This document shows, one piece after another, positions 1 to 64,000 of a DNA stretch of 64,000 nt; within the stretch, counting starts at the first letter, position 1; each line of letters opens with the position of its first letter. The stretch is from the NCBI RefSeq assembly GCF_007859765.1, contig NZ_SIHJ01000005.1, positions 62,001 to 126,000 of the forward strand, given 5' to 3'. The notes under the pieces are model-generated. The model saw only the letters and a list, made by a program, of their open reading frames with translations. It ran no database searches and was not told the origin of the DNA. The translations under genes and the position numbers were made by a program. Source of the DNA: Posidoniimonas corsicana. GTDB taxonomy: Bacteria > Planctomycetota > Planctomycetia > Pirellulales > Lacipirellulaceae.

Positions 1-334
1 CGATGATCACCAGGTCCATCGAATTGAGCGCGCTGAGGTACGCCGCCGAGTCGGCGCCGTTCTCTGCCGGAACCGAAACGTCCGGGTCATCGGTCGTGAG
101 GAAACGGGTCACGTTGTGCCCGGCGCTGCTCAGAAGGTCGGTGAAGCCCTTGTCGGGGGCCTCGGTGAACCCTGCCCCAGCGGCGCCCGCCGACGGCGCG
201 TTGTCGGCCGCGTGGAAGGTGATCCACCCGATGTCCGCCGCGTTGGCGGTCGTCGCGGCGGCGAGGAGAGCCACCGCCCCCACCCAAGCGGCGGCGCATC
301 GGCGCCGCCGAGAATCAATCGGCCTAAGTCTCAT
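1..334 (-). CDS. Secreted protein, 3' end beyond window; paralogue of 668-1627
   Basis: Translation from an ATG at 332-334 gives an Arg-rich start, a hydrophobic stretch and an AlaAsnAlaAla cleavage-like site, so a Sec signal peptide is likely. The mature part (WITFHAADNAP, APDKGFTDLLSSAGH, AENGADSAAYLSALN, MDLVII) aligns throughout with the protein at 668-1627, so this is a tandem paralogue. The reading frame is open to base 1 and the C-terminus lies outside the window; a PEP-CTERM anchor is expected from the paralogue but cannot be seen. A GGGAG stretch about nine bases upstream may be the ribosome site. The family is not one I can assign a reaction to; the opening strand-helix pattern and 'DLVIIGRS' recall a ThuA/class I amidotransferase-like fold, which is only a guess. 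Confidence 0.75.
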   Translation of the reverse strand, partial: MRLRPIDSRRRRCAAAWVGAVALLAAATTANAADIGWITFHAADNAPSAGAAGAGFTEAPDKGFTDLLSSAGHNVTRFLTTDDPDVSVPAENGADSAAYLSALNSMDLVII

Positions 335-667
335 GAGATGTCACTCCCAGCACGTAGAAGAGAAGAGAAACACGTGTTGCCTTGGGCGCGCCGTCGCCTC
401 CGCGTCAGCGATCACCCGCACGCAGAACAGAATAGTTGCTCACCGGCTATAATCCGGCAGAAGATGAGAAGAGCTACACGCCGCCCGGTCGACCATTGGT
501 CGCCGCCGGTCCAGCCGACGGCTCCTGCAGATTCCCACGCGGACCGCATCAAGTTACTGCAGCTAGCCCCGCCGAGTCAATAAATTCCGGGTCAATGCGT
601 AAATGGGGCGCTCCCGTGCAATCTTGCACGGCTGATAAGGCGACCAGCGGCTAGTTCGCGGGGATTG
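335..667. other. Intergenic region with a short perfect palindrome
   Basis: No coding sequence with the local codon bias is seen. Bases 614-631 form a perfect 8-bp inverted repeat with a 2-base centre (CCGTGCAA/TTGCACGG). It lies just downstream of the gene at 668-1627 but has no T tract on either strand, so it may be a weak 3' stabilising hairpin or an operator for the gene at 1-334. Confidence 0.35.
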
Positions 668-1627
668 TCAGCCGCGCCAGCGCCCGACGCCGGCAGCGAG
701 GATTGTGCCCAAGACGAGCGCCGCAGACGTGGGCTCGGGCACGGTAGTCATGTAGTCCACCGCGTTGAGGAACAGCGTCTGGCCGTCGACCGTCAGGTCG
801 AAGACGCCGGCCGTGTGTCCGCTGGCGGGCGGCGCCTCGCGGGAGCCGGCGATGAACATCATGCGGCGCCCGGCGGTGATGTCGCCGTTGCCCAGCACGG
901 CGCCGGCGGGCCACTCGGCGATCACGGGCGCGCCGGGCTGCGTGTCGTCCAGGCCGTCGTCGCCGGGGATGCGGGCGATCAGCCTGCCGCCCGCGACGAT
1001 CGAGTCGGCGTTGATCGAGGCCCCTCGCTCGCCAGGCGCGACATCCAGAACCGGCGGCGTCAGGTTCACCCCGTTGAGCGACATGCCGTCGAACACCGGG
1101 TGCGACAGGTCCACCGCCTCGAGGCTGGTCGGGCCGCTGATGTCGCTGATGTGATCGCCCACGGTGTAGTTGAGCCGGTTGCTCCGCGTGGCGTAGCCGG
1201 ACATCAGCATGACCGGCGCGGTCACCTGCGAGTTCCACCACTCCGTGTTGGTCCCGCCGTAGTCGCCGCTGCTGATCGACCGGCCGATGATCACCAGGTC
1301 CATCGCGTTGAGCGACGCGAGGTACGCGGCGGGCGAGTCGCCGTTCTCCGGTGGGACCGAGGTTGCGAGGCCGCTGGCCGAAACGAACCTCGTGACCTGA
1401 TGACCGGCGGACGCCAGCAGGTCGGTGAAGCCCTTGTCCGGCGCCACCGTAAACCCGCCCGCCGCGGCGGCCGACGACGGCGTGTCGTCCGCCGGGTGGA
1501 AGCTCACCCAAGCGATGTTCGCGGCGTCGGCGGTTGTCGCCATCGCAAGGGCAAGGACGCTTGCCACCGTCGCCAGCGGGGTGAGAGAACGCACGAGGGT
1601 TCGTTGTAACTTTGCTTGTTGAGTCAT
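668..1627 (-). CDS. PEP-CTERM-anchored secreted protein
   Basis: A 319-residue protein with a signal peptide at about residues 1-36 (hydrophobic core VASVLALAMATTADA) and a C-terminal PEP-CTERM signal: VPEPTSAALVLG, a hydrophobic segment and the basic end GRWRG. PEP-CTERM proteins are exported by Sec and processed by an exosortase; no exosortase lies in this window. The mature domain (FHPADDTPS, APDKGFTDLLASAGH, NAMDLVIIGRSI, PVMLMSGYATRSNRL) is shared with the truncated gene at 1-334. The pattern is compatible with a Rossmann-like ThuA/GATase1 fold, but no catalytic residues are recognisable to me. Function unknown. Confidence 0.85.
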   Translation of the reverse strand: MTQQAKLQRTLVRSLTPLATVASVLALAMATTADAANIAWVSFHPADDTPSSAAAAGGFTVAPDKGFTDLLASAGHQVTRFVSASGLATSVPPENGDSPAAYLASLNAMDLVIIGRSISSGDYGGTNTEWWNSQVTAPVMLMSGYATRSNRLNYTVGDHISDISGPTSLEAVDLSHPVFDGMSLNGVNLTPPVLDVAPGERGASINADSIVAGGRLIARIPGDDGLDDTQPGAPVIAEWPAGAVLGNGDITAGRRMMFIAGSREAPPASGHTAGVFDLTVDGQTLFLNAVDYMTTVPEPTSAALVLGTILAAGVGRWRG

Positions 1628-1779
1628 CGTGGAGAACTCCGAGGCCTAGGTGAGAAGAAGAGGAACAACGCGCGGCGGCTCGCAATGACGGCGGCCAACC
1701 GCACGCAGCTCAACCTACCGGCGCCCGACTCGCGGTGTCAATCTCGCGCGGCAGTCGGCGCCACCTGTCGGCTAGACCG

Positions 1780-2409
1780 CTAGTTCAGGGGTGCGCTCCG
1801 CGCTTTGATCAACAACGCCGCCACCACGGAGCCGATCAGGTTCGACACCAAGTCCCAGCCGGTGTTCTCGTACTCGCCGACGTTCGTCTCGGGCAGGGTT
1901 TGGAAGGCGGCGAACTCAACCACCTCGTTCATCGCGCCGGCGCCCATGCCGACGCAAACGCTGATCAGCAGCAGGCCCCACGTGGGACGCGCCGTCGCGC
2001 CGCGCTCAGCGAACGCGTGCGTCAGGCCCTGCCACGCGATCCAGGTTACTAGGCCGAAGCCGAACGCGTGCACCAATTGGTCGTACTTGAGCCGGCCCTC
2101 GATCAGCCACAGGTTGTAGAGCACGTGGGTCTCGCCGCCGATCGGCCAGTCGTGCGGCAGGTAGACCAGACCGCCGGCCATGTGCGCCAGCCCCCACACC
2201 GCCAGCCCCCACAGCGTGCCGATGTGGAGGTCGATCCTCCGGTGCAGCAACAGCACCAGCCCAGCCAGGAGCAGCGTCACGGCGAGGTAGAACGCGAACT
2301 CGGCGTTCGGCGAGGTCACGAGCCTTGCTAGCGACGCCAACAGATACACCGAAGTGAACGCCACCACGCCCCACTCGCCGGTGGTGATCGGACGTTTGAG
2401 GAGCTTCAT
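1780..2409 (-). CDS. DUF2238 (YjdF-like) inner-membrane protein
   Basis: I start this 209-residue protein at the ATG at 2407-2409 (MKLLKRPITTGEW), because the longer open frame upstream lacks membrane or codon signature. Several hydrophobic segments are evident (VVAFTSVYLLASLARLV, FYLAVTLLLAGLVLLL, GLLLISVCVGMGAGAMNEVV, LVSNLIGSVVAALLI). Conserved features of the DUF2238/YjdF family are visible: the YDQLVHAFGFG block, NEVVEFA and the ENTGWDLVSNLIG block. The family is an uncharacterised integral membrane group. It is monocistronic here, between a PEP-CTERM gene and a divergent small acidic protein gene. Confidence 0.85.
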   Translation of the reverse strand: MKLLKRPITTGEWGVVAFTSVYLLASLARLVTSPNAEFAFYLAVTLLLAGLVLLLHRRIDLHIGTLWGLAVWGLAHMAGGLVYLPHDWPIGGETHVLYNLWLIEGRLKYDQLVHAFGFGLVTWIAWQGLTHAFAERGATARPTWGLLLISVCVGMGAGAMNEVVEFAAFQTLPETNVGEYENTGWDLVSNLIGSVVAALLIKARSAPLN

Positions 2410-2717
2410 GTGCGGAGCTCGTTTGTTCGCGCCAGGCTCAACGGTGCAGGCAACCAACCCGCACCAGTCTAGACCGCCGGGGGCGCCCACGCGAACAACA
2501 ACCGCGGTCAACGTGTCGGCCCGAATTGCTCCCCCTGCCGCCACCGTGGTCGAGCGCCAGCCACGCGCGTCTGTGAAGTGAGGAACGAGGCTCGTGCAGC
2601 ACCGTGAAAAACGCTCGTGCTTCCAACGACCACCCACTGCGCCAAAGTCGGCACGCAAAGTGCACCTTCTAACCTTCGATGAGGAGAGGAACTTTCCCTT
2701 GCTAAGGAGACGCCACC

Positions 2718-3071
2718 ATGGCCACCAAGACCACGACTTACACGGCCGCACAGGACAGCACTTGGGAACGCATCAAGGCCGCCCTCGCCAACGACTGGGA
2801 GCAGACCAAGGCCGACTTTGGGTCGGACTCGGCCCGCGACATGAACCAGGATGTTGACGACACCATCAAGCAGGCGATGGGCGCCGACGACGCGTTCGAG
2901 AACCGCGAACAGGCGTTCCGGTTTGGCTACACGGCCCAAGAGTCCTACCGCTCGGACCACCCCGACTGGGACGACGACCTCGACGCCCGACTCCGCGGAG
3001 AGTACGCCGGCGACTACGACGCCGACCGGCCCTACATCCGCCACGCGTACGAGTTCCGACCCACGCTTTAG
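2718..3071 (+). CDS. Small acidic protein, possible stress-protein type
   Basis: A 117-residue soluble protein preceded by a good AAGGAG site eight bases before the ATG and followed by a strong terminator, so it is a real monocistronic gene. It has no signal peptide or membrane segment and is rich in Asp and Glu. The N-terminal half has a CsbD-like look (TWERIKAALANDWEQTK). The C-terminal half has the pattern FRFGY...YRSDHPDWDDDLDARLRGEY...RHAYEF, which resembles a small domain found in other stress-associated bacterial proteins. This similarity is judged by eye and is weak; no function should be assigned. Confidence 0.75.
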   Translation: MATKTTTYTAAQDSTWERIKAALANDWEQTKADFGSDSARDMNQDVDDTIKQAMGADDAFENREQAFRFGYTAQESYRSDHPDWDDDLDARLRGEYAGDYDADRPYIRHAYEFRPTL

Positions 3072-3125
3072 GACAAACGCCTCGGCGCGGTTTGCGTAAG
3101 GTAGTAAGCCAACTTCATCTACCAA

Positions 3126-3158
3126 CCGTAGGGCGTTGCCACGCTCTACGGTTTTTTT
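3126..3158 (+). terminator. Rho-independent terminator after the small acidic protein gene
   Basis: A 10-bp stem (CCGTAGGGCG with CGCTCTACGG, one G-U pair), six-base loop, then seven consecutive T residues. Confidence 0.92.
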
Positions 3159-3315
3159 CTATCGGAAACTTAGCTTCTCGTCGCAGCGAGCGGCGAGGTG
3201 ATCGGCGGCACGCCGGCTCACTCGCCGGCGGGCGGATGCCTGGGGTACACTATCGGGTCCGGTTCCCGAACCCTGCGCGCCGTTGGCGCCGCCCCTCCTC
3301 GCCAGGCTGTCCGCC

Positions 3316-4344
3316 ATGAAGACGCTTCTGCTTGTGCCCCTCGTGCTACTCGCGGCGTGCCCCGCTCTGGGTGCGGAAACGCCGCACACGCCAACAGCGG
3401 TGGTCGCGCAGGCGGTTGAGGCGGCCGACTCCTTCATCGCTACGCTCAACGACGCGCAGCGAAAGGCGGTCCGGTTCGACTTCTCCGACGACGAGCAGCG
3501 TCGCCGCTGGTCCAACCTGCCGGCTGGCATGTACCCACGCAATGGCCTCCGCTGGGGCGATCTCAATCAGCAGCAACGCGACGCGGCCATGCAGCTCTTC
3601 TCGGCGACGCTCAGCCCCCGCGGCGTGCAGCAGGTGATCGACAACATGCAGGGCGACGAGGTCCTCAAGCAGCAGGGCGGCGGCGGCCGGGCGGACTTCG
3701 GCGCGGACGCGTACTACCTCTCCATCCTGGGAACCCCGTCGGCCGACACGCCCTGGATGTGGCAGTTCGGTGGGCACCACCTGGCCATCAACGCCACCTT
3801 GGTCGGCGATCAAGTCACCCTCTCGCCCAGCCTGACCGGCGGGCAGCCGGTCGACTACGAGGTCGACGGCCGCCAAGTGCGTCAGCTCGCCGAAGAAGAG
3901 GACCTCTCGTTCGAGCTGATCGGCTCGCTCTCGCCCGATCAACGCCAGGCGGCCATTCTAGGCGACCACCACGCCAACATGATCTACGGGCCGGGCAAAG
4001 AGGGCGCCAAGCCGAAGCCCGAAGGCCTCAACGCCGGCAAGCTCGACGACCGCCAGCGGGAACTGCTGCTGTCGCTGATCGAGGCCCGCATCGGCGTCCT
4101 CAACCAAACGCACGCCGAACGCGCGATGCAGGCGATCAAGCAGAACCTCGCTGAGACCTGGTTCTCCTGGTACGGCCCCACCACGCCCGGCGCCGCCGCG
4201 ACCTTCCGGGTCCAGGGGCCGACGCTGCTGATGGAGTACTCGCCTCAGCACCTCGGCGGCGACGACACCCAGCACACCCACGCCATGTACCGCGACCCCG
4301 CCAACGACTACGGCGCCGCCTGGGTGAAGCAAGCGGACCGCTAA
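3316..4344 (+). CDS. DUF3500 family secreted protein
   Basis: The 342-residue protein starts at the ATG at 3316, where an N-terminal signal sequence begins (MKTLLLVPLVLLAACPALGA). The segment LLAAC would also fit a lipobox, so it could be a lipoprotein. Family features of DUF3500 are clear: DSFIATLNDAQRKAVRFDF, WSNLPAG, RNGLRWGDL, the WMWQFGGHHLAIN block with paired His, and TFRVQGPTLLMEYSPQH near the C-terminus. The biochemical role of DUF3500 is not established. It precedes an esterase and a sulfatase on the same strand (58-base gap to the esterase), suggesting a shared role in processing external organic polymers. Confidence 0.9.
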   Translation: MKTLLLVPLVLLAACPALGAETPHTPTAVVAQAVEAADSFIATLNDAQRKAVRFDFSDDEQRRRWSNLPAGMYPRNGLRWGDLNQQQRDAAMQLFSATLSPRGVQQVIDNMQGDEVLKQQGGGGRADFGADAYYLSILGTPSADTPWMWQFGGHHLAINATLVGDQVTLSPSLTGGQPVDYEVDGRQVRQLAEEEDLSFELIGSLSPDQRQAAILGDHHANMIYGPGKEGAKPKPEGLNAGKLDDRQRELLLSLIEARIGVLNQTHAERAMQAIKQNLAETWFSWYGPTTPGAAATFRVQGPTLLMEYSPQHLGGDDTQHTHAMYRDPANDYGAAWVKQADR

Positions 4345-4402
4345 CCCACGCCCGCTAGCCGCCTGACCGAACATTCTCTACCGACCTCCAGCATCACACC
4401 TT

Positions 4403-5359
4403 ATGCAAGCCCCATTCTCTCGTACGTTGTCGCTCCCGGCGGCGTTGCTCTTCATCAATCTGCTCCTGCCGGCGTTACTCGTAGCGGCCGAAGAGCTCCC
4501 GCAGCCCACGCTCTCCGACGTGCGTTACGGCGATCACCCCCGCCAGAAGCTGCACTTCTGGCGGGTCGAGTCGGCAGAGCCGACCGCCGTAGCGATCCAC
4601 ATCCACGGCGGCGGCTGGAACGGCGGCACGCGGCTCAACGGCAACCTCAAGTCTGCGCTCCCCCGCCTGCAGGAAGCCGGGATCGCGGTCGCGAGCGTAG
4701 AGTACCGACTCATCCGCCACGGCGTAGCGCAGGGCGTCGAGCCGCCGGTCAAAGCGCCGCTCTCCGACTGCGCGCGGGCCGTGCAGTTCGTCCGCAGCAA
4801 GGCCGACGAGTGGAATCTCGACCCGCGGCGGGTTGGTCTGTTCGGCGGCTCCGCCGGCGGCTGCACCAGCCTATGGCTCGCCCTGCACCGCGACCTGGCC
4901 GACCCGGACAGCCCCGACCCCATCGCCCGGCTGTCCACCCGGCCTACCTGCGCCGCGGTGATCAGGGCGCAGACCACGCTCGACCCGCGGCAGATGCAGG
5001 AGTGGATGCCCAACAGCTTCTACGGCGGGCACGCGTTCGGAGTCGGGAAGCCGGGCAAGGAAAACCGGGCCGCTAACTTCAAGGAGTTCCTCGCCCGCCG
5101 CGACGAGCTGCTGCCTCAGATCAACGAGTACTCGCCCTACGCGCTCGCCACCAGCGACGCCCCGCCCATCTACCTGTTCTACACAACCAAGCCGGCGATG
5201 GGGGAAAAGACCAAAGACCCCACGCACAGCTCCAACTTCGGAGTCAAGCTCGACGAGCGGCTGCGGGAGCTCGGCGTGTCGAGCGAGCTGGCCTACCCCG
5301 GCGCGCCGGGAGTAGAGCACGCGACCGTCGCCGACTACCTGATCCACCACCTAAAGTAG
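4403..5359 (+). CDS. Secreted alpha/beta hydrolase, esterase/lipase type
   Basis: A 318-residue protein with a signal peptide (about 1-29). It has the oxyanion motif HGGGW (68-72), the nucleophile elbow GGSAGG with Ser150, and a likely catalytic His306 in VEHATVADYL, which is the layout of BD-FAE/hormone-sensitive-lipase-like carboxylesterases. Substrate unknown; acetyl or feruloyl groups on polysaccharides are plausible given the neighbours. It lies 42 bases before the sulfatase gene and may be co-transcribed with it. Alternatives such as a peptidase of the same fold are less likely because of the HGGGW motif. Confidence 0.88.
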   Translation: MQAPFSRTLSLPAALLFINLLLPALLVAAEELPQPTLSDVRYGDHPRQKLHFWRVESAEPTAVAIHIHGGGWNGGTRLNGNLKSALPRLQEAGIAVASVEYRLIRHGVAQGVEPPVKAPLSDCARAVQFVRSKADEWNLDPRRVGLFGGSAGGCTSLWLALHRDLADPDSPDPIARLSTRPTCAAVIRAQTTLDPRQMQEWMPNSFYGGHAFGVGKPGKENRAANFKEFLARRDELLPQINEYSPYALATSDAPPIYLFYTTKPAMGEKTKDPTHSSNFGVKLDERLRELGVSSELAYPGAPGVEHATVADYLIHHLK

Positions 5360-5401
5360 CGCCGCGGCGCTACGTTTCCTGGACAACCCCGAAGATCACG
5401 C

Positions 5402-6913
5402 ATGAGCACCCCGCTGAAACACCCGATCCATGGCCGCCGCCTTTGCGTTCTGCTCGCGTTCGCCGCCGCTCTGCCCGGGCTGAGCGTTCGGGCGGCCGAG
5501 CCCTCGTTCGGCGAGCGCCCGCCAAACATCGTCCTCGTGATGACCGACGACCAGGGCTACGGCGACCTGAGCTGCCACGGGCATCCGCTGCTCCGGACCC
5601 CCAACCTCGACCGGCTTGCCTCGCAGAGCACGCGATTCACGGACTTCCATGCCAGCCCCACGTGCGCGCCGACCCGCGCCGCGCTGATGTCGGGTCAGGC
5701 GCCGTTCAAGGTCGGTGTGACGCACACTATCGTCGAGCGTGACCGGATGGCCCTGGGCGCGCCCACCATCGCGGAGGTGCTGCGGTCGGCGGGCTACGCC
5801 ACCGGCATCTTTGGTAAGTGGCACCTGGGCGACGAGGACGCCTACCAGCCTCACAACCGCGGCTTCGATGAGGTCTTCATCCACGGCGCCGGCGGCATCG
5901 GGCAGAAGTACGCCGGGTCGCAGAGCGACGCGCCGGGCACCAGCTACTTCAACCCGATCATCAAGCACAACGGCCGCTTCGAGCAGACCGAAGGCTACTG
6001 CACCGACGTGTTCTTCCGGCAGGCGCTCGGGTGGATCAAGTCGCGTTCCGAAGGCGACGAGAGCGACCGGCCGTTCTTCGCGTACATCGCCACCAACGCC
6101 CCGCACAGCCCGTACATCGTCGACGAGAGCTACTCCGCCCCGTTCAAGGGCAAGTGCAACGAGAAGGCCGCCGCGTTCTTCGGGATGATCGTCAACATCG
6201 ACGAGAACATGGGCCTGCTGATGGAGAAACTGGACGAGTGGCGCCTGGCCGACGACACGCTGCTGATCTTCATGACCGACAACGGATGCGCGGCCGGGTC
6301 CCGCGTGTACAACGCCGGCATGAAGGGGCCGAAGGGCTCGCCGCATCAGGGGGGCTCGCGCGTCCCGCTGTTCATGCGGTGGCCCGGCAAGGTCAAGCCG
6401 GGCGTTGACGTCGACCGCCTGGCCAGGCACTACGACCTGTTCCCCACGCTGGCGGAGATCGCCGGCGCCGACCCGCCCGCCAACGCCGACCTCGACGGCC
6501 GCAGCCTGACGCCGCTGCTGCGGGACCCGGACGCCGACTGGGAGGACCGCTACACCTACTTCCACGTCGGCCGCTGGCCGAAGGAGGGCGCGCCGGGCAA
6601 GTTCGGCCAGGGCAACCCGGACCCGGACGCCGCGAAGCACAAGAACTACGCGGTGCGGAACGAGCGCTGGCGGCTGGTGAACGGCGGCCTGTTCGACATC
6701 GACAACGACCCCGGCGAGCAGCACAACGTGGCCGACGATCACCCGCAGGTCGCCGCCGAATTGCTCGCGGCGTTCGACGCCTGGTGGGACGAGGTCCGGC
6801 CGCTGATGGTCAACGAGGACGCCCCGCTGGACGTCCCCAAGCCGTTCCGCGAGCAGTTCCGCAAACAGGCCGCCAGCGGCGGCATCCCCGACTGGACTCC
6901 GCCCAAGTTGTAG
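5402..6913 (+). CDS. Secreted type I sulfatase
   Basis: A 503-residue arylsulfatase-like protein with signal peptide (about 1-32). Metal ligands are seen in NIVLVMTDDQGYGD (Asp49/Asp50). The formylglycine motif is C88-A-P-T-R92 followed by AALMSG, so Cys88 would be converted to formylglycine by a maturation enzyme not present here. Also visible are FGKWHLG, FMTDNG (second Asp-Asn metal site) and MKGPKGSPHQGGSRVP, typical of the family. Planctomycetes carry many sulfatases for sulfated algal polysaccharides; the exact substrate cannot be read from the sequence. It ends ten bases from the convergent pectate lyase gene. Confidence 0.95.
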   Translation: MSTPLKHPIHGRRLCVLLAFAAALPGLSVRAAEPSFGERPPNIVLVMTDDQGYGDLSCHGHPLLRTPNLDRLASQSTRFTDFHASPTCAPTRAALMSGQAPFKVGVTHTIVERDRMALGAPTIAEVLRSAGYATGIFGKWHLGDEDAYQPHNRGFDEVFIHGAGGIGQKYAGSQSDAPGTSYFNPIIKHNGRFEQTEGYCTDVFFRQALGWIKSRSEGDESDRPFFAYIATNAPHSPYIVDESYSAPFKGKCNEKAAAFFGMIVNIDENMGLLMEKLDEWRLADDTLLIFMTDNGCAAGSRVYNAGMKGPKGSPHQGGSRVPLFMRWPGKVKPGVDVDRLARHYDLFPTLAEIAGADPPANADLDGRSLTPLLRDPDADWEDRYTYFHVGRWPKEGAPGKFGQGNPDPDAAKHKNYAVRNERWRLVNGGLFDIDNDPGEQHNVADDHPQVAAELLAAFDAWWDEVRPLMVNEDAPLDVPKPFREQFRKQAASGGIPDWTPPKL

Positions 6914-6923
6914 CGCGAATGCC

Positions 6924-7895
6924 CTAGGGCCGCGGCGGCTTGTTGCCGGCGCCGTGACGCTCGTCGGTCACCAGCGTCTTGACGTCGGCTAGTTCGTCTG
7001 GCTGGTAGTCGTAGGGCGTTTCGAACACCGGCCAGCGGTTGGGCGCGTAGGTCGGCTGCTGGCATCCGATAAACTCCAGGTCGCGCCAACCGATCTCGGC
7101 CTTGCGGTCCATGCCGCCCATGTCGTTCCACGGGCGGTTGACGTCGTCGAACACGCTCCGCTCCACGCGGATGCGGCTCTCGACGCCCGTGCCGATGCAG
7201 TAGTTGTTGCCGTGGCAGGCGTAGTAGTTGTTGTACAGGTGCACCCGGCCGAACCGGACCCGCGGCATCCGCGACCGGCAGCCGGCGTCATACCAATTGT
7301 GGTGCATCGTGACCCGCAGCTTGCCCCGGTCCGAGGTGCGGCTGTCGCTGTTACCGATCAGGTGTGGGAAGGAGTGCGAGTCGGGGTCGGGGAAGTGGAA
7401 CTTGCACCACGATACCGTCACGAAGTCGGCGCCGCGGACAATCGAGCAGAGCTCGTCGCTGCTGCCGAAGAACTCGCACCGCGTGATGAAAACGTTCTGC
7501 CCGCCGGAAACCTCGAAGACGTCCCCGCGGGCCGGCCCGAAGACCAGGTTCTGAAAGATACAGTTCCGGCCGTCGACGCGGACGGTCCCGCCGGACAAGC
7601 CGGACTTGGAGTCGGCGCCCAGCAGCGTCTTGTTCGACCCCACCCGCACGCCCCCAGCGTCCAGCTGGCCCTGCACGACAATCACGGCCGGCTCGTCGCC
7701 GGCAATCGCGGCCCGCAGTTCATCGGGCGTCGCGACGGTCACCGACTTGGCGTCCCCACCGCCGGTGACCCCGCCGTTCTGCGTGGCGAAGCCGTCCGCC
7801 TGGACAAGCCGCGGCGCCGCCTGCGCTCCCGCCGCCCACCAGAGGCACGCCGCCAAGCACACCGCGACCCGCGCGTCATTCCGCCGAACAAGCAT
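6924..7895 (-). CDS. Secreted pectate lyase-like protein, PL1 type
   Basis: A 323-residue parallel beta-helix protein with a signal peptide (about 1-27). PL1 hallmarks are NKTLLGADS, CIFQNLVFGP, DFVTVSWCKF, TMHHNWYDAGCRSRMPRVRFG and VHLYNNYY. Arg209 in RMPRVRFG matches the catalytic arginine of PelC-type lyases. In the usual calcium site the stretch corresponding to YDGLIDIK reads SDELCSIVRG, so one acidic ligand seems replaced by Ser; metal use or substrate may therefore differ. It is convergent with the sulfatase gene, which supports a polysaccharide-degradation context but not necessarily pectin. Confidence 0.85.
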   Translation of the reverse strand: MLVRRNDARVAVCLAACLWWAAGAQAAPRLVQADGFATQNGGVTGGGDAKSVTVATPDELRAAIAGDEPAVIVVQGQLDAGGVRVGSNKTLLGADSKSGLSGGTVRVDGRNCIFQNLVFGPARGDVFEVSGGQNVFITRCEFFGSSDELCSIVRGADFVTVSWCKFHFPDPDSHSFPHLIGNSDSRTSDRGKLRVTMHHNWYDAGCRSRMPRVRFGRVHLYNNYYACHGNNYCIGTGVESRIRVERSVFDDVNRPWNDMGGMDRKAEIGWRDLEFIGCQQPTYAPNRWPVFETPYDYQPDELADVKTLVTDERHGAGNKPPRP

Positions 7896-8090
7896 TCCAG
7901 CCCCCCTGGTTAATCTCTCTCAACCAAAGCCGGGCGCGGACCAACCGCCGCGCCGCGTGACCGATCCTAGAGACTCTCACCACGAGACGCCGCCCTGTTT
8001 TGAGCCGCGGTGTGGTGTTGACTTGCGCGCCACTGGACCGCCGATCTGCAAACGCAGAACCACCAATGAGCGCGGCTGACAACCGTGGGG

Positions 8091-8609
8091 CTACGCCCCT
8101 GAGTCCGCACCGATAGCCGAGCGGCTGGTTGCCGGCAGTCCGAAGCTGCTCAGCCAGTCGCGGAGGGCGGGCAGGCTGCAGGCGAGCCACACGGCGCCGA
8201 GGGCCATTGCGGCGAGGCCGCCGAGGAGGGTCCCGTGCGCGGCGCGGTCGACCAGCTCGATGTCGGCCATGTCGCCGATGTGGCATAGACCGCTGCTGTC
8301 GGGGACAAAGACCACCGTCACGCGGGCGCCCCGGGAGAGCGACCGCCAGCTCTGCTCGGTGACGTCGTCGAAGAGCTGGTAGGTGCGGCCGCCGTGGCCG
8401 ACATCCAGGAACACGCGGTAGTGCGTATTGTGGCTCTTGCCAGAGCTGGACGTGAAGGTCGTCAGTCGGGTAACCCTGCCGGTCGCCTCGACGCCGTTGG
8501 CCTGCAAACGTCCCATGACGCCACTGAGGCCCCAGCCGACCGCGACCGCCGACGCGCCGGCCAGCAGCAGGAAGAAACACGCGCACAGACACCAGCGTTG
8601 CTGCAGCAT
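8091..8609 (-). CDS. DUF3592-like membrane protein
   Basis: A 172-residue protein with two hydrophobic segments (CACFFLLLAGASAVAVGWGL near the N-terminus and LLGGLAAMALGAVWLACSL near the C-terminus) enclosing an extracytoplasmic beta-rich domain: GVEATGRVTRL, HYRVFLDVGHGGRTYQL, GARVTVVFVPDSSGLCHIGD. This is the layout of DUF3592 proteins, which are widespread and uncharacterised. No partner is evident; upstream lies a repeat-containing intergenic region. Confidence 0.75.
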   Translation of the reverse strand: MLQQRWCLCACFFLLLAGASAVAVGWGLSGVMGRLQANGVEATGRVTRLTTFTSSSGKSHNTHYRVFLDVGHGGRTYQLFDDVTEQSWRSLSRGARVTVVFVPDSSGLCHIGDMADIELVDRAAHGTLLGGLAAMALGAVWLACSLPALRDWLSSFGLPATSRSAIGADSGA

Positions 8610-8711
8610 CGGACCGCCTTGGCGGGGTGGGAAACGGACACTCCTGCAAGCCTAGCACCCCGGCCCAGCAGCCCGGCAACGACGCCGGCGAGAAGGCGAT
8701 AATCACGCTGG

Positions 8712-8981
8712 TTTTCAGTCGAAACCGGCCACCCAGCGCGGTCCAATGGGGGGCTGGGGAGGGTCCCGCCTCACCCACAACCGATGCATTCTAGCCGCTG
8801 AGTTTTGTCCGTTTCGTCCGTTTCCGGCGCGCCCCAATCGGACAAAACCCCTCCGCCCTTTCTCTGAGGAACGACAACGAACACTGCCATAGCAGCTTGA
8901 AACGACAACCGTAGGAAAAGTAGGCCCCGAGTTTTGTCCCCTCCGCTCGTGTTTTCGGACAAAACGAATCGGACAAAACCC
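8712..8981 (+). repeat. Dispersed intergenic repeat element, copy 1
   Basis: Three ordered parts: box A at 8712-8748 (core GAAACCGGCCACCCAGCGCG), palindromic block 1 at 8801-8850 (TTTTGTCC ... GGACAAAA), and block 2 at about 8883-8981 (TTTTGTCC, CTCCGCTCGTGTTTT, GGACAAAACGAATCGGACA). The same parts in the same order occur at 24519-24859 (minus strand) and 61934-62241. The rest of the gap between 8610 and 9235 contains no convincing gene; the stretch before the ATG at 9236 presumably holds the promoter of the ABC1 kinase gene. Confidence 0.85.
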
Positions 8982-9235
8982 TGCCCTGCGACGAGCGGAG
9001 CCAGGGAGGCCGATGCGCGACGCCTAACTGCGAACCGATAGCCTGCGGCCTGCCGGTTGCGGGGGCACGACCGCGGCGCCCGCGTTTGCCGCCCCAATCC
9101 GCGCAGGCGTCGCAACCCGCACGCGGGCGCCGCGATGCGGGCCTACCGGCGGGCGCGTGTCGCCAGTGCGTGGGGCGAGAGGTACCATAGGAGAGCCGGC
9201 CTTCCGCCCCCGCTCCCCTGCCCCGCCCGGCGTGG

Positions 9236-10906
9236 ATGAAGATCACGACCATCCCACAGCTGTACCGCAACGCCAATCGCTGGCGCGAGATCGTGGCGGT
9301 GCTGAGCAAGTACCAGCTGGCCGGGTGGCTCGGCCGGTTCGACCTGCCGATCGCCGCAAACCTGCTGACCGACGCCGACGGCGGCAAGATTGCGAACCTG
9401 GATCAAGAGGCCCGCGTCCGCCGTGCGTTGGAGGAGCTGGGCCCCACGTTCATCAAGCTGGGGCAGGTGCTCAGCACCCGGCCGGACCTGGTGGGCGGCA
9501 AGCTGGCCAACGAGCTTGCGCAGCTGCAGAGCAGCGCGCCGGCCGACAAGCCGGAGTGGGTCCGCTCAGTGATTGAGACCGACCTGGGCGCGCCGCTGGA
9601 GGAGCTGTTCGCCGAGTTCGAGCTGAAGCCGGTGGCCTCGGCGTCAATCGGCCAAGTGCACCGCGCGCGGCTGGCGGACGGTCGGCTGGTCGCGGTGAAG
9701 GTGCGGCACGAGCGGATCGAGGAGCGGGCCCGCGTCGACACGGACATCCTGCTGGGCCTGGCGTCGCTGGCGGAGCGGGCGCCGGAGCTGCAGAACTACC
9801 GGCCCAGCGCGGTGGCGGCCGAGTTCCAGCGGACCCTGCTCCGCGAGCTGGACTTCTCGCACGAGCGGAGGCGGCTCGACCAGTTCGGCGGGTTCTTCGA
9901 GAAGTCGGAGTGCGTGTCGGTGCCGAAGCCGGTGGACCAGCTCTGCTCGGCGCGGGTGCTGACGGCCGACTGGATCGAGGGCCACAAGGTCAGCGACGCG
10001 GCGCTCCAGAACGGCGGCGCCGACCTGGAGCTGGTGGCCCGCCGCGGCGCCGAGGCGTTCGTCAAGATGGTGTTCGAGCACGGCGTTTACCACGCCGACC
10101 CCCACCCGGGCAACCTGATCGTGCTGCCGGGCGACCGGGTCGGGCTGATCGACTTCGGCATGGTCGGGCGGTTGAGCGACCCGCTGCGAGAGGACCTGGA
10201 GGACATGATCTCGGCGATCATGAACAACGACGCGCAGATGCTGACCGCCGTGGTCACCAAGGTCGGCTCGACGCCGATGGACCTGGACGAGGCGGCGCTG
10301 GCGATGGACGTCGCGGACTTTGTGGACCACTACGCCAGCCAGCCGATCAACGGGCTGGACCTGAGCGGGGCTTTGCACGAGCTGATCGGCATCATCCGGC
10401 GGTACCAGATCGTGCTGCCGGCCTCGATGGCGATGCTGCTGAAGCTGATCATCATGCTGGAGGGGACGTCGAGGAAGCTGTCGCCGGACTTCTCGCTGCT
10501 GGAGGTGCTTGCGCCGCAGCGGCGGAAGATGCTGATGCGGCGTTACTCGCCGGCCCGACACGCGCGCAAGCTGCAGCGGCTGTTCTTCGAGACCGAGGCC
10601 CTGGCCGAAACCCTGCCGCGGCGGATCGGCAACATCCTGGAGCAGGTCCAGTCCGGCAAGTTCGACGTGCACCTGGACCACCGCGGGCTGGAGCCGTCGG
10701 TCAACCGGCTGGTGCTGGGCATGATGACCAGCGCGCTGTTCCTGGGCTCCTCGCTGATGGTCAGCCACAAGGTGCTGCCGATCAACTTCTGGCCACTGGC
10801 CGGGACCTCGGCGCCCGGGCTGGCCGGCTGCGTGCTGGCGGCCATGCTGGGGCTGCGGCTGCTGAGGGCGATCAGCAAGTCGGGCCGACTGGAGCGTCGG
10901 AAGTAG
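9236..10906 (+). CDS. ABC1/AarF/UbiB family atypical kinase
   Basis: A 556-residue protein with all the family marks: the KxGQ motif K74-L-G-Q77 in TFIKLGQVLSTRPDL, the Ala-rich nucleotide loop ASASIGQVHRARL, ATP-binding Lys155 in VAVKV, HADPHPGN (286-293) and the metal-binding DFG (306-308). Two hydrophobic segments at the C-terminus anchor it to the membrane, as in UbiB/COQ8-like proteins. These proteins support isoprenoid quinone biosynthesis or lipid homeostasis with ATPase activity. No ubi or men gene is adjacent, so the exact role is open. Its 3' end overlaps a small gene on the opposite strand. Confidence 0.93.
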   Translation: MKITTIPQLYRNANRWREIVAVLSKYQLAGWLGRFDLPIAANLLTDADGGKIANLDQEARVRRALEELGPTFIKLGQVLSTRPDLVGGKLANELAQLQSSAPADKPEWVRSVIETDLGAPLEELFAEFELKPVASASIGQVHRARLADGRLVAVKVRHERIEERARVDTDILLGLASLAERAPELQNYRPSAVAAEFQRTLLRELDFSHERRRLDQFGGFFEKSECVSVPKPVDQLCSARVLTADWIEGHKVSDAALQNGGADLELVARRGAEAFVKMVFEHGVYHADPHPGNLIVLPGDRVGLIDFGMVGRLSDPLREDLEDMISAIMNNDAQMLTAVVTKVGSTPMDLDEAALAMDVADFVDHYASQPINGLDLSGALHELIGIIRRYQIVLPASMAMLLKLIIMLEGTSRKLSPDFSLLEVLAPQRRKMLMRRYSPARHARKLQRLFFETEALAETLPRRIGNILEQVQSGKFDVHLDHRGLEPSVNRLVLGMMTSALFLGSSLMVSHKVLPINFWPLAGTSAPGLAGCVLAAMLGLRLLRAISKSGRLERRK

Positions 10907-11045
10907 CCGACGGGGGGAGCAGCTCCGCCAGGGCGGCCTCGATGCGGGTGTTGAGCGACTCGAGCTCGTCGATCAGGTCGTCGTGCCGGCGGTCGAGGGC
11001 GGCCAGCCGCTCGGCGTGGGATTCGGCGGCGGTAGAGGCAGACAT
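10872..11045 (-). CDS. Small coiled-coil protein, antisense overlap with ABC1 kinase 3' end
   Basis: A 57-residue frame from the ATG at 11043-11045 to a TGA at 10872-10874. It reads as a heptad-rich helix (HAERLAALDRRHDDLIDEL, then ESLNTRIEAALAELLPP) with strong G/C bias at third codon positions, which supports translation. The last 35 bases overlap the convergent kinase gene. No clear Shine-Dalgarno is seen, so start and reality are uncertain. Function unknown. Confidence 0.5.
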   Translation of the reverse strand: MSASTAAESHAERLAALDRRHDDLIDELESLNTRIEAALAELLPPSATSDAPVGPTC

Positions 11046-11380
11046 AGGGCTGTCGGCGGGCGGGGGGAGCGGCTAACGGAGGGATAGATCGTCCCGGCCG
11101 GGCCGCCGCGTGCACCGGTTCCGGCCGCGACGGTCTGCCTCAACCCGTTAATATGCCAAGAGTTAGGCGTTGCGCCGGAAGTCCGGCTGGCGCCGCCTGG
11201 AACGGCTCGGCAAGATTTTCGGGCTGGCGAGCCCCTGGCGGCCCGATAGAAGGGACTCCGGCCCCGCAGATGCCTTGGCGCTGAGGGCGGTTATTGGCTA
11301 TCCTTACGAATTCCCGCTCGGCCGCGCACCGCGCCGACGGCGAGTGGCACCGAAACACCCAATCAGGACGAATCAACGAC
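11046..11380. other. Intergenic region upstream of rpsU
   Basis: No coding frame is supported. It must hold the rpsU promoter and leader; a possible TTGGCG near 11275 is too weak to call a promoter. Confidence 0.4.
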
Positions 11381-11578
11381 GTGGTTAAGCTGACCCTTCG
11401 CGAACGAGAAACGGCCCAAGAGGCGGTCCGCCGCTTCCGCAAACTGGTGGAGCGTAGCGGCATCAAGAAAGAGATGCGCGTCCGCGAGTTCTACGAGAAG
11501 CCCAGCGAGACCAAGCGTCGCGCCCGCCTGCGTGCGCAGCGTCGTTCGCGTCGCGAGCGGATGCTGACCTCCCGCTAG
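11381..11578 (+). CDS. rpsU: Small ribosomal subunit protein bS21
   Basis: A 65-residue basic protein read from a GTG at 11381 ([22 protein letters not shown]). The start is chosen because the family begins with M-V-K-L; the longer frame upstream to 11294 adds unrelated residues. The body ([19 protein letters not shown], then [20 protein letters not shown]) is the normal bS21 helix pair with a basic C-terminus. bS21 sits near the 3' end of 16S rRNA and assists start-site selection. It is monocistronic, closed by a strong terminator. Confidence 0.95.
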
Positions 11579-11652
11579 CCTAAGCGGAACCCGCGCCCGG
11601 CGCCCCGGTAGGTAGTGCGCCGCGTCCTGCGCGACACGATACAAGCAAACCG

Positions 11653-11693
11653 AGCCCCCGTTGACCGTTGGTCGACGGGGGCTCAGTTTGTTA
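11653..11693. terminator. Bidirectional terminator between rpsU and arsC
   Basis: A 10-bp stem GAGCCCCCGT/ACGGGGGCTC extended by inner pairs, ending at 11685. It is followed by a T-rich stretch on the plus strand (AGTTTGTT) and by GGTTTGCTT on the minus strand, so it can serve both convergent genes. Confidence 0.8.
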
Positions 11694-11713
11694 GCGCAGC
11701 GTATCCTCTGGGG

Positions 11714-12136
11714 CTACGTATCCAGCGAGCCCGGCAGCGACTCCACGTACTGGCGGATCTCGTCCCGCACCCGCCGGTAGACCGCCATCTTGGCCTCGTC
11801 GTCGGTCAGGTCGGCCGCCAGCCGGGGCGGGTCGTCGAACGGCTGGTGCACCACTCGCGGCGCCCCGGTAAACACGGGGCAGTTCTCGTCCGCGTGCCCG
11901 CACACGGTCACGACTACATCGAACTCAACGGGCCCGATGTCCGCCACAGTCTGCGACTGCTGCCCACGGATATCGACCCCGGCTTCCTGCATGGCCCGCA
12001 CCGCATATGGGTTGAGCCCGTGCTTCTCGATCCCGGCGGAGTAGGCGGTAAGCACGTCGGGCTTAAGGGCGCGGGCCCAGCCCTCGGCCATCTGGCTGCG
12101 GCACGAATTGCCGGTGCAGAGGAACAGGATGTTCAT
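11714..12136 (-). CDS. arsC: Arsenate reductase, low-molecular-weight phosphatase type
   Basis: A 140-residue protein starting with the P-loop C7-T-G-N-S-C12-R13-S, the CX5R signature. Two further cysteines, Cys79 and Cys86 in VVVTVCGHADENCPVF, match the redox pair of thioredoxin-linked ArsC (Cys82/Cys89 in the Staphylococcus enzyme). It therefore should reduce arsenate to arsenite using a Cys7-Cys79-Cys86 relay and thioredoxin. No arsenite efflux gene or ArsR repressor is adjacent. A simple tyrosine phosphatase is less likely because of the Cys pair. Confidence 0.92.
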   Translation of the reverse strand: MNILFLCTGNSCRSQMAEGWARALKPDVLTAYSAGIEKHGLNPYAVRAMQEAGVDIRGQQSQTVADIGPVEFDVVVTVCGHADENCPVFTGAPRVVHQPFDDPPRLAADLTDDEAKMAVYRRVRDEIRQYVESLPGSLDT

Positions 12137-12164
12137 GGTCGCGTGGGGCGGGGTTGGGGCGCAT

Positions 12165-12200
12165 AAAAAAGCAGGACCGGCTCATTCGAACCGGCCCTGC
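12165..12200 (-). terminator. Rho-independent terminator of the Cys-rich barrel gene
   Basis: On the minus strand, GCAGGGCCGG pairs with CCGGTCCTGC (one G-U) and is followed by six T residues. Confidence 0.92.
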
Positions 12201-12227
12201 TGTGGGTTTCAAGCCTCGATCGGAGGG

Positions 12228-13448
12228 CTAGAACGCGCCCTCGGCCCGCAGGAACCAGCCGTCGAACGCCAGGATGTTGGCGTCGTCGAAGCTGTTGAGC
12301 TGGCCGCCGGTGGTGGCCGCAAAGTTGTACTCGGCGCGGTGCCCCAGGTCGTGCCACGCGGAGAACAGGTAGCCAGCGCTCAGGTTCATGCTCTTGGTCA
12401 GCGCGACGGTGCCGCCGGCCTCGATCTCGGTGACCGGGATCACGTGGGTGCAGCTGATGCTGGACGGGGTGAAGACGTTCGACCCGGTGGCGTCGGTGCC
12501 GACGGCCGAGTAGTCCAGGTCACCCACCAGCAGCGAGAGGTCGGCCTTCAGGAACACGCTGGTCATGCCCGTCTTGCCAAAGTAGCGGCGCCCCAGGAAC
12601 CCGCCCCGCAGACCAACGCCGGTGAAGTCCACGCGGCTGTAGGCGCTGCGGCTCGGCACCGCGGTGGTGCTCACGATGTTGTTGGCGTAGTTCAGCTGCG
12701 AGCTGATGTCAGCGAACCGCACGGCGCCGGTCCAGGTAATGTCCCAGGCGGGGCACCAGCAACCACAGGGGTCGCAGCAGCCGTCGCCGCAGGGGTCGCA
12801 GCAGTCACCGCAGTCGCTGCAGCCCAGGGCGCAGCCGAGCGGGATGGTCTTCATGCAGGCCAGGTCGAAGTTGTTCAGGTCGACCGAGGCGTTTCCGAAG
12901 AGGGTGTCGCCATCGCCGGCGGGGACCACCTCGAACGGAGCGGCGATATCGACCGTGCCTGAGCCGGACGGGCCGACCTGCGCCACGCTGTTAAAGTCGC
13001 CGTCGCTGCTGAAGTTGGAGTAGGTGAAGCGGAACTCCTGCCCGCACTCCGGAATCCGGCAACCGACGTACAGGCGGTACGACGGGTCGTGGCTGAACTC
13101 AAACTGGTGGTACCGGATGAACTCGTTGTTGTTGGCCAGGTCGACGGTGTTGTTCTCGACGTAGGCGATCTGCTGGCTGTGGGTCGCGCGGAGCTGTAGA
13201 TACTCAACGCCCGCTACGATCTGATGGGTGCACCCGGTGGAGCCCAGCCCGAGGTCGGCTAGGCCCGACTGAAACTGGACGAGCTCAACGTTGCTGCCGC
13301 CGCCCAAGAAGGCCGCGTTCTCAACGCTTTGCGAGTCGCCTTCGTAGACTGCCTGCGTGGCGTCCTGCTGAGCGGTCGCGCCGCTGGCCAGAACCCCCAG
13401 GGCGACGCCCAGGGTGAGCGCATACCTTGCGCACAGAAGCTTACTCAT
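12228..13448 (-). CDS. Cys-rich outer-membrane beta-barrel protein
   Basis: The 406-residue protein begins at the ATG at 13446-13448 after a GGGGGG-rich site, with a signal peptide ending near ATAQQ (residue 27). Alternating hydrophobic strands (VEYLQLRATH, YHQFEFSHDPSYRLYVGC, GLRGGFLGRRYFG, SAGYLFSAWHDLGHRAEYNF) and a Phe at the C-terminus indicate an outer-membrane barrel of the Lpg1974/BBP7-like planctomycete type. Residues 206-232 hold 11 Cys in CxxC/CC arrays (CGDCCDPCGDGCCDPC), possibly a metal-binding or disulfide-rich insertion. It belongs to the same general type as the protein at 32515-33771. Function unknown. Confidence 0.82.
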   Translation of the reverse strand: MSKLLCARYALTLGVALGVLASGATAQQDATQAVYEGDSQSVENAAFLGGGSNVELVQFQSGLADLGLGSTGCTHQIVAGVEYLQLRATHSQQIAYVENNTVDLANNNEFIRYHQFEFSHDPSYRLYVGCRIPECGQEFRFTYSNFSSDGDFNSVAQVGPSGSGTVDIAAPFEVVPAGDGDTLFGNASVDLNNFDLACMKTIPLGCALGCSDCGDCCDPCGDGCCDPCGCWCPAWDITWTGAVRFADISSQLNYANNIVSTTAVPSRSAYSRVDFTGVGLRGGFLGRRYFGKTGMTSVFLKADLSLLVGDLDYSAVGTDATGSNVFTPSSISCTHVIPVTEIEAGGTVALTKSMNLSAGYLFSAWHDLGHRAEYNFAATTGGQLNSFDDANILAFDGWFLRAEGAF

Positions 13449-13674
13449 TTCGATTTCCCCCCTTTTGGATCCCGACCGCCTGGCTTGGCGAACTATCGCC
13501 TGCGGGGCCACGCAGACCGGAGAAAGCGCTCGTAGAACGCGTCCCGCCAATCACGAGACGTATCCAAGGATCGGAAACCTCATGGCCGGCACTTTGCTGT
13601 TTTTCGGCACAATCCGAACAACCCCGACCGGCGGCACAGCCGGAACAACCCGCACCACTGGGCGCACAAAGAAA

Positions 13675-13715
13675 GGCGGCGCCGTCCCACCCCTACCCGA
13701 GTGGACGGCGCCGCC
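13675..13715 (-). terminator. Strong hairpin, probable terminator of the PEP-CTERM gene
   Basis: GGCGGCGCCGTCC pairs with GGACGGCGCCGCC (13 bp, plus two more pairs past a bulged C). On the minus strand it is followed by TTTCTTTG. The rest of the 13449-13976 gap shows no gene; it also contains the promoter region of the barrel gene. Confidence 0.75.
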
Positions 13716-13976
13716 TAGCGATTTCTCAAGTTCTCACAGCCGCCGGCTATCGCCTTGCTAGGGCCTGCAAACCCGCTGGGGGGCCGAGGGGCGGCGCCGC
13801 ACGGCTACGCATCTGCCGGGCCGCTGTCTCCGGCAGATTCCAGAAGCAGCGGCTGCGACACAGCGCCGCGTGTTGCAACGCATGCGGGCTACAGCGCATT
13901 CACCGCTATCAGTCACTGCCGGCTCGGCCATAGGGGCTTCCCAAAGGCTACGCGGTGCGGAGCGATGCTCCGCGGG

Positions 13977-14750
13977 TTACCGGCGACGGACGCAACCGCG
14001 GACCGCCGCCAGCGACAGCAGCGCGAGCAACCCGGCAGCGGGTTCGGGCACCTCGCCGCTTAGGTCGAACCGGTCGGCCGGGTCCATCTCGGTGTACGGG
14101 CGCAACCCGCCGCCGTTCAGGTAGACGGGGTTCTGCTCGTAGTCCGGCAACACGTTCGTCTGGGTGGTGGTCCCACCGTTCGTCGTCTGGAAGGTAGCGC
14201 TGATGACCGAATTGTCCGAGTCGTCGTCTCCGTTGACGTCGAAGAACACCATCCGGTAGTCCGGGTACGGGTACAGGTCGGGGAACGCCGGGTCGACGTC
14301 GATATCCACCTGGAAGCGGACCGTCTCGTTCGGCTGCAGCCCATCGGTGAAATCAACGATCAGGAGCGAGTCGCCGTTGGCGGCGCTGCTTGTCATCGCG
14401 ACGCCGGGCGTGGTTGTGCCGAGCTTGGCGTAGGACAGCAGCACGTTGTCCGAGAAGTCGTACTCGGGCTTGGCGATTGTCATCGTGAACTGTGTGAGCG
14501 GGGTCGCCGAGGTCGAGGTGTTGGTGATCTCGATGAACGGCATGTTGCGCTTGCGGATTCGGGCGATCGCCGAGTCCCAGCTCTCGTAGTGGGCGACGTC
14601 GTCTTCGTCCGGCGTGCCGTACGCGGCGAGCATGGGCTCGCTGTACGAAATGGCGAAGTCGTAAGAACTGGTCGCTTGGGCGTCGCTGCCAGCGGCGCCG
14701 AGCACCGCCGCACAGCAGGCGGCGAGCATGATTCGAAGATGATTTGACAT
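13977..14750 (-). CDS. PEP-CTERM-anchored secreted protein
   Basis: A 257-residue protein with a signal peptide (LAACCAAVLGAAGSDAQA) and a C-terminal VPEPAAGLLALLSLAAV followed by RGCVRRR, a clear PEP-CTERM signal. The mature part is a beta-sandwich-like sequence (PFIEITNTSTSATPLTQF, DSLLIVDFTDGLQPNETV, RMVFFDVNGDDDSDNSV) with a DVNGDDDSDN loop that could bind calcium. No enzymatic motif is seen. It is monocistronic, with a strong hairpin downstream. Confidence 0.85.
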   Translation of the reverse strand: MSNHLRIMLAACCAAVLGAAGSDAQATSSYDFAISYSEPMLAAYGTPDEDDVAHYESWDSAIARIRKRNMPFIEITNTSTSATPLTQFTMTIAKPEYDFSDNVLLSYAKLGTTTPGVAMTSSAANGDSLLIVDFTDGLQPNETVRFQVDIDVDPAFPDLYPYPDYRMVFFDVNGDDDSDNSVISATFQTTNGGTTTQTNVLPDYEQNPVYLNGGGLRPYTEMDPADRFDLSGEVPEPAAGLLALLSLAAVRGCVRRR

Positions 14751-15500
14751 GGTGATTAATCCTTAGCGCTCGTAACGCGGCAGGGCGTCAATGAGGGCGC
14801 TTGAGTTCTGGGTAGGTGAACCGCCCGCTAGGCGGAGCGAAACGTGATCTCGAGGGTGCGGCCCCACGGGTCGTTGCCCTGGGGAGCCACGCCGCGGGAA
14901 GAACCGCGGCAAGAGAATTCGGCGAGCCAATCACATCGCAGAGCTGGACACGCGGCGGGGCAATGGATGCCGGGCGCGCGATTGTTGCTCGTGGGGCAGG
15001 CCTGGGCGTCTAGCAGCCGAGCGAGTTCGCAGCAGAGAAACCGCTGCGGGTGGGTTAGCCGATGACAGTTTGCAGCGCCGAGATAACGTACTGAATGGCT
15101 TGCAAGTCAGGGCCTGACCTAACAGCAGTCAGGCCAAGAGGGGTCAAAAGACTAACTCACTGAATGCCCGGACGAGACGCGGAGGAGCCCCGCGGCCGCC
15201 GAATTGACATTCATGAGTTCACCCCTCAAACAGAACCGAAGAAAACAGAACAGGGCGCCGGACGGCACTCCGCAATGTTCATTCAGACTAAGCAGGCCCG
15301 GGGAGGCTGTCAACAATTTTCCCCGATTCTCGCCAATCGCCGCAATCCGGACAAAGTGAAAAAGCAGACGCGGCGGGGTCCCCTCGAGCTCCATGCTCTA
15401 CCCGCCGCGTCCAAGTCGAGGCGCCCCTCCCCAAGGGCCCCTCAACCGAGCAAAGCTAGCTTGCGGCTACCGGAAGCGGCGGAATCTTCGGCAACCCGGC
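14751..15500. other. Long intergenic region with hairpins, no gene seen
   Basis: No frame shows the local third-position G/C pattern. It contains a perfect 8-bp hairpin at 15111-15135 (GGCCTGAC/GTCAGGCC, loop CTAACAGCA) and the nadC terminator at 15356-15411. Composition around 15200-15360 is more A-rich than the flanks. A small RNA cannot be excluded. Confidence 0.45.
15356..15411 (-). terminator. Probable Rho-independent terminator of nadC
   Basis: On the minus strand an 11-bp stem GACGCGGCGGG/CCCGCCGCGTC encloses a 23-base loop and is followed by TGCTTTTTCAC. Confidence 0.75.
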
Positions 15501-16418
15501 TCAGCGGGTCTCGCCCGGGTCGCTGCTGGGGGCCCAGTCGAGCCCGAAATCGAAGGAACCGGCGGAATGGGTGAGTGCCCCCACGCTGATCCTGTCCACG
15601 CCTGAGGCGGCAATTTGGGCCACCGTGCGGAGGTTCACGCCGCCGGATGCTTCGAGGACCACTTCTTTGGAGGCGGCTTCTCGCATTGCGACGGCCTTGC
15701 GGAGCTCGGCGTCGCTCATGTTGTCCAACAGCACGATATCCGGCCCAACCGGCAAGACCTGGGCGAGCTGATCAAGCGAGTCCACTTCCACCTCGATGAC
15801 GACGCCTGACGGGGCTTGTCGCCTGGCCAGCTGAACCGCGTCCGCCGGGGTCAGGCCCGCCGCAGCCGCGTGGGCCAGATGGTTGTCCTTGATCAGCACC
15901 GCGTCAAACAAGCCTGTCCGATGGTTCCGCCCCCCCCCGCGGTTCACGGCGTACTTCTCCAGCCGCCGCCAGCCGGGAGTGGTCTTTCGGGTGTCGTACA
16001 CCCGGGCGGCGGTGCCGGCTACCTCGCCAACGAAACGACGCGTCAGGCTGGCCACTCCCGACAGCCTGCAGAGGAAATTGAGCATCGTCCGCTCACAGGT
16101 CAGCAGCTCGATCGCGGGGCCGCTCATCCGGGCGACCGCTTCTCCCGTGCGCACGGGATCGCCGTCCGTCGAGAGCAGCTCCACCTCCACCCCCGTGCCG
16201 GCAACCTCGGCCACCAGTCGCAGAACCGGGAGGCCGGCGACCACTCCCTCTTCTCGGGCGACAAACGCCGCGGCGGCCGGGCTTTCGGGCGAGGAGATAC
16301 AGCTAGACGTCAGGTCGCGTTGCTGGTTGAGGTCCTCATCCAGCGCCAGCCGGACCAGCGTCCGGGCCGACTGTTCGGTGGCGTCATCCCATTCAATCGT
16401 GGCGAATTCAGCTGGCAA
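15501..16418 (-). CDS. nadC: Nicotinate-nucleotide pyrophosphorylase (quinolinate phosphoribosyltransferase)
   Basis: A 305-residue enzyme of NAD synthesis converting quinolinate and PRPP to nicotinate mononucleotide. Family motifs: EDLNQQRDLTS near the N-terminus, ERTMLNFLCRLSGVASLT, VYDTRKTTPGWRRLEKYAV, GGGRNHRTGLFDAVLIKDNH, EVEVDSLDQL, DIVLLDNMS, LEASGGVNLRTV and VDRISVGALTHS. All catalytic basic residues look intact. The start is a TTG at 16416-16418, chosen because GAGGGAGGAA lies immediately upstream and no in-frame ATG or GTG fits the family N-terminus. It is divergent from a ComEA-like gene; nadA and nadB are not in the window. Confidence 0.95.
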   Translation of the reverse strand: MPAEFATIEWDDATEQSARTLVRLALDEDLNQQRDLTSSCISSPESPAAAAFVAREEGVVAGLPVLRLVAEVAGTGVEVELLSTDGDPVRTGEAVARMSGPAIELLTCERTMLNFLCRLSGVASLTRRFVGEVAGTAARVYDTRKTTPGWRRLEKYAVNRGGGRNHRTGLFDAVLIKDNHLAHAAAAGLTPADAVQLARRQAPSGVVIEVEVDSLDQLAQVLPVGPDIVLLDNMSDAELRKAVAMREAASKEVVLEASGGVNLRTVAQIAASGVDRISVGALTHSAGSFDFGLDWAPSSDPGETR

Positions 16419-16420
16419 TG

Positions 16421-16430
16421 TTCCTCCCTC
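16421..16430 (-). promoter_or_regulatory. Ribosome binding site fixing the TTG start of nadC
   Basis: GAGGGAGGAA on the minus strand, with GGAGG four bases and GAGGG seven bases before the TTG. Confidence 0.75.
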
Positions 16431-16514
16431 TGCGGCACGGCGGTAGACGGCATGGTAACCTGAGAAACCCACAAGGAGTCTGATCCCGTCGCTTCCTGTT
16501 GGCAATCCACCGCC

Positions 16515-16889
16515 GTGCCCAAGCCCCTGCTCCGCCGACTCGACCAGCTGGCAATCGGCGTGCTCACGCTGCTCGCCCTGGTGGGGATGCTCGCCTGGCT
16601 GACCGTGCAGCACCGTAGCAGCGATGGCCTGGTGGACATCGAGCACGCCACGCCGCTGCGGCGGCAGTTCTTGGTAAACGTCAATCAGGCCGGCTGGCCC
16701 GAACTGGCCCAGCTGCCGGGTATCGGCGAGGTGCTGGCCCGCCGGATCGTCGCGTCCCGCGACGCGGATGGTCGGTTTCGCACTGCCCAGGACTTGTTGC
16801 GAGTAAACGGAATCGGTCCCCGGAAGCTCGCCCAGATGCGGCGTTACCTGCTGCCTCTTGCCGAAGACGAATGGGTCGCCGGGAAATAG
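16515..16889 (+). CDS. ComEA-like helix-hairpin-helix protein
   Basis: A 124-residue protein with an N-terminal membrane anchor (AIGVLTLLALVGMLAWLTV, about 13-31) and a ComEA-type tandem helix-hairpin-helix domain: VNVNQAGWPELAQLPGIG, then EVLARRIVASRD and VNGIGPRKLAQMRRYL. Such domains bind double-stranded DNA non-specifically at the cell surface in competence, but short ComEA-like proteins also occur without a competence system. No comEC is nearby. It is divergent from nadC with under 100 bases between starts. Confidence 0.88.
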   Translation: MPKPLLRRLDQLAIGVLTLLALVGMLAWLTVQHRSSDGLVDIEHATPLRRQFLVNVNQAGWPELAQLPGIGEVLARRIVASRDADGRFRTAQDLLRVNGIGPRKLAQMRRYLLPLAEDEWVAGK

Positions 16890-16995
16890 CCCGCGGGCCA
16901 GGTCTCGACACACGGGCGTTGATCCACCATCCTGGGGGCGTCGGGCCTGCGCCCGCGTGGCGGACCCCCACCTGAACTACGCTGCGAGTTCCTTC

Positions 16996-17640
16996 ATGCC
17001 TCCGACTCCTCCCCCTGGCGGGATGCACGTGGTCGTCGTGCACTTCCCCATCGCGTTGCTGTTCGTCGCCCCGGTGTTCGTGCTGCTAGGCGCAATCACC
17101 GGGTTGCGATCGATGATGATCAGCGCCCTAATCCTAATGACTCTGGGCGTCGCGGCCGCCTTTGTGGCGACCAGCACGGGCACGGAGGCGATGGACTACA
17201 TGGACGACTTCCCCGTCGAGGGCCAAGCATACGACGACGCCTACGAGGTGCTTGACCAGCATGAGCTCCAGGCCACCTACGCCCGCAACCTCTTCACCGG
17301 GATGACCGTGCTGTACGCCGGCGTGGTCCTGCTTACCACGTTCGCCAAGCCGATGGCGAAGGCCGCGCCCCGCATCCTGCTCAACCTGGTGTTCCTGGGG
17401 CTGTGGGCCTACCCGGTCACCCAACTGGCCAACGCCGCCCACGATGGCGGACGCTTGGTGCACCAGTACGGACTGCAGGCGCCGCTCGCCGAGACCGCCG
17501 AGGTTGAAGAGGACGAGGAGGAACCCGAAGAGGACGAAGTCGACGTTACCGATGAAGACGTTGAGGACGCTGCCGAAACACCCGCCGAGGCAGAAGCAGA
17601 AGAATCCGAGACTGGACTCGAGGCGGTCCCCGCCGAGTAG
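16996..17640 (+). CDS. DUF2231-type membrane protein with acidic tail
   Basis: A 214-residue protein started at the ATG at 16996. The opening MHVVVVHFPIALLFVAPVFV is the typical DUF2231 segment (HFPIAL). Four membrane segments are likely (about 12-34, 38-60, 100-118, 125-145). The C-terminal 50 residues are a Glu/Asp-rich tail (EVEEDEEEPEEDEVDVTDED), probably disordered. DUF2231 proteins are uncharacterised and often sit with cytochrome or heme-related genes; here the next gene is a small membrane protein ten bases downstream, so the two probably share an operon. Confidence 0.82.
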   Translation: MPPTPPPGGMHVVVVHFPIALLFVAPVFVLLGAITGLRSMMISALILMTLGVAAAFVATSTGTEAMDYMDDFPVEGQAYDDAYEVLDQHELQATYARNLFTGMTVLYAGVVLLTTFAKPMAKAAPRILLNLVFLGLWAYPVTQLANAAHDGGRLVHQYGLQAPLAETAEVEEDEEEPEEDEVDVTDEDVEDAAETPAEAEAEESETGLEAVPAE

Positions 17641-17650
17641 CACCAATCCG

Positions 17651-17836
17651 ATGAACCAACTCCGAAGCCTGATTCGCGACACCTGGTGGCTGTGGGCCGC
17701 GGCCCTTGCGGCGACCACCCTGCAGATACGCTATGTCAGCTGGTTCTTCCTCGTAAACCTGCCCATCCTGCTGGTGGTGTTCGTCTACTTCGCGTTTATC
17801 CGGTACGACAGCGAAGGCCGCGTCCGGACGCAGTAG
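17651..17836 (+). CDS. Small two-helix membrane protein
   Basis: A 61-residue protein (MNQLRSLIRDTWWLWAAALA...) with two hydrophobic segments, WWLWAAALAATTLQI and WFFLVNLPILLVVFVYFAFI, and a charged C-terminus (RYDSEGRVRTQ). It starts ten bases after the DUF2231 gene and is likely translated from the same mRNA. Codon bias and membrane pattern support it. Function unknown; it may be a partner of the DUF2231 protein. Confidence 0.72.
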   Translation: MNQLRSLIRDTWWLWAAALAATTLQIRYVSWFFLVNLPILLVVFVYFAFIRYDSEGRVRTQ

Positions 17837-17866
17837 CGGTCGCACGACCGGACCGCGAATCACCGC

Positions 17867-18295
17867 CTACTCGTCAGCGACAAACGGCCGCAGGCGGTCG
17901 GCAATCTCGTCGGGTATCGGTGTGGCGACGGGCGTCTGCCCCGGCTCGATGCGGCAGCAGACGCTTGTCATCCGTCCGGTGGCGGCCGGCGTGTCGCCAC
18001 GAGAGATGTCGAACCGGTAGGTCACGCTCTTCGTGCCTAGGCGTTCGATGGACACCGCGACGTCGAGCTCGTCCTCGCAACGCACCGGCGCCTGGTAGTC
18101 GCACTGGACGTTGACCCGGGGGAAGCTCAGGGCATCGTCGTCGCCGAGCCGCTGGAAGACGCTTAGGCCCAGGCTTCTCAGCAGGGCGTGCTCGGCCGAC
18201 TCCATGTACCTGAAGAACGCCGAGAAGTGGGCGATGCCCGCCATGTCGGTGTCGGAGAACTCGACGAACCGCTGCGTGCGAAAGACTTCGGGCAT
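17867..18295 (-). CDS. Hot-dog fold acyl-CoA thioesterase
   Basis: A 142-residue protein from the ATG at 18293-18295. The N-terminal motif FVEFSDTDMAGIAHFSAFFRYMESAEHALL matches 4-hydroxybenzoyl-CoA thioesterase/YbgC-like proteins: an Asp in the loop (Asp15/Asp17) and Glu32 on the long helix are the expected active-site residues. The beta-sheet segments CDYQAPVRCEDELDVAV and SVTYRFDISRGD follow. It should hydrolyse an acyl-CoA or aryl-CoA; the substrate is unknown. A longer frame upstream is rejected because family members start just before the first strand. Neighbour is rpsR on the same strand. Confidence 0.88.
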   Translation of the reverse strand: MPEVFRTQRFVEFSDTDMAGIAHFSAFFRYMESAEHALLRSLGLSVFQRLGDDDALSFPRVNVQCDYQAPVRCEDELDVAVSIERLGTKSVTYRFDISRGDTPAATGRMTSVCCRIEPGQTPVATPIPDEIADRLRPFVADE

Positions 18296-18403
18296 GACGC
18301 TAGTTGCCTGCGGTTGCGGCAGGCCGAGGGGCCACACGCCTCGTGATCGGCCGGCAGGTAAAAGCACGAACCGAACCCACCCGGTTGGGCCCCGATCGCG
18401 GGA

Positions 18404-18682
18404 TCAGTCGCCCACGTAAGGCATCAGGGCCATGAAGCGTGCCCGCTTGATCGCCCGGGCAACCGCGTTCTGGCTGGCGGCGTGGCAGCCGCTCTTGCGG
18501 CGGCTGACAATACGGCCGTGACGGTTGGTCAACTTGGAGAGGAGCTCCAGGTCCTTGTAGTCGACGTACATCGGCTTCGGCTTGACGCCATCGATGAACA
18601 AGGGGTCCTTCTTCGGTGTCTTAACCTTGGAACGCCGCTTGTTGTTGGGGCCGCTGCTACGCCGCTTCTTGCCAAACGCCAT
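18404..18682 (-). CDS. rpsR: Small ribosomal subunit protein bS18
   Basis: A 92-residue protein with a basic N-terminus (KKRRSSGPNNKRRSKVK), then the conserved core VDYKDLELLSKLTNRHGRIV and QNAVARAIKRARFMALMPYV, typical bS18. It binds 16S rRNA next to bS6. Unlike many bacteria, rpsF, ssb and rplI are not adjacent; isolated ribosomal genes are usual in planctomycetes. Confidence 0.96.
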   Translation of the reverse strand: MAFGKKRRSSGPNNKRRSKVKTPKKDPLFIDGVKPKPMYVDYKDLELLSKLTNRHGRIVSRRKSGCHAASQNAVARAIKRARFMALMPYVGD

Positions 18683-18936
18683 GGTCGAAAGCTTGCTACG
18701 TGGGGGATTGGGGCTCGCTCAGATACACAAGCCCCGCATTATACGCCTTCGAAGGACCTACGCAAGCCCGTAGGCGGCCGGCGCCTGCTGCCTGCACCTG
18801 TCGGCCCAAATCCGGCAGACGAGGCTTGCGTTGGTTGCGGCATTCACCAATGCTGGTGCGGAGTGGCCCAGCCGGGGACGCCTGGGCCGCCCTCCTCGGC
18901 CCCTCGACGCACCGCCACCCCGCGGAACCGGCAACC

Positions 18937-21900
18937 ATGCCGCAGCGCAGCACCGCCTCGGACGCCAGCCCGACGCCACGCCACCAGCCGGCTACGCCCC
19001 CGAACGGTCCGCGGGCCGATCCCCCGGTCCCCCCCCACGGCGAAGGCAATCACTTTGGCGGGCCGCAGGCCTCGGCCGCCGACCTGAGAATCGCCGTCGA
19101 TATGTCGCCGGCGCCGTGCTGCTGGCTGGGCCGGAATGGGGCGATCCTCCACTGCAACAGCCTGGCTACCGACCTGCTCGGCGCGGTTCCGCCGCCCGGC
19201 ACGCTGATCCAGTCCTTCGGTGTTCCGTGGGAGCGGATTGGCTCTGATGGCAGCGGGACCGCGGAAGTAGCAGAAATGCCCGCCACACTTCGTGATGCCG
19301 CGGGCGTCAAACGTCAGGTTCAGCTAAGCGTCCGTGCGATCGAGAATGGCGACTTCTTGTGCGCCCTGACCGAGCTACCTTCCACCGAAAGCTGTAGCGC
19401 CGGCGGCGCCCTCAATGCTGAGGACGAGCGGGATCGACTTCGCACGGTGCTGGAGAACGTCGCTTCCGGAGTGGTGGTGATGGACTTCAACGGCGTCGTT
19501 CGCGGCGCCTACTCCGTTCGCTGCGGCGGACAGGAAACGCCGCTAACGCCGGGGGTCAACATCCGCCAAGTCCGCGACCAGTTTCACGTGGAGCTGCCCA
19601 GCGGCGAACCGTTGCCGTTCGAACAGTGGCCCTACATGAAGATGATGCGTGGCGAGGAGGTCAATGACGTCCTGCTCTACGTCCAACCTCGCGGCAAGCC
19701 ACACGGCGGTTGGTTCCGGTACAACGGGCGGAAGGTTCACGACGAGCACGGCGGCGAAGACCTGTTCGTCATGACGGTGCGCGACGAATCCGATCAGCAG
19801 AACGCACTCGCCGCCCTCCGTGAGAGCGAGGGACGCTTCCGACAGATCTTCGACAACACGGCGGTCGGACTCACGATGATCGACTCGGCCACCGGGCAGT
19901 TCCTCGCCGCGAATGGCCGCGTGGCCGAGATGCTCGGCTACTCGCCAAAGGAGCTGCTCGGGAAGACCTTCGCCGACGTCACGCACCCCGACGACCGCGA
20001 GGCCGACGCCGCTAGGTTCAAGGCGGCGATCGCGGATGGCAAACTTCAGTACGGCATGGAGAAGCGCTATCAACGCAAAGACGGCTCGACCATGTGCGCG
20101 TTGCTGGAGGTCGTGGTGCGTCGGGAAGACGAGGACCTCCCGCGCCGCTCCTACGGAATCATCCTCGACATCACCGCCCGCAAGCAGGCGGAGGAGCGGC
20201 TACGGGAGAGCGAAGAACGCTTCCGTGCGATCTTCGAGAACGCGGCGGTCGGGGTGACAGTTGTCGAAGCGATCAGCCGCCGTTTCATGGAGGTTAACCG
20301 GTGCTTTGCAGACATGCTGGGCTACACCCGAGACGAGATGCTCCGCCTGACCGTCGACGACATTACCCACCCCGAGGACATTGAGAAGTACCCCAGGGGC
20401 CTGGCGGCGGCCGTTGAGCAGGGCGGCCGCGAATTTGTGGCCGAGAAGCGACACCTCTGCAAGGACGGCTCGGTCAAGTGGGTCAGCGTCGACGTGGCGG
20501 TCCAGCGTGACTACCGGGGCCGGCCCACCCACTCGATCGGGATCGTACGGGACATCACCGCGACAAAGACCGCCGACCGCAAACTACGCGAGAGCGAGAC
20601 GCGGTTCCGCCGGCTGGCCGACTCGATCCCCGAAATCGTCTGGGTGTCCGAAGCCGACGGGCGGCTGCGGTACCGCAACCGCCGCAGCGAGGAGCTCTTC
20701 CAAACTTTCCTGCAAGACAGCCAAGATCCTCGGGTCGCAAAGATCATCCACCCGCTTGATGTAGCACGCCGCAACAAGGCCTGGGCGCGGAGCCTGAGAA
20801 CGGGCGAGGACTACGAGTGCGAGCTGCGGGTGGCTGATCCGGACGGCGCCAACTTCCGTTGGATGCTCTCCCGGGCGGTCGCGGCGCGGGACGACTCGGG
20901 GCAGATCGAGGGTTGGTACGGAACGGCGACCGACATCCACGACCTGAAGGTGGCCGAGCAGGCGTTGCAGCAGGAACGCGAACGCTTCATGACCATCGCC
21001 CAAGCGTCACCGGGCGTGCTCAACACGCTCCACATCGACCCCGGTGGGCGCCTCTCCTTCCCCTACGCCAGCGCCGGAATCGTCGACCTGACCGGAATCC
21101 CCTCCTCCGCGTTGGAAGCGGACGCCTCGCACCTGCTCGACGCCGTCCACCCCGACGATCTCGCCGGGCTGCTCCAGACGGTACAGCAGGCGGCCGCGGG
21201 CCGGGACGGCTGGTGCCACCAGTTCCGGATCCGCTGCCCCGATCGCGGTGAGGTCTGGCTCGAGGGTCGCTACGCCCACGGGGCGGTCATGAACGGCGCA
21301 GTCACCCAACACGGGGTGCTGACCGACGTAACCGACTCCCGCCGTCTGGCGGATCACATCCGCGACACGCAGAAGATGGAAGCGATCGGCCGGCTGGCCG
21401 GCGGAGTCGCCCACGACTTCAACAACCTGCTCGCTGTGATCCTCGGCGAAGCAGAGCTGCAGCTCGAAACGGAGCGGCTCGACGACTCGACCCGCGAAGC
21501 CTTGAGCGTGATCGCCGAAGCAGCCGGAAAGGGCGCCACCCTCACACGACAACTCCTGACGTTCAGTCGCCGCCGGGCCGAGACCTCCCTGTCGCTCGAC
21601 CTTAGTGAGCAGATCCAGGCGCTCTGGAAGCTGGCGGCTCGACTTGTCGGCAAGGGGGTCCAGTGCGACAACGCCCTCTCCGAATCTGCGCTCCCCGTGC
21701 GCGCGGCGCCGGGCCAGCTCGAGCAGGCTCTGTTCAACCTGTTGATCAACGCCCGTGACGCCATGAGCGGCGAAGGGACGATTACGATCGGGACGCGGCT
21801 CGTTGACCAAGAATGCGTCGCGGGGAGATCGGAGACCGGCCCTTGGGCTGAATTGTTCGTCCGCGACCATGGCCCCGGCATCCCAGAAGAAGTTCGTCAG

Positions 21901-22101
21901 CGGATGTTCGAACCGTTCTTCACCACCAAGGAGGTCGGCAAGGGGACCGGGCTCGGCCTGGCGGTCGTGCACGGCATCGCCGAGCAGTGTGGCGGCGCCA
22001 TCCTGGCCGAGTCGCCTCCCGAGGGGGGAGCGACCTTCCGGCTCCTGCTCCCACTCTGCCCGCCAGACGCGGACCCAGCGGACGGGCGAACCGGCGGGTA
22101 G
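18937..22101 (+). CDS. Multi-PAS sensor histidine kinase
   Basis: A 1054-residue kinase from the ATG at 18937; upstream in-frame sequence lacks any domain. No membrane segment is seen, so it is cytoplasmic. PAS-like units begin near residues 50, 165, 296 (SEGRFRQIFDNTAVGLTMID), 424 (SEERFRAIFENAAVGVTVVE), 552 (SETRFRRLADSIPEIVWVSE) and 678 (ERERFMTIAQASPGVLN), each followed by a PAC-like strand. The phosphoacceptor is His826 in GGVAHDFNNLLA, with an HWE/HDFNN-type box. The ATPase has EQALFNLLINARDAM (N box), DHGPGIP (G1), FEPFFTTKEVGKGTGLGLAV. There is no receiver domain. It is convergent with a FixJ-like regulator 62 bases away, a likely partner. Confidence 0.93.
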   Translation: MPQRSTASDASPTPRHQPATPPNGPRADPPVPPHGEGNHFGGPQASAADLRIAVDMSPAPCCWLGRNGAILHCNSLATDLLGAVPPPGTLIQSFGVPWERIGSDGSGTAEVAEMPATLRDAAGVKRQVQLSVRAIENGDFLCALTELPSTESCSAGGALNAEDERDRLRTVLENVASGVVVMDFNGVVRGAYSVRCGGQETPLTPGVNIRQVRDQFHVELPSGEPLPFEQWPYMKMMRGEEVNDVLLYVQPRGKPHGGWFRYNGRKVHDEHGGEDLFVMTVRDESDQQNALAALRESEGRFRQIFDNTAVGLTMIDSATGQFLAANGRVAEMLGYSPKELLGKTFADVTHPDDREADAARFKAAIADGKLQYGMEKRYQRKDGSTMCALLEVVVRREDEDLPRRSYGIILDITARKQAEERLRESEERFRAIFENAAVGVTVVEAISRRFMEVNRCFADMLGYTRDEMLRLTVDDITHPEDIEKYPRGLAAAVEQGGREFVAEKRHLCKDGSVKWVSVDVAVQRDYRGRPTHSIGIVRDITATKTADRKLRESETRFRRLADSIPEIVWVSEADGRLRYRNRRSEELFQTFLQDSQDPRVAKIIHPLDVARRNKAWARSLRTGEDYECELRVADPDGANFRWMLSRAVAARDDSGQIEGWYGTATDIHDLKVAEQALQQERERFMTIAQASPGVLNTLHIDPGGRLSFPYASAGIVDLTGIPSSALEADASHLLDAVHPDDLAGLLQTVQQAAAGRDGWCHQFRIRCPDRGEVWLEGRYAHGAVMNGAVTQHGVLTDVTDSRRLADHIRDTQKMEAIGRLAGGVAHDFNNLLAVILGEAELQLETERLDDSTREALSVIAEAAGKGATLTRQLLTFSRRRAETSLSLDLSEQIQALWKLAARLVGKGVQCDNALSESALPVRAAPGQLEQALFNLLINARDAMSGEGTITIGTRLVDQECVAGRSETGPWAELFVRDHGPGIPEEVRQRMFEPFFTTKEVGKGTGLGLAVVHGIAEQCGGAILAESPPEGGATFRLLLPLCPPDADPADGRTGG

Positions 22102-22163
22102 TCGGAGTCGCGATTGCCCCTTGAACAAACCTTGGGGCAACCAACGCGTTGCGTCTATGCCCG

Positions 22164-22784
22164 CTACCGGCGTCCGAACAGCGCGTACCGCTCCGACACC
22201 GCGGCGAGTTCCGCGGCGGTCGCAACGCCCATCTTCTCGAACACCGAGTGGCGGCGTCGGTCGAGCGTGCGGGCGCTCATGTTGAGCCTGCTCGCCAGCA
22301 CCTTGTTGGCGGTCCCCTGCACGACGCCCTGCATCACGGCCAGCTCCTCCTCGCTGAGGCCGGACATCCGCTGCCGCATGTCGTGGGCCTGGTCGCGTCG
22401 CAGGCGCCGTTCCGTGCCCTTGTCGACCGCTCTGGCGACGGCCGCCAGCAGTTCGATCGAGCTGATCGGCTTCTCCATGATCGTCGCGACGCCGCCCTCC
22501 ATCAGCTTGACCGCGGTCGGGACGTCGGCGTAACCGGACAGCACGATCACCGGGAGCGTCGGGTCGATTTGCCGCAGCCGCTCAACCAAATCTGCCCCCT
22601 CAATGCCGGGCATCTTGAGGTCGGTCACGACACAGGCGTCGGTCGGGCTGTAGTCCTGGAGGTAGGAGCTCGCGTCGTTGAAGCAACGGCAGCGGTACCC
22701 GTTACCGTCGAGGATTGAGCAAGTGACCTTGAGCACGGCCGGGTCGTCATCGATCACGCACACCGTATGGGGCGTTATGGGCAA
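22164..22784 (-). CDS. FixJ/NarL-type response regulator
   Basis: A 206-residue regulator. Receiver domain: acidic pocket Asp12-Asp14, phosphoacceptor Asp55 in VVTDLKMPG, Ser83 in VLSGYADV, Lys105 in MEKP. LuxR-type helix-turn-helix near the C-terminus: LSEEELAVMQGVVQGTANKV, SARTLDRRRHSVFEKMGV. The start is a TTG at 22782-22784, because GGAGGG lies five bases upstream and the resulting N-terminus begins directly at the receiver fold; longer in-frame sequence is basic and unlike the family. It is probably the output of the multi-PAS kinase encoded convergently. FixJ-like regulators are transcription activators after phosphorylation. Confidence 0.93.
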   Translation of the reverse strand: MPITPHTVCVIDDDPAVLKVTCSILDGNGYRCRCFNDASSYLQDYSPTDACVVTDLKMPGIEGADLVERLRQIDPTLPVIVLSGYADVPTAVKLMEGGVATIMEKPISSIELLAAVARAVDKGTERRLRRDQAHDMRQRMSGLSEEELAVMQGVVQGTANKVLASRLNMSARTLDRRRHSVFEKMGVATAAELAAVSERYALFGRR

Positions 22785-22789
22785 AACGG

Positions 22790-22795
22790 CCCTCC
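22790..22795 (-). promoter_or_regulatory. Ribosome binding site fixing the TTG start of the FixJ-like gene
   Basis: GGAGGG on the minus strand, five bases before the TTG at 22782-22784. Confidence 0.7.
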
Positions 22796-23069
22796 AACTG
22801 CAGAGCGAAAGGGAAGCCAAATACTCGTGAGCCCCTCGTCTATCCCGCCGCCTACGTCTAATTAAAGCGACCGCATGATCCGGTCGCAACACCGAAGCGT
22901 TACTTACTCCAAGCTTAGCTCTTAGCCTCAAACGCGTTGCGTCATGCACACACCGCCCGCTGGTGCAGGAGACACTAACGCGCACACGCCGGATAGGTTG
23001 GTCGCCTACGCATGCAACGCTCGCCGCCGCGATTGCAGTATTCGTTGCTCAAGTAACGAAGCGTGCGAT

Positions 23070-24326
23070 CTAACCGCCTGACTGGCCGTCAAACCGGAGA
23101 AGTTTACTGCGGGTTCGGAAAAGCACCCCGTCGCGCGTTGGCGTGGGCGTAGCGACAATCTCTCCCCCTAAGTCGCCCTCTGAGATGAGCTCAAAACCAT
23201 CCTTTACCGACACCACAAACACGGCGCCGTCCTCGCGAGCGCAGTACAGCCGCCCGCCGGCCAGCAGCGGAGAGCTGTAGTACTTTCGGTTGCTGCGCGG
23301 CAGGCGCTCGCTCCACAGCACCTCGCCGCTCTTCGCGTCCAGGCAGCTGAGCGTTCCGCGATCTTCCAGGTTGTAGATGCGATTATCGACAATCACCGGC
23401 GATGGGACGTCGGCGCCCACACGGGTGGCGTTCCACAGCCAGCGTTCTTCCTGCGTTGCGTCGGCGGGGCCGGTAACCCGAACAGCGGCGAAGTAGTCGC
23501 CGCGGCCGTACGGAACGTAGGCCACGCCGTCGGCGACGGTCGCCGACGCGATCACGCGCCACATCCCCTGGTTCTCCGGGTTGAAACCGCCACACTCCCA
23601 CAACAGCTTGCCGCTCTGGGCGTCGTGACCGGTGAGGTGGTCCGCCCCCCAGGTGACAATGGTCTCTCTACCGTCCTCCGAAATGACCGCCGGAGTGGTG
23701 TACGCCTGGTCTGATTCCCGTGGCCGGGCGTAGTGCCGATCGGCCCTCCACACCTCTTGGCCGGATTTCAGGTCGAGTGTCACGAGGTACGCGTTTTTTT
23801 CTTGGATTACCGCGACAGCGACGCCAGCACTCGTCAGCACCGGCGAGGTGCCCAGGTCCCACCACAGCGAATCATCGCCGTACTCCTCCTGCAGGTTCTT
23901 CCGCCACAGCTCGTCGCCGTCGTGCGTGAGGCAGACGATGTTGCCGCTCTTGAAGTAGGCCACCACGTAGTCGGCGTTGCAGACGGCCGACGGGTTGCTG
24001 CCGGTCGCGCTCTTGTGCTTCCCACCCTCGCCGCCGGGCAGCGCGACCCGCCACTGCAGCTCCCCCTCTTGCGAGTAGCAACAAACCAGGTCGCTCCCGT
24101 CGTCGGACGCGGTCAGGAAGATCGCGCCGCCCCACTCCACCGGCGTCGACGTCCCCTCGCCCGGCAGCGGTGTCTCCCACGCCTTGGTCGCGTCGGAGAT
24201 CTCGGCGGGGTACTCGCCCGCCGGCGCGACGGCGTTGCCATGGGGGCCACGCCAGCTCGGCCACTCCATCGACCAACTCGGCGAAGCGCACAGCGCGCAG
24301 AGGACAAGAACGGATGCGGATCGCAT
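23070..24326 (-). CDS. Secreted PQQ-like beta-propeller protein
   Basis: A 418-residue protein from the ATG at 24324-24326 with a short signal peptide (SASVLVLCALCASPSWS). The mature N-terminus WPSWRGPHGNAVAP is the usual opening of the planctomycete WRGP outer-membrane/periplasmic propellers. Repeated blade motifs are seen: GDELWRKNL, LKSGQEVWRAD, AQSGKLLWECGG, AKSGEVLWSERL, each a strand-turn with Gly and Trp. These resemble BamB and PQQ dehydrogenase propellers but lack quinoprotein active-site residues that I can recognise, so a binding or scaffold role is more likely than an oxidoreductase. Confidence 0.88.
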   Translation of the reverse strand: MRSASVLVLCALCASPSWSMEWPSWRGPHGNAVAPAGEYPAEISDATKAWETPLPGEGTSTPVEWGGAIFLTASDDGSDLVCCYSQEGELQWRVALPGGEGGKHKSATGSNPSAVCNADYVVAYFKSGNIVCLTHDGDELWRKNLQEEYGDDSLWWDLGTSPVLTSAGVAVAVIQEKNAYLVTLDLKSGQEVWRADRHYARPRESDQAYTTPAVISEDGRETIVTWGADHLTGHDAQSGKLLWECGGFNPENQGMWRVIASATVADGVAYVPYGRGDYFAAVRVTGPADATQEERWLWNATRVGADVPSPVIVDNRIYNLEDRGTLSCLDAKSGEVLWSERLPRSNRKYYSSPLLAGGRLYCAREDGAVFVVSVKDGFELISEGDLGGEIVATPTPTRDGVLFRTRSKLLRFDGQSGG

Positions 24327-24518
24327 GGCGGGAGCCCACGGGGTGAGGGGGGAGCGAGCCCTGAGCCTAAGCCCCCGCGGCGCGACAAGCAACAATTTCC
24401 CGCCCGCAACGGTGAGCCACTCTACCGTTCTTCGACTCCCCCACGATCGCCGAAGCATCGGCGCTCGGCGCGTGACCGAAGCGGCAGGGCTGCGGTGCAA
24501 GAACACCAGCAAACCTCC

Positions 24519-24859
24519 ATTGGATCGCGCCCGGTGGCAGGTTTCTACTGAAAAGTAGCAAGAACGCTTGGGTCCACTGCCAGGCCGCAGCGTCCGGAGG
24601 TTCTGTTCGAAACGTTTTGTCCAAAAACACGCGCGGAGCGGACAAAACTCGGGGCACAGCTCCGCCTTAATCGACCATTAAGCCTTCTTAGGACAACGAC
24701 TTGCAGCGATACCAGCGTATTTGAGCTGCGAGGGTTTTGTCCGTTTTGGCCACCGCGGCGGACAAAACCCCGATCGCCGCCCGCTAACTGGCAGGCCGAC
24801 ACGGCGCCCCCGGCAACCCTGTATTTGACCGCGCCGGGTGGCCGGTCTCTACTGAAAAC
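24519..24859 (-). repeat. Dispersed intergenic repeat element, copy 2, with two box A copies
   Basis: Read on the minus strand the order is box A (24859-24821), palindromic block 1 (about 24771-24732, TTTTGTCC ... GGACAAAA), block 2 (24651-24599, CGCTCCGCGCGTGTTTTTGG, ACAAAACG), then a second box A (24554-24519) in the same orientation. This matches copies 1 and 3 and suggests either a direct-repeat-bounded unit or the start of another truncated unit. The whole gap 24327-25180 shows no gene. Confidence 0.82.
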
Positions 24860-25147
24860 TGCTGACAATGGCGGGTGGCCAGGGTGCCGCGTCCCGCCGG
24901 AGCAGCCGCAAAATAGGTATCGTTTCAGGAGCCAACGCAATTGGCAGATTCAGGAACCACTTACTTCGGGGGTGGCAGCGGCTTCTTCGCGTCTGTTGGG
25001 CTACTCCTCGGTTTACTTGATCTTCAGACACCCGCGACGGGCAATCCGCGTGCGTACCGATAGGTGAATGAACTTGCTCTTGATAACGGCGTGGGGTTGC
25101 CATCCCGCCCGACGCTCCCGCTCACCGAAATAGGAGGGTGCGAAGAA

Positions 25148-25160
25148 GGTGTCCGACACC
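25148..25160. repeat. Short palindrome GGTGTCCGACACC
   Basis: A 13-base perfect palindrome around a central C, just beyond the 3' end of the interrupted gene. Similar GGTGTC-type palindromes recur in planctomycete intergenic DNA; its role is unknown. Confidence 0.5.
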
Positions 25161-25180
25161 CTTTCAATCCGCGGACGAAC

Positions 25181-26785
25181 TTACTGAACGGGACGGGGAG
25201 GGGCAGCCTCCAGGAAGCCTGCAACCTGCTGTCTGACTGCTGGACCCAGAACCCCCATTTCTAGTCGCTTCGTGACGAACGCCTCGCCCGCGATCGTAGC
25301 CAACAATTGAGACAGGAGATTCGCTCTGCGGGCATTGGTGGCATGCTCCAGGCGTCTGATGCACCACTCGTCTAGTTGCTCTGCATCCACCCCATCCCAC
25401 TCACCAAGCAGCACCAGCGACTGAGTTGCGGCATCGACTAGCGTCGCCGGTGCATCTGCGTCTGCGAGCACCGTCAGGCACGCGTCTGCGTGCCTCTGCT
25501 CGCACGGCAGCATTAGGCAGGTTCGCCATACGGCTTCCTCTAGCAGGGTATCGGTGTGCTCGGCTCTCGCATCAGCAACGCTTGCCGTCGGCGATCCCAG
25601 CCGAGCTATCGCTTGGAGGAGATTGACTCGTGAAGGTGAGGCCACGCGATGCGTTTGCAAGAATTCTCTCGCGTTGAGCTGCACGAGCCAGGCCCTGTCT
25701 GGCCTCAGGTTGAACTCAGTGCGGAGTCACCGCATGTACGGGTCGGCAGGGGGGGCAATTTCAGTGTCGAACGCCCCCACCAGGCCGTCCTCCCACTGGA
25801 GAATCGCTCCGGCAAGCAAGTCGGCAACAACGGAGTTTCCAACCATATCATCTCGGTCGGCCTCGATCGTTTCGGCGGCCAGCTTGCAGACAAGCGCTGC
25901 GTTGATCGGGACCGCCGTGTCTTCCGCAGCCGGCCAAGCGAGTCTCCAAGCTTGCAAGGCGAGCTTTCGCGAAGGGGCATCGTGGGCCCCCAGATTAATC
26001 CTTGCGTTTGCGACGTCGTCCGATGTCTGCTCGGCATCCAGTTGTTGCAGAAGGCTTTCGTGGGAGGGGTGAACCACTCGTGCGTACGGTATGTCCGTCA
26101 CGCAAGCGCCAGAGAGAGCGACCGACGCGCCGTGGCGTCCCACGACGCGGACGGTCGACCAGCGGCGCCCGAACTGCCTCGCATCCACCGCGCTCCTCAA
26201 TCGAACTAAGAGGCCGCCGTCATCCTCGCCCCTCCACTCGTAGGTCAGAGAGGCCCGATGCCATTCATGCGTGAGTTGCCCCCTGGCTGCTTCGGCTTCT
26301 ATAAGGTTCCTGACATCGACAGCGACTTGAGGCCCTGCGTTCTCTTCCTGCTTGGCACGTCTGATTGGTTGGTTGAGGTTACTGTCATCAAAGCGGAACT
26401 GCCACGGGTGTCGCGGGTAGGCCCTCCAGCGGCCTAGCTTTACATCGAGATTCACGAGTTTATCCTCTTGATGAATCAGGTGTGGCAGCCCCTGATCTCC
26501 CTTCATAAAAGCGATGGCGCTAGAACCATTCCAATCGCATAGGTAACGCAAACGCCTCGGCTTCTTGGTTGGCGCCTTGTCGTTCACCAGAGGACCAACC
26601 GCGAGATAGTACACCGCAAACGAACTACTAGATTCGCTGCTGAACGCAGCACTTTCGACAGCCAGGGCCGAACTGACTTCCTGAGGGAGGGGCACTTCTG
26701 AAGCGGGGCAATCGGCGCACCAAGATATCGAAAGCGCCAACGCAACGCGGCAAGCAATGCGATTCGTAACCTGGAAGATCGTCAC
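25181..26785 (-). pseudogene. Secreted-protein gene split by one in-frame TGA
   Basis: The frame from a GTG at 26783-26785 encodes a signal peptide-like start (IACRVALALSISWCADCPAS) and 352 residues, ending at a TGA at 25727-25729. The same frame continues without another stop for 181 more codons to 25181 (first residues LRTEFNLRPDRAWLVQLNA), and the continuation has the same composition and Ala/Leu-rich helical style. A single CGA to TGA change would explain it. Full length would be about 534 residues. The continuation has a GTG at 25682-25684 that could start a separate protein. Codon use is much less G/C-biased than in neighbours, suggesting a recent or fast-evolving gene. No family recognised. 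Confidence 0.6.
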
Positions 26786-26971
26786 AGCCGAATCCCTGGA
26801 CCCGCGATCAGAGTATTGCTATTTACTGATGCAACTATACTCTACTCGAGAAAAACCGGCAGAGCCCAGTGGCGCCCTATCGCAGCGAAGCGAACGCCCA
26901 CCACAAGCGGGTCGCCAATCCAAGAGCTACACGAGCCCACAGCGTTCCGTGTATCAGGCGGACCAACGGCG

Positions 26972-28858
26972 CTAGTCCAGCGTCACCTCGAGCGCCGGGA
27001 TGTTGAGCCGCGGGTTGTAGCGGCCGACCAGGTTGACCCACAGCAGCTCGCGGTACTCGTCGCTGGGGAGGTCTTCGGACAGGATCACTCCCACCTGGGT
27101 CACGGAGCGGCCGGGCGCCGACGCGGCGGCGTGGGCCGCGAGCCGCCGGCCCAGGTCGAGCGTCTCGCCGAGGTAGAGGGCTTCCTTGGAGCGGTTCCGC
27201 AGCAGGTAGATGCCGGGCTGCTCGTCCAGCTTGTCGGCCTTGAACCGCGACCAGGGCTGGAAGCGGGGGAAGTCCTTCTTCTCCAGCACAAAGTGGTACT
27301 GCTTGGCCTCGGTCGCCAGCGAGTGCCGCACCTTGCGGAGCCGCAGCGCGGCCCACCGGAGCTCCGCCGGGTCGTGGTCCTTGACGTACTTGGCCGCGGT
27401 GCGGTCGAACAGGTACGCCTTGCCGGGCGAGCAGAGCAGCGCGTCGAGCGACCAGCCCGGGAACTTCCGCTCCATCTCGGCCCAGGCGATCTCGCCGGCG
27501 AAGGCGAACTCGTCGCGTTGCTCGGGCGAGAACTCCACCTTCTTCAGCCAGCCGTGCTTCTCGTCGTCGCGGCGGGCGAGCCGCCCCGCCTTGCGGAGCT
27601 TCAGCAGCTCGCGGTTCCAGTCGCCGGCGCGGCCGATCATGCCCGACTCGCGGCACTTGGCGTGGAACGCCTCCTGCAGCTCGGGCGAGCAGAGCAGCCA
27701 GTCGACCGAGTAGCCCTCGTGCGTGTCGTGGAACGCGTCGACGATGACCTGCTGCTGCATCTCGCGGAGCGACTTCTGCTTGCGGGGCGGCGCCACCGGC
27801 TGCTCCGGGGCGCCGGCGGCGGCGATCACGGCCTGGGCGGCGGCCGCGGCCAGCTCGCCCGCCTCGGGTGCGGCCTGGTCCTCCACCTCTTCGGCGGTGG
27901 CCGCCTGCTTGAGCTCCGGCTCGAAGTCGTCCTTCTCGAAGGTCGGCAGCAGCGGGTGGTCCTTCAGCCGGCGGCCGGCGGCGGTGGTCGGCGAGCTGCT
28001 GACCGGGTCCACGGGGCCGCTCAGCTCGTCGCCCTCCTCGGCGCTGTCGAGGCGTTCGTTGGCGTAGCGGACGTACTCGTCGGAGAGCTCGAAGCCGAGC
28101 CAGCGGCGGCCCAGCTTCTTAGCGACCGCCAGCGTGGTGCCGCTGCCGGCGAACGGGTCGAGCACCAGGTCGCCCGGGTTACTGCTGATCCGCACGATCC
28201 GCCCCAGCAGCTGCTCGGGCATCTGGCAGCCGTGGAAGCCCTGCCGCTCCTTGAACGTGCCCGCCACCCGGCTGTAGTACCAGGTGTCGTCCATCGGCTG
28301 GAACGCCTCGGGCTGGTCGCGCAGGTCCTGCGGCCGCAGGATCCAGGTGTCGTCGGGCAGCCGGCCGGTGGGGTTGGCGCGCTTGTCGCCGTAGACAAGC
28401 GCACGGGCGGAGGGGACGCGGACCTTGGGGTCCTCGGCGTTGAAGGTGTGCGGCTCGGCGCCTTCTTTGGTGAAGTGGAAGATGTGCACGTGCGAGCGGT
28501 TGAACTTCCGCTTGCAGTTCTGCCCGAAGGTGTAGTACCAGACGATCCAGTTGCGTGGTTCGAACCCGATGTTGCGGTGGGCGTCGACGCGGAGGTCGGC
28601 GGCGAACTCGTCGCCGATCGCCAGCCAGAACGCGCCGCCCGGCTTGAGCACGCGGTGCAGCTCGCTCATCCAGTCGCGGCACCATGCCATGTAGTCGTCG
28701 TCGGCGTGGTCGTCGTGGTACTGGTCGTACTCAAAGCCGATGTTGAACGGCGGGTCCGCGAACGCCATGTCCACGGAGTTGTTCGGCTGCTCGCGGAGCC
28801 GCTCCAGGCAGTCGCCGTGCAGGATTGCGTCGACGGCCGTCGGGGAGGTGACGCTCAT
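26972..28858 (-). CDS. DNA methyltransferase fused to a GIY-YIG domain
   Basis: A 628-residue protein from the ATG at 28856-28858. Residues 1-255 are a beta-class N4-cytosine/N6-adenine DNA methyltransferase: motif IV DPPF at 35-38 comes first and the SAM motif LDPFAGSGTTLAVAKK near 233 comes last. An Ala/Glu/Pro-rich linker follows. Residues about 380-515 contain two similar segments starting at 382 (GYSVDWLLCSP) and 468 (GWSLDALLCSP), each ending in an LRK element. The C-terminus (from 549) is GIY-YIG-like: GIYLLRNRSKEALYLGETLD, then LGRRLAAH. No separate restriction gene is adjacent. It may be a self-contained modification-nicking enzyme or an orphan methylase; the catalytic state of the GIY-YIG part is unproven. 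Confidence 0.88.
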   Translation of the reverse strand: MSVTSPTAVDAILHGDCLERLREQPNNSVDMAFADPPFNIGFEYDQYHDDHADDDYMAWCRDWMSELHRVLKPGGAFWLAIGDEFAADLRVDAHRNIGFEPRNWIVWYYTFGQNCKRKFNRSHVHIFHFTKEGAEPHTFNAEDPKVRVPSARALVYGDKRANPTGRLPDDTWILRPQDLRDQPEAFQPMDDTWYYSRVAGTFKERQGFHGCQMPEQLLGRIVRISSNPGDLVLDPFAGSGTTLAVAKKLGRRWLGFELSDEYVRYANERLDSAEEGDELSGPVDPVSSSPTTAAGRRLKDHPLLPTFEKDDFEPELKQAATAEEVEDQAAPEAGELAAAAAQAVIAAAGAPEQPVAPPRKQKSLREMQQQVIVDAFHDTHEGYSVDWLLCSPELQEAFHAKCRESGMIGRAGDWNRELLKLRKAGRLARRDDEKHGWLKKVEFSPEQRDEFAFAGEIAWAEMERKFPGWSLDALLCSPGKAYLFDRTAAKYVKDHDPAELRWAALRLRKVRHSLATEAKQYHFVLEKKDFPRFQPWSRFKADKLDEQPGIYLLRNRSKEALYLGETLDLGRRLAAHAAASAPGRSVTQVGVILSEDLPSDEYRELLWVNLVGRYNPRLNIPALEVTLD

Positions 28859-29012
28859 AGGGATGTATCCGCGGAAACGTGGCTGCAGTAGAATACCGAA
28901 AATACCCAGCCTAACCGGCGCTCGGCGGCGGGGCAATTAGCGCTCATCTGTGCGCTCCGGCGGCCCGGACGCGGCCGCCCGTTCCACTCGACTCTCTCCA
29001 CGCTCCCCAAGC

Positions 29013-29846
29013 ATGAAATACGCGCTCTGCAACGAGACCTTCGGCGACCTGCCCTTCGAGGAGTCGTTCGCCACGACCCGCCGGCTGGGCTACACCGGCA
29101 TCGAGATCGCCCCGTTCACGCTGCTGCCGGGCGCCACGGTGACCGACGTGCGGGACGTGCCCGCGACGCGTCGGGCCGAGGTGAAGCGGATCGCCGAGGA
29201 CGCCGGCCTGGAGGTGGTGGGCCTGCACTGGCTGCTGGCCAAGACCGAGGGCTTCTACCTCACCAGCCCCGACCCCGCGGTGCAGCGCGCCACGGCCGAG
29301 TACCTGAAGGAGCTGGCCGAGCTGTGCGGCCAGCTGGGCGGCAAGGTGATGGTGCTCGGCTCGCCCCAGCAGCGCAACCTGCTGCCGGGCGTGGGCTACG
29401 AGCAGGCGGAGGAGATCGCGGCCGGCGTGCTGCGCGAGGCGATGCCCGCCTGCGGCGACAACCAGGTCACCATCGCGCTTGAGCCGCTCGGCCCGGCCGA
29501 GGGCGACTTCATGCTGACCGCCGAGAGCGGCGTCGGCCTGGCGACGATGGTCGACTCGCCCTGGTGCAAGCTGCACCTGGACGTCAAGGCGATGGCCAGC
29601 GAGCCGAAGCCGATCGCCGAAATCATCCGCGAGAACGCCGCGTGGACCGCCCACTTCCACGCGAACGACCCCAACCTGCTGGGCCCCGGCATGGGCGAGG
29701 TGGAGTTCGCCCCGATCTTCGCCGCGCTCAAAGAAACGGACTACCAGGGCTGGGTGTCGGTCGAGGTGTTCAAGTACGAGCCCAGCCCCGAAGAGATCGC
29801 GCGGCAGAGCATCGATTACATGCAGCGGATCGAGGCCGGCGCGTAG
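29013..29846 (+). CDS. Sugar phosphate isomerase/epimerase-like TIM-barrel protein
   Basis: A 277-residue protein from the ATG at 29013 (MKYALCNETFGDLPFEE). It has the xylose-isomerase-like AP endonuclease 2 fold pattern: TRRLGYTGIEIAPFTL, LEVVGLHWLLA, VTIALEPLGPAEGDF, WCKLHLDVKAMASE, WTAHFHANDPN and GWVSVEVFKYEP. Glu and His/Asp ligands (in ALEPL, HLDV, HFHAND, VSVEVF) fit the divalent metal site of the family. Likely an isomerase or epimerase of a sugar or sugar acid; the substrate is unknown. It is divergent from the methyltransferase gene and ends eight bases from the convergent C39 peptidase gene. Confidence 0.88.
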   Translation: MKYALCNETFGDLPFEESFATTRRLGYTGIEIAPFTLLPGATVTDVRDVPATRRAEVKRIAEDAGLEVVGLHWLLAKTEGFYLTSPDPAVQRATAEYLKELAELCGQLGGKVMVLGSPQQRNLLPGVGYEQAEEIAAGVLREAMPACGDNQVTIALEPLGPAEGDFMLTAESGVGLATMVDSPWCKLHLDVKAMASEPKPIAEIIRENAAWTAHFHANDPNLLGPGMGEVEFAPIFAALKETDYQGWVSVEVFKYEPSPEEIARQSIDYMQRIEAGA

Positions 29847-29854
29847 TTTACGCG

Positions 29855-30559
29855 TCAGTTGGTCGGCGGCGGCGCCACCACGCGGCTCGGCAGGGTGTGC
29901 ATCAGCTGGTCGTTGGTGCGGCCCAGCTGCACGTCGTCCAGGCGGAGGGTGAGCGCCGAGTGCGTGGGCGGCTTGGCGCCCGGCTTCGCGACCGCCAGCG
30001 CCAGGTTCTTCTGCCACTGGCATGCGAAGTCCCGCGGGTGCAGCCGGATGTTGCCGCGGATCGGGTCGGCCAGGTAGATCCACCGCATGTCGGAGCCGCG
30101 GTAGACGACAAAGTGCTTGAAGTCGTCCTTCTCGATGCCGATCACCAGCGGCGTCTTGGCTTCGAGCAGCTTCTCCATTGTCAGCTTGGCGACCACCGAC
30201 TGGTAGCCCAGCTTCACCGCCGCGCGGCGGATGTCGCTCAGCGCCAGGCCGTTCTCGATGCGGTCCTGCACCTCCTCGGGGGTGAGGATCTTGTCGAGCT
30301 GGCGGAGGACGTCCTGCTCGGTGACGTCGTCGCCCAGGTGGTAGCGGAGCACGGTCGCGAGCGCCGCGGCGCCGCACGAGTAGTCGCGGCTCTGCATCAC
30401 GATGTTGCGCTGCCGCAGGGCCTGCCAGCTCGCCACCCGGCGGGCGATCAGGTGTCCGTCGTCCCGCACCGGGGGCCCGGCCGCTGGCCGCTCGGCGGCG
30501 GCGTCGCCGCACAGGGCCAGGAGCGTGAGCGTCGCAATCAGCCGGGCGGGCGGCTTCAT
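29855..30559 (-). CDS. Secreted C39-like cysteine peptidase (FapD-like)
   Basis: A 234-residue protein from the ATG at 30557-30559 with a signal peptide (ATLTLLALCGDAAA). The peptidase C39 core is clear: QSRDYSCGAAALATVL with oxyanion Gln56 and nucleophile Cys62, His149 in KHFVVYRG, and Asp165 in IYLADP. Unlike bacteriocin exporters it has no ABC or membrane domain; it is a stand-alone periplasmic protein. It is the second gene of an operon, 22 bases after the outer-membrane barrel gene. In Pseudomonas the C39 protein FapD sits with the pore FapF and amyloid subunits, so a role in processing or export of small secreted proteins is inferred. Confidence 0.88.
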   Translation of the reverse strand: MKPPARLIATLTLLALCGDAAAERPAAGPPVRDDGHLIARRVASWQALRQRNIVMQSRDYSCGAAALATVLRYHLGDDVTEQDVLRQLDKILTPEEVQDRIENGLALSDIRRAAVKLGYQSVVAKLTMEKLLEAKTPLVIGIEKDDFKHFVVYRGSDMRWIYLADPIRGNIRLHPRDFACQWQKNLALAVAKPGAKPPTHSALTLRLDDVQLGRTNDQLMHTLPSRVVAPPPTN

Positions 30560-30581
30560 GGGGGCGTCCTGCTGCGGGGGG

Positions 30582-32036
30582 CTAGTAGGTCCAGACGATG
30601 CCGAACCGGGTGTCGGCGGCGTCATCGGTGGTGCCGATGTCGACGAACGGCTCGACGATGTGCTGGCACTTGAAGATGGTCGCGGCGAAGCGGAGCGACA
30701 TCGGCTCCTGCAACGACCCCGGCACGCTGACGCCGTCGAGCTGCGTGCGGGTGATGTAGGTCGCATTGAAGCGGGTGCTCAGCGTGATGTTCTGGTTGAC
30801 CGCGAACCCAAGCCCGAGCGTCGCGCGGAACTCGTTGCCCGGCCGCACGTCGACTCCGAAGAACTCGCTCTCGAACCGGTGCCGCATCCCCACGCCGTAG
30901 AACACCACGACCGGGTCGTAGCTGTTGATCCACAGGAGGTCCGCCGACAGCGCCCAGAACCCCTCGCCCAACGCCGGCTGCGACTGGCCCAGCAGGGTGC
31001 TCGGGAAGGGGTCGTCGCCGGTGGGCAGCGTTGCGGCCACGGTCAGCACCGTGTCGGTGCAGCGGCCCTGCCCATCAAACAGCAGGAAGGTGAGCCCGGT
31101 TGTCGTGTCGCCCAGGCCGCCGTAGTTGTCGTCGAACGAGAACGACTCGGTGGCGAACTCGTTGTTGGCCCAGCCCACCGTCGACCCGACAAAGAACTGC
31201 GCCCGCCGGGTCAGCCCGTAGCGTAGCTCGAGCGGGACCACCAGCTCGCGCTGGCGGACCCGGGCCTCAACGAGGTTGCTGCCCGAGTCGACGACCGTGA
31301 AGTCGTTCTCCACGAGCTGGTACACCACGCCCAGGTCGCACTGCATCTGCCCCGGCTCAAGCAGCACGGTCGCGGTGCGGAGGAACTGAAGGCTGGTGTC
31401 GACCGGCTCCTCGCCGAGCGACTCGGCTTCGGCCAACCCGCCCCCGCCCGGGGCGTTGGCGTCGGGCGCCGGGACCGGGGCCGCCGGCTGCTGCGGCACG
31501 GTCGAGGGGATCGGGATGATCTCCGCGTTGGGCTGCTCGCCGGGGATCTGCAGCTGCTCGTTCTGGGCGAGCGCGAAGGGGCTGCCCGGCGCCGGCGGCA
31601 ACGCGGCCGCCGCCTGGGGGGCGGCCGCGTTGCGCCAGTGGAGCGGGCCGAGCAGGTCGACCGATTGGCCGAGCCCGTTGGTCGGCGCGGGCGGCGAGGG
31701 GTTCGCACCGGGCGTGAAACGCTCTCGACGCGGATTGGTCCAGGAGAACGGCCCCAGCAGCCCGGCGGCCGGGTTGGGCTGGGAACGCACGTACTGGGTC
31801 GCCTCGTTGGACGCCTGGTTGGTCCACTCCAGCGGGCCCGAAAGGTCCTGCCCTTCTGACTGGTAGGCGACCGGTTGAGTCTGCTGCTCCGACCAGCCCG
31901 CCCAGCCAAACGCCCGCTCGGCGTCCGGGGTTTCGGCCCCTGCCATAGTTGGGGCCGCCACCATCAGCAGGCACGTCGCGGCGAAGCGGAACGCCCGCGC
32001 GGCGTGTATCGGGTTGGCGGTAGGGGGTAGCGTCAT
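30582..32036 (-). CDS. Outer-membrane beta-barrel transporter with periplasmic repeats (FapF-like)
   Basis: A 484-residue protein with a signal peptide (about 1-34). The N-terminal region carries three copies of the motif L-x-G-P-L/F-x-W-T/R-N at residues 65-73, 93-101 and 128-136, then a Pro/Ala-rich linker (about 150-205). The last 270 residues alternate as barrel strands (MQCDLGVVYQLVENDFTVV, ELVVPLELRYGLTRRAQFFV, TTTGLTFLLFDGQG, LTVAATLPTGDDPFPS) and end in WTY, a C-terminal aromatic expected for BAM insertion. This fits the phenol-MetA-degradation-like barrel group to which FapF-type pores are similar. It is first gene of an operon with the C39 peptidase. FapF assignment is an inference. 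Confidence 0.82.
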   Translation of the reverse strand: MTLPPTANPIHAARAFRFAATCLLMVAAPTMAGAETPDAERAFGWAGWSEQQTQPVAYQSEGQDLSGPLEWTNQASNEATQYVRSQPNPAAGLLGPFSWTNPRRERFTPGANPSPPAPTNGLGQSVDLLGPLHWRNAAAPQAAAALPPAPGSPFALAQNEQLQIPGEQPNAEIIPIPSTVPQQPAAPVPAPDANAPGGGGLAEAESLGEEPVDTSLQFLRTATVLLEPGQMQCDLGVVYQLVENDFTVVDSGSNLVEARVRQRELVVPLELRYGLTRRAQFFVGSTVGWANNEFATESFSFDDNYGGLGDTTTGLTFLLFDGQGRCTDTVLTVAATLPTGDDPFPSTLLGQSQPALGEGFWALSADLLWINSYDPVVVFYGVGMRHRFESEFFGVDVRPGNEFRATLGLGFAVNQNITLSTRFNATYITRTQLDGVSVPGSLQEPMSLRFAATIFKCQHIVEPFVDIGTTDDAADTRFGIVWTY

Positions 32037-32514
32037 ACAGGTTCAGGGCGCCTGCCCGTGAGCGTCGTCAACGCCCGTGCTTGGTTCTAGGTCGGTCCGA
32101 GGGCGTGCGACAATGCGGCCGGTTGCGCCGCCTGCCGCGACCGTGCGTGTCGAGGCAGTCGTCACGGCTAGTGGGGTTGATCGGCAGGTTCCGGAACTAT
32201 CTTCATTAGGGCCGCGCTCCCCGGGTGGGGGGATCGCGGGCGGCTTCGGCCTGAGCCGGTTAGGCAAGCCGGGACGCCAAACCGCGCTCGCCGGCGTTAA
32301 GCAGTGCCGGTTGCGCCGGATCACCCGGTCAGGGGGAACCGATCAGCTTGACGCGGCAATGTGTCATGGCGCGGCTGATCGGGTCGATCCTGCCCTAGGA
32401 GATCGCACGGATGCGGTCACTGTGCGGGCGCCGGCGAGGGCGCCCGGTCAGGGCAGACCACCCACCCCAGCTACGGCAGAGCGCCCGGCCTCACCCCCTG
32501 GGCGAGAACGCGAT
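32037..32514. other. Intergenic region between divergent outer-membrane protein genes
   Basis: No coding frame is supported. It must hold promoters for the barrel-C39 operon (minus) and the Cys-rich barrel (plus). A GGGCGCC/GGCGCCC hairpin lies around 32428-32448. No clear promoter boxes could be identified. Confidence 0.45.
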
Positions 32515-33771
32515 ATGAAACTTCCCCCGCTGCTTGTCTGCGTGCTTTCGATCAGCTTCGGCGCCGCGTTGTCGGGGAGCGCGTTCGGCCAGGGCGACGT
32601 GCGGACCCTCCCCCCGGTGGCGCCGGCCGCCGGCGAGGCGTTGTGCGTGACGTACACCTCCGCCGCGCAGGCGTTGGGGCAGGAGCCGGTCTTTGTCGGG
32701 GCGGCCGACGACGCTGCTCAGGACTACGACACCGCGATCACGACCATCGCCTGCGAGAAGTGCTGCGCCGACGAGTGCTGCACCGACGGCTGCTGCGACA
32801 TGGGCTGCTGCCCGCCCTGCGTGCCGACCTACTGGGTGGCGGGCGTCGAGGCGACCTTCCTGGCGCCGGACATGAACGCCGGCACGGTCAGCTACCGCCT
32901 GCAGGACGAGTTCAGCAGCCCGCAGCTGGACGCCACGTTCGGCAGCGACGACGCCGCGGTCAACGACTTCTACATTGCGCCCCGGATGTGGCTCGGCGTG
33001 CAGCACGGCTGCCACGGCGTGGCGGTGCGGTACTGGCACCTGCAGGCCGCCGAGGCGGCGTTCGACCCGTTCACCTTCACGCCGCCCGGGCCGACGCTGG
33101 ACTACGGCTACTTCATCCACAACCGCCTGGACGCGTACACGATCGACCTGGAGGGCACCCGCAGCTTCTGCGTGTACGACACCAAGAACACCTTCACGTT
33201 CGGCGTGCGGTACGCGCTGCTGCAGCACGACACCGCGCTCAGCGTCGACGCCCAGGTGGACAACGGCGCCAGCGGAACCGGCGTCATCAGCGGCAACGCC
33301 CGGGCCAACCGCCTGGCGGCGGGCACCGGCATCACCAGCTCGCTGTCGGGACGCAAGCCGCTGTTCTGCGACTCCTGCATCCACCTGTTCTACGGCGCCC
33401 GCGGCTCGGTGGTGTGGGGCAGCATCAGCAACAGTGTCGAGACCGACACCATCGAGGTGACCGCCGGCGCGACCGCCGGGTCGTACAACGGCGCCGTGGC
33501 CGAGGTTGACGACGCCATGTTCATCGGCGAGGTGCAGCTCGGCCTGGAGTTCGACTACCGCGTGGTCTGCTTCCCGGCCGACGCGTTCTTCCGCGTCGCG
33601 CTTGAGTACCAGTACTGGAACGCCGACTCGGGCAGCGCGGTCGCCAGCTCGTTCGCGGGCTTCGGCGGGCCGTCGCCCACGCCGCTGTCGCAGGGCCAGG
33701 CCTACGCCCAGGCCAACGGCGCCACGCTCGACCTGATCGGCCTGTCGGTCGGCACCGGCTTCACCTGGTGA
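32515..33771 (+). CDS. Cys-rich outer-membrane beta-barrel protein
   Basis: A 418-residue protein from the ATG at 32515 with signal peptide (LVCVLSISFGAALSGSAFGQ). Residues 80-102 carry ten Cys (CEKCCADECCTDGCCDMGCC) just before the first strand YWVAGVEATFLAPDMN. The rest alternates as barrel strands (FYIAPRMWLGVQ, HGVAVRYWHLQA, TFTFGVRYALLQHDTAL, GEVQLGLEFDYRV, FFRVALEYQYWNAD) and ends in GTGFTW, with a terminal aromatic. It is of the same type as the protein at 12228-13448, where the Cys cluster is in mid-protein. Lpg1974/BBP7-like; function unknown. It has its own terminator. Confidence 0.83.
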   Translation: MKLPPLLVCVLSISFGAALSGSAFGQGDVRTLPPVAPAAGEALCVTYTSAAQALGQEPVFVGAADDAAQDYDTAITTIACEKCCADECCTDGCCDMGCCPPCVPTYWVAGVEATFLAPDMNAGTVSYRLQDEFSSPQLDATFGSDDAAVNDFYIAPRMWLGVQHGCHGVAVRYWHLQAAEAAFDPFTFTPPGPTLDYGYFIHNRLDAYTIDLEGTRSFCVYDTKNTFTFGVRYALLQHDTALSVDAQVDNGASGTGVISGNARANRLAAGTGITSSLSGRKPLFCDSCIHLFYGARGSVVWGSISNSVETDTIEVTAGATAGSYNGAVAEVDDAMFIGEVQLGLEFDYRVVCFPADAFFRVALEYQYWNADSGSAVASSFAGFGGPSPTPLSQGQAYAQANGATLDLIGLSVGTGFTW

Positions 33772-33802
33772 CCCCCTGAGATCGGCCTGATAAACACGAA
33801 GA

Positions 33803-33834
33803 GGCCCGGACGCGTCGCCTCGTCCGGGCCTTCT
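33803..33834 (+). terminator. Terminator of the Cys-rich barrel gene
   Basis: A 10-bp perfect stem GGCCCGGACG/CGTCCGGGCC with an eight-base loop, followed by TTCTT. Confidence 0.82.
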
Positions 33835-33880
33835 TGCGTTGCTCTCCTCTGCCAGCCCCGCGCGGGGCGTGGATCGCTGT

Positions 33881-33912
33881 CGCTTAGAACGACATCTGCT
33901 TAGAACGACATC
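33881..33912. repeat. 16-bp tandem duplication across the stop codon of the small exported-protein gene
   Basis: Two adjacent units of GCTTAGAACGACATC preceded by C or T (33881-33896 and 33897-33912). The second unit contains the last codons and stop of the gene at 33900-34313; the first repeats them downstream, so the terminal Met-Ser-Phe-stop is present twice. Confidence 0.8.
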
Positions 33913-34313
33913 GACGACGAGTAGCCGCCCGCGTACACGCGGATCGACTTGGTCGTCTTGATCGACTTCTTGATTCCGCCGATGTTGACGACCTTGGTGT
34001 TGGTCTTTGTCAGGCCGGCCTCGGAGAAGTTCTCGCCCGATGCGGCGTAGCGGCCGGCGGCCAGGTAGCCGTTGACGCTGCCCGCCGCCGCGTTGTTGGC
34101 GCCCACGCCGGCGAACGATCCGCCCGCGGCGATCGAGATCGGCAGGTAGCCCATGCCGCGCACCTCGGCGGCGGTGGCGTCGCTCACCACCGTGGCGCCG
34201 CCCAGGCCCATCGCCTCGAGCGTGGCCGCGGGGACAACGCCGTCGGCGGCGTGCGCCTGACCAACCATCGAGATCGCAGCGACACAAGCGCTCAGCAAGA
34301 GACTCTTCTTCAT
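33900..34313 (-). CDS. Small exported Gly/Ala-rich protein with VRG motif
   Basis: A 137-residue protein from the ATG at 34311-34313 (an ATG three codons upstream is possible). Signal peptide about 1-22 (MKKSLLLSACVAAISMVGQA). After it comes TLEAMGLGGATVVSDATAAE followed by VRGMGY, then a Gly/Ala/Ser-rich segment (ISIAAGGSFAGVGANNAAAG, VNGYLAAGRY), a Lys/Thr tail and VYAGGYSSS at the end. It is clearly paralogous to the protein at 34705-35106, encoded divergently. No enzyme motif. Candidate substrate of the C39-peptidase/barrel system just upstream, possibly a fibre-forming or surface protein; this is inference. Confidence 0.85.
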   Translation of the reverse strand: MKKSLLLSACVAAISMVGQAHAADGVVPAATLEAMGLGGATVVSDATAAEVRGMGYLPISIAAGGSFAGVGANNAAAGSVNGYLAAGRYAASGENFSEAGLTKTNTKVVNIGGIKKSIKTTKSIRVYAGGYSSSMSF

Positions 34314-34704
34314 AGCAAGCATTCCAGAACTGGGTGGGGAAAAGTGGGGGCGACCGTCGGTTGAGCGCTGGGGGGTGGCTCGTCGGACGCGTCGGGGGGA
34401 CTCTCAATCGCGACTCACGAATCTCAGGCTAGTCGGGGCGACCGGGCCTGCAAGAGCCGCAACGGCGGGGCAGCATAGGGAAATCCCTACCCATCGGCGG
34501 GCTGTAGCGGTTGGGCCGGCCGCGCCCCGTCAGGGCCGGGATCCGCCGGCGGTTACGCGGCGTTTCTGGGCTTCGCAGAAACTTGTTGACACACGCCGCC
34601 GCCCTGATTGGAGTGGAAGGGTGCGGGTCGCGCCGCCTGTGCCGGCTGTAGCGCCGATCGGTCGCCCGCCCCGCCCCCCTCGAAGCCACACCAGGAGAAG
34701 CACC
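34314..34704. promoter_or_regulatory. Shared divergent promoter region of the two small exported-protein genes
   Basis: A 391-base gap between divergent paralogues. A TTGACA at 34586-34591 lies about 110 bases before the ATG at 34705 but no good -10 box follows at 17 bases. The symmetry suggests coordinated expression of the pair; no operator could be recognised. Confidence 0.4.
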
Positions 34705-35106
34705 ATGAGAACCATCCTCTGCGCGGCCGCGTTGATCGCGTCGGCCGCCTCGACCGCCGCCGCCCACGACGGCGCCATCGACAACAACACCCTGGCCGCG
34801 ATGGGACTGTCCGGCGCCCAGATCGTCTCGGACCAGGAAGCGTCCTCGGTCCGCGGCAACGGCTTCGCGATCGCCGCGGGCGGCTCGTTCGCCTTCGTCG
34901 GCTCGCACCACGCGGCCGCGGGCAGCGCCAACGGGTACCTCGCCGCCGGGTCCCACTTCGCTGGCGGCGTGAACGGATCGGTGGCCGGCAAGACCGTCAC
35001 ACGCACCCGCGTCGTCCGCGGACCGCGGGGCCCGGTCCGCTCGGTGCGCACCACGCGGTCGGTCAACGTGTACGCGGGCGGGTTCTCCGCCGCGGCCTCG
35101 TACTAA
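34705..35106 (+). CDS. Small exported Gly/Ala-rich protein with VRG motif, paralogue
   Basis: A 133-residue protein from the ATG at 34705, preceded by AGGAGAAG. Signal peptide about 1-20 (ILCAAALIASAASTAAA). Then NNTLAAMGLSGAQIVSDQEA, SSVRGNGFAIAAGGSFAFVG, HHAAAGSANGYLAAG, a strongly basic stretch (TRTRVVRGPRGPVRSVRTTR) and VYAGGFSAAASY. Conserved with the divergent paralogue are MGL-GA, VSD..A..VRG.G, AAGGSFA.VG, AAAGS.NGYLAAG and VYAGG. The repeated AAG/Asn/Gly pattern recalls functional-amyloid subunits in style but not in detail. Function unknown. Confidence 0.85.
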   Translation: MRTILCAAALIASAASTAAAHDGAIDNNTLAAMGLSGAQIVSDQEASSVRGNGFAIAAGGSFAFVGSHHAAAGSANGYLAAGSHFAGGVNGSVAGKTVTRTRVVRGPRGPVRSVRTTRSVNVYAGGFSAAASY

Positions 35107-35132
35107 AGACTCGCCGCGCTAAGAAACCCAAT

Positions 35133-35166
35133 GACGCGGCGTGGGCCTCGGGGCCTGCGCCGCGTC
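35133..35166 (+). terminator. Terminator after the small exported-protein gene
   Basis: A 9-bp stem GACGCGGCG/CGCCGCGTC with a 15-base loop, followed by TTCTGC; the T tract is short. Confidence 0.65.
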
Positions 35167-35195
35167 TTCTGCTGCGCGGAGATCGAGCCGGCCGG

Positions 35196-35729
35196 CTACT
35201 CTTCGCCCGCCAGCGACACGTCCACCATCAGGTCGGCGGCCACCGCCTCGAGGGCCTCGCGGAGCTGCACCTCGTCGACGCCCGGCGGCATCCGCAGCCG
35301 GGCCTTGGCCTGGAACAGCAGCTGGCCGGTGTTGGCGGCGGCGGTCCGCTCGGTGCTCAGCTCTTCGACGTTGACGCCCGAAGCGGCCAGCACGCGGCTG
35401 ATCTCGCGGATGATGCCCGCGCGGTCCTGCCCCATCACGTCCAGCAGCACCAGCGGCGTCGGGAGCGCAGGCGCCGACGTGCCGTCGGTCTGCACAACGG
35501 ACTCCAGCCCCCGGTCGGACAGGGTCCGCAGGGCGGCGGTCAGGTTCTCGGCCTGATCCTCCGGCACCTCCACCCGCAGGATGCCGGCGAACTGCCCCGC
35601 CAGGTGCGCCATGCGGCTCTCCAGCCAGTTGCCCCCGTGGTCGGCGACCAGTTGGGCGATCGACTCCACCAGGCCGGGGCGGTCCTGCCCAAGGATGGTG
35701 AGCACAAGCGAGGTGACGTTGGTGGACAT
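35196..35729 (-). CDS. Double ACT-domain protein, GcvR-like
   Basis: A 177-residue protein made of two ACT domains: TSLVLTILGQDRPGLVESIA (residues about 6-80) and PLVLLDVMGQDRAGIIREIS (about 92-168). The GQDRPG and GQDRAG turns are the typical ligand-contact loops. This is the architecture of GcvR, a glycine-responsive regulator of the glycine cleavage operon, and of related uncharacterised ACT proteins. There is no DNA-binding domain and gcv genes are absent here, so the partner and ligand are unknown. It is cytoplasmic, and probably monocistronic. Confidence 0.88.
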   Translation of the reverse strand: MSTNVTSLVLTILGQDRPGLVESIAQLVADHGGNWLESRMAHLAGQFAGILRVEVPEDQAENLTAALRTLSDRGLESVVQTDGTSAPALPTPLVLLDVMGQDRAGIIREISRVLAASGVNVEELSTERTAAANTGQLLFQAKARLRMPPGVDEVQLREALEAVAADLMVDVSLAGEE

Positions 35730-35797
35730 AGCGATTGGAAGGCAAAAGGAGCGAGGGGGTAGTGGCTGTCGGCTCTCGGCATTCAGCCATCGGCTAA

Positions 35798-35831
35798 CAA
35801 AAGAGCGGCGCCGGTCGACCGGCGCCGCTCT
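35798..35831 (-). terminator. Perfect 30-bp palindrome, terminator of the gene at 35864-37594
   Basis: AGAGCGGCGCCGGTC joined to its exact complement (35802-35831). On the minus strand it is followed by TTTTGTTAG. Confidence 0.85.
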
Positions 35832-35863
35832 GGGATTGTAGCACAGCCCACGCAGCCCGGAGG

Positions 35864-37594
35864 CTACTGGCCCATCTGGCGGCGCTGCATCTCGGCGCCG
35901 AACTGGCCGAGCGCCTGCAGCACACCCTCTTCCACCTTGACCCGGTACAGCAGGCCGTTGGCCTCGCCGTCGACCGTCACGTGGATGTGGCTCTGGTCGC
36001 TCTGGCCGAGCATCTGGGCGATCATCTGCGGCACGGCCGCGTCCTCGCCAGACGCCTCGGCGGTGGCGGCGGCGAAGTCCATCACCTGGGCCAACGCGAT
36101 GTCCATCTGCATCGGCTTGACCTCCGCGGAACCGGAGCCCGACGCGGTGATCGCCGCCTTGAGCGCGCCCACGCCGTCCGGGCCGAGCGAGAAGTAGGCC
36201 GCGTCCGGGCCGATGCCGACCGCGATGGCCAGCGTCTTGCCGAACACGTCCTGCGCCTCGGGGGCGCCGACCGGGATCGACATCGTGTGCAGCGTCACGC
36301 CCTCGTGGGTCTCAGCGTTCCAGTTGATGCCGGGGAAGTTGGGGTCGCCCTCGGCGAGCGCGGCGACCTTCTTGAGGGCAGACTCGATCTTCTCGGGCGC
36401 CGTGGTGCGGAAGCCGCCGATCGCCGAAGCGCCGCCCATCTTGAGCTGCATGTTGCCGACCATGTCGACCTCGCCGGAAGCCACCATCGCCTCGGCGCAG
36501 GCCATCACGTCCTCGAGCGCGGACTTGAAGGTGTCGCGGACCTCCTCGTTGGGCAGGTCGGCCTCGTCGAGCAGCTGCTCGAGCGCCGCGCGGCTGGTGG
36601 CCATCTGGCGCTGGTACTCGGCCTGGATCTTGGGGACCACGTCGGCCGGGATGGTGTAGGCCGAGGCGACCGACACCGACGCGTCGTCCTGGAGGAAGCC
36701 GCTCAGCTTGGTGGCGCCCCCCTCTTTGTACATCGAGAACTGATCGGCCAGGCTGGTCCCGGCGACCGCCGAGCCGCGGAAGTCGAGCGTCAGCCCGCCG
36801 CCGTCCGGGTTGATAGCGATGCCGACCACCGCCTCGTCGAGGTCCTTGATGAACTGCTCGATGTTCTCGATGTTCGCCTGGGCCACCTTCTGGCGGGCTT
36901 CGAACTCGGCGTTCGACTCGTCGGGCTTACGCTCCAGGCCCTCCTGCATGCCCTGCCGGAGCTGGTCCAGCGCGAGCTGCTTGAACATCGGCGGCACGTT
37001 CTGAGCCATCAGCCGCACGCCGATATCGTAGTTGTCGATCAGGCCGTCGACCGAATCGGTCGGGTCGGCCGGCAGCGACGCGAGCTGGTCGGCCCGCTGC
37101 GCGGCGTAGGCCCACTGGCCGTTGCCTTTGACGAAGTAGGTCTGGCCCTGCATCGAGAGGCTCTTTACGTCGTCGCCCATCTCCTCGACCAGCACGCCGG
37201 CGTTGCCGCCCAGCGCGAGCAGGCCGTCCAGGTCGGACACCGGCAGGCAGACCAGCGGCGAGAAGTCCTGGCCGGAGGACTGCACCAGCAGGCACCAGGG
37301 GCGGTCGCGGTCGAGGCCCACCAGGCCCTTGTTCTCCGTGAACATCGAGATCATCGCCTCGACCATCGTCGCGGCCTGCGGCTGGCCCACGAGACCGCCG
37401 ATGTAGCCGACGTCGTCCAGCACCTTCTGGTAACTCGACACCGCCACCACGGCGACCGTCTGGGGCGCGCCGCCCGGCCCGGCCGGCTGGAGGTCGAGCT
37501 CGAAAGTCGGCTGGGCGGATGCGGGCGGGGCGATCAGGCAGGCGGCCGCCAGCAGCGCTGGCAGCGCGGCGCGGCGTGTAATCGAATGGAACAC
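35864..37594 (-). CDS. Large secreted protein of unknown function
   Basis: A 576-residue protein started at a GTG at 37592-37594 because AAGGAG lies seven bases upstream and a signal peptide begins there (RRAALPALLAAACLIAPPAS, cleavage near SAQP). The mature protein is acidic and helical with few Cys (SFELDL-like start, DDVGYIGGLVGQPQAATMVE, DRPWCLLVQSSGQDFSPLVC, DNYDIGVRLMAQNVPPMFKQ, AVVGIAINPDGGGLTLDFRG). It ends with VKVEEGVLQALGQFGAEMQ. No catalytic motif is recognised. It looks like a conserved planctomycete periplasmic protein. It has its own terminator; infA follows upstream. Confidence 0.82.
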   Translation of the reverse strand: MFHSITRRAALPALLAAACLIAPPASAQPTFELDLQPAGPGGAPQTVAVVAVSSYQKVLDDVGYIGGLVGQPQAATMVEAMISMFTENKGLVGLDRDRPWCLLVQSSGQDFSPLVCLPVSDLDGLLALGGNAGVLVEEMGDDVKSLSMQGQTYFVKGNGQWAYAAQRADQLASLPADPTDSVDGLIDNYDIGVRLMAQNVPPMFKQLALDQLRQGMQEGLERKPDESNAEFEARQKVAQANIENIEQFIKDLDEAVVGIAINPDGGGLTLDFRGSAVAGTSLADQFSMYKEGGATKLSGFLQDDASVSVASAYTIPADVVPKIQAEYQRQMATSRAALEQLLDEADLPNEEVRDTFKSALEDVMACAEAMVASGEVDMVGNMQLKMGGASAIGGFRTTAPEKIESALKKVAALAEGDPNFPGINWNAETHEGVTLHTMSIPVGAPEAQDVFGKTLAIAVGIGPDAAYFSLGPDGVGALKAAITASGSGSAEVKPMQMDIALAQVMDFAAATAEASGEDAAVPQMIAQMLGQSDQSHIHVTVDGEANGLLYRVKVEEGVLQALGQFGAEMQRRQMGQ

Positions 37595-37601
37595 GGCAGA
37601 G

Positions 37602-37607
37602 CTCCTT
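37602..37607 (-). promoter_or_regulatory. Ribosome binding site fixing a GTG start
   Basis: AAGGAG on the minus strand, seven bases before the GTG at 37592-37594. Confidence 0.75.
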
Positions 37608-37866
37608 GGATCCTTGGGAGTTCGGAAGGGCGCGGGCGCCCGATGGGTGTACTTTGCGGCGTGCGTCGGCACGCGGGCGGCCGGCGGCGCTTTCCTAAAC
37701 ATAGCCCAGCGCAGGGCGTTGCTGGGCGGGCCGGCGACGAACAGGCCGCCGCGTCCTAGCGAAGCGGGCGGCGGCCAGGGGCGAGCTCATCGAATCTGCG
37801 GGGATTCCGAAACCTTTATTCGCCTGCGGGGGCAAGTAGGTTCGCCGGCTGCAAGAATACCGCGGC

Positions 37867-38091
37867 TTACCGCTCGCGGTAGGTGATCCGACCCTTCGTG
37901 AGGTCGTAGGGAGAGAGCTCGACGCGGACGCGGTCGCCCGGCACGATGCGGATGAAGTGCTTACGCATCCTGCCCGCAACGTGGGCCTGCACCATGTGTC
38001 CGCCGTCGATCTCGACGCGGAAGCGGGTGTTGGCCAACGCCTGGGTGACCGTGCCTTCGACTTCGAGGGCCTCTTCTTTCTCTTTCGCCAT
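37867..38091 (-). CDS. infA: Translation initiation factor IF-1
   Basis: A 74-residue S1/OB-fold protein: [60 protein letters not shown], ending YRER. Full match to IF-1, which binds the A site of the 30S subunit during initiation. It is isolated here rather than in a ribosomal protein operon. Confidence 0.97.
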
Positions 38092-38487
38092 AAATGAAAA
38101 CTAGTGGTCTTTGCAGGCCGCCAAGGGTTTCTGCTGCCCGGCGGCTCGAGGTCGGTTTCCGAGGGCCCCCTGCCCGGCAGGTGATGGCCGTGTCCCGTTT
38201 CCGTAGAGCGAGTCCGCAAGTATATCCTTTGTAGGGGTTTAGAGTCCAGATTCGGTCGGCAAATCCTGAAACAGTCGGCCGCGGCCGCCGTATCAGCCGG
38301 TAAGCAGGCCGGCGCGACCCCGCCCACACGGGTGACCCGCCATCGGCCAGTTAGCTTGCAGCGATTATGCCGGCTGGGTCAGCGGAAGGGCCGACAGACT
38401 GGCCCGCAGCCCAACACCGGGCAACACGGAAATCCGTGCTTGCGATACACTTATACGAATACTCCCCTCACAACCGCAGGTCGCGGT
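38092..38487. other. Intergenic region between infA and the adaptor operon
   Basis: No gene seen. It separates divergent infA and the GAF-HlyD operon and must contain both promoters. The section 38218-38240 is locally A/T-richer, but no box is convincing. Confidence 0.4.
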
Positions 38488-40596
38488 ATGCACCAGAGTC
38501 CTCCAGCCGGCATGTCCCAAGTAACCTCCTCCCCCGGGCCCGACGACGACGCCGTACGGCGCGCCAAACGGGAGATCCAGGGCATCCTGCAGCAGATCAC
38601 CGAGCTGTCCAAGTCGGACTCCTCGCCCCAGCAGTTCTACGACTCCTTCCTCAACAAGGTGGTCGCGGCCCTGGCCGCCAGCGGCGGCGCGGTGTGGACG
38701 CTCTCGGACGCGGGCGTGCTGCAGCTGGCCTACCAGATCAACCTCCGCGAGACCGGCCTGATCGAGAACCCGATCGGCCAGGAGCAGCACGGCCGCCTGC
38801 TGACGCAGGTGCTGCAGGAGCCCGACGGCAAGCTGGTGGCGCCCCACTCCGGCGCCGCCGGCGGCGCAGACACCGACGAGCACGGCGCCTCCAACCCGAC
38901 CGACTTCCTGCTGGTCATGGCCCCGGTCCACAACGACCAGGGCGTGCAGGGCATTGTCGAGGTGTTCCAGCGCCCCGGCGCCGGCGAGGCAACCAAGCGG
39001 GGCTACCTCCGCTTCCTGATGCAGACCTGCGACCTGGCGGGCGACTACCTCCGCGGCCGCCGCCTGGCGCACCTGTCGGAGAAGCAGTCGCTGTGGGAGC
39101 AGCTGGAGTCCTTCACCCGCAGCGCCCACCAGACGCTCGACGTGACCGAGGCCGCGTTCACCATCGCCAACGAGGGCCGGCGGCTGATCGGCTGCGACCG
39201 CGTGACCGTGGCGGTCAAGCACGGCAGCCGCGTCACGCTCGAGGCGATCAGCGGCCAGGACGTGTTCGACAAGCGTTCCAACACCGCCACGCTGCTGACC
39301 AAGGTCGCCCGCGCGGTCTGCAAGACCGGCGAGGACGTCTGGTTCACGGGCGACGGCTCCGGCCTGGCGCCGCAGGTCGAGAAGGCGATCGACGCCTACG
39401 TCGACGACTCGCACACCAAGAACATGGCCATCCTCCCGCTCGTCGAGCCGGAGGACGAGGACCTGCCGCCCGAGGAGAAGCAGCGCCGCAAGGGCCCGCC
39501 GAAGGTGCTGGGCGCGCTGATCGTCGAGCAGATGGTCGACAGCACCGTTCCCGAGGGCTACCGCCAGCGGGTCGACGTGGTGCGCGGGCACAGCGTCACG
39601 GCCATCGGCAACGCGCTGGAGCACAGCGGCCTGTTCCTGATGCCGGTCTGGAAGACGCTCGGCCGCGCGACCTCGCAGTTCCGCGGCCGGGCCCTGCCCA
39701 AGACCGCCACCGTGCTCACGCTGATCGCCGCCGCCATCGCGGCGGGCATGCTGGTGCAGGTGGACCTCAAGCTGCAGGGCGACGGCCGCCTGGTCCCCGT
39801 GAGCCAGAAGCCGGTGTTCGCCCGCATCGACGGCGAGGTCGAAGAGCTGCTGGTCGAGAACGGCCAGCCCGTGCAAGGCGGGCAGCCCCTGATGCGGCTC
39901 AAGAGCTACCAACTGGATTCCGAGCTCACCGACGTGCTCGGCAAGCTCGAGCAGGCCCGCGCCCGCTGGAACTCGCTCGCACGCTCCAATACCGACGAGC
40001 GGCAAGAGAAGGACGAGGACCGCGCCAAACGCTACGCCGAGCGGCTGCAGGTCGACAAGGAGATAAAGTCGCTGAACGTGCAGCTCGACATCCTCAAGAA
40101 GAAGCAGAAGCTGCTGGAGATCGTCAGCCCGATGGCGGGGCAGGTGGTGAAGTGGAAACTCAGCGACGACTTCCCGCCCGGCCGCCCCGTGCAGCAGGGC
40201 GCCACGGTGATGGAGATCGCCGACCCCAGGGGCGACTGGGAGGTCGAGGTGCTGATGCCCGAGAAGAAGATGGGGCACGTCACCCGCACCTGGAAGGAGA
40301 GCCTGGCCAACGAGGAGCCGATGAAGGTGGTGTTCATCCCCGCGTCGAAGCCCGAGGACGAGATCGAGGGCGTGGTGCAGGCGGTCGACCAGACCTCCGA
40401 GAGCCGCGGCGAGGAGGGGAACGTGGTGAAGCTGACGGTGGCCTTCGACCAGGCGGCCTTCCGCGAGCTGATGCCCAACCCGAAGATCGACGCCGCGGTG
40501 ACCGCCAACGTCTACTGCGGCAGGCGGTCGTTCTTCTACTACTGGCTGCACCCGCTGTACGACACCATCCAGCGTGAGATCGTGTTCCGCTTCTAA
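38488..40596 (+). CDS. GAF-GAF-HlyD fusion membrane protein
   Basis: A 702-residue protein from the ATG at 38488 (an ATG at 38512 is equally possible). There is no signal peptide; residues about 45-190 and 205-385 form two GAF-like domains (NKVVAALAASGGAVWTLSDA; GRRLIGCDRVTVAVKHGS). A single membrane segment follows at about 406-424 (TATVLTLIAAAIAAGMLVQV), then a periplasmic HlyD-type part: a lipoyl-like half (VFARIDGEVEELLVENGQPV), a coiled coil (about 475-560) and the returning half (VSPMAGQVVKW). So a cytoplasmic sensor or binding module is joined directly to a membrane fusion adaptor. First gene of a three-gene set. Confidence 0.88.
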   Translation: MHQSPPAGMSQVTSSPGPDDDAVRRAKREIQGILQQITELSKSDSSPQQFYDSFLNKVVAALAASGGAVWTLSDAGVLQLAYQINLRETGLIENPIGQEQHGRLLTQVLQEPDGKLVAPHSGAAGGADTDEHGASNPTDFLLVMAPVHNDQGVQGIVEVFQRPGAGEATKRGYLRFLMQTCDLAGDYLRGRRLAHLSEKQSLWEQLESFTRSAHQTLDVTEAAFTIANEGRRLIGCDRVTVAVKHGSRVTLEAISGQDVFDKRSNTATLLTKVARAVCKTGEDVWFTGDGSGLAPQVEKAIDAYVDDSHTKNMAILPLVEPEDEDLPPEEKQRRKGPPKVLGALIVEQMVDSTVPEGYRQRVDVVRGHSVTAIGNALEHSGLFLMPVWKTLGRATSQFRGRALPKTATVLTLIAAAIAAGMLVQVDLKLQGDGRLVPVSQKPVFARIDGEVEELLVENGQPVQGGQPLMRLKSYQLDSELTDVLGKLEQARARWNSLARSNTDERQEKDEDRAKRYAERLQVDKEIKSLNVQLDILKKKQKLLEIVSPMAGQVVKWKLSDDFPPGRPVQQGATVMEIADPRGDWEVEVLMPEKKMGHVTRTWKESLANEEPMKVVFIPASKPEDEIEGVVQAVDQTSESRGEEGNVVKLTVAFDQAAFRELMPNPKIDAAVTANVYCGRRSFFYYWLHPLYDTIQREIVFRF

Positions 40597-40702
40597 GAGC
40601 GTGCGTAACACGCGGGCCGCGTCCGCGTATAAATCAGTATTCCGCCCCACTACCCAACCGCGACGCCGCCTGGCGCCGACCAACCGCATCGCGAGGACCG
40701 CC

Positions 40703-41689
40703 ATGCCCGCTTCACGCCCCACCGCCCTGGCCTGCCTGCTGCTTGGCTGCAGCATGGTTTCCGCCCAACCCGGCCGCTACGAGCTGCCCGCCGAGCAGCC
40801 CGCCGCCCGCGCCAACAACAACGCGGTCGTGCTGAACAACTGCGGCGTGAAGCTGATCGACCCGGTCGAGCTGCCCGCCCCCGAGGCCGGCGTGCTGATC
40901 TTCCAGGGCGTGCGGGAGGGCACGCGGGTGAAGTCCGAGGACGTGATCGCCAAGATCGACACCCGCATGCAGGAAATGGACAAGAAGGTCGCGACCTACA
41001 AGTACCACGCCGCGGTCAAGAAGGCCAACGACGACATCGAGATCCGCTACGCCGAGAAGGCCAAGGAGGTCGCGGTCGCGGAGCTCGAGGAGGTCGAGGG
41101 CGTGCGTGAAAAGTACGAGAAGGCGATCTCCGACCCGCAGTACCGCAAGGCCAAGCTCGAGGCGGAGCGCTCCGTGCTGGCGATCGACAAGGCCGCCAAC
41201 GACCGCAAGCTGGCCCTGCTCGAGGCGTACGTCGCCCGCGGCGAGGTCGAGTCCGCGGAGCTGATGATCGAGCGTCGCACGGTGCGGGCGCCGTTCGACG
41301 GCGAGATCACCAAGGTCTACCGCCACCAGCAGGAGTGGGTGAACCCGGGCGACCCGATCGCGCGGCTGATCCGGATGGACACGCTCGAGGTGTCGGGCGA
41401 GGTCTCGCTGAACGACTACTCGCCCGCCGAGATCAAGGGCTGCGAGGTCACGGTCACCGCGCCCTCGACCCACGGCGAGGTGAAGGCCGTGGGGCGGATC
41501 GTGTCGTACGACCCCAACCTGCATCTGGGCGCCAACGGCCAGCACTTCACCGTGCGGGCGGAGATCGCCAACCGCTCGAAGAACGGCGAGTGGGTGATGC
41601 TGCCCAACATGACCGCCACCATGACCATCCACCTCGGCACCGGCGGCGTCAGCACCGGCCGCACCCCGGCCGTCGAGGCGCAGCGCTAG
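40703..41689 (+). CDS. HlyD-like periplasmic adaptor
   Basis: A 328-residue protein from the ATG at 40703 with an export signal (ALACLLLGCSMVSA; LLGC could be a lipobox, so it may be a lipoprotein). The adaptor layout is visible: lipoyl-like strand (LPAPEAGVLIFQGVREGTRV), long coiled coil (about 95-185), return strand TVRAPFDGEITKVYRHQQEW and the barrel domain (DTLEVSGEVSLNDYSPAEI). It follows the GAF-HlyD gene by 106 bases and precedes the PqqD-M50-HlyD gene by 118. Membrane fusion proteins normally bridge a pump and an outer-membrane channel; neither is encoded here. Confidence 0.88.
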   Translation: MPASRPTALACLLLGCSMVSAQPGRYELPAEQPAARANNNAVVLNNCGVKLIDPVELPAPEAGVLIFQGVREGTRVKSEDVIAKIDTRMQEMDKKVATYKYHAAVKKANDDIEIRYAEKAKEVAVAELEEVEGVREKYEKAISDPQYRKAKLEAERSVLAIDKAANDRKLALLEAYVARGEVESAELMIERRTVRAPFDGEITKVYRHQQEWVNPGDPIARLIRMDTLEVSGEVSLNDYSPAEIKGCEVTVTAPSTHGEVKAVGRIVSYDPNLHLGANGQHFTVRAEIANRSKNGEWVMLPNMTATMTIHLGTGGVSTGRTPAVEAQR

Positions 41690-41807
41690 ACCGTTCCGAA
41701 TCAAGTTGGCGCCGTGCGCCGCGTGCCACTGGCTCCGCCAGTGCCGCACAGTGAGCCTAGCCGCGTAGCAGGCTGTCCCCCCTTCGCCTTTCCGCCCTCC
41801 CCTTTCC

Positions 41808-44081
41808 ATGGCCACCCTCGCTGAAAGCCTGGTCAGCAGCTCGTCACGGGCGCTCGCGATCCGCGTGCGGCCCGACCTGCAGGCGCGGCGGCAGAAGTAC
41901 CAGGGCAACGTGTACTGGGTGGTGAAAGACCCGATCGCGCTGCAGTACTTCCGGTTTGAGGAGGAGGAGTTCGCGATCCTGCAGATGCTCGACGGCGAGT
42001 CGAGCCTGGAGGAGATCGCCGACCGGTTCGAGGCCGAGTTCCCGCCCCAGACCATCCGCGCCGAGGAGCTGCAGCAGTTCATCGGCATGCTGCACCGCAG
42101 CGGATTGGTGCTGGCCAACGCCGGCGGCCAGGGAGAGCAGCTCAAGAAACGCCGCGACGAGCGCAAGAAGAAAGAGCTGGTCGGCAAGATGTCCAACATC
42201 CTGTCGGTCCGCTTCAAGGGGATCGACCCGGAGTGGATCCTCAACGCGCTGTACAGCTTCCCGCCCGTGCGGTGGTTCTTCAGCGTGCCGGCCATGATCC
42301 TGTGCCTGCTGCTGGTGGCGGCGGCCGCGACGCTGGTGCTGGTGCAGTTCGACGTGTTCTACGCGCGGCTGCCCGACTTCCAGGGGTTCTTCGCGCAGAA
42401 GAACTGGCTGCTGCTGGCGGTGGTGCTGGGCTGCACGAAGATCCTGCACGAGTTTGGCCACGGCCTGTCGTGCAAGCACTTCGGCGGCGAGTGCCACGAG
42501 ATGGGCGTGATGTTCCTGGTGCTCACGCCCTGCCTGTACTGCAACGTGTCCGACAGCTGGATGCTGCCCAACCGCTGGCACCGGGCGGCGATCGGCGCGG
42601 CGGGCATGTACGTGGAGGTGGTGCTGGCGTCGATCTGCACGTTCATCTGGTGGTTCACCGACCCGTCCAGCATGCTGAACAACATCTGCCTGAACATCAT
42701 GTTCGTCAGCTCGGTCAGCACCATCCTGTTCAACGCCAACCCGCTGCTGCGGTACGACGGCTACTACATCCTCAGCGACGTGCTGGAGATCCCCAACCTG
42801 CGGCAGAAGGCCAGCAGCATCCTGACCCGCAAGCTCGGCAAGTGGTGCCTGGGCCTGGAGGAGCCGGACGACCCGTTCCTGCCCAAGCGGAACCAGGGCT
42901 GGTTCGCGGCTTACACGGTCGCCTCGGCCGTGTACCGCTGGGTCGTGGTGCTGTCGATTATCTACTTCCTGAACAAGGTGTTCGAGCCGTACGGCCTGAA
43001 GCCCCTGGGGCAGGCGATCGCGGCGATGGCGATCTACGGCATGCTGGTGATGCCGCTGGTCAAGCTCTACAAGTACTTCAAGGTCCCTGGGAGGATGGCG
43101 AAAGTGAAGAAGCTCCGCATGCTGGCCAGCTTCGCGATAGCGGGCGCGGTGATCGCCGGGGTGCTGCTCATCCCGCTGCCGTCGGCCGTGTTCTGCCCCG
43201 CCGAGCTCAAGGCCCACGCGCCGGCCGACGTCTACACCGAGACGCCCGGCATCCTCACGTCGATCGACGTCCAGCCGGGCCAGGTGGTCCGCGCCGGCGA
43301 CCGCCTGGCGACGCTGTCGAACGTCGACAACGAGCTGAAGATCGAACGCCTGCGCGGGCAGATCGAGCAGTACACCGCGCAGATGGAGAACCTGAGCCGC
43401 ATGAGCCTGTCGCAGGCCGACGCGGCCGAGCAGCGCGAAGAGGTCCGCGAGATGCTCGAGGCCACCCAGGAGCAGCTGGCCAACGCCGAGAAGGACGCAG
43501 CGCGGCTGATCATCCGCGCGCCCGCCGACGGCATCGTGCTGCCCCCGCCCTACAAGGGCCCCCAGCCGACCGACGACTACCAGCTTTCCGACTGGCACGG
43601 CACGCCGCTCGACGAGAAGAACCTCGGCGCGACGCTGCCGATCTCGACCCACCTGTGCCAGATCTACAACCCCGACCGGCTCGAGGCGCTGCTTGTGATC
43701 GACGAGTCCGAGGAGACCGACACCCTGGCCGACCGGCAGGTGGAGCTGCTGTTCAACCAGTCCACCGACTTCACCTTCGTCAGCCGCGTGAACGAGGTCA
43801 GCAACAAGACCATGAAGACCACCCCGCCGCGGCTCTCCAGCCTGTCGGGCGGCGAGGTGCCCACCGAGATGGACGCCTCTGGTGTGCCGCGGCCCATGAC
43901 GCCGCACGTGTCGGCCGACGCGCTGCTAATCAAGCAGGCCGACCTCCCCCCCGACGCCCGCGAGGCGTTCGAGCTGCTGCGGGTGGGACTGACCGGCAAG
44001 GCCAAGATCCACACCGAACCGAAGACCCTCGGCCAGCGGATGTGGCGTTACCTGTCGCGGACGATTAATTTTGAGCTGTAG
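41808..44081 (+). CDS. PqqD-like / M50 intramembrane protease / HlyD fusion
   Basis: A 757-residue polytopic protein. Residues about 30-105 form a PqqD-like winged domain (YWVVKDPIALQYFRFEEEEF, LDGESSLEEIADRFEAEFPP). The M50 site-2-protease core has the zinc motif H214-E-F-G-H218 and the second-site motif NPLLRYDGYY with Asp317; about ten membrane segments surround them. From residue 475 a HlyD-type adaptor follows (TETPGILTSIDVQPGQVVRA, coiled coil about 510-560, RLIIRAPADGIVLPPPY). PqqD-like domains recognise peptide leaders in RiPP systems. The combination suggests recognition, membrane cleavage and export of a peptide, but the substrate is unknown. Last gene of the set. Confidence 0.9.
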   Translation: MATLAESLVSSSSRALAIRVRPDLQARRQKYQGNVYWVVKDPIALQYFRFEEEEFAILQMLDGESSLEEIADRFEAEFPPQTIRAEELQQFIGMLHRSGLVLANAGGQGEQLKKRRDERKKKELVGKMSNILSVRFKGIDPEWILNALYSFPPVRWFFSVPAMILCLLLVAAAATLVLVQFDVFYARLPDFQGFFAQKNWLLLAVVLGCTKILHEFGHGLSCKHFGGECHEMGVMFLVLTPCLYCNVSDSWMLPNRWHRAAIGAAGMYVEVVLASICTFIWWFTDPSSMLNNICLNIMFVSSVSTILFNANPLLRYDGYYILSDVLEIPNLRQKASSILTRKLGKWCLGLEEPDDPFLPKRNQGWFAAYTVASAVYRWVVVLSIIYFLNKVFEPYGLKPLGQAIAAMAIYGMLVMPLVKLYKYFKVPGRMAKVKKLRMLASFAIAGAVIAGVLLIPLPSAVFCPAELKAHAPADVYTETPGILTSIDVQPGQVVRAGDRLATLSNVDNELKIERLRGQIEQYTAQMENLSRMSLSQADAAEQREEVREMLEATQEQLANAEKDAARLIIRAPADGIVLPPPYKGPQPTDDYQLSDWHGTPLDEKNLGATLPISTHLCQIYNPDRLEALLVIDESEETDTLADRQVELLFNQSTDFTFVSRVNEVSNKTMKTTPPRLSSLSGGEVPTEMDASGVPRPMTPHVSADALLIKQADLPPDAREAFELLRVGLTGKAKIHTEPKTLGQRMWRYLSRTINFEL

Positions 44082-44085
44082 CGAA

Positions 44086-44114
44086 GGTTTCGGGTTTCGG
44101 GTTTCCGGTTTCGG
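44086..44114. repeat. Short TTTCGGG-type tandem repeat
   Basis: Four near copies of GGTTTC(G/C) directly after the protease-adaptor gene. Such runs occur at random between genes in this group and have no clear terminator structure. Confidence 0.6.
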
Positions 44115-44284
44115 AGAGGTTGGACGCGGAGCGCTGCGGGTAGTTCTCTGCATTTCAGCAGGAGTCGTGCGTAACCCACGGGGTAGCGGCGTGGCAAGCT
44201 TACCGCCGTCGCCCCCGGCTTACGCCGGAGTTTGTTGCGAGACTCGATTGAGCCGCAAGCTTGAATAGTCCAAGGGCCGCGATG

Positions 44285-44608
44285 TCAGAGATCGCCTGAC
44301 TTAAGGTCCCGCTGAGAGAGGTGCCGCACCGCCAGGACTTCGACCACGCTACCGTGGATCCGGAAAAGGGCGCGATGCGTGGGCTTGCCGCTAACGCCAA
44401 AGTTCAACTGACGCAGGTCGAAGTCGAAGCTGCCATCCTCGGCGGCGAGCAGATGCCGGTCGGCGTTCTCGCTGAGCCCTGCAATCGACGACTCAAACCC
44501 AGCAAGCCAACGCTCGGCCTGTTCGACACTGCGGTGTTGGGCCCACCAGACGGCAGAACTCAGCAGCTGACGCTGGGCCTCCTCGGTAACGAAAACCGAG
44601 TAGCTCAC
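44285..44608 (-). CDS. ParE/RelE-type toxin
   Basis: A 107-residue protein with the RelE/ParE pattern: SVFVTEEAQRQLLSSAVWWA at the start, a helix pair, then the sheet FDLRQLNFGVSGKPTHRALF, RIHGSVVEVLAVRHLSQRDL. Arg residues in the last strands fit the family. Its ATG overlaps the stop of the upstream gene by four bases (ATGA), the usual coupling of antitoxin and toxin. RelE types cleave mRNA on the ribosome and ParE types block gyrase; the sequence does not decide which, though the C-terminal VLAVRHLSQRDL looks ParE-like. Confidence 0.88.
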   Translation of the reverse strand: MSYSVFVTEEAQRQLLSSAVWWAQHRSVEQAERWLAGFESSIAGLSENADRHLLAAEDGSFDFDLRQLNFGVSGKPTHRALFRIHGSVVEVLAVRHLSQRDLKSGDL

Positions 44609-44838
44609 CGGCCTTCCTGCAGCGACTGCCGCACTTCAGCGAACGCCTGGCTCACAGGGAGAACCCGGCCTGCCTCCGCGTCGGCCACGCCCCGACGAAC
44701 CGCCTCGAGGTCGTCGCTCCGATTGCACTCCTGCCGCCACAACAAGAGCAACTGCTCAAGACTCTCGGCGCCGGCAGCATCCAGCCTTGCAGCGGCGAAC
44801 TGGTGAAACAGGTTCAGATCGTCGATCGTAACGGCCAT
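44605..44838 (-). CDS. Antitoxin partner of the ParE/RelE-type toxin
   Basis: A 77-residue protein from the ATG at 44836-44838 (MAVTIDDLNLFHQFAAARLD). It is acidic and helical (ESLEQLLLLWRQECNRSDDL, GVADAEAGRVLPVSQAFAEV) with a C-terminal segment of the kind that wraps the toxin. The stop overlaps the toxin start by four bases. A ribbon-helix-helix DNA-binding part is not obvious. Assignment rests mainly on position and size. Confidence 0.78.
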   Translation of the reverse strand: MAVTIDDLNLFHQFAAARLDAAGAESLEQLLLLWRQECNRSDDLEAVRRGVADAEAGRVLPVSQAFAEVRQSLQEGR

Positions 44839-44970
44839 ACTCCCATTCTGCTCAATACGTCGAGCATCGGCAAGCACAATAGCCCCTCCGCGATACTCGC
44901 GTGGTGAGCCCCGTATTATCCCGGTAGAATCAGCAGCAGCCGACCACAGAATCTCCCCGGATCCCACCGC

Positions 44971-47900
44971 ATGGCCAGCAGCGATAAGTCCCGCCCGCGA
45001 CCCCGGCGGCTGCGCCGCGCTGTGCTGTGGATGCTGGCGCTGGTGGTGCTGGCGGTCGCGTTCGGGCCGACCATCGTGATGAAGACCCCGCTGCTGAGCG
45101 GGGTGATCGCCGACGCGATCCCGCCGGAGGCCGGGTCCCTCTCGCTGGCGTCGGCAGGCGGCGGCTGGCTGACGCCGATCTCCGCCCAAGGGGTCGAGCT
45201 CCGCGACGCCAACGGCCAGCCCGTCTTCCAGGCGGCGGAGGTCAAGCTCAGCCAGAACCTGATCGCGCTGCTGTCCGGCGTCGAGGCGATCAAGATGCAC
45301 GTCGATCGCCCGGTGGTGAACCTCGCGGTGCGTCCCGACGGCAGCAACCTGCAGGACCTGATCGCGGCCATCGAGCGCGCCAAGCCCGTCGAAGAAGAGC
45401 TCACCCCGCCCGGCGCGACGCCCGAGATCGCGGGCCGGCCGCTGGCGGCGTTGTCGGTCGCCGGCGGCACGGTGTACGTCACCGACGCGACGACCGGCGG
45501 GCGGTGGACGCACCAGGGGATCAACCTTAACGTCGACTTGACGGGCGGTCTGTCGAAGCTGGAGGGCAGCGCCCGGCTCGGTTCGGCATTCAACCAGTTC
45601 GAGCCAATCGACGAGGGCGAGCCGGCGCCCAACATCCATTTCGCTCTGGCGCCCGCCGAGGGCCAGCAGAAGCAGGTCGCGCTGGAGCTGCGCGGCGTGC
45701 CGCTCAACGCGGCCGAGCCGTTCGCGCGGCGAGCCGACCCGCAACTCCGCCTGACCGGCGCCGCCACCGGGCGGGGCCAGGTCGCCTGGACCCCGCCGCC
45801 GCCCGGCGCGCCGCACTGGGTCGACGCGCTCGCGGCCAGCGGGCTGACGAGCCAGGGGAGCATCGCGGCCGAGGCGTTCGCCGTGCAGTCGCGGCTGCTC
45901 GGCGGCGACACGCTGCGGCTCTCGCGGGTCGAGGCGCCGTGGTCACTGCGGGTCAACCAGGGCCGGCTGGAGCTGGTCGACGCCAGCGTCGCTTCGCAGG
46001 ACGTGGGCGCGGTGCGGGTCCGCGGCGTCATGTCCCCCGACGAGCTGAAGGCGTACCTGGCCGGCGGAGCGGAGACCCTGCGGCAGTCGCAGCGGTGGCC
46101 GGTGGGCCGCGTCGCGGCCGACATCGACCTGGCGCGGCTCGCGCAGCTGGCGCCCCGCGCGGTCGCGCTCCGCGAGGACGTGCGGCCGGTGTCGGGCCGG
46201 CTCACCGCGCAGCTCGAGACCGAAGCCAACGCCGGCGCCAAGGTGACCGGCAGCGTGACCGCGACCGAGTTGGTCGCCGAGGCGGCCGGACAACGGGTCG
46301 GCTGGCAGCAGCCGTTCACGCTCACCGGCACGGTGTCGCGTCCCGAGGGGCTGCTAACCATCGAGGCGTTGCGGTGCGAGTCGGAGTTCCTGTACGGCGA
46401 CCTCTCCGGCAGCCTGGCCGACCTCAACGGCAACCTCGGGTTCGACCTCGACAAGCTCTCCGAGCAGGTCGGGCAGTTCGTCGACCTGAGCAGCTGGCAG
46501 CTGTCCGGCAAGGGGAACTCCACCGTGCGGGTGGAGCAGACCGGCCCGGCGACCCGCGAGGCGACCCTGATCGCCGCCATGACCAACGTGATGGTCGCCC
46601 GCCGCGGCGAGGTGTACCTGGAGGAGCAGCAGCTGGACGGCAGCGTCGCCGCGACGGTCGGGCTCGACGCCAACCAGCGGCCGGCGCAGCTGACCGCCGG
46701 CCGGGCCGCGCTCAAGTCGGACGCCGACCTGCTGGAGGTCAATCTGGCCGAGCCGGTCCGGCTCGACGCGCCGGCCGCCGCCCCGCTGACCGCGTCGCTC
46801 AAGGGCGACCTCACCTCCTGGCAGAACCGCCTGCGGGTGGCGCTCGCGCCACTTGGCGGCGGCGCCCTGCTGGGCAACGTCCGCCTGGCCGGCGCGGTCG
46901 ACACGACCACCAGCGCACGCCTCGGGGGCGGGGTGCTGCAGCTCACCGGGCTGGACGCGAAGATCAAGGACCTGCAGGTCGACGGCCTCGGCCTGGCGGT
47001 CCGCGAGCCGCTGGTCACCGCCGCCGGCGACGTCAGCTGGGACGCCGCCACCGGCACGCTCGAGTCCCGCCAGGGAGAGCTCCGCACGTCCTCCCTGACG
47101 CTCGCCTCGCAGGCGCTGCGGGCGGTGACGGCCGCCGGCCAGCCGGCCGCATCGGGCAGCGTCGCGGTGCGGGCCGACCTTGCGCGGCTGAACAACTGGT
47201 TCGTCGCGAGCGACCGGCCGCAGGCGATCGGCCAGGTGCAGGGCACGATCGAGTTCACCCAGAACCAGGGCGTGCTCCGCGCCGCGCTCCGGGGCGGCGG
47301 CACGGGCGTCGCGTTCCTCGACGCCGCCACCAAACGCCCTCTGCTGGAAGAGCCGCAGCTGACCGTCAACGCCACCGCCGCCTACGCCGCGGCGACCGAG
47401 CAGCTGACGATCGAGTCGGCCACCATCACCTCCAACACGCTGACGGTGCAGGCCAATGGCGGCGTGCAGGACGGCGCCAGCCAGTTCGCCGGCACGATCG
47501 ACTACGACCTCACCGCCCTCGCGCCGGTCATCGCCGGCTACGTGGGGCCCGCGGTCCGCGTCACCGGCAAACACACCGGCCGCTTCAACCTCGCCCGCAC
47601 CGCTCCGGCCGCCGGCGCGGCGCCGCTGCCTTGGTCGCGGGCGTGGCAGGGGCGGCTCGAGGCGCCGTGGTCCTCCATCAACCTGTTCGGCCTGCCGATC
47701 GGCCCCGGCACGCTGGGCGTCACGCTTGCGAACGGCGAGGCGAAGCTCGATCCGCTCAACCTGGCGGTCAGCGGCGGCACGTTCACGCCGCAGCTCTCGG
47801 CGCGGCTCGACCCGCCGCCCGCGGTCTGGGGCGCCGCGCCCGGACCGGTGCTGACCAGCGTGCAGGTGACCCCCGAGATCAGCAACCAGCTGCTCAAGTA

Positions 47901-48483
47901 CATCGCGCCGGTCGTGGCGGACGCCACGCGCACCCAGGGCGTGTTGTCGCTGCAGCTCGAGTCGGCCGGCGGCCCGCTCGACCCGCTGCTGCAGCTCTCG
48001 GCCGCGGGGCGGCTGGACGCCCAGAGCGTGCTGGTCACGCCCGGCGCCACGATGGAGCCCATCGTGCGCGTGGTGCAGCAGGTGGAGGGGCTGATCCGCC
48101 GCCCCGACGCCCGCCGCCTGTTCGGCACCGAGCAGCAGCAGCCGGCGATTATCTCGATCGACCAGCAGTCCGTCGCGTTCCGCATCGACCAGGGGCGGGT
48201 GTTCCACGACAAGCTCACCTACAAGGTGGGCGGCGTCACGATCTACTCCAGCGGCTCGGTCGGCTTCGACCAGACCCTCGACTACACCATCACCGTGCCC
48301 ATCCAGGACGATTGGATCGGCTCCAACCCGCTGGTCGCCGGCTTCCGTGGCCAGCTGATCCAGTTCCCCATCAAGGGCAGCTTCGAAAACCCCAAGCTCG
48401 ACGCCCGAGCGCTGGAGAACCTCGCCCGCACCGGCGTGCGCGGCCTGCTCGACGGCGGTCTGAAGAAGCTGTTCGGCGAGTAG
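44971..48483 (+). CDS. Large AsmA-like inner-membrane-anchored protein
   Basis: A 1170-residue protein with an N-terminal basic stretch and one membrane segment (AVLWMLALVVLAVAFGPTIV, about 16-36), then a long periplasmic chain of repeated beta strands (SLASAGGGWLTPISAQGVEL, ALSVAGGTVYVTDATTGG, VRVTGKHTGRFNLA). The C-terminus has the AsmA-like signature: YTITVPIQDDW, FRGQLIQFPIKGSFENPKLD. AsmA/TamB-type proteins form bridging grooves that carry phospholipid toward the outer membrane or help barrel assembly. Planctomycetes have such envelopes, so an envelope lipid role is likely. It is followed after 21 bases by a secreted protein gene. Confidence 0.85.
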   Translation: MASSDKSRPRPRRLRRAVLWMLALVVLAVAFGPTIVMKTPLLSGVIADAIPPEAGSLSLASAGGGWLTPISAQGVELRDANGQPVFQAAEVKLSQNLIALLSGVEAIKMHVDRPVVNLAVRPDGSNLQDLIAAIERAKPVEEELTPPGATPEIAGRPLAALSVAGGTVYVTDATTGGRWTHQGINLNVDLTGGLSKLEGSARLGSAFNQFEPIDEGEPAPNIHFALAPAEGQQKQVALELRGVPLNAAEPFARRADPQLRLTGAATGRGQVAWTPPPPGAPHWVDALAASGLTSQGSIAAEAFAVQSRLLGGDTLRLSRVEAPWSLRVNQGRLELVDASVASQDVGAVRVRGVMSPDELKAYLAGGAETLRQSQRWPVGRVAADIDLARLAQLAPRAVALREDVRPVSGRLTAQLETEANAGAKVTGSVTATELVAEAAGQRVGWQQPFTLTGTVSRPEGLLTIEALRCESEFLYGDLSGSLADLNGNLGFDLDKLSEQVGQFVDLSSWQLSGKGNSTVRVEQTGPATREATLIAAMTNVMVARRGEVYLEEQQLDGSVAATVGLDANQRPAQLTAGRAALKSDADLLEVNLAEPVRLDAPAAAPLTASLKGDLTSWQNRLRVALAPLGGGALLGNVRLAGAVDTTTSARLGGGVLQLTGLDAKIKDLQVDGLGLAVREPLVTAAGDVSWDAATGTLESRQGELRTSSLTLASQALRAVTAAGQPAASGSVAVRADLARLNNWFVASDRPQAIGQVQGTIEFTQNQGVLRAALRGGGTGVAFLDAATKRPLLEEPQLTVNATAAYAAATEQLTIESATITSNTLTVQANGGVQDGASQFAGTIDYDLTALAPVIAGYVGPAVRVTGKHTGRFNLARTAPAAGAAPLPWSRAWQGRLEAPWSSINLFGLPIGPGTLGVTLANGEAKLDPLNLAVSGGTFTPQLSARLDPPPAVWGAAPGPVLTSVQVTPEISNQLLKYIAPVVADATRTQGVLSLQLESAGGPLDPLLQLSAAGRLDAQSVLVTPGATMEPIVRVVQQVEGLIRRPDARRLFGTEQQQPAIISIDQQSVAFRIDQGRVFHDKLTYKVGGVTIYSSGSVGFDQTLDYTITVPIQDDWIGSNPLVAGFRGQLIQFPIKGSFENPKLDARALENLARTGVRGLLDGGLKKLFGE

Positions 48484-48504
48484 CGGAGCCGGCGAGCGTT
48501 TGAG

Positions 48505-49881
48505 ATGAACGACCCATCGCAACCATTGATCTGTCGGCCGCGCCAACTGGCGTGTTTAGCCGGCGGCGGTTTGCGATCGCTCGCGGTTGCTGCCGCGCTG
48601 GCTTTGCTCGCTGCGCTAGCAGGTACTTCCCTTGCCCAATCGGCTTGGCCGACGCCCAAAGCAATCGACGCCCTGCGGCTCGAGCCGCAAGGGCTGCGTG
48701 TGCTGCAGGGCGAGCACCTCACGCTGATCACCGACCTGCCCAGCGACCCGGAGGTCGACGCCCTGCCCCGTCTGTTCGACGCGGCCGTGCCGCTGTGGGC
48801 CGAGCGGTTCGACGTGCCCGCCGCCAAGGCCGACGCCTGGCGCGTGCAGGGATGCCTGATCGGCGACCGCGAGAAGTTCCGCGCCGCCGGGCTGCTGCCC
48901 GCGGGGGGCGAGAGCTTCCCCCACGGGCTGTCGAAGGGCTACGAGCTGTGGGTCATGGAGCAGGACTCGCCCTACTACCGCCGGCACCTGCTGCTGCACG
49001 AGGGCACGCACAGCTTCATGGCCACACAGCTCGGCTCGTGCGGGCCGGGCTGGTACATGGAGGGCATGGCCGAGCTGCTGGGCGCCCACCGCTGGGACCC
49101 CAAGTCGGGCGAGCTGGCCATCGGCGTGATCCCGCCCGACGGCCGCGTCGGGCAGCTGCAGGACGCGTTCCGAGAGAAGCAGGCGCTGCCGATCGCGGCC
49201 GTGATGAAGATCAACAACGACCGCATCCTGCCCAACCGCGCGTACGCCTGGGTGGGCGCGCTCGCGCACCTGCTGGACGCGCACCCGCGGTACCAGCAGC
49301 GGTTCCGCGAGCTGACCAACCACGTGCTCGACCCCGAGTTCAACGACCGCTTCCGCCAGGCCTACGCCGACGACTGGTCCGACCTGTCCACCGAGTGGCG
49401 GCTGATGATCGCCACGCTGCAGTACGGGCACGGCATCGCCCGCGAGGCGATCGACTTCCAGCGCGGCAAGCCCCTGGCAGCGGGCGTCACCGCGACCATC
49501 GCCGCCGACCGCGGCTGGCAGAGCACCGGCGTGCTGGTCGAGGCCGGCCAGCAGTACGAGGTCCAGGCCGCCGGCCGCTACACCATCGCCGTCGAGCCCG
49601 ACGGCCGCCCCGTGCCGTGCGAGGCGGGCGGCGTCACGCTCGACTACCACGCCGGCGCGCCGCTCGGCATGCTGCTCGCGGCGATCGACCCGCGGGACGC
49701 CGCCGGCCAGAAGGTCTCGCCCGCCGCCAAGGGCGGCTTCCTCCGTCCCGCGCGGCTCGGCCTCGCGTCCCGCTTCCGGGCGCCGTACTCCGGCACGCTC
49801 TACCTGCGGGTGAACGACTCGCCGGCCAAACTGGCCGACAACAGTGGCGAACTGCGAGTCAAGATCTCCGGCGCCCCGTGA
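48505..49881 (+). CDS. Secreted HEGTH-motif protein with PA-IL-like C-terminal domain
   Basis: A 458-residue protein with a long N-terminal region before a hydrophobic signal (SLAVAAALALLAALAGTSLA, about 25-44). The motif H165-E-G-T-H169 followed by Glu186 in GWYMEGMAELLG is the gluzincin pattern HExxH...E, so a zinc peptidase-like site is likely. The final 150 residues (VLVEAGQQYEVQAAGRYTIA, LGMLLAAIDP, GTLYLRVNDSPAKLADNSGE) resemble the PA-IL/LecA galactose-binding fold, with DSPAKLADNSG as the calcium/sugar loop. It is close behind the AsmA-like gene and could be in the same operon. Substrate unknown. Confidence 0.82.
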   Translation: MNDPSQPLICRPRQLACLAGGGLRSLAVAAALALLAALAGTSLAQSAWPTPKAIDALRLEPQGLRVLQGEHLTLITDLPSDPEVDALPRLFDAAVPLWAERFDVPAAKADAWRVQGCLIGDREKFRAAGLLPAGGESFPHGLSKGYELWVMEQDSPYYRRHLLLHEGTHSFMATQLGSCGPGWYMEGMAELLGAHRWDPKSGELAIGVIPPDGRVGQLQDAFREKQALPIAAVMKINNDRILPNRAYAWVGALAHLLDAHPRYQQRFRELTNHVLDPEFNDRFRQAYADDWSDLSTEWRLMIATLQYGHGIAREAIDFQRGKPLAAGVTATIAADRGWQSTGVLVEAGQQYEVQAAGRYTIAVEPDGRPVPCEAGGVTLDYHAGAPLGMLLAAIDPRDAAGQKVSPAAKGGFLRPARLGLASRFRAPYSGTLYLRVNDSPAKLADNSGELRVKISGAP

Positions 49882-49909
49882 CGCGGAGTTAGCCTTTGGG
49901 CGGCGATCC

Positions 49910-50458
49910 TCATTCAGATTCGATAGAGCTTTCGGTAAGGTCTAGCTGAATCCGGTCCGGAAGCTCCTTTAGAATCGCCAAGTAGTGCGGTGAGATCCGC
50001 TGCCCCTGGAACGCCACTCGCTCAAGAGACTCGATCTGACCGAGCGACTGAACTTCTGCCGGGGACAATTGGACCAACTCGAAGGTGATCTCCTTGATCG
50101 GTAATCCCTGCGCGTGGGGGAGCACGGGCGACGGGTCGGTACAGTAGAAGTACATCTTCTCCACGTTCTCGAGCGAAGCCACGTGGGCGGCATGCTCTTG
50201 ATCCACATCGCACCAGAAGGTGATGTCGGTCAGATTCTCAACACACTCCGGCTCCGCCGCCAGCAACGGCAACAGCTCCGGATACGACAGGCCGACCGAA
50301 TCGACGCCCGCCTTCACCTCGCTGAGCTGTTGGGCGATACGCTCGGCCTTCGCCTCCTCGACGCGAGCCAGCGACTGTTGGCGGGCGAACACAAGGAGGA
50401 GAAAGACCACGCTAATGAGCGACACGGACGCGGCCAGGAATCCGAGAGGACGCTTCAT
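49910..50458 (-). CDS. Membrane-anchored protein of unknown function
   Basis: A 182-residue protein with an N-terminal membrane helix (FLAASVSLISVVFLLLVFA, about 7-25), a short coiled coil (SLARVEEAKAERIAQQLSEV) and an extracytoplasmic part with leucine-rich-repeat-like rhythm (VENLTDITFWCDV, LENVEKMYFYC, IKEITFELVQLSPAEVQSLG, LERVAFQGQRISPHYLAIL). No family is recognised. Third codon positions are less G/C-rich than in neighbours. Convergent with the gene at 48505-49881. Confidence 0.75.
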   Translation of the reverse strand: MKRPLGFLAASVSLISVVFLLLVFARQQSLARVEEAKAERIAQQLSEVKAGVDSVGLSYPELLPLLAAEPECVENLTDITFWCDVDQEHAAHVASLENVEKMYFYCTDPSPVLPHAQGLPIKEITFELVQLSPAEVQSLGQIESLERVAFQGQRISPHYLAILKELPDRIQLDLTESSIESE

Positions 50459-50603
50459 CTGGGCTCACACGGGGATCGGGACAACTGCATTCTACGCGAA
50501 ACCCGCGAGCCGCACGGGGATCTAGCGCCGATTGACACTTCCCGGGGCCGCTTCGACAATGAAGGGACTCACCACCGCCCCCTGACCCCCTTCCCCCTCA
50601 CAC

Positions 50604-51875
50604 ATGAACTTTATCGAAGCCAACGACCCGGACGTCTGGGCAGCCATCGCCAGCGAGATCGAGCGCCAGCAGGACGGCCTGGAGATGATCGCCAGCGAGA
50701 ATTACACCAGCCCGGCGGTCATGCAGGCGGCCGGCAGCGTGCTGACCAACAAGTACGCCGAGGGGTATCCGGGCCGCCGCTACTACGGCGGGTGTGAGCA
50801 CGTCGACGTGGTCGAGACCCTCGCCCGCGACCGGGCCAAGGAGCTGTTCGGGGCCGAGTTCGCCAACGTGCAGCCGCACTCCGGCGCCCAGGCCAACACG
50901 GCCGTGTTCCTGGCGCTCCTCGAGCCGGGCGACTGCGTGCTGGGCCTGGACCTGGCCCACGGCGGCCACCTGACGCACGGCATGAAGCTGAACATCAGCG
51001 GCATGCTGTACGACTTCCACGGCTACCAGACCCGCAAGGAAGACTGCCGCATCGACTTCGACCAGGTCGCCCAGCTCGCCCGCGAGCACAAGCCGAAGCT
51101 GATCATCGCCGGCGCCAGCGCGTACCCGCGTGAGATGGACCACCCGAAGTTCAAGGAGATCGCCGACGAGGTGGGCGCCAAGCTGATGGTGGACATGGCC
51201 CACTACGCCGGCCTGGTCGCCGCCGGGCTGCACAACAACCCGGTCGAGGTGGCCGACGTGGTCACCACCACCACCCACAAGACGCTCCGCGGCCCGCGCG
51301 GCGGTTTGATCCTCGCGAAGAAGGACTTCGCGAAGGTGCTCAACAGCCGCGTGTTCCCCGGCACGCAGGGCGGCCCGCTGATGCACGTGATCGCCGGCAA
51401 GGCGGTCTGCTTCGGCGAGGCGCTCAAGCCCGAGTTCCGCACCTACGCCCAGAACGTGATTGACAACGCCCAGGCGCTGGCCGATTCGCTGCTGGCGGGC
51501 GGGCTGTCGCTGGTCTCCGGAGGCACGGACAACCACCTGATGCTGGTCGACGTCACGCCGTTCGGCATCGGCGGCAAGACCGCCGAGACCGCGCTGGACG
51601 CGTGCGGCATCACGGTCAACATGAACATGATCCCGTTCGACGAGCGGAAGCCGATGGACCCCTCCGGCATCCGCATCGGCACGCCCGCGCTGACCACCCG
51701 CGGCATGGGGCAGGCCGAGATGAAGACCATCGGCGGCTGGATCGTAGAGGCCCTCCAAAAGGCCGACGACGCCGCGGCCCACGAGAACATCCGCCAGCAG
51801 GTCAAGTCGCTCTGCAAGGAGTTCCCCGTGCCCGCCGCCGCCCTGGCCGCCGACGAAACAGCCGTGATGAGCTAG
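50604..51875 (+). CDS. glyA: Serine hydroxymethyltransferase
   Basis: A 423-residue PLP enzyme that interconverts serine and glycine with tetrahydrofolate. Family motifs: [69 protein letters not shown] and [14 protein letters not shown] with PLP Lys226. The C-terminal [19 protein letters not shown] is intact. Length matches the family. It is monocistronic; a dispersed repeat follows its 3' end. Confidence 0.97.
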
Positions 51876-51892
51876 GTCGCTGTAGGGAAAGA

Positions 51893-51911
51893 ACCACAGA
51901 GGTCACGGAGG
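51893..51911 (+). repeat. ACCACAGAGG-type dispersed repeat, left copy
   Basis: ACCACAGAGGTCACGGAGG directly downstream of glyA. An inverted copy lies at 52319-52344, on the far side of the gene at 51952-52305. Confidence 0.85.
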
Positions 51912-51951
51912 AAACAGAGGTCGGAGAGGCTCGAGCACGAGAGGTTGTGAG

Positions 51952-52305
51952 TTGACTGTTGAGGGCCCCGAAGCTGTCGAATGGCTAAAGTCAAATGGTC
52001 ACGAGGCGGCCCTTGCGTCTAACCGTTTCGAATCGACGAAAAAAGCGATTGAGTTCGTTGAATTGCTGTACACGGCGGGGGCTCGCCGGGTAATTGTTCC
52101 CGCCGACTCAATTTGGGATGACGAAGAGGAACGTGAGCTAGGTGGTGCATACTCGGACACGCTACTAATACAAATCGAGCAAGGTGAGGTGCCAACCGCG
52201 TTGCTTGAAATCTATATTCAGGAAGCAACGCTGGAAGGCTACGACCTTCGAAAAGAAGCTCCACCGATCGTTGAGGAGCAGTATCTCGTGTTATGGTGGG
52301 ATTGA
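51952..52305 (+). CDS. Small protein of unknown function between inverted repeats
   Basis: A 117-residue acidic protein read from a TTG at 51952, chosen because GAGAGG lies seven bases upstream. It contains TKKAIEFVELLYTAGARRVI, EERELGGAYSDTLLIQIEQG and EAPPIVEEQYLVLWWD at the C-terminus, an alpha/beta-looking cytoplasmic protein without signal or membrane segment. No family recognised. Base composition is visibly more A/T-rich than in glyA or the following regulator gene, and inverted repeats flank it, so it looks like an inserted cassette. Confidence 0.72.
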   Translation: MTVEGPEAVEWLKSNGHEAALASNRFESTKKAIEFVELLYTAGARRVIVPADSIWDDEEERELGGAYSDTLLIQIEQGEVPTALLEIYIQEATLEGYDLRKEAPPIVEEQYLVLWWD

Positions 52306-52318
52306 GACCGCTTTCTTC

Positions 52319-52344
52319 TCCGTGACCTCCGTGTCCTCTGTGGT
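52319..52344 (-). repeat. ACCACAGAGG-type dispersed repeat, right inverted copy
   Basis: On the minus strand ACCACAGAGGACACGGAGGT followed by CACGGA. It is inverted relative to the copy at 51893-51911 and ends 14 bases before the next gene. Confidence 0.85.
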
Positions 52345-52357
52345 AAATCAAGACTAA

Positions 52358-52804
52358 ATGGCAGATCCCGAAAAACACCGCGTCCTGATCGCCGACGACA
52401 ACGAGCCCAACGTCGAGCTGCTCGAGGCCTACCTCGCCGGCCTGGACATCGACGTCGAGATCGCCGTCGACGGGCAGGACACGCTCGACAAGGTCGCCTC
52501 GTTCAAGCCCAACCTGGTGCTGCTGGACGTGATGATGCCCAAGCTGAGCGGGTTCGAGGTCTGCCAGCGGCTCAAGTCCGACCCGGCCACCTCCGGCGTG
52601 ATGATCCTGATGGTCACCGCGCTGAACGAGCTGGGCGACATCGAGCGCGCCGTCGAGGCCGGCACCGATGACTTCCTGTCCAAACCCGTGAACAAGCTGG
52701 AGCTGCTCAAGCGGGTCGAGAACATGCTGAAGCTGAGCAGCGTCACCGACGAGGTCGAGCGGCTGCGGCGCTACATCGAGGCCATGGAACGCCGCGGCGA
52801 GTAG
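52358..52804 (+). CDS. Single-domain response regulator (PleD/CheY type)
   Basis: A 148-residue receiver: VLIADDNEPNVELLEAYLAG with the acidic pocket Asp13-Asp14, phosphoacceptor Asp57 in LVLLDVMMPKLSG, Thr in LMVTAL, Lys in FLSKPVNKLEL. A short C-terminal helix (DEVERLRRYIEAMERRGE) may be a dimer or coupling helix. There is no output domain, so it acts by protein-protein contact. No kinase is adjacent. Confidence 0.93.
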   Translation: MADPEKHRVLIADDNEPNVELLEAYLAGLDIDVEIAVDGQDTLDKVASFKPNLVLLDVMMPKLSGFEVCQRLKSDPATSGVMILMVTALNELGDIERAVEAGTDDFLSKPVNKLELLKRVENMLKLSSVTDEVERLRRYIEAMERRGE

Positions 52805-52828
52805 CCGGCAACATGATCCCCTCCCCTA

Positions 52829-52852
52829 CCCCCTCCCCGTCAACGGGAGGGG
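52829..52852. repeat. C/G-rich near-perfect hairpin between genes
   Basis: CCCCTCCC(C)G pairs with CGGGAGGGG around a short loop, one bulge. No T tract; probably one of the C-rich hairpin repeats common in this group. Confidence 0.5.
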
Positions 52853-52871
52853 AATAGCTGCGAGCAACTCC

Positions 52872-54728
52872 ATGCGCACGCCACTCGCGATCGCCCTGCT
52901 CCTCGCACTCGCCCCGCCCGCCGCGGCCGACCCCACGCCCGAGGAGCTCCAGCAACAGACGCCCGCGCTGATCGAGCAGCTCGGCAGCGAGAAGTACGCC
53001 GAGCGCCGCGCCGCGCAGCGGGACCTGGCAGCGATCGGACTGGCGGCGTTCGACCCGCTGTACGCCGCCCGCGACCACGACGACCTGGAGATCGCGTCGA
53101 CCGCCGAGCGGCTGCTCGCCGAGATGACCATCCGCTGGGCGCAGCCGGGCGACTCGCCCGCCGTGCGTGAGCAGCTCGAGCTGTACGGCCGGCTGGACGC
53201 CGACGAGCGGGCCGAGACCGTGGCCGAGCTCGGCGCCATGGACGACGCCCAGGGCCTGGCCGCCCTCTGCCGCATCGCGTGGTTCGACCTCTCCGACCGG
53301 GTGGCCGCCAAGGCGGCGGCGCTCGCCATGCACCTCACGTCGGTCGACCCGCTGACCGGCGCGGCGCTCGAGTACCGCGTGCCGGAGGAGTCGAGCAAGC
53401 GGCTCGGCCGCGTGCTTAAGGAGCTGCAGCAGTACTACGGCCCCAGCAGCCGCCCCACCAGCCAGTGGCTCTACCGCTTCGCGTCGCAGTCGGAGGACCC
53501 GGCCGCGGCCGCCAGGGAGTGGCGCCAAGTTACCGACCGGCTCGCCGAGCAGATCGAGAACCACCAGACCGACGTCGACACCGCCGTGCTTGAGTCGCTC
53601 CGCTGGAACCTGCTGCGGGTCGCCCTGCACGCCGGCGACCAGGACGCCGCCGCCAGGACCGTGCGGCGGGTCGCCGACGACAACCAGCAGGCGGCGGCGG
53701 TGGTGCTGCGGCGGGCGTTCGACTGGTTCACGCTCGCCAAGGCCGACCAGGCGGTGGAGGAGCTGCTGACCGGCGAGCCCCAGCTCGACGCGCTCAAGAC
53801 CCAGCAGGGCCTGTACCTGGCCGCGGGCGTGCGCCGCAAGCAGGGCCGCGAGCAGGAGGCCCAGCGGCTGGCGGACCAGGCGTTCGAGCAGGGCCCGGAG
53901 GCCGAGATCGTCAACGGCCGCCGCCGGCCGTTGCTGCTGCAGGGCCGCGTCATCATCGCCGCCCGGCTCCGCGACGAGACCCACTCCGACTGGGCCATCC
54001 GCGAGCTGCGGGCCGCCATCGAAGAGTCCGGCCACGTCACGCCCGAGGGCGCCTACTCCGCGTGGCTGCTGGCCGACACGCTGCACGACGCCGCGGAGCA
54101 CGAGCAGGCGGCCGCGGTGCTGCAGGCGTTCATCGCCGAGGTCCAGGAGAGCCCGCAGAACAGCAGCAAGTACCAGCAGCTGGCCGAGAGCCGCGGCGAC
54201 TTCTTCCGCCCGCTGGCCGAGCTGATGGCCAGCGAGGCGTACTACCGCGCCCTCGCGCTCCGCGACGCGGGCGACGCGTCCGCGCACCGCGAGGCGCTGC
54301 TCGAGGCCTTCGAGCACGACAGCTCCAACGCCGACATCCCGATCGCCATGTACCGCAGTTCGCAGCCGGGCGAGGAGTTCCGCGAGATGACCCTGCTGCA
54401 CATCCAGAAGCTGGCCGACGAGTTCGAGCAGCAGATCGACCAGGACCCCACCAACAGCACCCCCTACAACCAGTGGGCGTGGCTGATCGCCAACACCGAG
54501 GGCGATTACGACAAGGCGGTGCGGTACTCCCTCCGCTCGCTCGCGCTCAGCAAGAACAACGCCGGCTACCTCGACACCCTCGGCCGCTGCTACTACGCCG
54601 CCGGAGACCTGGAGAAGGCGATCGAGGCCCAGAGCCGCGCCGTCGAGCTGCAGCCCGAGTACCAGGTGATGCAGCGGCAGCTGAAGTTCTTCCAGGAAGA
54701 ACTCGCCAAGCAGCAAGAGCAAGAGTAG
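52872..54728 (+). CDS. Secreted TPR-repeat protein
   Basis: A 618-residue protein with a signal peptide (TPLAIALLLALAPPAAAD). An N-terminal helical region (EKYAERRAAQRDLAAIGLAA) resembles HEAT-like repeats. The C-terminal part contains tetratricopeptide units, best seen in NSTPYNQWAWLIANTEGDYD, KAVRYSLRSLALSKNNAGYL and DTLGRCYYAAGDLEKAIEAQ. Such proteins are scaffolds in the periplasm. The end is Glu/Gln-rich. No catalytic motif. Its partner is unknown. Confidence 0.85.
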   Translation: MRTPLAIALLLALAPPAAADPTPEELQQQTPALIEQLGSEKYAERRAAQRDLAAIGLAAFDPLYAARDHDDLEIASTAERLLAEMTIRWAQPGDSPAVREQLELYGRLDADERAETVAELGAMDDAQGLAALCRIAWFDLSDRVAAKAAALAMHLTSVDPLTGAALEYRVPEESSKRLGRVLKELQQYYGPSSRPTSQWLYRFASQSEDPAAAAREWRQVTDRLAEQIENHQTDVDTAVLESLRWNLLRVALHAGDQDAAARTVRRVADDNQQAAAVVLRRAFDWFTLAKADQAVEELLTGEPQLDALKTQQGLYLAAGVRRKQGREQEAQRLADQAFEQGPEAEIVNGRRRPLLLQGRVIIAARLRDETHSDWAIRELRAAIEESGHVTPEGAYSAWLLADTLHDAAEHEQAAAVLQAFIAEVQESPQNSSKYQQLAESRGDFFRPLAELMASEAYYRALALRDAGDASAHREALLEAFEHDSSNADIPIAMYRSSQPGEEFREMTLLHIQKLADEFEQQIDQDPTNSTPYNQWAWLIANTEGDYDKAVRYSLRSLALSKNNAGYLDTLGRCYYAAGDLEKAIEAQSRAVELQPEYQVMQRQLKFFQEELAKQQEQE

Positions 54729-54792
54729 AGCAAGCCGCCGCCAAGCTAGCGTCCAGCAGAGCAACGCTGCGCAGCGGCGAGCGACAACCTCG

Positions 54793-54809
54793 CTCCCCCT
54801 GAGGGGGAG
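54793..54809. repeat. CTCCCCC/GGGGGAG hairpin
   Basis: A 7-bp perfect stem with loop TGA between the TPR gene and the hydrolase gene; it lacks a T tract. Confidence 0.5.
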
Positions 54810-54843
54810 TCGGATTCTTGGCCACAACCCCTTCCCAGGATTC

Positions 54844-55665
54844 ATGCCCAACACCCGTACGGTTCAAGTCAACGACATCCAGATGCACGTGCGCGACGAG
54901 GGCGCCGGCGTGCCGGTGCTGCTGGTGCACGGGTTCCCCCTCGACCACACGATGTGGGACGCGCAGATCGCGGCGCTTAGCGCCGTCTGCCGCGTGATCG
55001 CGCCCGACCTACGCGGCTACGGTCAAACGGACCTCGGCGCCGCCGGCGACCCGCCCAAGGTCACGATGCAGCAGTACGCCGACGACCTGGCCGCGCTGCT
55101 CGACGCGCTCGGCGTCGACGAGCCGGTGGTCTACGCCGGCTTCTCAATGGGGGGCTACATCGGCTGGCAGTTTGTGAAGAGCCACCGCGACCGGCTCCGC
55201 GCGCTGGCGCTGGTCGACACCCGCGCCGCCGACGACACCGACGACGCCCGCAAGATGCGGCTCAAGATGGCCAATCACGTGCAGGAGTGGGGCGCCGACA
55301 AGGTGGCCGAGGCGATGATCCCCAAGCTGTTCGCCGAGAGCAGCATCGAGGCCGTGCACCCGATGGTCGCCCGCACCCGCGAGGTGATCGGCGCGACCAA
55401 CCCGCAGGCGATCGCCGCCGCCCAGCGCGGCATGGCCGAGCGGCCCGACTCCACGCCCGACCTGCCGGGCATCGATGTGCCGGTCATGGCGATCGTGGGC
55501 GCCGAGGACCAGCTGAGCAAGCCGGAGGAGGTGCGGTCGGTGGTGCACGCGATCCCCAACGCCGGCATGGTCACCATCCCCGCCGCCGGCCACATGGCCC
55601 CGGTCGAACAACCCGACGCGGTGAACCTGGTGCTGACGGAGTTTGTGAAGTCGGTCGGTAAGTAG
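54844..55665 (+). CDS. Alpha/beta hydrolase
   Basis: A 273-residue cytoplasmic hydrolase. LLVHGFPLDHTMWD carries the oxyanion HGF (29-31). The nucleophile is Ser101 in GFSMGG, a likely acid is Asp in IVGAEDQLS, and the catalytic His is in AAGHMAPVEQP. The pattern is of the 3-oxoadipate enol-lactonase/BioH-like group. The helical cap includes NHVQEWGADKVAEAMIPKLF. Substrate unknown; no catabolic operon around it. Confidence 0.9.
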   Translation: MPNTRTVQVNDIQMHVRDEGAGVPVLLVHGFPLDHTMWDAQIAALSAVCRVIAPDLRGYGQTDLGAAGDPPKVTMQQYADDLAALLDALGVDEPVVYAGFSMGGYIGWQFVKSHRDRLRALALVDTRAADDTDDARKMRLKMANHVQEWGADKVAEAMIPKLFAESSIEAVHPMVARTREVIGATNPQAIAAAQRGMAERPDSTPDLPGIDVPVMAIVGAEDQLSKPEEVRSVVHAIPNAGMVTIPAAGHMAPVEQPDAVNLVLTEFVKSVGK

Positions 55666-55999
55666 GTAGGCCGGAACAAGCGCCAGCGCCGTTCCGGCAC
55701 GTCGAGCCACAATCGCCGGGACTGCGCTGGCCAGACGGCGCAAGTCGACTCTTCTGCGCTTTCACGGGCAGCCATCTCGGGGTTGCCTGGATACGCCAGC
55801 GATCCGAATCGTGGTAGGCGTCCGCTCCGCTGCAGCCCCAACGATTAGCGCCACGGTGGAAAAGTAGCTCGCCGCGCCCGGCTCTGCTAGAGTGCAGTGC
55901 GACCCGTGGCGCCCGTTCGAGGCGCCGCCACGCGGTTCCTGGGTGCGTGGATTGCAACGGATCCGCCCCGCGCCGATCGCCAGACACGGAGCAACTCAG
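55666..55999. other. Intergenic region, nothing distinctive
   Basis: No gene, terminator or repeat is convincing. It presumably contains the promoter for the gene at 56000. Confidence 0.4.
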
Positions 56000-56986
56000 A
56001 TGAAGCGCCGCCTGCGTTCGCACGCCGTTGTCGGCTTGGCTCTGCTGCTGTGGGCGGCGGGTCGGGCACCGGCCGCCAGGCTGTTCTGGTCCGAGGGGAT
56101 TGGCGGCGTCTACGGGGCCGAGGGGGCGAGCGGGATGGGCCGCTCGCTGTATCAGCGGGGCGGCTTCGTCAGCCTCGGCGGCATCGCGGCCGACTCGACG
56201 CACCTGTATGTCGTCGACCGGCGAACCGACTCCATCTTCCGCATCGATCACGATGGGGCGGACTGGCGGTTCATTCTGTCCGGCGGGGCGCCCAACCAGT
56301 CAACAAGCTTCACGATGGGGCCGATCGCCGACTCCCAAGAGCGTTTGTTCTGGTCGGAAGACGCCAGGGACCGGATCTACTCCGCGGCGAAAGACGGGTC
56401 CGACATTCGGTTGCTGCTCGATATGCAGGACTCACTGAGCCCCGGGCGGAACGTCACGATCCGGGACATCGAGGTGCACCAAGACAAACTCTACTGGATC
56501 GACAGCAACCAGGGCGTGTACCGCTCGGACCTGGACGGGGCGTCTGCGGTGCGGCTCGTCGACACCCAGTTCCCCGCCGGCGGCGAAACCACGCGCGGAC
56601 TGGCCGTGTCGGACGCCGGCATCGCGTGGACCGGCTCGCAGCACGAGTCCATCTACTGGGCCAACCTAGACGGCTCGGACGCCACCACACTGATTAGCCT
56701 CAACGCCGCGCTCGGCGACCGCGAATACTTCCCGCGCGACATCGAATGGGACGGCGGCAGGCTCTACTGGGCCGACTGGGTGGGGGGCGAGGGCGGCGTT
56801 TACTCGGCTACCCACGGCGGCGCCAACGCCGCCCTCACGTACACCTTCGAGAACCGATTCGGCAACCGGGGCCAAGCCGCAGGGCTGGCCACCCCGCCCG
56901 TGCCCGAACCGATCGCCGCGGTGCTTGGCGTGTCGGCGGGCGTCTGGACGGTCGGGCGTCGGCGCCCGCCGCCTGCCGAACTGTAG
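56000..56986 (+). CDS. PEP-CTERM protein with YWTD-like beta-propeller
   Basis: A 328-residue protein from the ATG at 56000 with a signal peptide (VVGLALLLWAAGRAPAA). It contains repeated propeller blades of the LDL-receptor YWTD type: RLFWSEGIGGVYGAE, HLYVVDRRTDSIFRIDHDGA, RLFWSEDARDRIYSAAKDGS, KLYWIDSNQGVYRSDLDGAS, SIYWANLDGSD, RLYWADWVGGEGGVYSA. The end PVPEPIAAVLGVSAGVWTV followed by GRRRPP is a PEP-CTERM anchor. Likely a surface adhesion or binding protein. The next gene starts 80 bases downstream and may be co-transcribed. Confidence 0.87.
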   Translation: MKRRLRSHAVVGLALLLWAAGRAPAARLFWSEGIGGVYGAEGASGMGRSLYQRGGFVSLGGIAADSTHLYVVDRRTDSIFRIDHDGADWRFILSGGAPNQSTSFTMGPIADSQERLFWSEDARDRIYSAAKDGSDIRLLLDMQDSLSPGRNVTIRDIEVHQDKLYWIDSNQGVYRSDLDGASAVRLVDTQFPAGGETTRGLAVSDAGIAWTGSQHESIYWANLDGSDATTLISLNAALGDREYFPRDIEWDGGRLYWADWVGGEGGVYSATHGGANAALTYTFENRFGNRGQAAGLATPPVPEPIAAVLGVSAGVWTVGRRRPPPAEL

Positions 56987-57066
56987 CGTCGGGCAAGCAG
57001 CTGCCTGCCGGCAACGCGCTGACGCATGTTCCGGCCTACCGTAACTTTCCCAATCAGCCACCAACC

Positions 57067-58581
57067 ATGACAGCCGCCAAGCGATCCTGGTTCCGTCGGC
57101 TGGTCCGCCTGGCGCTGGGTCTGGGCGCCCTGCTGCTGCTTGCGATTGTGGGCCTGGTGGCGTGGCTGGCGGTGCACCTGAACGGCACGCCGATCGGCGG
57201 CGACGCTGACTGGCAGCCAACTGCGGCCGTTGCACCTGACGGGCCGCAGCTTGGCGGCGGGCTCGATGGTTTCGACTCGCCCTACATCGGCCACACCGGG
57301 AGCTGGGACGGCTCAGGCGGGGCGATGATGGGCGGCTCGAAGATCGACGCGCTGGACGACGAGGTCGCGATGGGCCTCCACTGGACGTTCATGTGCGTCT
57401 ACTGGAACAAGCTGGAGCCCGACGGGCCGGTCACGGACCTGGCCAACCCGCCCGAGCCGTGGCGGCGGCTCGACGCGTTCGTCATCGCCGCGCGCCAGCG
57501 GGGGCTCAATATCCTGATGCAGGCGCCGGTGGTGGGCGGCAACGCGGGCGGGCCGCCCGCGTGGGCCGGGCGGCGGCAGCCGGGCCGGTCGGCGCCGAAG
57601 AAAATGCAGGCGGCCGCCGACTTCGCCGGGCGGCTGGCCGAACGCTACGCGCCCGGCGGCGTGCTCGCCGCCCAGCAGGGCTGGGGCGCGGGCTTCGGCG
57701 TCAGGGCGTGGGAGCTGGACAACGAGCCGGAGTCCTACCGCACCAGCTGGGCCGGGCAGGCCGGCGACTACGCCGAGTTTGTCACCCTCGTCGGCCGGTC
57801 GATCCGCCGGCACGACCCCGCGGCGGTGATCGTCGCGCCGGGCTGCGCCGGCGGCGGCCACGCCTACCCCTGGTTGCGCGAGGCGCTCGACGACGGCGCG
57901 CTCCACGGCTCGCCCGACTACCAGGCCGCGGGGCAGGCCTACTCCCTCGGCCCGGCGCTCGACGCGGCCAGCTTCCACGTGTACGAGGGCCTCGACTCGT
58001 TCCTGACGGGCCAGCCCCGCACGATCGAGGTGGTCTACGCCGAGCACAAGGCGTTGTTCGACGAGTGGGCGGCGCAGTCCGACGACCGCGCCCCGCCCCG
58101 TGCGTACTGGCACACCGAGGGCAACTACGACTTCCTCGGCGTGACCTCCGCGCGGCGGCGGGCCGACTGGCGGTGGCAGTTCTTCACCCGGGCGTTCGCG
58201 GCGGGCGTCGACAAGGTCTGCGTGATGGACGCGTCGGAGGCCGAGCAGGCCGCGGTCGCGCGGTACGTTCACCACCTTCCCGATCCGTTCCCGATGCACG
58301 CCGCGGCGGATCAGGCGCGGGTGGCCGCCGGCTCGGCGGAGGTCTTTGTCCACACCGACCCGACCGCCGAAGGCGCCCCTGCCGGCCGGGTCTGGATCGC
58401 GTGGTCCGCGCCCGGGGATGAGCCCGCCGAGATCGAGGTCCCCACCCGCCACGACTCGGTGGTCGTGCTCGACACGCGGGGCGGGCGGCGGGTTCTCGTT
58501 CCGCTGGGTGGCGCCGTCCGCCTGCGGCTCCCGGCCGACAAGGCGGCGTCACCCTCGTTGATGGTTGTCGATCGGCCGTAG
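57067..58581 (+). CDS. Membrane-anchored glycoside hydrolase-like protein (clan GH-A fold)
   Basis: A 504-residue protein from the ATG at 57067 with an N-terminal anchor (LGLGALLLLAIVGLVAWLAV, about 17-36). The TIM-barrel signature RAWELDNEPESYR places a likely acid/base Glu220 after Asn219, as in clan GH-A enzymes. A later strand AYWHTEGNYDF has a Glu that could be the nucleophile. Other strands are LNILMQAPVVGGN, AVIVAPGCAGG and ASFHVYEGLD. The C-terminal part (VVVLDTRGGRRVLVPLGGAV) is a beta-sandwich. Substrate unknown. It follows the YWTD-like gene closely. Confidence 0.8.
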   Translation: MTAAKRSWFRRLVRLALGLGALLLLAIVGLVAWLAVHLNGTPIGGDADWQPTAAVAPDGPQLGGGLDGFDSPYIGHTGSWDGSGGAMMGGSKIDALDDEVAMGLHWTFMCVYWNKLEPDGPVTDLANPPEPWRRLDAFVIAARQRGLNILMQAPVVGGNAGGPPAWAGRRQPGRSAPKKMQAAADFAGRLAERYAPGGVLAAQQGWGAGFGVRAWELDNEPESYRTSWAGQAGDYAEFVTLVGRSIRRHDPAAVIVAPGCAGGGHAYPWLREALDDGALHGSPDYQAAGQAYSLGPALDAASFHVYEGLDSFLTGQPRTIEVVYAEHKALFDEWAAQSDDRAPPRAYWHTEGNYDFLGVTSARRRADWRWQFFTRAFAAGVDKVCVMDASEAEQAAVARYVHHLPDPFPMHAAADQARVAAGSAEVFVHTDPTAEGAPAGRVWIAWSAPGDEPAEIEVPTRHDSVVVLDTRGGRRVLVPLGGAVRLRLPADKAASPSLMVVDRP

Positions 58582-58610
58582 CCGCCCGTTGTCGATCCGC
58601 GTGTCGCGCA

Positions 58611-58645
58611 CAAAAGAACGCGGCCGGCGATGGCGCCGGCCGCGT
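58611..58645 (-). terminator. Rho-independent terminator of the gene at 58673-59320
   Basis: A 12-bp perfect stem ACGCGGCCGGCG/CGCCGGCCGCGT with a four-base loop; on the minus strand it runs into TCTTTTG. Confidence 0.85.
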
Positions 58646-58672
58646 CGATTCTATGTGCTCGTAGGATCCGCC

Positions 58673-59320
58673 TTAGGCGCGCCGCTTGCCGCGGTACCGC
58701 GTCATGGCGACGCCGCTCAGCATGCTCCAGACCAAGAAGGCGCCCGCCTCGGGCACGGCGGCCAGGCTGAAGCCGTTGATCAAGTGGTCGCCGGTTCGCG
58801 AAGCGATGCGGAGCCGCACCTCCTCGCCGTCGATCGCGGTGAGGTTGAAGGTGCTCGTGCCTGGACCGTTGGACCCCGAGGTCTGAACAACCGACTGCAG
58901 GAACGTAGGCGGGTTGCCGTCCGTGCTTAGCGAGAGGTCGATCGTGGCGTTCGATCCGTTGGTGTCGTGAAACACGCCGGTAAACGTGTAAGCGCCCGCT
59001 GGCAGGCTCGTGAGCACGAGGTCCATGAAGCTGGCGTCGCCCGCGTCAGCAAACGCGTAGTCACGCGTGAGTTGCGTGGGCACAGGGCTCTGGCCCGCCC
59101 CGCCACCCTGGGCCCCGTCGATTGAGGCGGCGCTCTCCAGCTTGACCGTTACGCCCGAGATTGCTGTCCCGGCAGCTGCTTGGCCCTGGGTCAGCCCCGT
59201 GTAACCGGTCTCGGTTTGGTTGTTGTTGTTATTGTTGAAGTCGACCTGGAGCATCGCGTGCGCGGTCGTGACCGACGCGATCGACGCAGCGAGTACGGCA
59301 GCAAACAGGGGCAGTTTCAT
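58673..59320 (-). CDS. PEP-CTERM-like anchored secreted protein
   Basis: A 215-residue protein from the ATG at 59318-59320 with a signal peptide (PLFAAVLAASIASVTTAHA). A run of five Asn follows the N-terminus (LQVDFNNNNNNQTETGY). The mature part is a beta-sandwich (YTFTGVFHDTNGSNATIDLS, TSTFNLTAIDGEEVRLRIAS, LINGFSLAAV). The end VPEAGAFLVWSMLSGVAM followed by TRYRGKRRA is a variant PEP-CTERM anchor (VPEA instead of VPEP). Closed by a strong terminator. Function unknown. Confidence 0.85.
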   Translation of the reverse strand: MKLPLFAAVLAASIASVTTAHAMLQVDFNNNNNNQTETGYTGLTQGQAAAGTAISGVTVKLESAASIDGAQGGGAGQSPVPTQLTRDYAFADAGDASFMDLVLTSLPAGAYTFTGVFHDTNGSNATIDLSLSTDGNPPTFLQSVVQTSGSNGPGTSTFNLTAIDGEEVRLRIASRTGDHLINGFSLAAVPEAGAFLVWSMLSGVAMTRYRGKRRA

Positions 59321-59579
59321 CGGTGTCTCCGCAATGATGCAATCAACGTGGCGCTGCGCGAGAGCTGAAGGGAGGTCGCCGACGCCGAAGGAGCAGCCGT
59401 GAAAGCCCGGGTAGCCTATCGCAACAGCTTCTACTCTAAATGCGGACCGATGAGGGATCAATGGGGAGATAGGGGATGTAGGGGCAGACTGACGAGGGCC
59501 TGGCCCGGCGGCCCGGTACGCGCCAACCCGCATCCGGTCTCGAGTGGGATTCGGCGCCAGGATCTCACCCGCTGCGGGG

Positions 59580-60434
59580 CTATTCTCCGGCGGCCTCGCG
59601 GGCGACCATCTCGGGCGTTTCTAGCGTGAGCGGGCCCAGGGCGCCGGAGCGCAGGTCGGTGATGAAGACCTTGGCCGCGCGGTCGTAGTCGACCTCGCCC
59701 CCCTTCACCAGGCAGCCGCGGCGGCGGCTGACCGCCTCCAGCAGCGCCACCGGGCCGGCGGGCCGCTCGTCGATCTTGTACCGCTCGGCGATGCCGGCGA
59801 AGTAGTGTTCCAGCAGGTAGTCGCTGAGGTGGTAGACCACGTCGGCGAACTCCAACGCGCTCTCCTTGACCGAGCCGACGGCGGCCAGGCGGTAGCCGCT
59901 CTGCTCGCTCTCGATGCGGGGCCAGAGCACGCCGGGCGTGTCGAGCGCCACCACGCCGCGGCCGACGTTCACCTCACGCTGGCTCTTGGTGATCGCCGGC
60001 TCGTTGCCGACCCTCACCACCTTGCGGCCGGCCAGGATGTTGATCAGCGTCGACTTGCCGACGTTCGGCACGCCGGCGATCATCGTGCGGACCGGTTTGC
60101 CGACGCCCGACCGCGCGGGGATCATCTTCTGGCAGACCTCTGTCAGGCGGACGATCGTTCCGGCCTGCTCGGTCGAGATGGGCCGCGCGCGGACGCCGGT
60201 CTCACGCTCTAAGTGCGCCTGCCAGCGTTTGGTGTGCTCGGGGTCGGCCAGGTCGCTCTTGCTGAGCACCTTCAGGCAGGGCTTCTTGCCGCGCAGCTCG
60301 GCCAGCAGCGGGTTCTCGCTGCTGTGTGGGATCCGCGCGTCGAGCAGCTCGATCACCAGGTCGATCCGCGGCAGCACCTTCTCGATCTGCTGCTGCGCCT
60401 GGTGCATGTGCCCGGGGAACCACTGGATGCTCAT
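59580..60434 (-). CDS. rbgA: Ribosome biogenesis GTPase, RbgA/YlqF type
   Basis: A 284-residue circularly permuted GTPase. The N-terminal IQWFPGHMHQAQQQIEKVLP is typical of YlqF/RbgA. The motif order is permuted: G4-like SKSDL (58-62; Ser in place of the usual Asn of NKxD), then the P-loop GVPNVGKST (121-129), then G3 DTPG at 165-168. RbgA helps late assembly of the 50S subunit. The start is at 60432-60434 because the family begins with this PGHM block. It stands alone here. Confidence 0.93.
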   Translation of the reverse strand: MSIQWFPGHMHQAQQQIEKVLPRIDLVIELLDARIPHSSENPLLAELRGKKPCLKVLSKSDLADPEHTKRWQAHLERETGVRARPISTEQAGTIVRLTEVCQKMIPARSGVGKPVRTMIAGVPNVGKSTLINILAGRKVVRVGNEPAITKSQREVNVGRGVVALDTPGVLWPRIESEQSGYRLAAVGSVKESALEFADVVYHLSDYLLEHYFAGIAERYKIDERPAGPVALLEAVSRRRGCLVKGGEVDYDRAAKVFITDLRSGALGPLTLETPEMVAREAAGE

Positions 60435-60818
60435 GCGACGCGACTCTCTTCGTAGGTTGGTGCTTCGTTTGTCAGGATCTCGTCGCGCTCGGGCGTGCGG
60501 CCACCTGAACGGCGCCGGCCTGGCAGGCGCTTCGGGTACGCGAACGCCACCGCGCAGCCAAGGCGGCCGCGCGGGGCCCCTCATCATAGCGGGCGTCGCG
60601 GCGGTTAGGCTTTCCCGACCCGAAGGCGCCCCCCAACACGGGCGGGCCGCAAGCCCGCTAGCGTCGGTTTGCCGAGCTAGCGGGGGAGCAAAACAGAGAA
60701 AATAGTTTCGAGAAACAACATTGCACGATCGCCGATACGACGCAATAAAGGAGGTCCCTCCTGGCCAATCCTACCTGGCCGATTCGACAGGCGAATCCTC
60801 TAAGCATCCCACCTACCT
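60435..60818. other. Intergenic region with hairpins upstream of the small membrane-protein gene
   Basis: No gene seen. A hairpin CCCGCTAGC/GCTAGCGGG spans 60654-60684 without a T tract. GGAGG-TC-CCTCC forms a small hairpin near 60750. The block at 60763-60800 (GGCCAATCC...CAGGCGAATCCTC) recurs before the paralogous gene at 61508, at the same 18-base distance from the ATG. Confidence 0.55.
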
Positions 60819-61244
60819 ATGCTTAAGAAACTGTTTGTTCGCTCGACGAGCGAGCGCGTCGACGGTGCGCACATCGCGGATCGTTCCACCAGCCGCACCT
60901 TCTGGTCGGTGTTCCTGCCCAGCCTCGCGACCTACGGCGTGATGCTGATGGCCACGACTGAACTGGCGAACGGCAACCCGATGGGTCCGCACACGGATGG
61001 CTGGTTCACCCAGCACCTGCTGACCACCCCGCTGACGCTGGTGGCCTGGGGCCGCAACGCCCCGCACACGGTCAACTACCTGACCGGCCTGCTGCTGCAC
61101 GTCGCCGCCTGGACCTGCGTGGTGATGGTTCTGCGTTCCGCCTGGATGGCGAACGGGCTGACCCTGCTGCGTTCGATGGCCCCGGCCCGCGCCGAGGTCG
61201 AGGCGCCGCAGCCACTGGCGCCGGCCGCCCCGCAGGCCGCCTAG
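60819..61244 (+). CDS. Small membrane protein, tandem paralogue 1
   Basis: A 141-residue protein with two membrane segments (FWSVFLPSLATYGVMLMATT and NYLTGLLLHVAAWTCVVMVL) and an Ala/Pro-rich C-terminus. The sequence between them (HTDGWFTQHLLTTPLTLVAW, GRNAPHTVNYL) is shared with the protein at 61508-61849. No family recognised. The two genes share an upstream block, so duplication included the leader. Confidence 0.8.
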   Translation: MLKKLFVRSTSERVDGAHIADRSTSRTFWSVFLPSLATYGVMLMATTELANGNPMGPHTDGWFTQHLLTTPLTLVAWGRNAPHTVNYLTGLLLHVAAWTCVVMVLRSAWMANGLTLLRSMAPARAEVEAPQPLAPAAPQAA

Positions 61245-61282
61245 CCGCTGCCACACGGCCTGACCCCGCTCCGCTTTGTTCG

Positions 61283-61311
61283 AGCCGCCCGGGCGTTGAA
61301 CCCGGGCGGCT
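61283..61311 (+). terminator. Strong hairpin downstream of paralogue 1, possible terminator
   Basis: An 11-bp perfect stem AGCCGCCCGGG/CCCGGGCGGCT with a seven-base loop; the following TTGAACG is a poor T tract. Confidence 0.45.
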
Positions 61312-61507
61312 TGAACGCTGCGCGGGCGCCGGCCGCCGGCGCGCAACGAGACCTCTGCGGAGTTCCCAATTCGGCGCACAACCGACATTGCAGCCGGTCG
61401 CGCCCCGGGGGATAACGCGGATCCCACCTGGCCCTCTTGGCCAACCCCCACCCGGCCATCCCACCCGGCCACCCTGCAGGCGAATTCTCGAATGATGTGC
61501 TTCCGTC

Positions 61508-61849
61508 ATGCGCGACAACCCGTACCGTTCCCCCCTGGCCTTCGACGACCCTGCGCCAGCCGCCAGCGATAGCTGCTTCTGGACCATCTTCCTGATGGGC
61601 ACGTCGACGTTTGTCTTGATGCTGCTGCTGACGACCGACCTGCCGGCCGGCGCCAGCCCCGAGCACGTGTACCCGATCTGGGCGACCAAGCAGCTGCTGA
61701 CCTCGCCGCTGTCGCTGTTCAATTGGGGCTACAAGGCGCCGTCGACCGTGAGCTTCCTGCTGGGCTACCTGCTCCACGGCGCCATCTGGACCTGCCTGGT
61801 GCTGACCGCGCCGCTGGTGCGGTCCTCGTTCCGGACGTCGGCCGCCTAG
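61508..61849 (+). CDS. Small membrane protein, tandem paralogue 2
   Basis: A 113-residue protein with membrane segments FWTIFLMGTSTFVLMLLLTT and VSFLLGYLLHGAIWTCLVLT. Aligned with the protein at 60819-61244 the conserved positions are FW..FL....T....L..TT.L..G, then W.T..LLT.PL.L..WG..AP.TV..L.G.LLH.A.WTC.V. The N-terminus MRDNPYRSP is a planctomycete-style opening of small membrane proteins. Function unknown. Confidence 0.8.
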   Translation: MRDNPYRSPLAFDDPAPAASDSCFWTIFLMGTSTFVLMLLLTTDLPAGASPEHVYPIWATKQLLTSPLSLFNWGYKAPSTVSFLLGYLLHGAIWTCLVLTAPLVRSSFRTSAA

Positions 61850-61933
61850 GTCGCGCGGCGGGCCGATCAGTCGGGGCACGTGCGCGCACCGCGGCGGCGC
61901 CGCGAGCCCCTGGTCCCTTCCCGCCATTTCGTC

Positions 61934-62241
61934 GTAGAAACCGGCCACCCAGCGCGGGACAATAGGGGCACGCACCAACGCGCAGCCCCAGGCAAACGCC
62001 GGGGGCGGGCGTTCGTGCTGCGCCCCTCACAAGCCCCACCCGCGTCCCGAAGGTGCCTGCCGGCGGTTGGTGGTTTGGTCCCCTTGCGCGGTCAGAATCG
62101 GACAAAACCCCGCACGGCGCGGCCGCCCGTCTGGCCGTCGAGGCTGCTATTGCAGCGTGAAACGAACCCGCAGGCCCAGAATAGGGTCCGGGTTTTGTCC
62201 GCTCCGCTCGTGTTTTTGGACAAAACGAATCGGACAGAACC
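61934..62241 (+). repeat. Dispersed intergenic repeat element, copy 3
   Basis: Box A at 61934-61965 (GTAGAAACCGGCCACCCAGC), the right half of block 1 at 62096-62111 (AATCGGACAAAACCCC) and block 2 at about 62141-62241 (TTTTGTCCGCTCCGCTCGTG, GGACAAAACGAATCGGACA). Same order as copy 1. It fills most of the gap between 61850 and 62394; no gene is seen in the rest, which must contain the glyS promoter. Confidence 0.83.
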
Positions 62242-62394
62242 GCCGCGCCCGCAAGGTTAGTCCACCGGGCGGCTGCCGTAGGCGCTGCCGGTGGGCGGCA
62301 ACTAGAATCTAGGGTTTCCCCCGCCCGTTTGGGGGCCGCTACCGCCCGTCCACCCTTCCACGCCCGACACGCAACACAAGCCAGCTTCACGACC

Positions 62395-64000
62395 ATGGAA
62401 ATGGAAAAGTTAGTCTCCCTCTGCCGCCGGCGGGGGTTCCTGTTTCAGTCCAGCGAGATCTACGGCGGCCTGAACGGCTTCTGGGACTACGGGCCGCTGG
62501 GCGTGGAGCTGAAGCGGAATGTGAAGGAGGCCTGGTGGCGTGATATGGTCACCGGGCACGACGAGCTGTCCGCCCCCAACGGCGCCCCCAGCCCGTACGA
62601 GATGGTCGGCCTGGACTGCACCATCATCATGCACCCGCAGGTCTGGAAGGTCAGCGGGCACTACGACCTGTTCTGCGACCAGATGGTCGACTGCCGCGAG
62701 ACAAAGAAGCGGTACCGCTACGACCAGGTGCAGGGCCGCTGGGCCGAGGCCAAGGAGAAGCGGGTGTTCGTGACCTCGGTCGCCGAGGAGGTGGAAGAGG
62801 ACATCGCCAAGCGGGGGCTGAAGTGCTTCAACCTCCGCAACAAAGACGCCGACCAGATCAAGTGGGACGGCCCGGTCACGTCGCTCGACAAGATCGCGGT
62901 GGAGGACCTCTCGTCCGCGTTCGGGCCCGACGCCAAGGAGGTCGGCACGCTCACCGAGCCGCGTGACTTCAACCTGATGTTCAAGACCATCGTCGGCGCG
63001 ATGGGCTCGGAGAAGGACGCCGCGTACCTCCGCCCGGAGACCGCGCAGGGCATCTTCGTGAACTTCAAGAACGTGCTGGACAGCACCCGCGTGCGGCTGC
63101 CATTGGGGATCGCGCAGATCGGCAAGAGCTTCCGCAACGAGATCACGCCGCGGAACTTCACGTTCCGCAGCCGCGAGTTCGAGCAGATGGAGATCGAGTT
63201 CTTCTGCCACCCAAACGAGTCGGCCAAGTGGTACCAGTACTGGCGCGACCGCCGCTTCAAGTGGTACACCGACCACGGCCTGGCGGGCGAGCGGCTGATC
63301 CTCCGCGACCACGACCCGGACGAGCTGTCGCACTACTCCACCGGCACGGCCGACGTGGAGTACGCGTTCCCGTTCCTGCCCGAGGGCGAGTACGGCGAAC
63401 TGGAGGGGATCGCCCACCGCGGCGACTTCGACCTGCGGAGCCACATGGAGGGCAAGCTCGACCCCGCCAGCTGCCCGCTGGAGGTGCAGAAGGACGAGCA
63501 CGGCAAGCCGGTGCACCGCGGCAGCGGCAAGGACCTCACCTACCGCGACGACCTGACCAACGAGCGGTACACGCCGCACGTGATCGAGCCCTCGGCCGGC
63601 GCCGACCGCGCGACGCTCGCCTTCCTCTGCGAGGCGTACTGCGAGGACGAGCAGCCGGACGACAAGGGCAAGATGCAGACCCGCACCGTGATGAAGTTCC
63701 ACCCGCGGCTGGCGCCGATCAAGGCCGCCGTGCTGCCGCTGGTCAAGAAGGACGGCATGCCCGAGATCGCCCGCGACCTGTACCGCGTGCTGAAGAAGAA
63801 GATGCCGGTCGAGTACGACGAGAAGTCGGCCATCGGCCGCCGGTACCGCCGCCAGGACGAGATCGGCACGCCCTACTGCCTGACCATCGACGGCCAGACC
63901 CTCGACGACCAGACCGTCACGCTCCGCGACCGCGACTCGCTGGAGCAGGTCCGCGTGAAGCTGGATGACGTGGTGAGTGAGATCGAGGGCCGGATCGACG
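62395..64000 (+). CDS. glyS: Glycyl-tRNA synthetase, dimeric type, 3' end beyond window
   Basis: Open from the ATG at 62395 to the window edge, 535 codons. It is the class II alpha2 type: KLVSLCRRRGFLFQSSEIYG, GFWDYGPLGVELKRNVKEAW, YLRPETAQGIFVNFKNVL, IGKSFRNEITPRNFTFRSRE (motif 2), FEQMEIEFFCHP, and YTPHVIEPSAGADRATLAFL (motif 3). The anticodon-binding domain begins at KFHPRLAPIKAAVLPLVKKD. A second ATG two codons later could also start. It charges tRNA-Gly. The family is usually 450-600 residues, so most of the gene is present. Confidence 0.97.
   Translation, partial: MEMEKLVSLCRRRGFLFQSSEIYGGLNGFWDYGPLGVELKRNVKEAWWRDMVTGHDELSAPNGAPSPYEMVGLDCTIIMHPQVWKVSGHYDLFCDQMVDCRETKKRYRYDQVQGRWAEAKEKRVFVTSVAEEVEEDIAKRGLKCFNLRNKDADQIKWDGPVTSLDKIAVEDLSSAFGPDAKEVGTLTEPRDFNLMFKTIVGAMGSEKDAAYLRPETAQGIFVNFKNVLDSTRVRLPLGIAQIGKSFRNEITPRNFTFRSREFEQMEIEFFCHPNESAKWYQYWRDRRFKWYTDHGLAGERLILRDHDPDELSHYSTGTADVEYAFPFLPEGEYGELEGIAHRGDFDLRSHMEGKLDPASCPLEVQKDEHGKPVHRGSGKDLTYRDDLTNERYTPHVIEPSAGADRATLAFLCEAYCEDEQPDDKGKMQTRTVMKFHPRLAPIKAAVLPLVKKDGMPEIARDLYRVLKKKMPVEYDEKSAIGRRYRRQDEIGTPYCLTIDGQTLDDQTVTLRDRDSLEQVRVKLDDVVSEIEGRID

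Follow-up and report, generated by a model that had tools for sequence, protein, structure and literature searches.

A Fap-related locus in Posidoniimonas corsicana with small exported proteins that carry a putative second N-terminal leader

FapD is required for amyloid secretion by the Pseudomonas Fap system (fapABCDEF). Its target is described as unclear or undetermined, and the Fap proteins are said to be without canonical C39 sequences, in the portions of two sources available to us (PMC5557850, PMC6173800). The accessible text of the 2018 review (PMC6173800) also reports colocalised fapD–fapF homologues in five further phyla outside Proteobacteria. For C39 leaders in general, the available part of PMC6959990 gives conserved positions at −12 (Leu), −8 (Glu), −4 (hydrophobic) and −2 (Gly), with Leu at −7 and Gly at −1 as the canonical residues; the leader helix of PCAT1 spans −10 to −4, and the L(−7)A change weakens binding in that system.

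Here, we describe a locus in a 64 000-nucleotide stretch of the Posidoniimonas corsicana genome (the window; contig NZ_SIHJ01000005.1, positions 62 001 to 126 000). Like Pseudomonas Fap, it combines a FapF-like barrel bearing a PTG motif with a FapD-like periplasmic C39 peptidase and encodes small Sec-exported proteins, with a second leader of a kind also seen on FapE. It differs from Fap in having an extra predicted outer-membrane protein (OMP2), in candidate substrates that are defined by their leader, and in lacking any FapC- or FapE-family match. A first-pass annotation of the sequence had seen no gene obviously like FapA, FapB, FapC or FapE, and for FapC and FapE family searches of the organism's genome, which is 95% complete, bear this out at E ≤ 1: there was no FapC match, using a model without a Pseudomonas positive control, and no FapE match, using a model that recovers FapE from 28 of 40 Pseudomonas genomes. 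FapC carries Asn/Gln repeats; NQQ was absent from all 66 cores examined. We consider it likely that the locus is related to Fap and secretes small β-rich surface proteins bearing two successive N-terminal signals.

The peptidase gene lies on the reverse strand at 29855–30559 (234 aa; the signal peptide opens with MKPPARLIA at 30559, and the stop is at 29855). Its start follows the stop of the barrel gene (30582–32036, reverse strand, read from 32036 to 30582, 484 aa) at a distance of exactly 22 bases, as the first-pass annotation had stated. The description of a stand-alone exported C39 enzyme was likewise correct: a Sec signal peptide can be read off the sequence, and Gln55, Cys61, His148 and Asp164 are all intact. 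The same tetrad is intact in 40/40 aligned planctomycete peptidases, which form their own clade (support 0.906). The best NCBIfam matches are C39_FapD (7.5e-26; 90.8 bits, not reaching the curated equivalog cut-off of 330) and FilB (1.9e-24), with Peptidase_C39 (1.1e-18) in Pfam. Judged by these profiles, the window peptidase is a FapD-like periplasmic C39 peptidase, closest to FapD and FilB. The FilB-type putative pilus systems (NF050078), which we take to be of Acinetobacter origin, share the stand-alone C39 peptidase and the similar score, but the window protein is far from reaching their curated cut-off.

The evidence for the barrel comes from both profile and predicted structure. Its profile retrieved FapF from the PDB at E 1.8e-24, ahead of the next match at E 0.4. 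The AlphaFold model of the barrel matched FapF with a Z-score of 29.9 and an rmsd of 1.7 Å over 253 residues (Foldseek E 2e-19). NCBIfam gave FapF at 5.7e-11 (41.9 bits; the curated equivalog score of 700 was not reached), while Pfam assigned PF13557 (9.7e-6). The barrel domain is C-terminal, at about residues 229–484 of the precursor, with the PTG motif at 338–340. Ahead of it is a Pro-rich region in which three GPxxWxN-type repeats can be read; a low-confidence AlphaFold model of the monomer shows helices of just 3–4 residues there before strand 1, and no sign of the coiled coil of FapF. The barrel of the Fap system is a trimer with a helical plug in addition to its periplasmic coiled coil. 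COG4313/PF13557 channels have the same barrel fold, and a PTG motif is reported for them too (PMC6173800, available text), but FapF outscores COG4313 for the window barrel in sequence and in structure. By these profile and model comparisons the barrel is homologous to FapF. The Fap-like reading proposed in the first pass thus holds as homology, resting on profile and structure for the barrel and on a sequence profile for the peptidase.

Between the barrel and the small genes sits OMP2 (32515–33771, forward strand), an exported protein with a Cys-rich stretch in its N-terminal part and homologues at 29 of 38 planctomycete loci (L056–L093). A single-sequence search of its own genome found only OMP2 itself. 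At E ≤ 10 Pfam returns nothing for the window protein, five family members gave nothing credible against Pfam, and the family profile has no PDB match at E ≤ 1. OMP2 is a predicted outer-membrane protein, and a barrel by inference only.

The two small Gly/Ala-rich exported proteins, recognised as paralogues from the outset, share 50% identity over 138 residues. Small leader protein 1 (33900–34322, reverse strand, 140 aa) matches the leader profile and has homologues at other loci; small leader protein 2 (34705–35106, forward strand, 133 aa) starts with MRTILC. In each, the Sec signal peptide is followed by a second, double-glycine-like leader, placed from the conserved columns of 67 proteins: 34152–34247 (reverse strand), ending in VVSDATAAEVRGM, for protein 1, and 34765–34860 (forward strand), ending in IVSDQEASSVRGN, for protein 2. 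The leader ends in the pattern hydrophobic-S-D-x-E-A/G-x-x-V/I-R-G-x, of which the VRG stretch common to both paralogues forms a part. Across the 67 leader proteins, Gly at −2 and Val/Ile at −4 are invariant (67/67 each), the Arg is present in 66/67, −7 is Ala or Gly in 64/67, Glu occupies −8 in 36/67 and −12 is hydrophobic, while −1 varies; mean conservation is 2.25 bits in the leader versus 1.63 in the core. We infer that the second leader shares its register with the double-glycine leaders that C39 peptidases remove, with cleavage after RGx. Against this stand the −1 residue, which varies instead of being Gly/Ala/Ser, and Ala/Gly instead of Leu at −7. The likeness to the PCAT1, LahT and ComA leaders extends to register, a helix from −10 to about −4 and the peptidase family; the planctomycete leader differs in standing behind a Sec signal, with a free periplasmic peptidase and an outer-membrane barrel as the presumed exit.

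The AlphaFold model of small protein 2 places a helix over DQEASSVR (−10 to −3) and predicts a core of four β strands with modest confidence (pLDDT 70.7, pTM 0.44). It matches no known fold in the PDB (best E 0.85), and the small proteins have no NCBIfam match at E ≤ 1. Measured cores (n = 66) are 29–133 residues long (median 88), with a median Gly+Ala+Ser content of 40%. A leader-profile scan of the own genome returned only the two paralogues and, weakly, a third copy at E 0.002. The genome also holds a second barrel–peptidase pair, adjoined by a divergent small leader protein (L045 11867–12169; E 1.7e-3 with the uniterated profile, 2e-9 with the iterated one) whose core is short and very basic. 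The second pair, OMP2 and the inclusion of VRG in a conserved second leader had all been missed in the first pass.

The distribution of these parts was analysed across Planctomycetota. The peptidase alone served to find 35 loci outside the training set; the barrel is present at 33 of these and a small exported leader protein at 25. The iterated profile raises the latter to 29/35, with none at 6/35, but part of its training came from these loci, and the fair figure is the 25/35 of the uniterated profile. The 35 derive from 39 planctomycete loci after omission of L057, L072 and L075, from training-locus genomes, and of L062, which shares a contig with L049 (a locus that contributed to the peptidase profile alone) and has a barrel fragment and no leader protein; with L062 included the counts are 34/36 and 25/36. 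Some loci are kin (e.g. L078/L080 and L079/L082/L086), hence not all are independent by descent. The sole match below E 0.2 in the control set, L111, is itself a planctomycete locus. Some leader genes are 7–9 kb away, and at L055 the leader gene is on a stretch where no other part was found.

In a sample of 392 genomes from the phylum, five have a FapD match above 70 bits, and credible leader proteins occur in exactly these five (Fisher p 8e-11, with a leader profile built partly from those five). The test counted G257 as leader-only, although this hit, in a 1032-aa frame, is treated as spurious. FapD-model matches of about 730–1040 aa, by length inferred to be peptidase-containing ABC transporters, were excluded as stand-alone FapD; the 70-bit line also excludes uninspected frames in G270 (273 aa), G050 (326 aa, one stop) and G363 (152 aa). 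When one window protein was searched against 39 genomes (own included), five matched and four of these five have the peptidase (p 3e-4, or 9e-4 when the ABC-length match in G022 is included). A weak match in G003 (E 0.0096) was rejected as a frame without signal peptide or motif. Barrel, peptidase and small proteins co-occur strongly, beyond chance. The proposal would have been refuted by a lack of FapF/FapD similarity or of such co-occurrence in related genomes, and neither is the case. The proposal is supported, with a qualification on its suggestion of an undescribed version: the substrate family with its second leader appears to be new, as does OMP2, but the fapD–fapF pair was already reported in 2018 (PMC6173800, in the text available to us).

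A similar second leader is present in 20 of 20 Pseudomonas FapE proteins examined, and in one Pseudomonas operon read by eye it directly follows the signal peptide in FapE only. Some exported proteins next to other pairs of periplasmic C39 peptidase and barrel have a similar leader as well. Among 201 signal-peptide-like frames lying no more than 4 kb from other periplasmic C39 genes, a tight version of the leader pattern matched 4 (expected 0.05). A looser version gave 44/1139 at planctomycete loci (expected 8.7) and, outside planctomycetes, 9/322 near the peptidase against 2.7 by fair shuffling, about threefold; farther away it was flat (4/404, expected 3.5). These patterns were composed after the planctomycete leaders were known, and the looser one after the tight result and the FapE reading. 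Matches beyond 4 kb in L103 and L104 are one homologous membrane protein and carry no support value. At the 26 non-planctomycete loci with such a C39 gene, a barrel is near the peptidase in 22 (same strand in 20) and a candidate leader protein is missing in 18; canonical GG or GA leaders adjoin periplasmic C39 genes in L101, L116 and L100. A profile alignment between the planctomycete family and FapE covers only signal peptide and leader (probability 17%), and leader profiles score FapE at chance. At the sequence level, the planctomycete proteins and FapE have the same motif only, with no evidence for overall homology. The first ~70 residues of FapE are unseen in published mass spectrometry, as far as the available portion goes, which fits N-terminal processing without pinning the proposed site.

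In the mechanism that we propose, the locus products would enter the periplasm via Sec, for which the signal peptides are the only evidence, and signal peptidase would expose the second leader, which is about 30 residues long. The FapD-like peptidase in the periplasm may then recognise the short helix and RGx end of the leader and, by inference, cut after RGx. Homology to FapF suggests that the freed Gly/Ala/Ser-rich core would cross the barrel to the surface, where it might assemble into a fibre or coat, speculatively with help from OMP2. For the planctomycete locus, cleavage, export, fibres and amyloid are without experimental data.

The same parts could conceivably secrete bacteriocin- or signal-like peptides, not structural subunits, with the core acting on other cells after leader removal. 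Such peptides classically carry double-glycine leaders, the cores are fast-diverging and perhaps multiplied (L090 and L082 each have six candidate genes at E ≤ 0.01), and the product next to the second pair in the own genome has a short, very basic core. The lengths and composition of the 66 cores and the β sheet of the sole modelled core speak against peptides, which we regard as unlikely; this is weak evidence because immunity genes were outside the search scope. Another possibility is that an uptake porin of the COG4313 type adjoins the peptidase by chance, the small proteins being processed but remaining periplasmic, or reaching the surface by a different path. Although the COG4313 channel 4rl8 is the second-best fold for the barrel (Z 25.9) and Pfam assigns PF13557, a search with the barrel's sequence profile at E ≤ 1 retrieves FapF but misses 4rl8. 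Chance adjacency also sits poorly with barrels of the same profile near the peptidase both at the untrained planctomycete loci and at the other C39 loci, and C39 peptidases beside COG4313 channels were unreported as of the 2018 review (PMC6173800, accessible text). We find this explanation unlikely.

The leader might, lastly, be a retention or chaperone tag with no protease site, the C39 enzyme cutting elsewhere, for example in the barrel's N-terminal region. FapD cutting of FapF has been proposed (PMC5557850, in the part available), and the −1 residue is variable; the register nonetheless agrees with known C39 leaders, the −2 Gly is invariant, and canonical versions lie beside periplasmic C39 genes, and we regard this account as unlikely. 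If the preferred reading of a cleaved leader and barrel export is right, the likeness of the FapE leader implies that FapD would act on FapE in the same way. The evidence is evenly poised on a wider proposal, that Planctomycetota, Proteobacteria, Nitrospirae and Campylobacterota, at the least, use a general Sec-dependent outer-membrane secretion route by which a double-glycine-type leader directly behind a Sec signal is removed by a free periplasmic C39 peptidase and the core is exported by a FapF-type barrel; Pseudomonas Fap would be one specialised branch, with FapE a FapD substrate cut at LRGR/YVMPG.

The planctomycete gene set is conserved and seems to export small proteins with two successive removable tags. 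Recurrence of the leader on dozens of divergent planctomycete proteins makes the signal readable, and it is then found at one definite place on FapE, which suggests what FapD cuts. FapD thereby gains a testable recognition signal, turning the open question of its target into a two-residue mutation test, and the leader sequence offers a means of searching for substrates of this exporter class. Planctomycetota, for their part, gain a candidate surface-fibre or surface-coat system. Promoter and terminator scans gave chance-level results only. The start at 34375 for small protein 2 is merely that of the longest frame, and the MRTILC start was used here; the two small genes diverge from each other.

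Every gene that the first-pass annotation had placed in this locus was found at its proposed position. The barrel gene (30582-32036, -) and the C39 peptidase gene that follows it (29855-30559, -) are separated by 22 bases, as had been claimed, and the two small exported paralogues (33900-34322, - and 34705-35106, +) are present, divergently oriented and 50% identical over 138 residues. A gene that had not been mentioned, encoding a predicted second outer-membrane protein, OMP2, occupies 32515-33771 (+), between the barrel and the small paralogues.

The suspected kinship of the barrel with FapF was borne out by both profile and structure. A profile of nine homologues, searched against 177,635 distinct PDB sequences, matched four FapF sequences (E 1.8e-24 to 5.8e-23), the next best match being a cohesin subunit (E 0.4). 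FapF was also the sole NCBIfam family at E ≤ 1 (5.7e-11), although the score of 41.9 bits is below the curated cut-off of 700, which FapF of the Pseudomonas fuscovaginae fap operon exceeds (738 bits). The AlphaFold model of the barrel, whose pLDDT mostly exceeds 90 from residue 190 onwards apart from one weak loop, superimposes on FapF as its closest fold (Z 29.9, with an rmsd of 1.7 across 253 residues), followed by a COG4313 channel (Z 25.9); Foldseek ranked FapF first and 4rl8 next. The PTG motif, termed conserved in the available part of the FapF paper (PMC5557850), is invariant across the nine barrels compared. A FapF-type trimeric coiled coil was not detected in the barrel, residues before 190 being modelled at low confidence. 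The N-terminal region of the precursor (residues ~66-137) carries three GPLxWxN-type repeats, also present in the Bythopirellula barrel but without clear counterparts on visual inspection of the other barrels.

For the peptidase, the FapD relationship was likewise upheld: C39_FapD is the top NCBIfam family (7.5e-26), ahead of FilB (1.9e-24), with neither reaching its curated cut-off. The Gln, Cys, His and Asp described as intact are all kept in 40/40 aligned planctomycete peptidases. Of 25 other aligned peptidases, all keep His and Asp and 24 keep Gln and Cys; the one exception is a truncated gene (L111) that is itself planctomycete. Recent transfer of the peptidase from Pseudomonas is unlikely, because a FastTree phylogeny unites the peptidases of planctomycetes (45 tips, and L111) in a single clade (support 0.906), with Pseudomonas FapD, L103 and L104 outside it.

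In an alignment of 67 small leader proteins, conservation falls mainly within a segment that follows the signal peptide. In order, this second leader comprises Leu (60 of 67), Gly (66), Leu (60), a hydrophobic residue, Ser (49), Asp (42), any residue, Glu (36), Ala/Gly (64), two free positions, Val/Ile (67), Arg (66), Gly (67), a free position and Gly (51). The cores that follow are divergent, with medians of 88 residues and 40% Gly+Ala+Ser (66 measured, one truncated row dropped). Leaders cut by C39 peptidases have the spacing L-12 xxx E-8 L-7 xxxx G-2 G-1, according to the accessible part of PMC6959990; the planctomycete leader shares this spacing, except that position -7 is Ala/Gly and position -1 is variable. 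The same source, as far as available, describes the PCAT1-bound leader as helical from -10 to -4, and small protein 2 is modelled with a helix at -10 to -3, its core forming four β-strands of 12 to 20 residues each at modest confidence.

The expectation that the barrel-C39 pair would co-occur with the small proteins was met. With one window protein as the query, matches were found in 5/39 genomes, the genome of origin included; the G003 match was spurious on inspection. The FapD model matched in 6/39, of which the G022 match was set aside as a 748-aa frame of ABC-transporter length. Both proteins occur in four of the 39 genomes, within ~5 kb in each (p 3e-4, or 9e-4 with G022 counted). Across 392 genomes sampled evenly from the phylum, FapD matches above 70 bits and credible leader proteins were found in the same five genomes (p 8e-11, treating G257 as leader-only). 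The single-query test is the cleaner one, since the leader profile for the larger sample was built partly from all five positive genomes. A search of named genomes using only the peptidase yielded 70 loci, of which 39 were classed as planctomycete by record title and list position; removing four that duplicate training genomes left 35 not used to train profiles. The barrel is present in 33/35, and a leader protein in 25/35 (E<1e-3) or 29/35 with an iterated profile; where at least 5 kb of upstream sequence was available, these figures are 19/25 and 23/25. Across 621 kb of control DNA, the sole match below E 0.2 was a mis-included planctomycete locus.

OMP2 homologues were found in 29 of 38 planctomycete loci (L056-L093). 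Clustering of neighbours in 42 loci recovered the peptidase in 42, the barrel in 39, a leader protein in 32 (one cluster; a second holds 8) and OMP2 in 31. The only further cluster of more than 10 loci (32 loci) is antisense to barrel and peptidase, and certain clusters of ≤10 loci represent genuine neighbours in sub-groups. One such same-strand neighbour, found in 8/42 loci (L082 5689-6972, +, and seven others), has a start resembling, by eye, an MreB/Hsp70-type actin-fold protein. Beyond the planctomycetes (L094-L120 without L111), a barrel of the same profile lies near the peptidase in 22/26 loci, on the same strand in 20, and in 0/5 loci with frames of ~720-770 aa (L121-L125).

The P. corsicana assembly (6.77 Mb, 13 contigs; G023 belongs to the same family) holds a second barrel-peptidase pair, at L045. 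A divergent leader protein there (11867-12169, +; contig C1 near 3600366), on the opposite strand to the pair, and the two window proteins are the only leader-profile matches in a whole-genome search (E ≤ 1). Its core is short, very basic and Arg/Lys/Val-rich, in contrast to the Gly/Ala/Ser-rich cores elsewhere. G031 carries an orphan leader protein (L055), with no other parts found on its 19-kb stretch.

We also examined 26 non-planctomycete periplasmic C39 loci for neighbouring frames that combine a signal-peptide-like start with a double-glycine-like stretch. A tight leader pattern occurred in 4/201 frames within 4 kb of the C39 gene, against 0.05 expected from shuffling, and in 0/205 control frames; the 2/170 farther away are one homologous membrane protein in L103/L104. 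Enrichment of a looser pattern is only suggestive, given 9/322 frames within 3 kb (8/26 loci; 2.7 expected) against 4/404 farther off (3.5 expected). Examples of such leader-like stretches come from Thioalkalivibrio (PLSDSDLGEVTGG), a Nitrospirales bin (MNDSELAAIEGQ) and a Nitrospirae locus (SLTDPEMAEIRGG), where the protein directly behind the peptidase gave a weak FapE-family match (3e-4) confined to the leader stretch (residues 11-60). In P. fuscovaginae, LSDKQLGDIKGA is found on a protein with a UmoA-family match (NCBIfam 2.9e-11, below cut-off; L100 8043-8594, +), behind a Sec signal and adjoining a second, non-Fap C39-barrel pair. FapE of this species carries FKPIEIKDQELSELRGRYVMPG behind its signal peptide, a leader form kept in all 20 Pseudomonas FapE loci examined (FapE was found in 28/40 genomes); no such stretch was seen by eye in its FapB or FapC. 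FapA of the same operon (L136 2945-3391, +) has a partial C39-leader look-alike, LSDGDIAGISTGA, mid-protein.

In the portions available, PMC5557850 reports that FapC secretion requires FapD and its Cys and that the FapE N-terminus appears processed; it calls the FapD target unclear and the Fap proteins devoid of canonical C39 sequences. The FapD substrate was yet to be determined in the accessible text of a 2018 review (PMC6173800), and what was available of a 2025 review (PMC12822426) has FapD thought to process FapE and FapF. Among the literature matches listed, no title or abstract start described this second leader or a planctomycete version (supplements not covered).

Our data demonstrate that barrel and peptidase are homologous to FapF and FapD, together with the genetic linkage of the parts and the conservation and register of the leader. 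We infer that the parts would be exported by Sec, the leader cleaved after RGx in the periplasm and the core passed through the barrel. Cleavage of the leader by the window peptidase is, in our estimation, likely, and export by the window barrel only slightly less so. Assembly of the cores into a fibre or coat, and docking or anchoring by OMP2, are speculative, and amyloid-type fibres in particular seem somewhat doubtful. The locus works like Fap in two parts and is homologous there, but it is not a Fap system by Fap's own definition, because it has no FapC- or FapE-family match, consistent with the first-pass annotation, which noted no obvious gene of either kind. That annotation's idea of an undescribed Fap-like version holds as homology to FapF and FapD, but the 2018 review, in its available part, already reported colocalised fapD and fapF homologues in five further phyla (PMC6173800). 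The locus is a novel form of the C39-plus-FapF-barrel kind, in which the substrate signal can be read. Elsewhere in the window, 12231-13550 (-) encodes a distant OMP2 relative (profile E 2e-5), 38332-40596 (+) is a single gene in which a GAF domain is fused with an HlyD-type membrane-fusion protein (Pfam matches), and 26972-28936 (-) resembles, by eye, a DNA methyltransferase at its N-terminus and a GIY-YIG nuclease domain in its C-terminal stretch.
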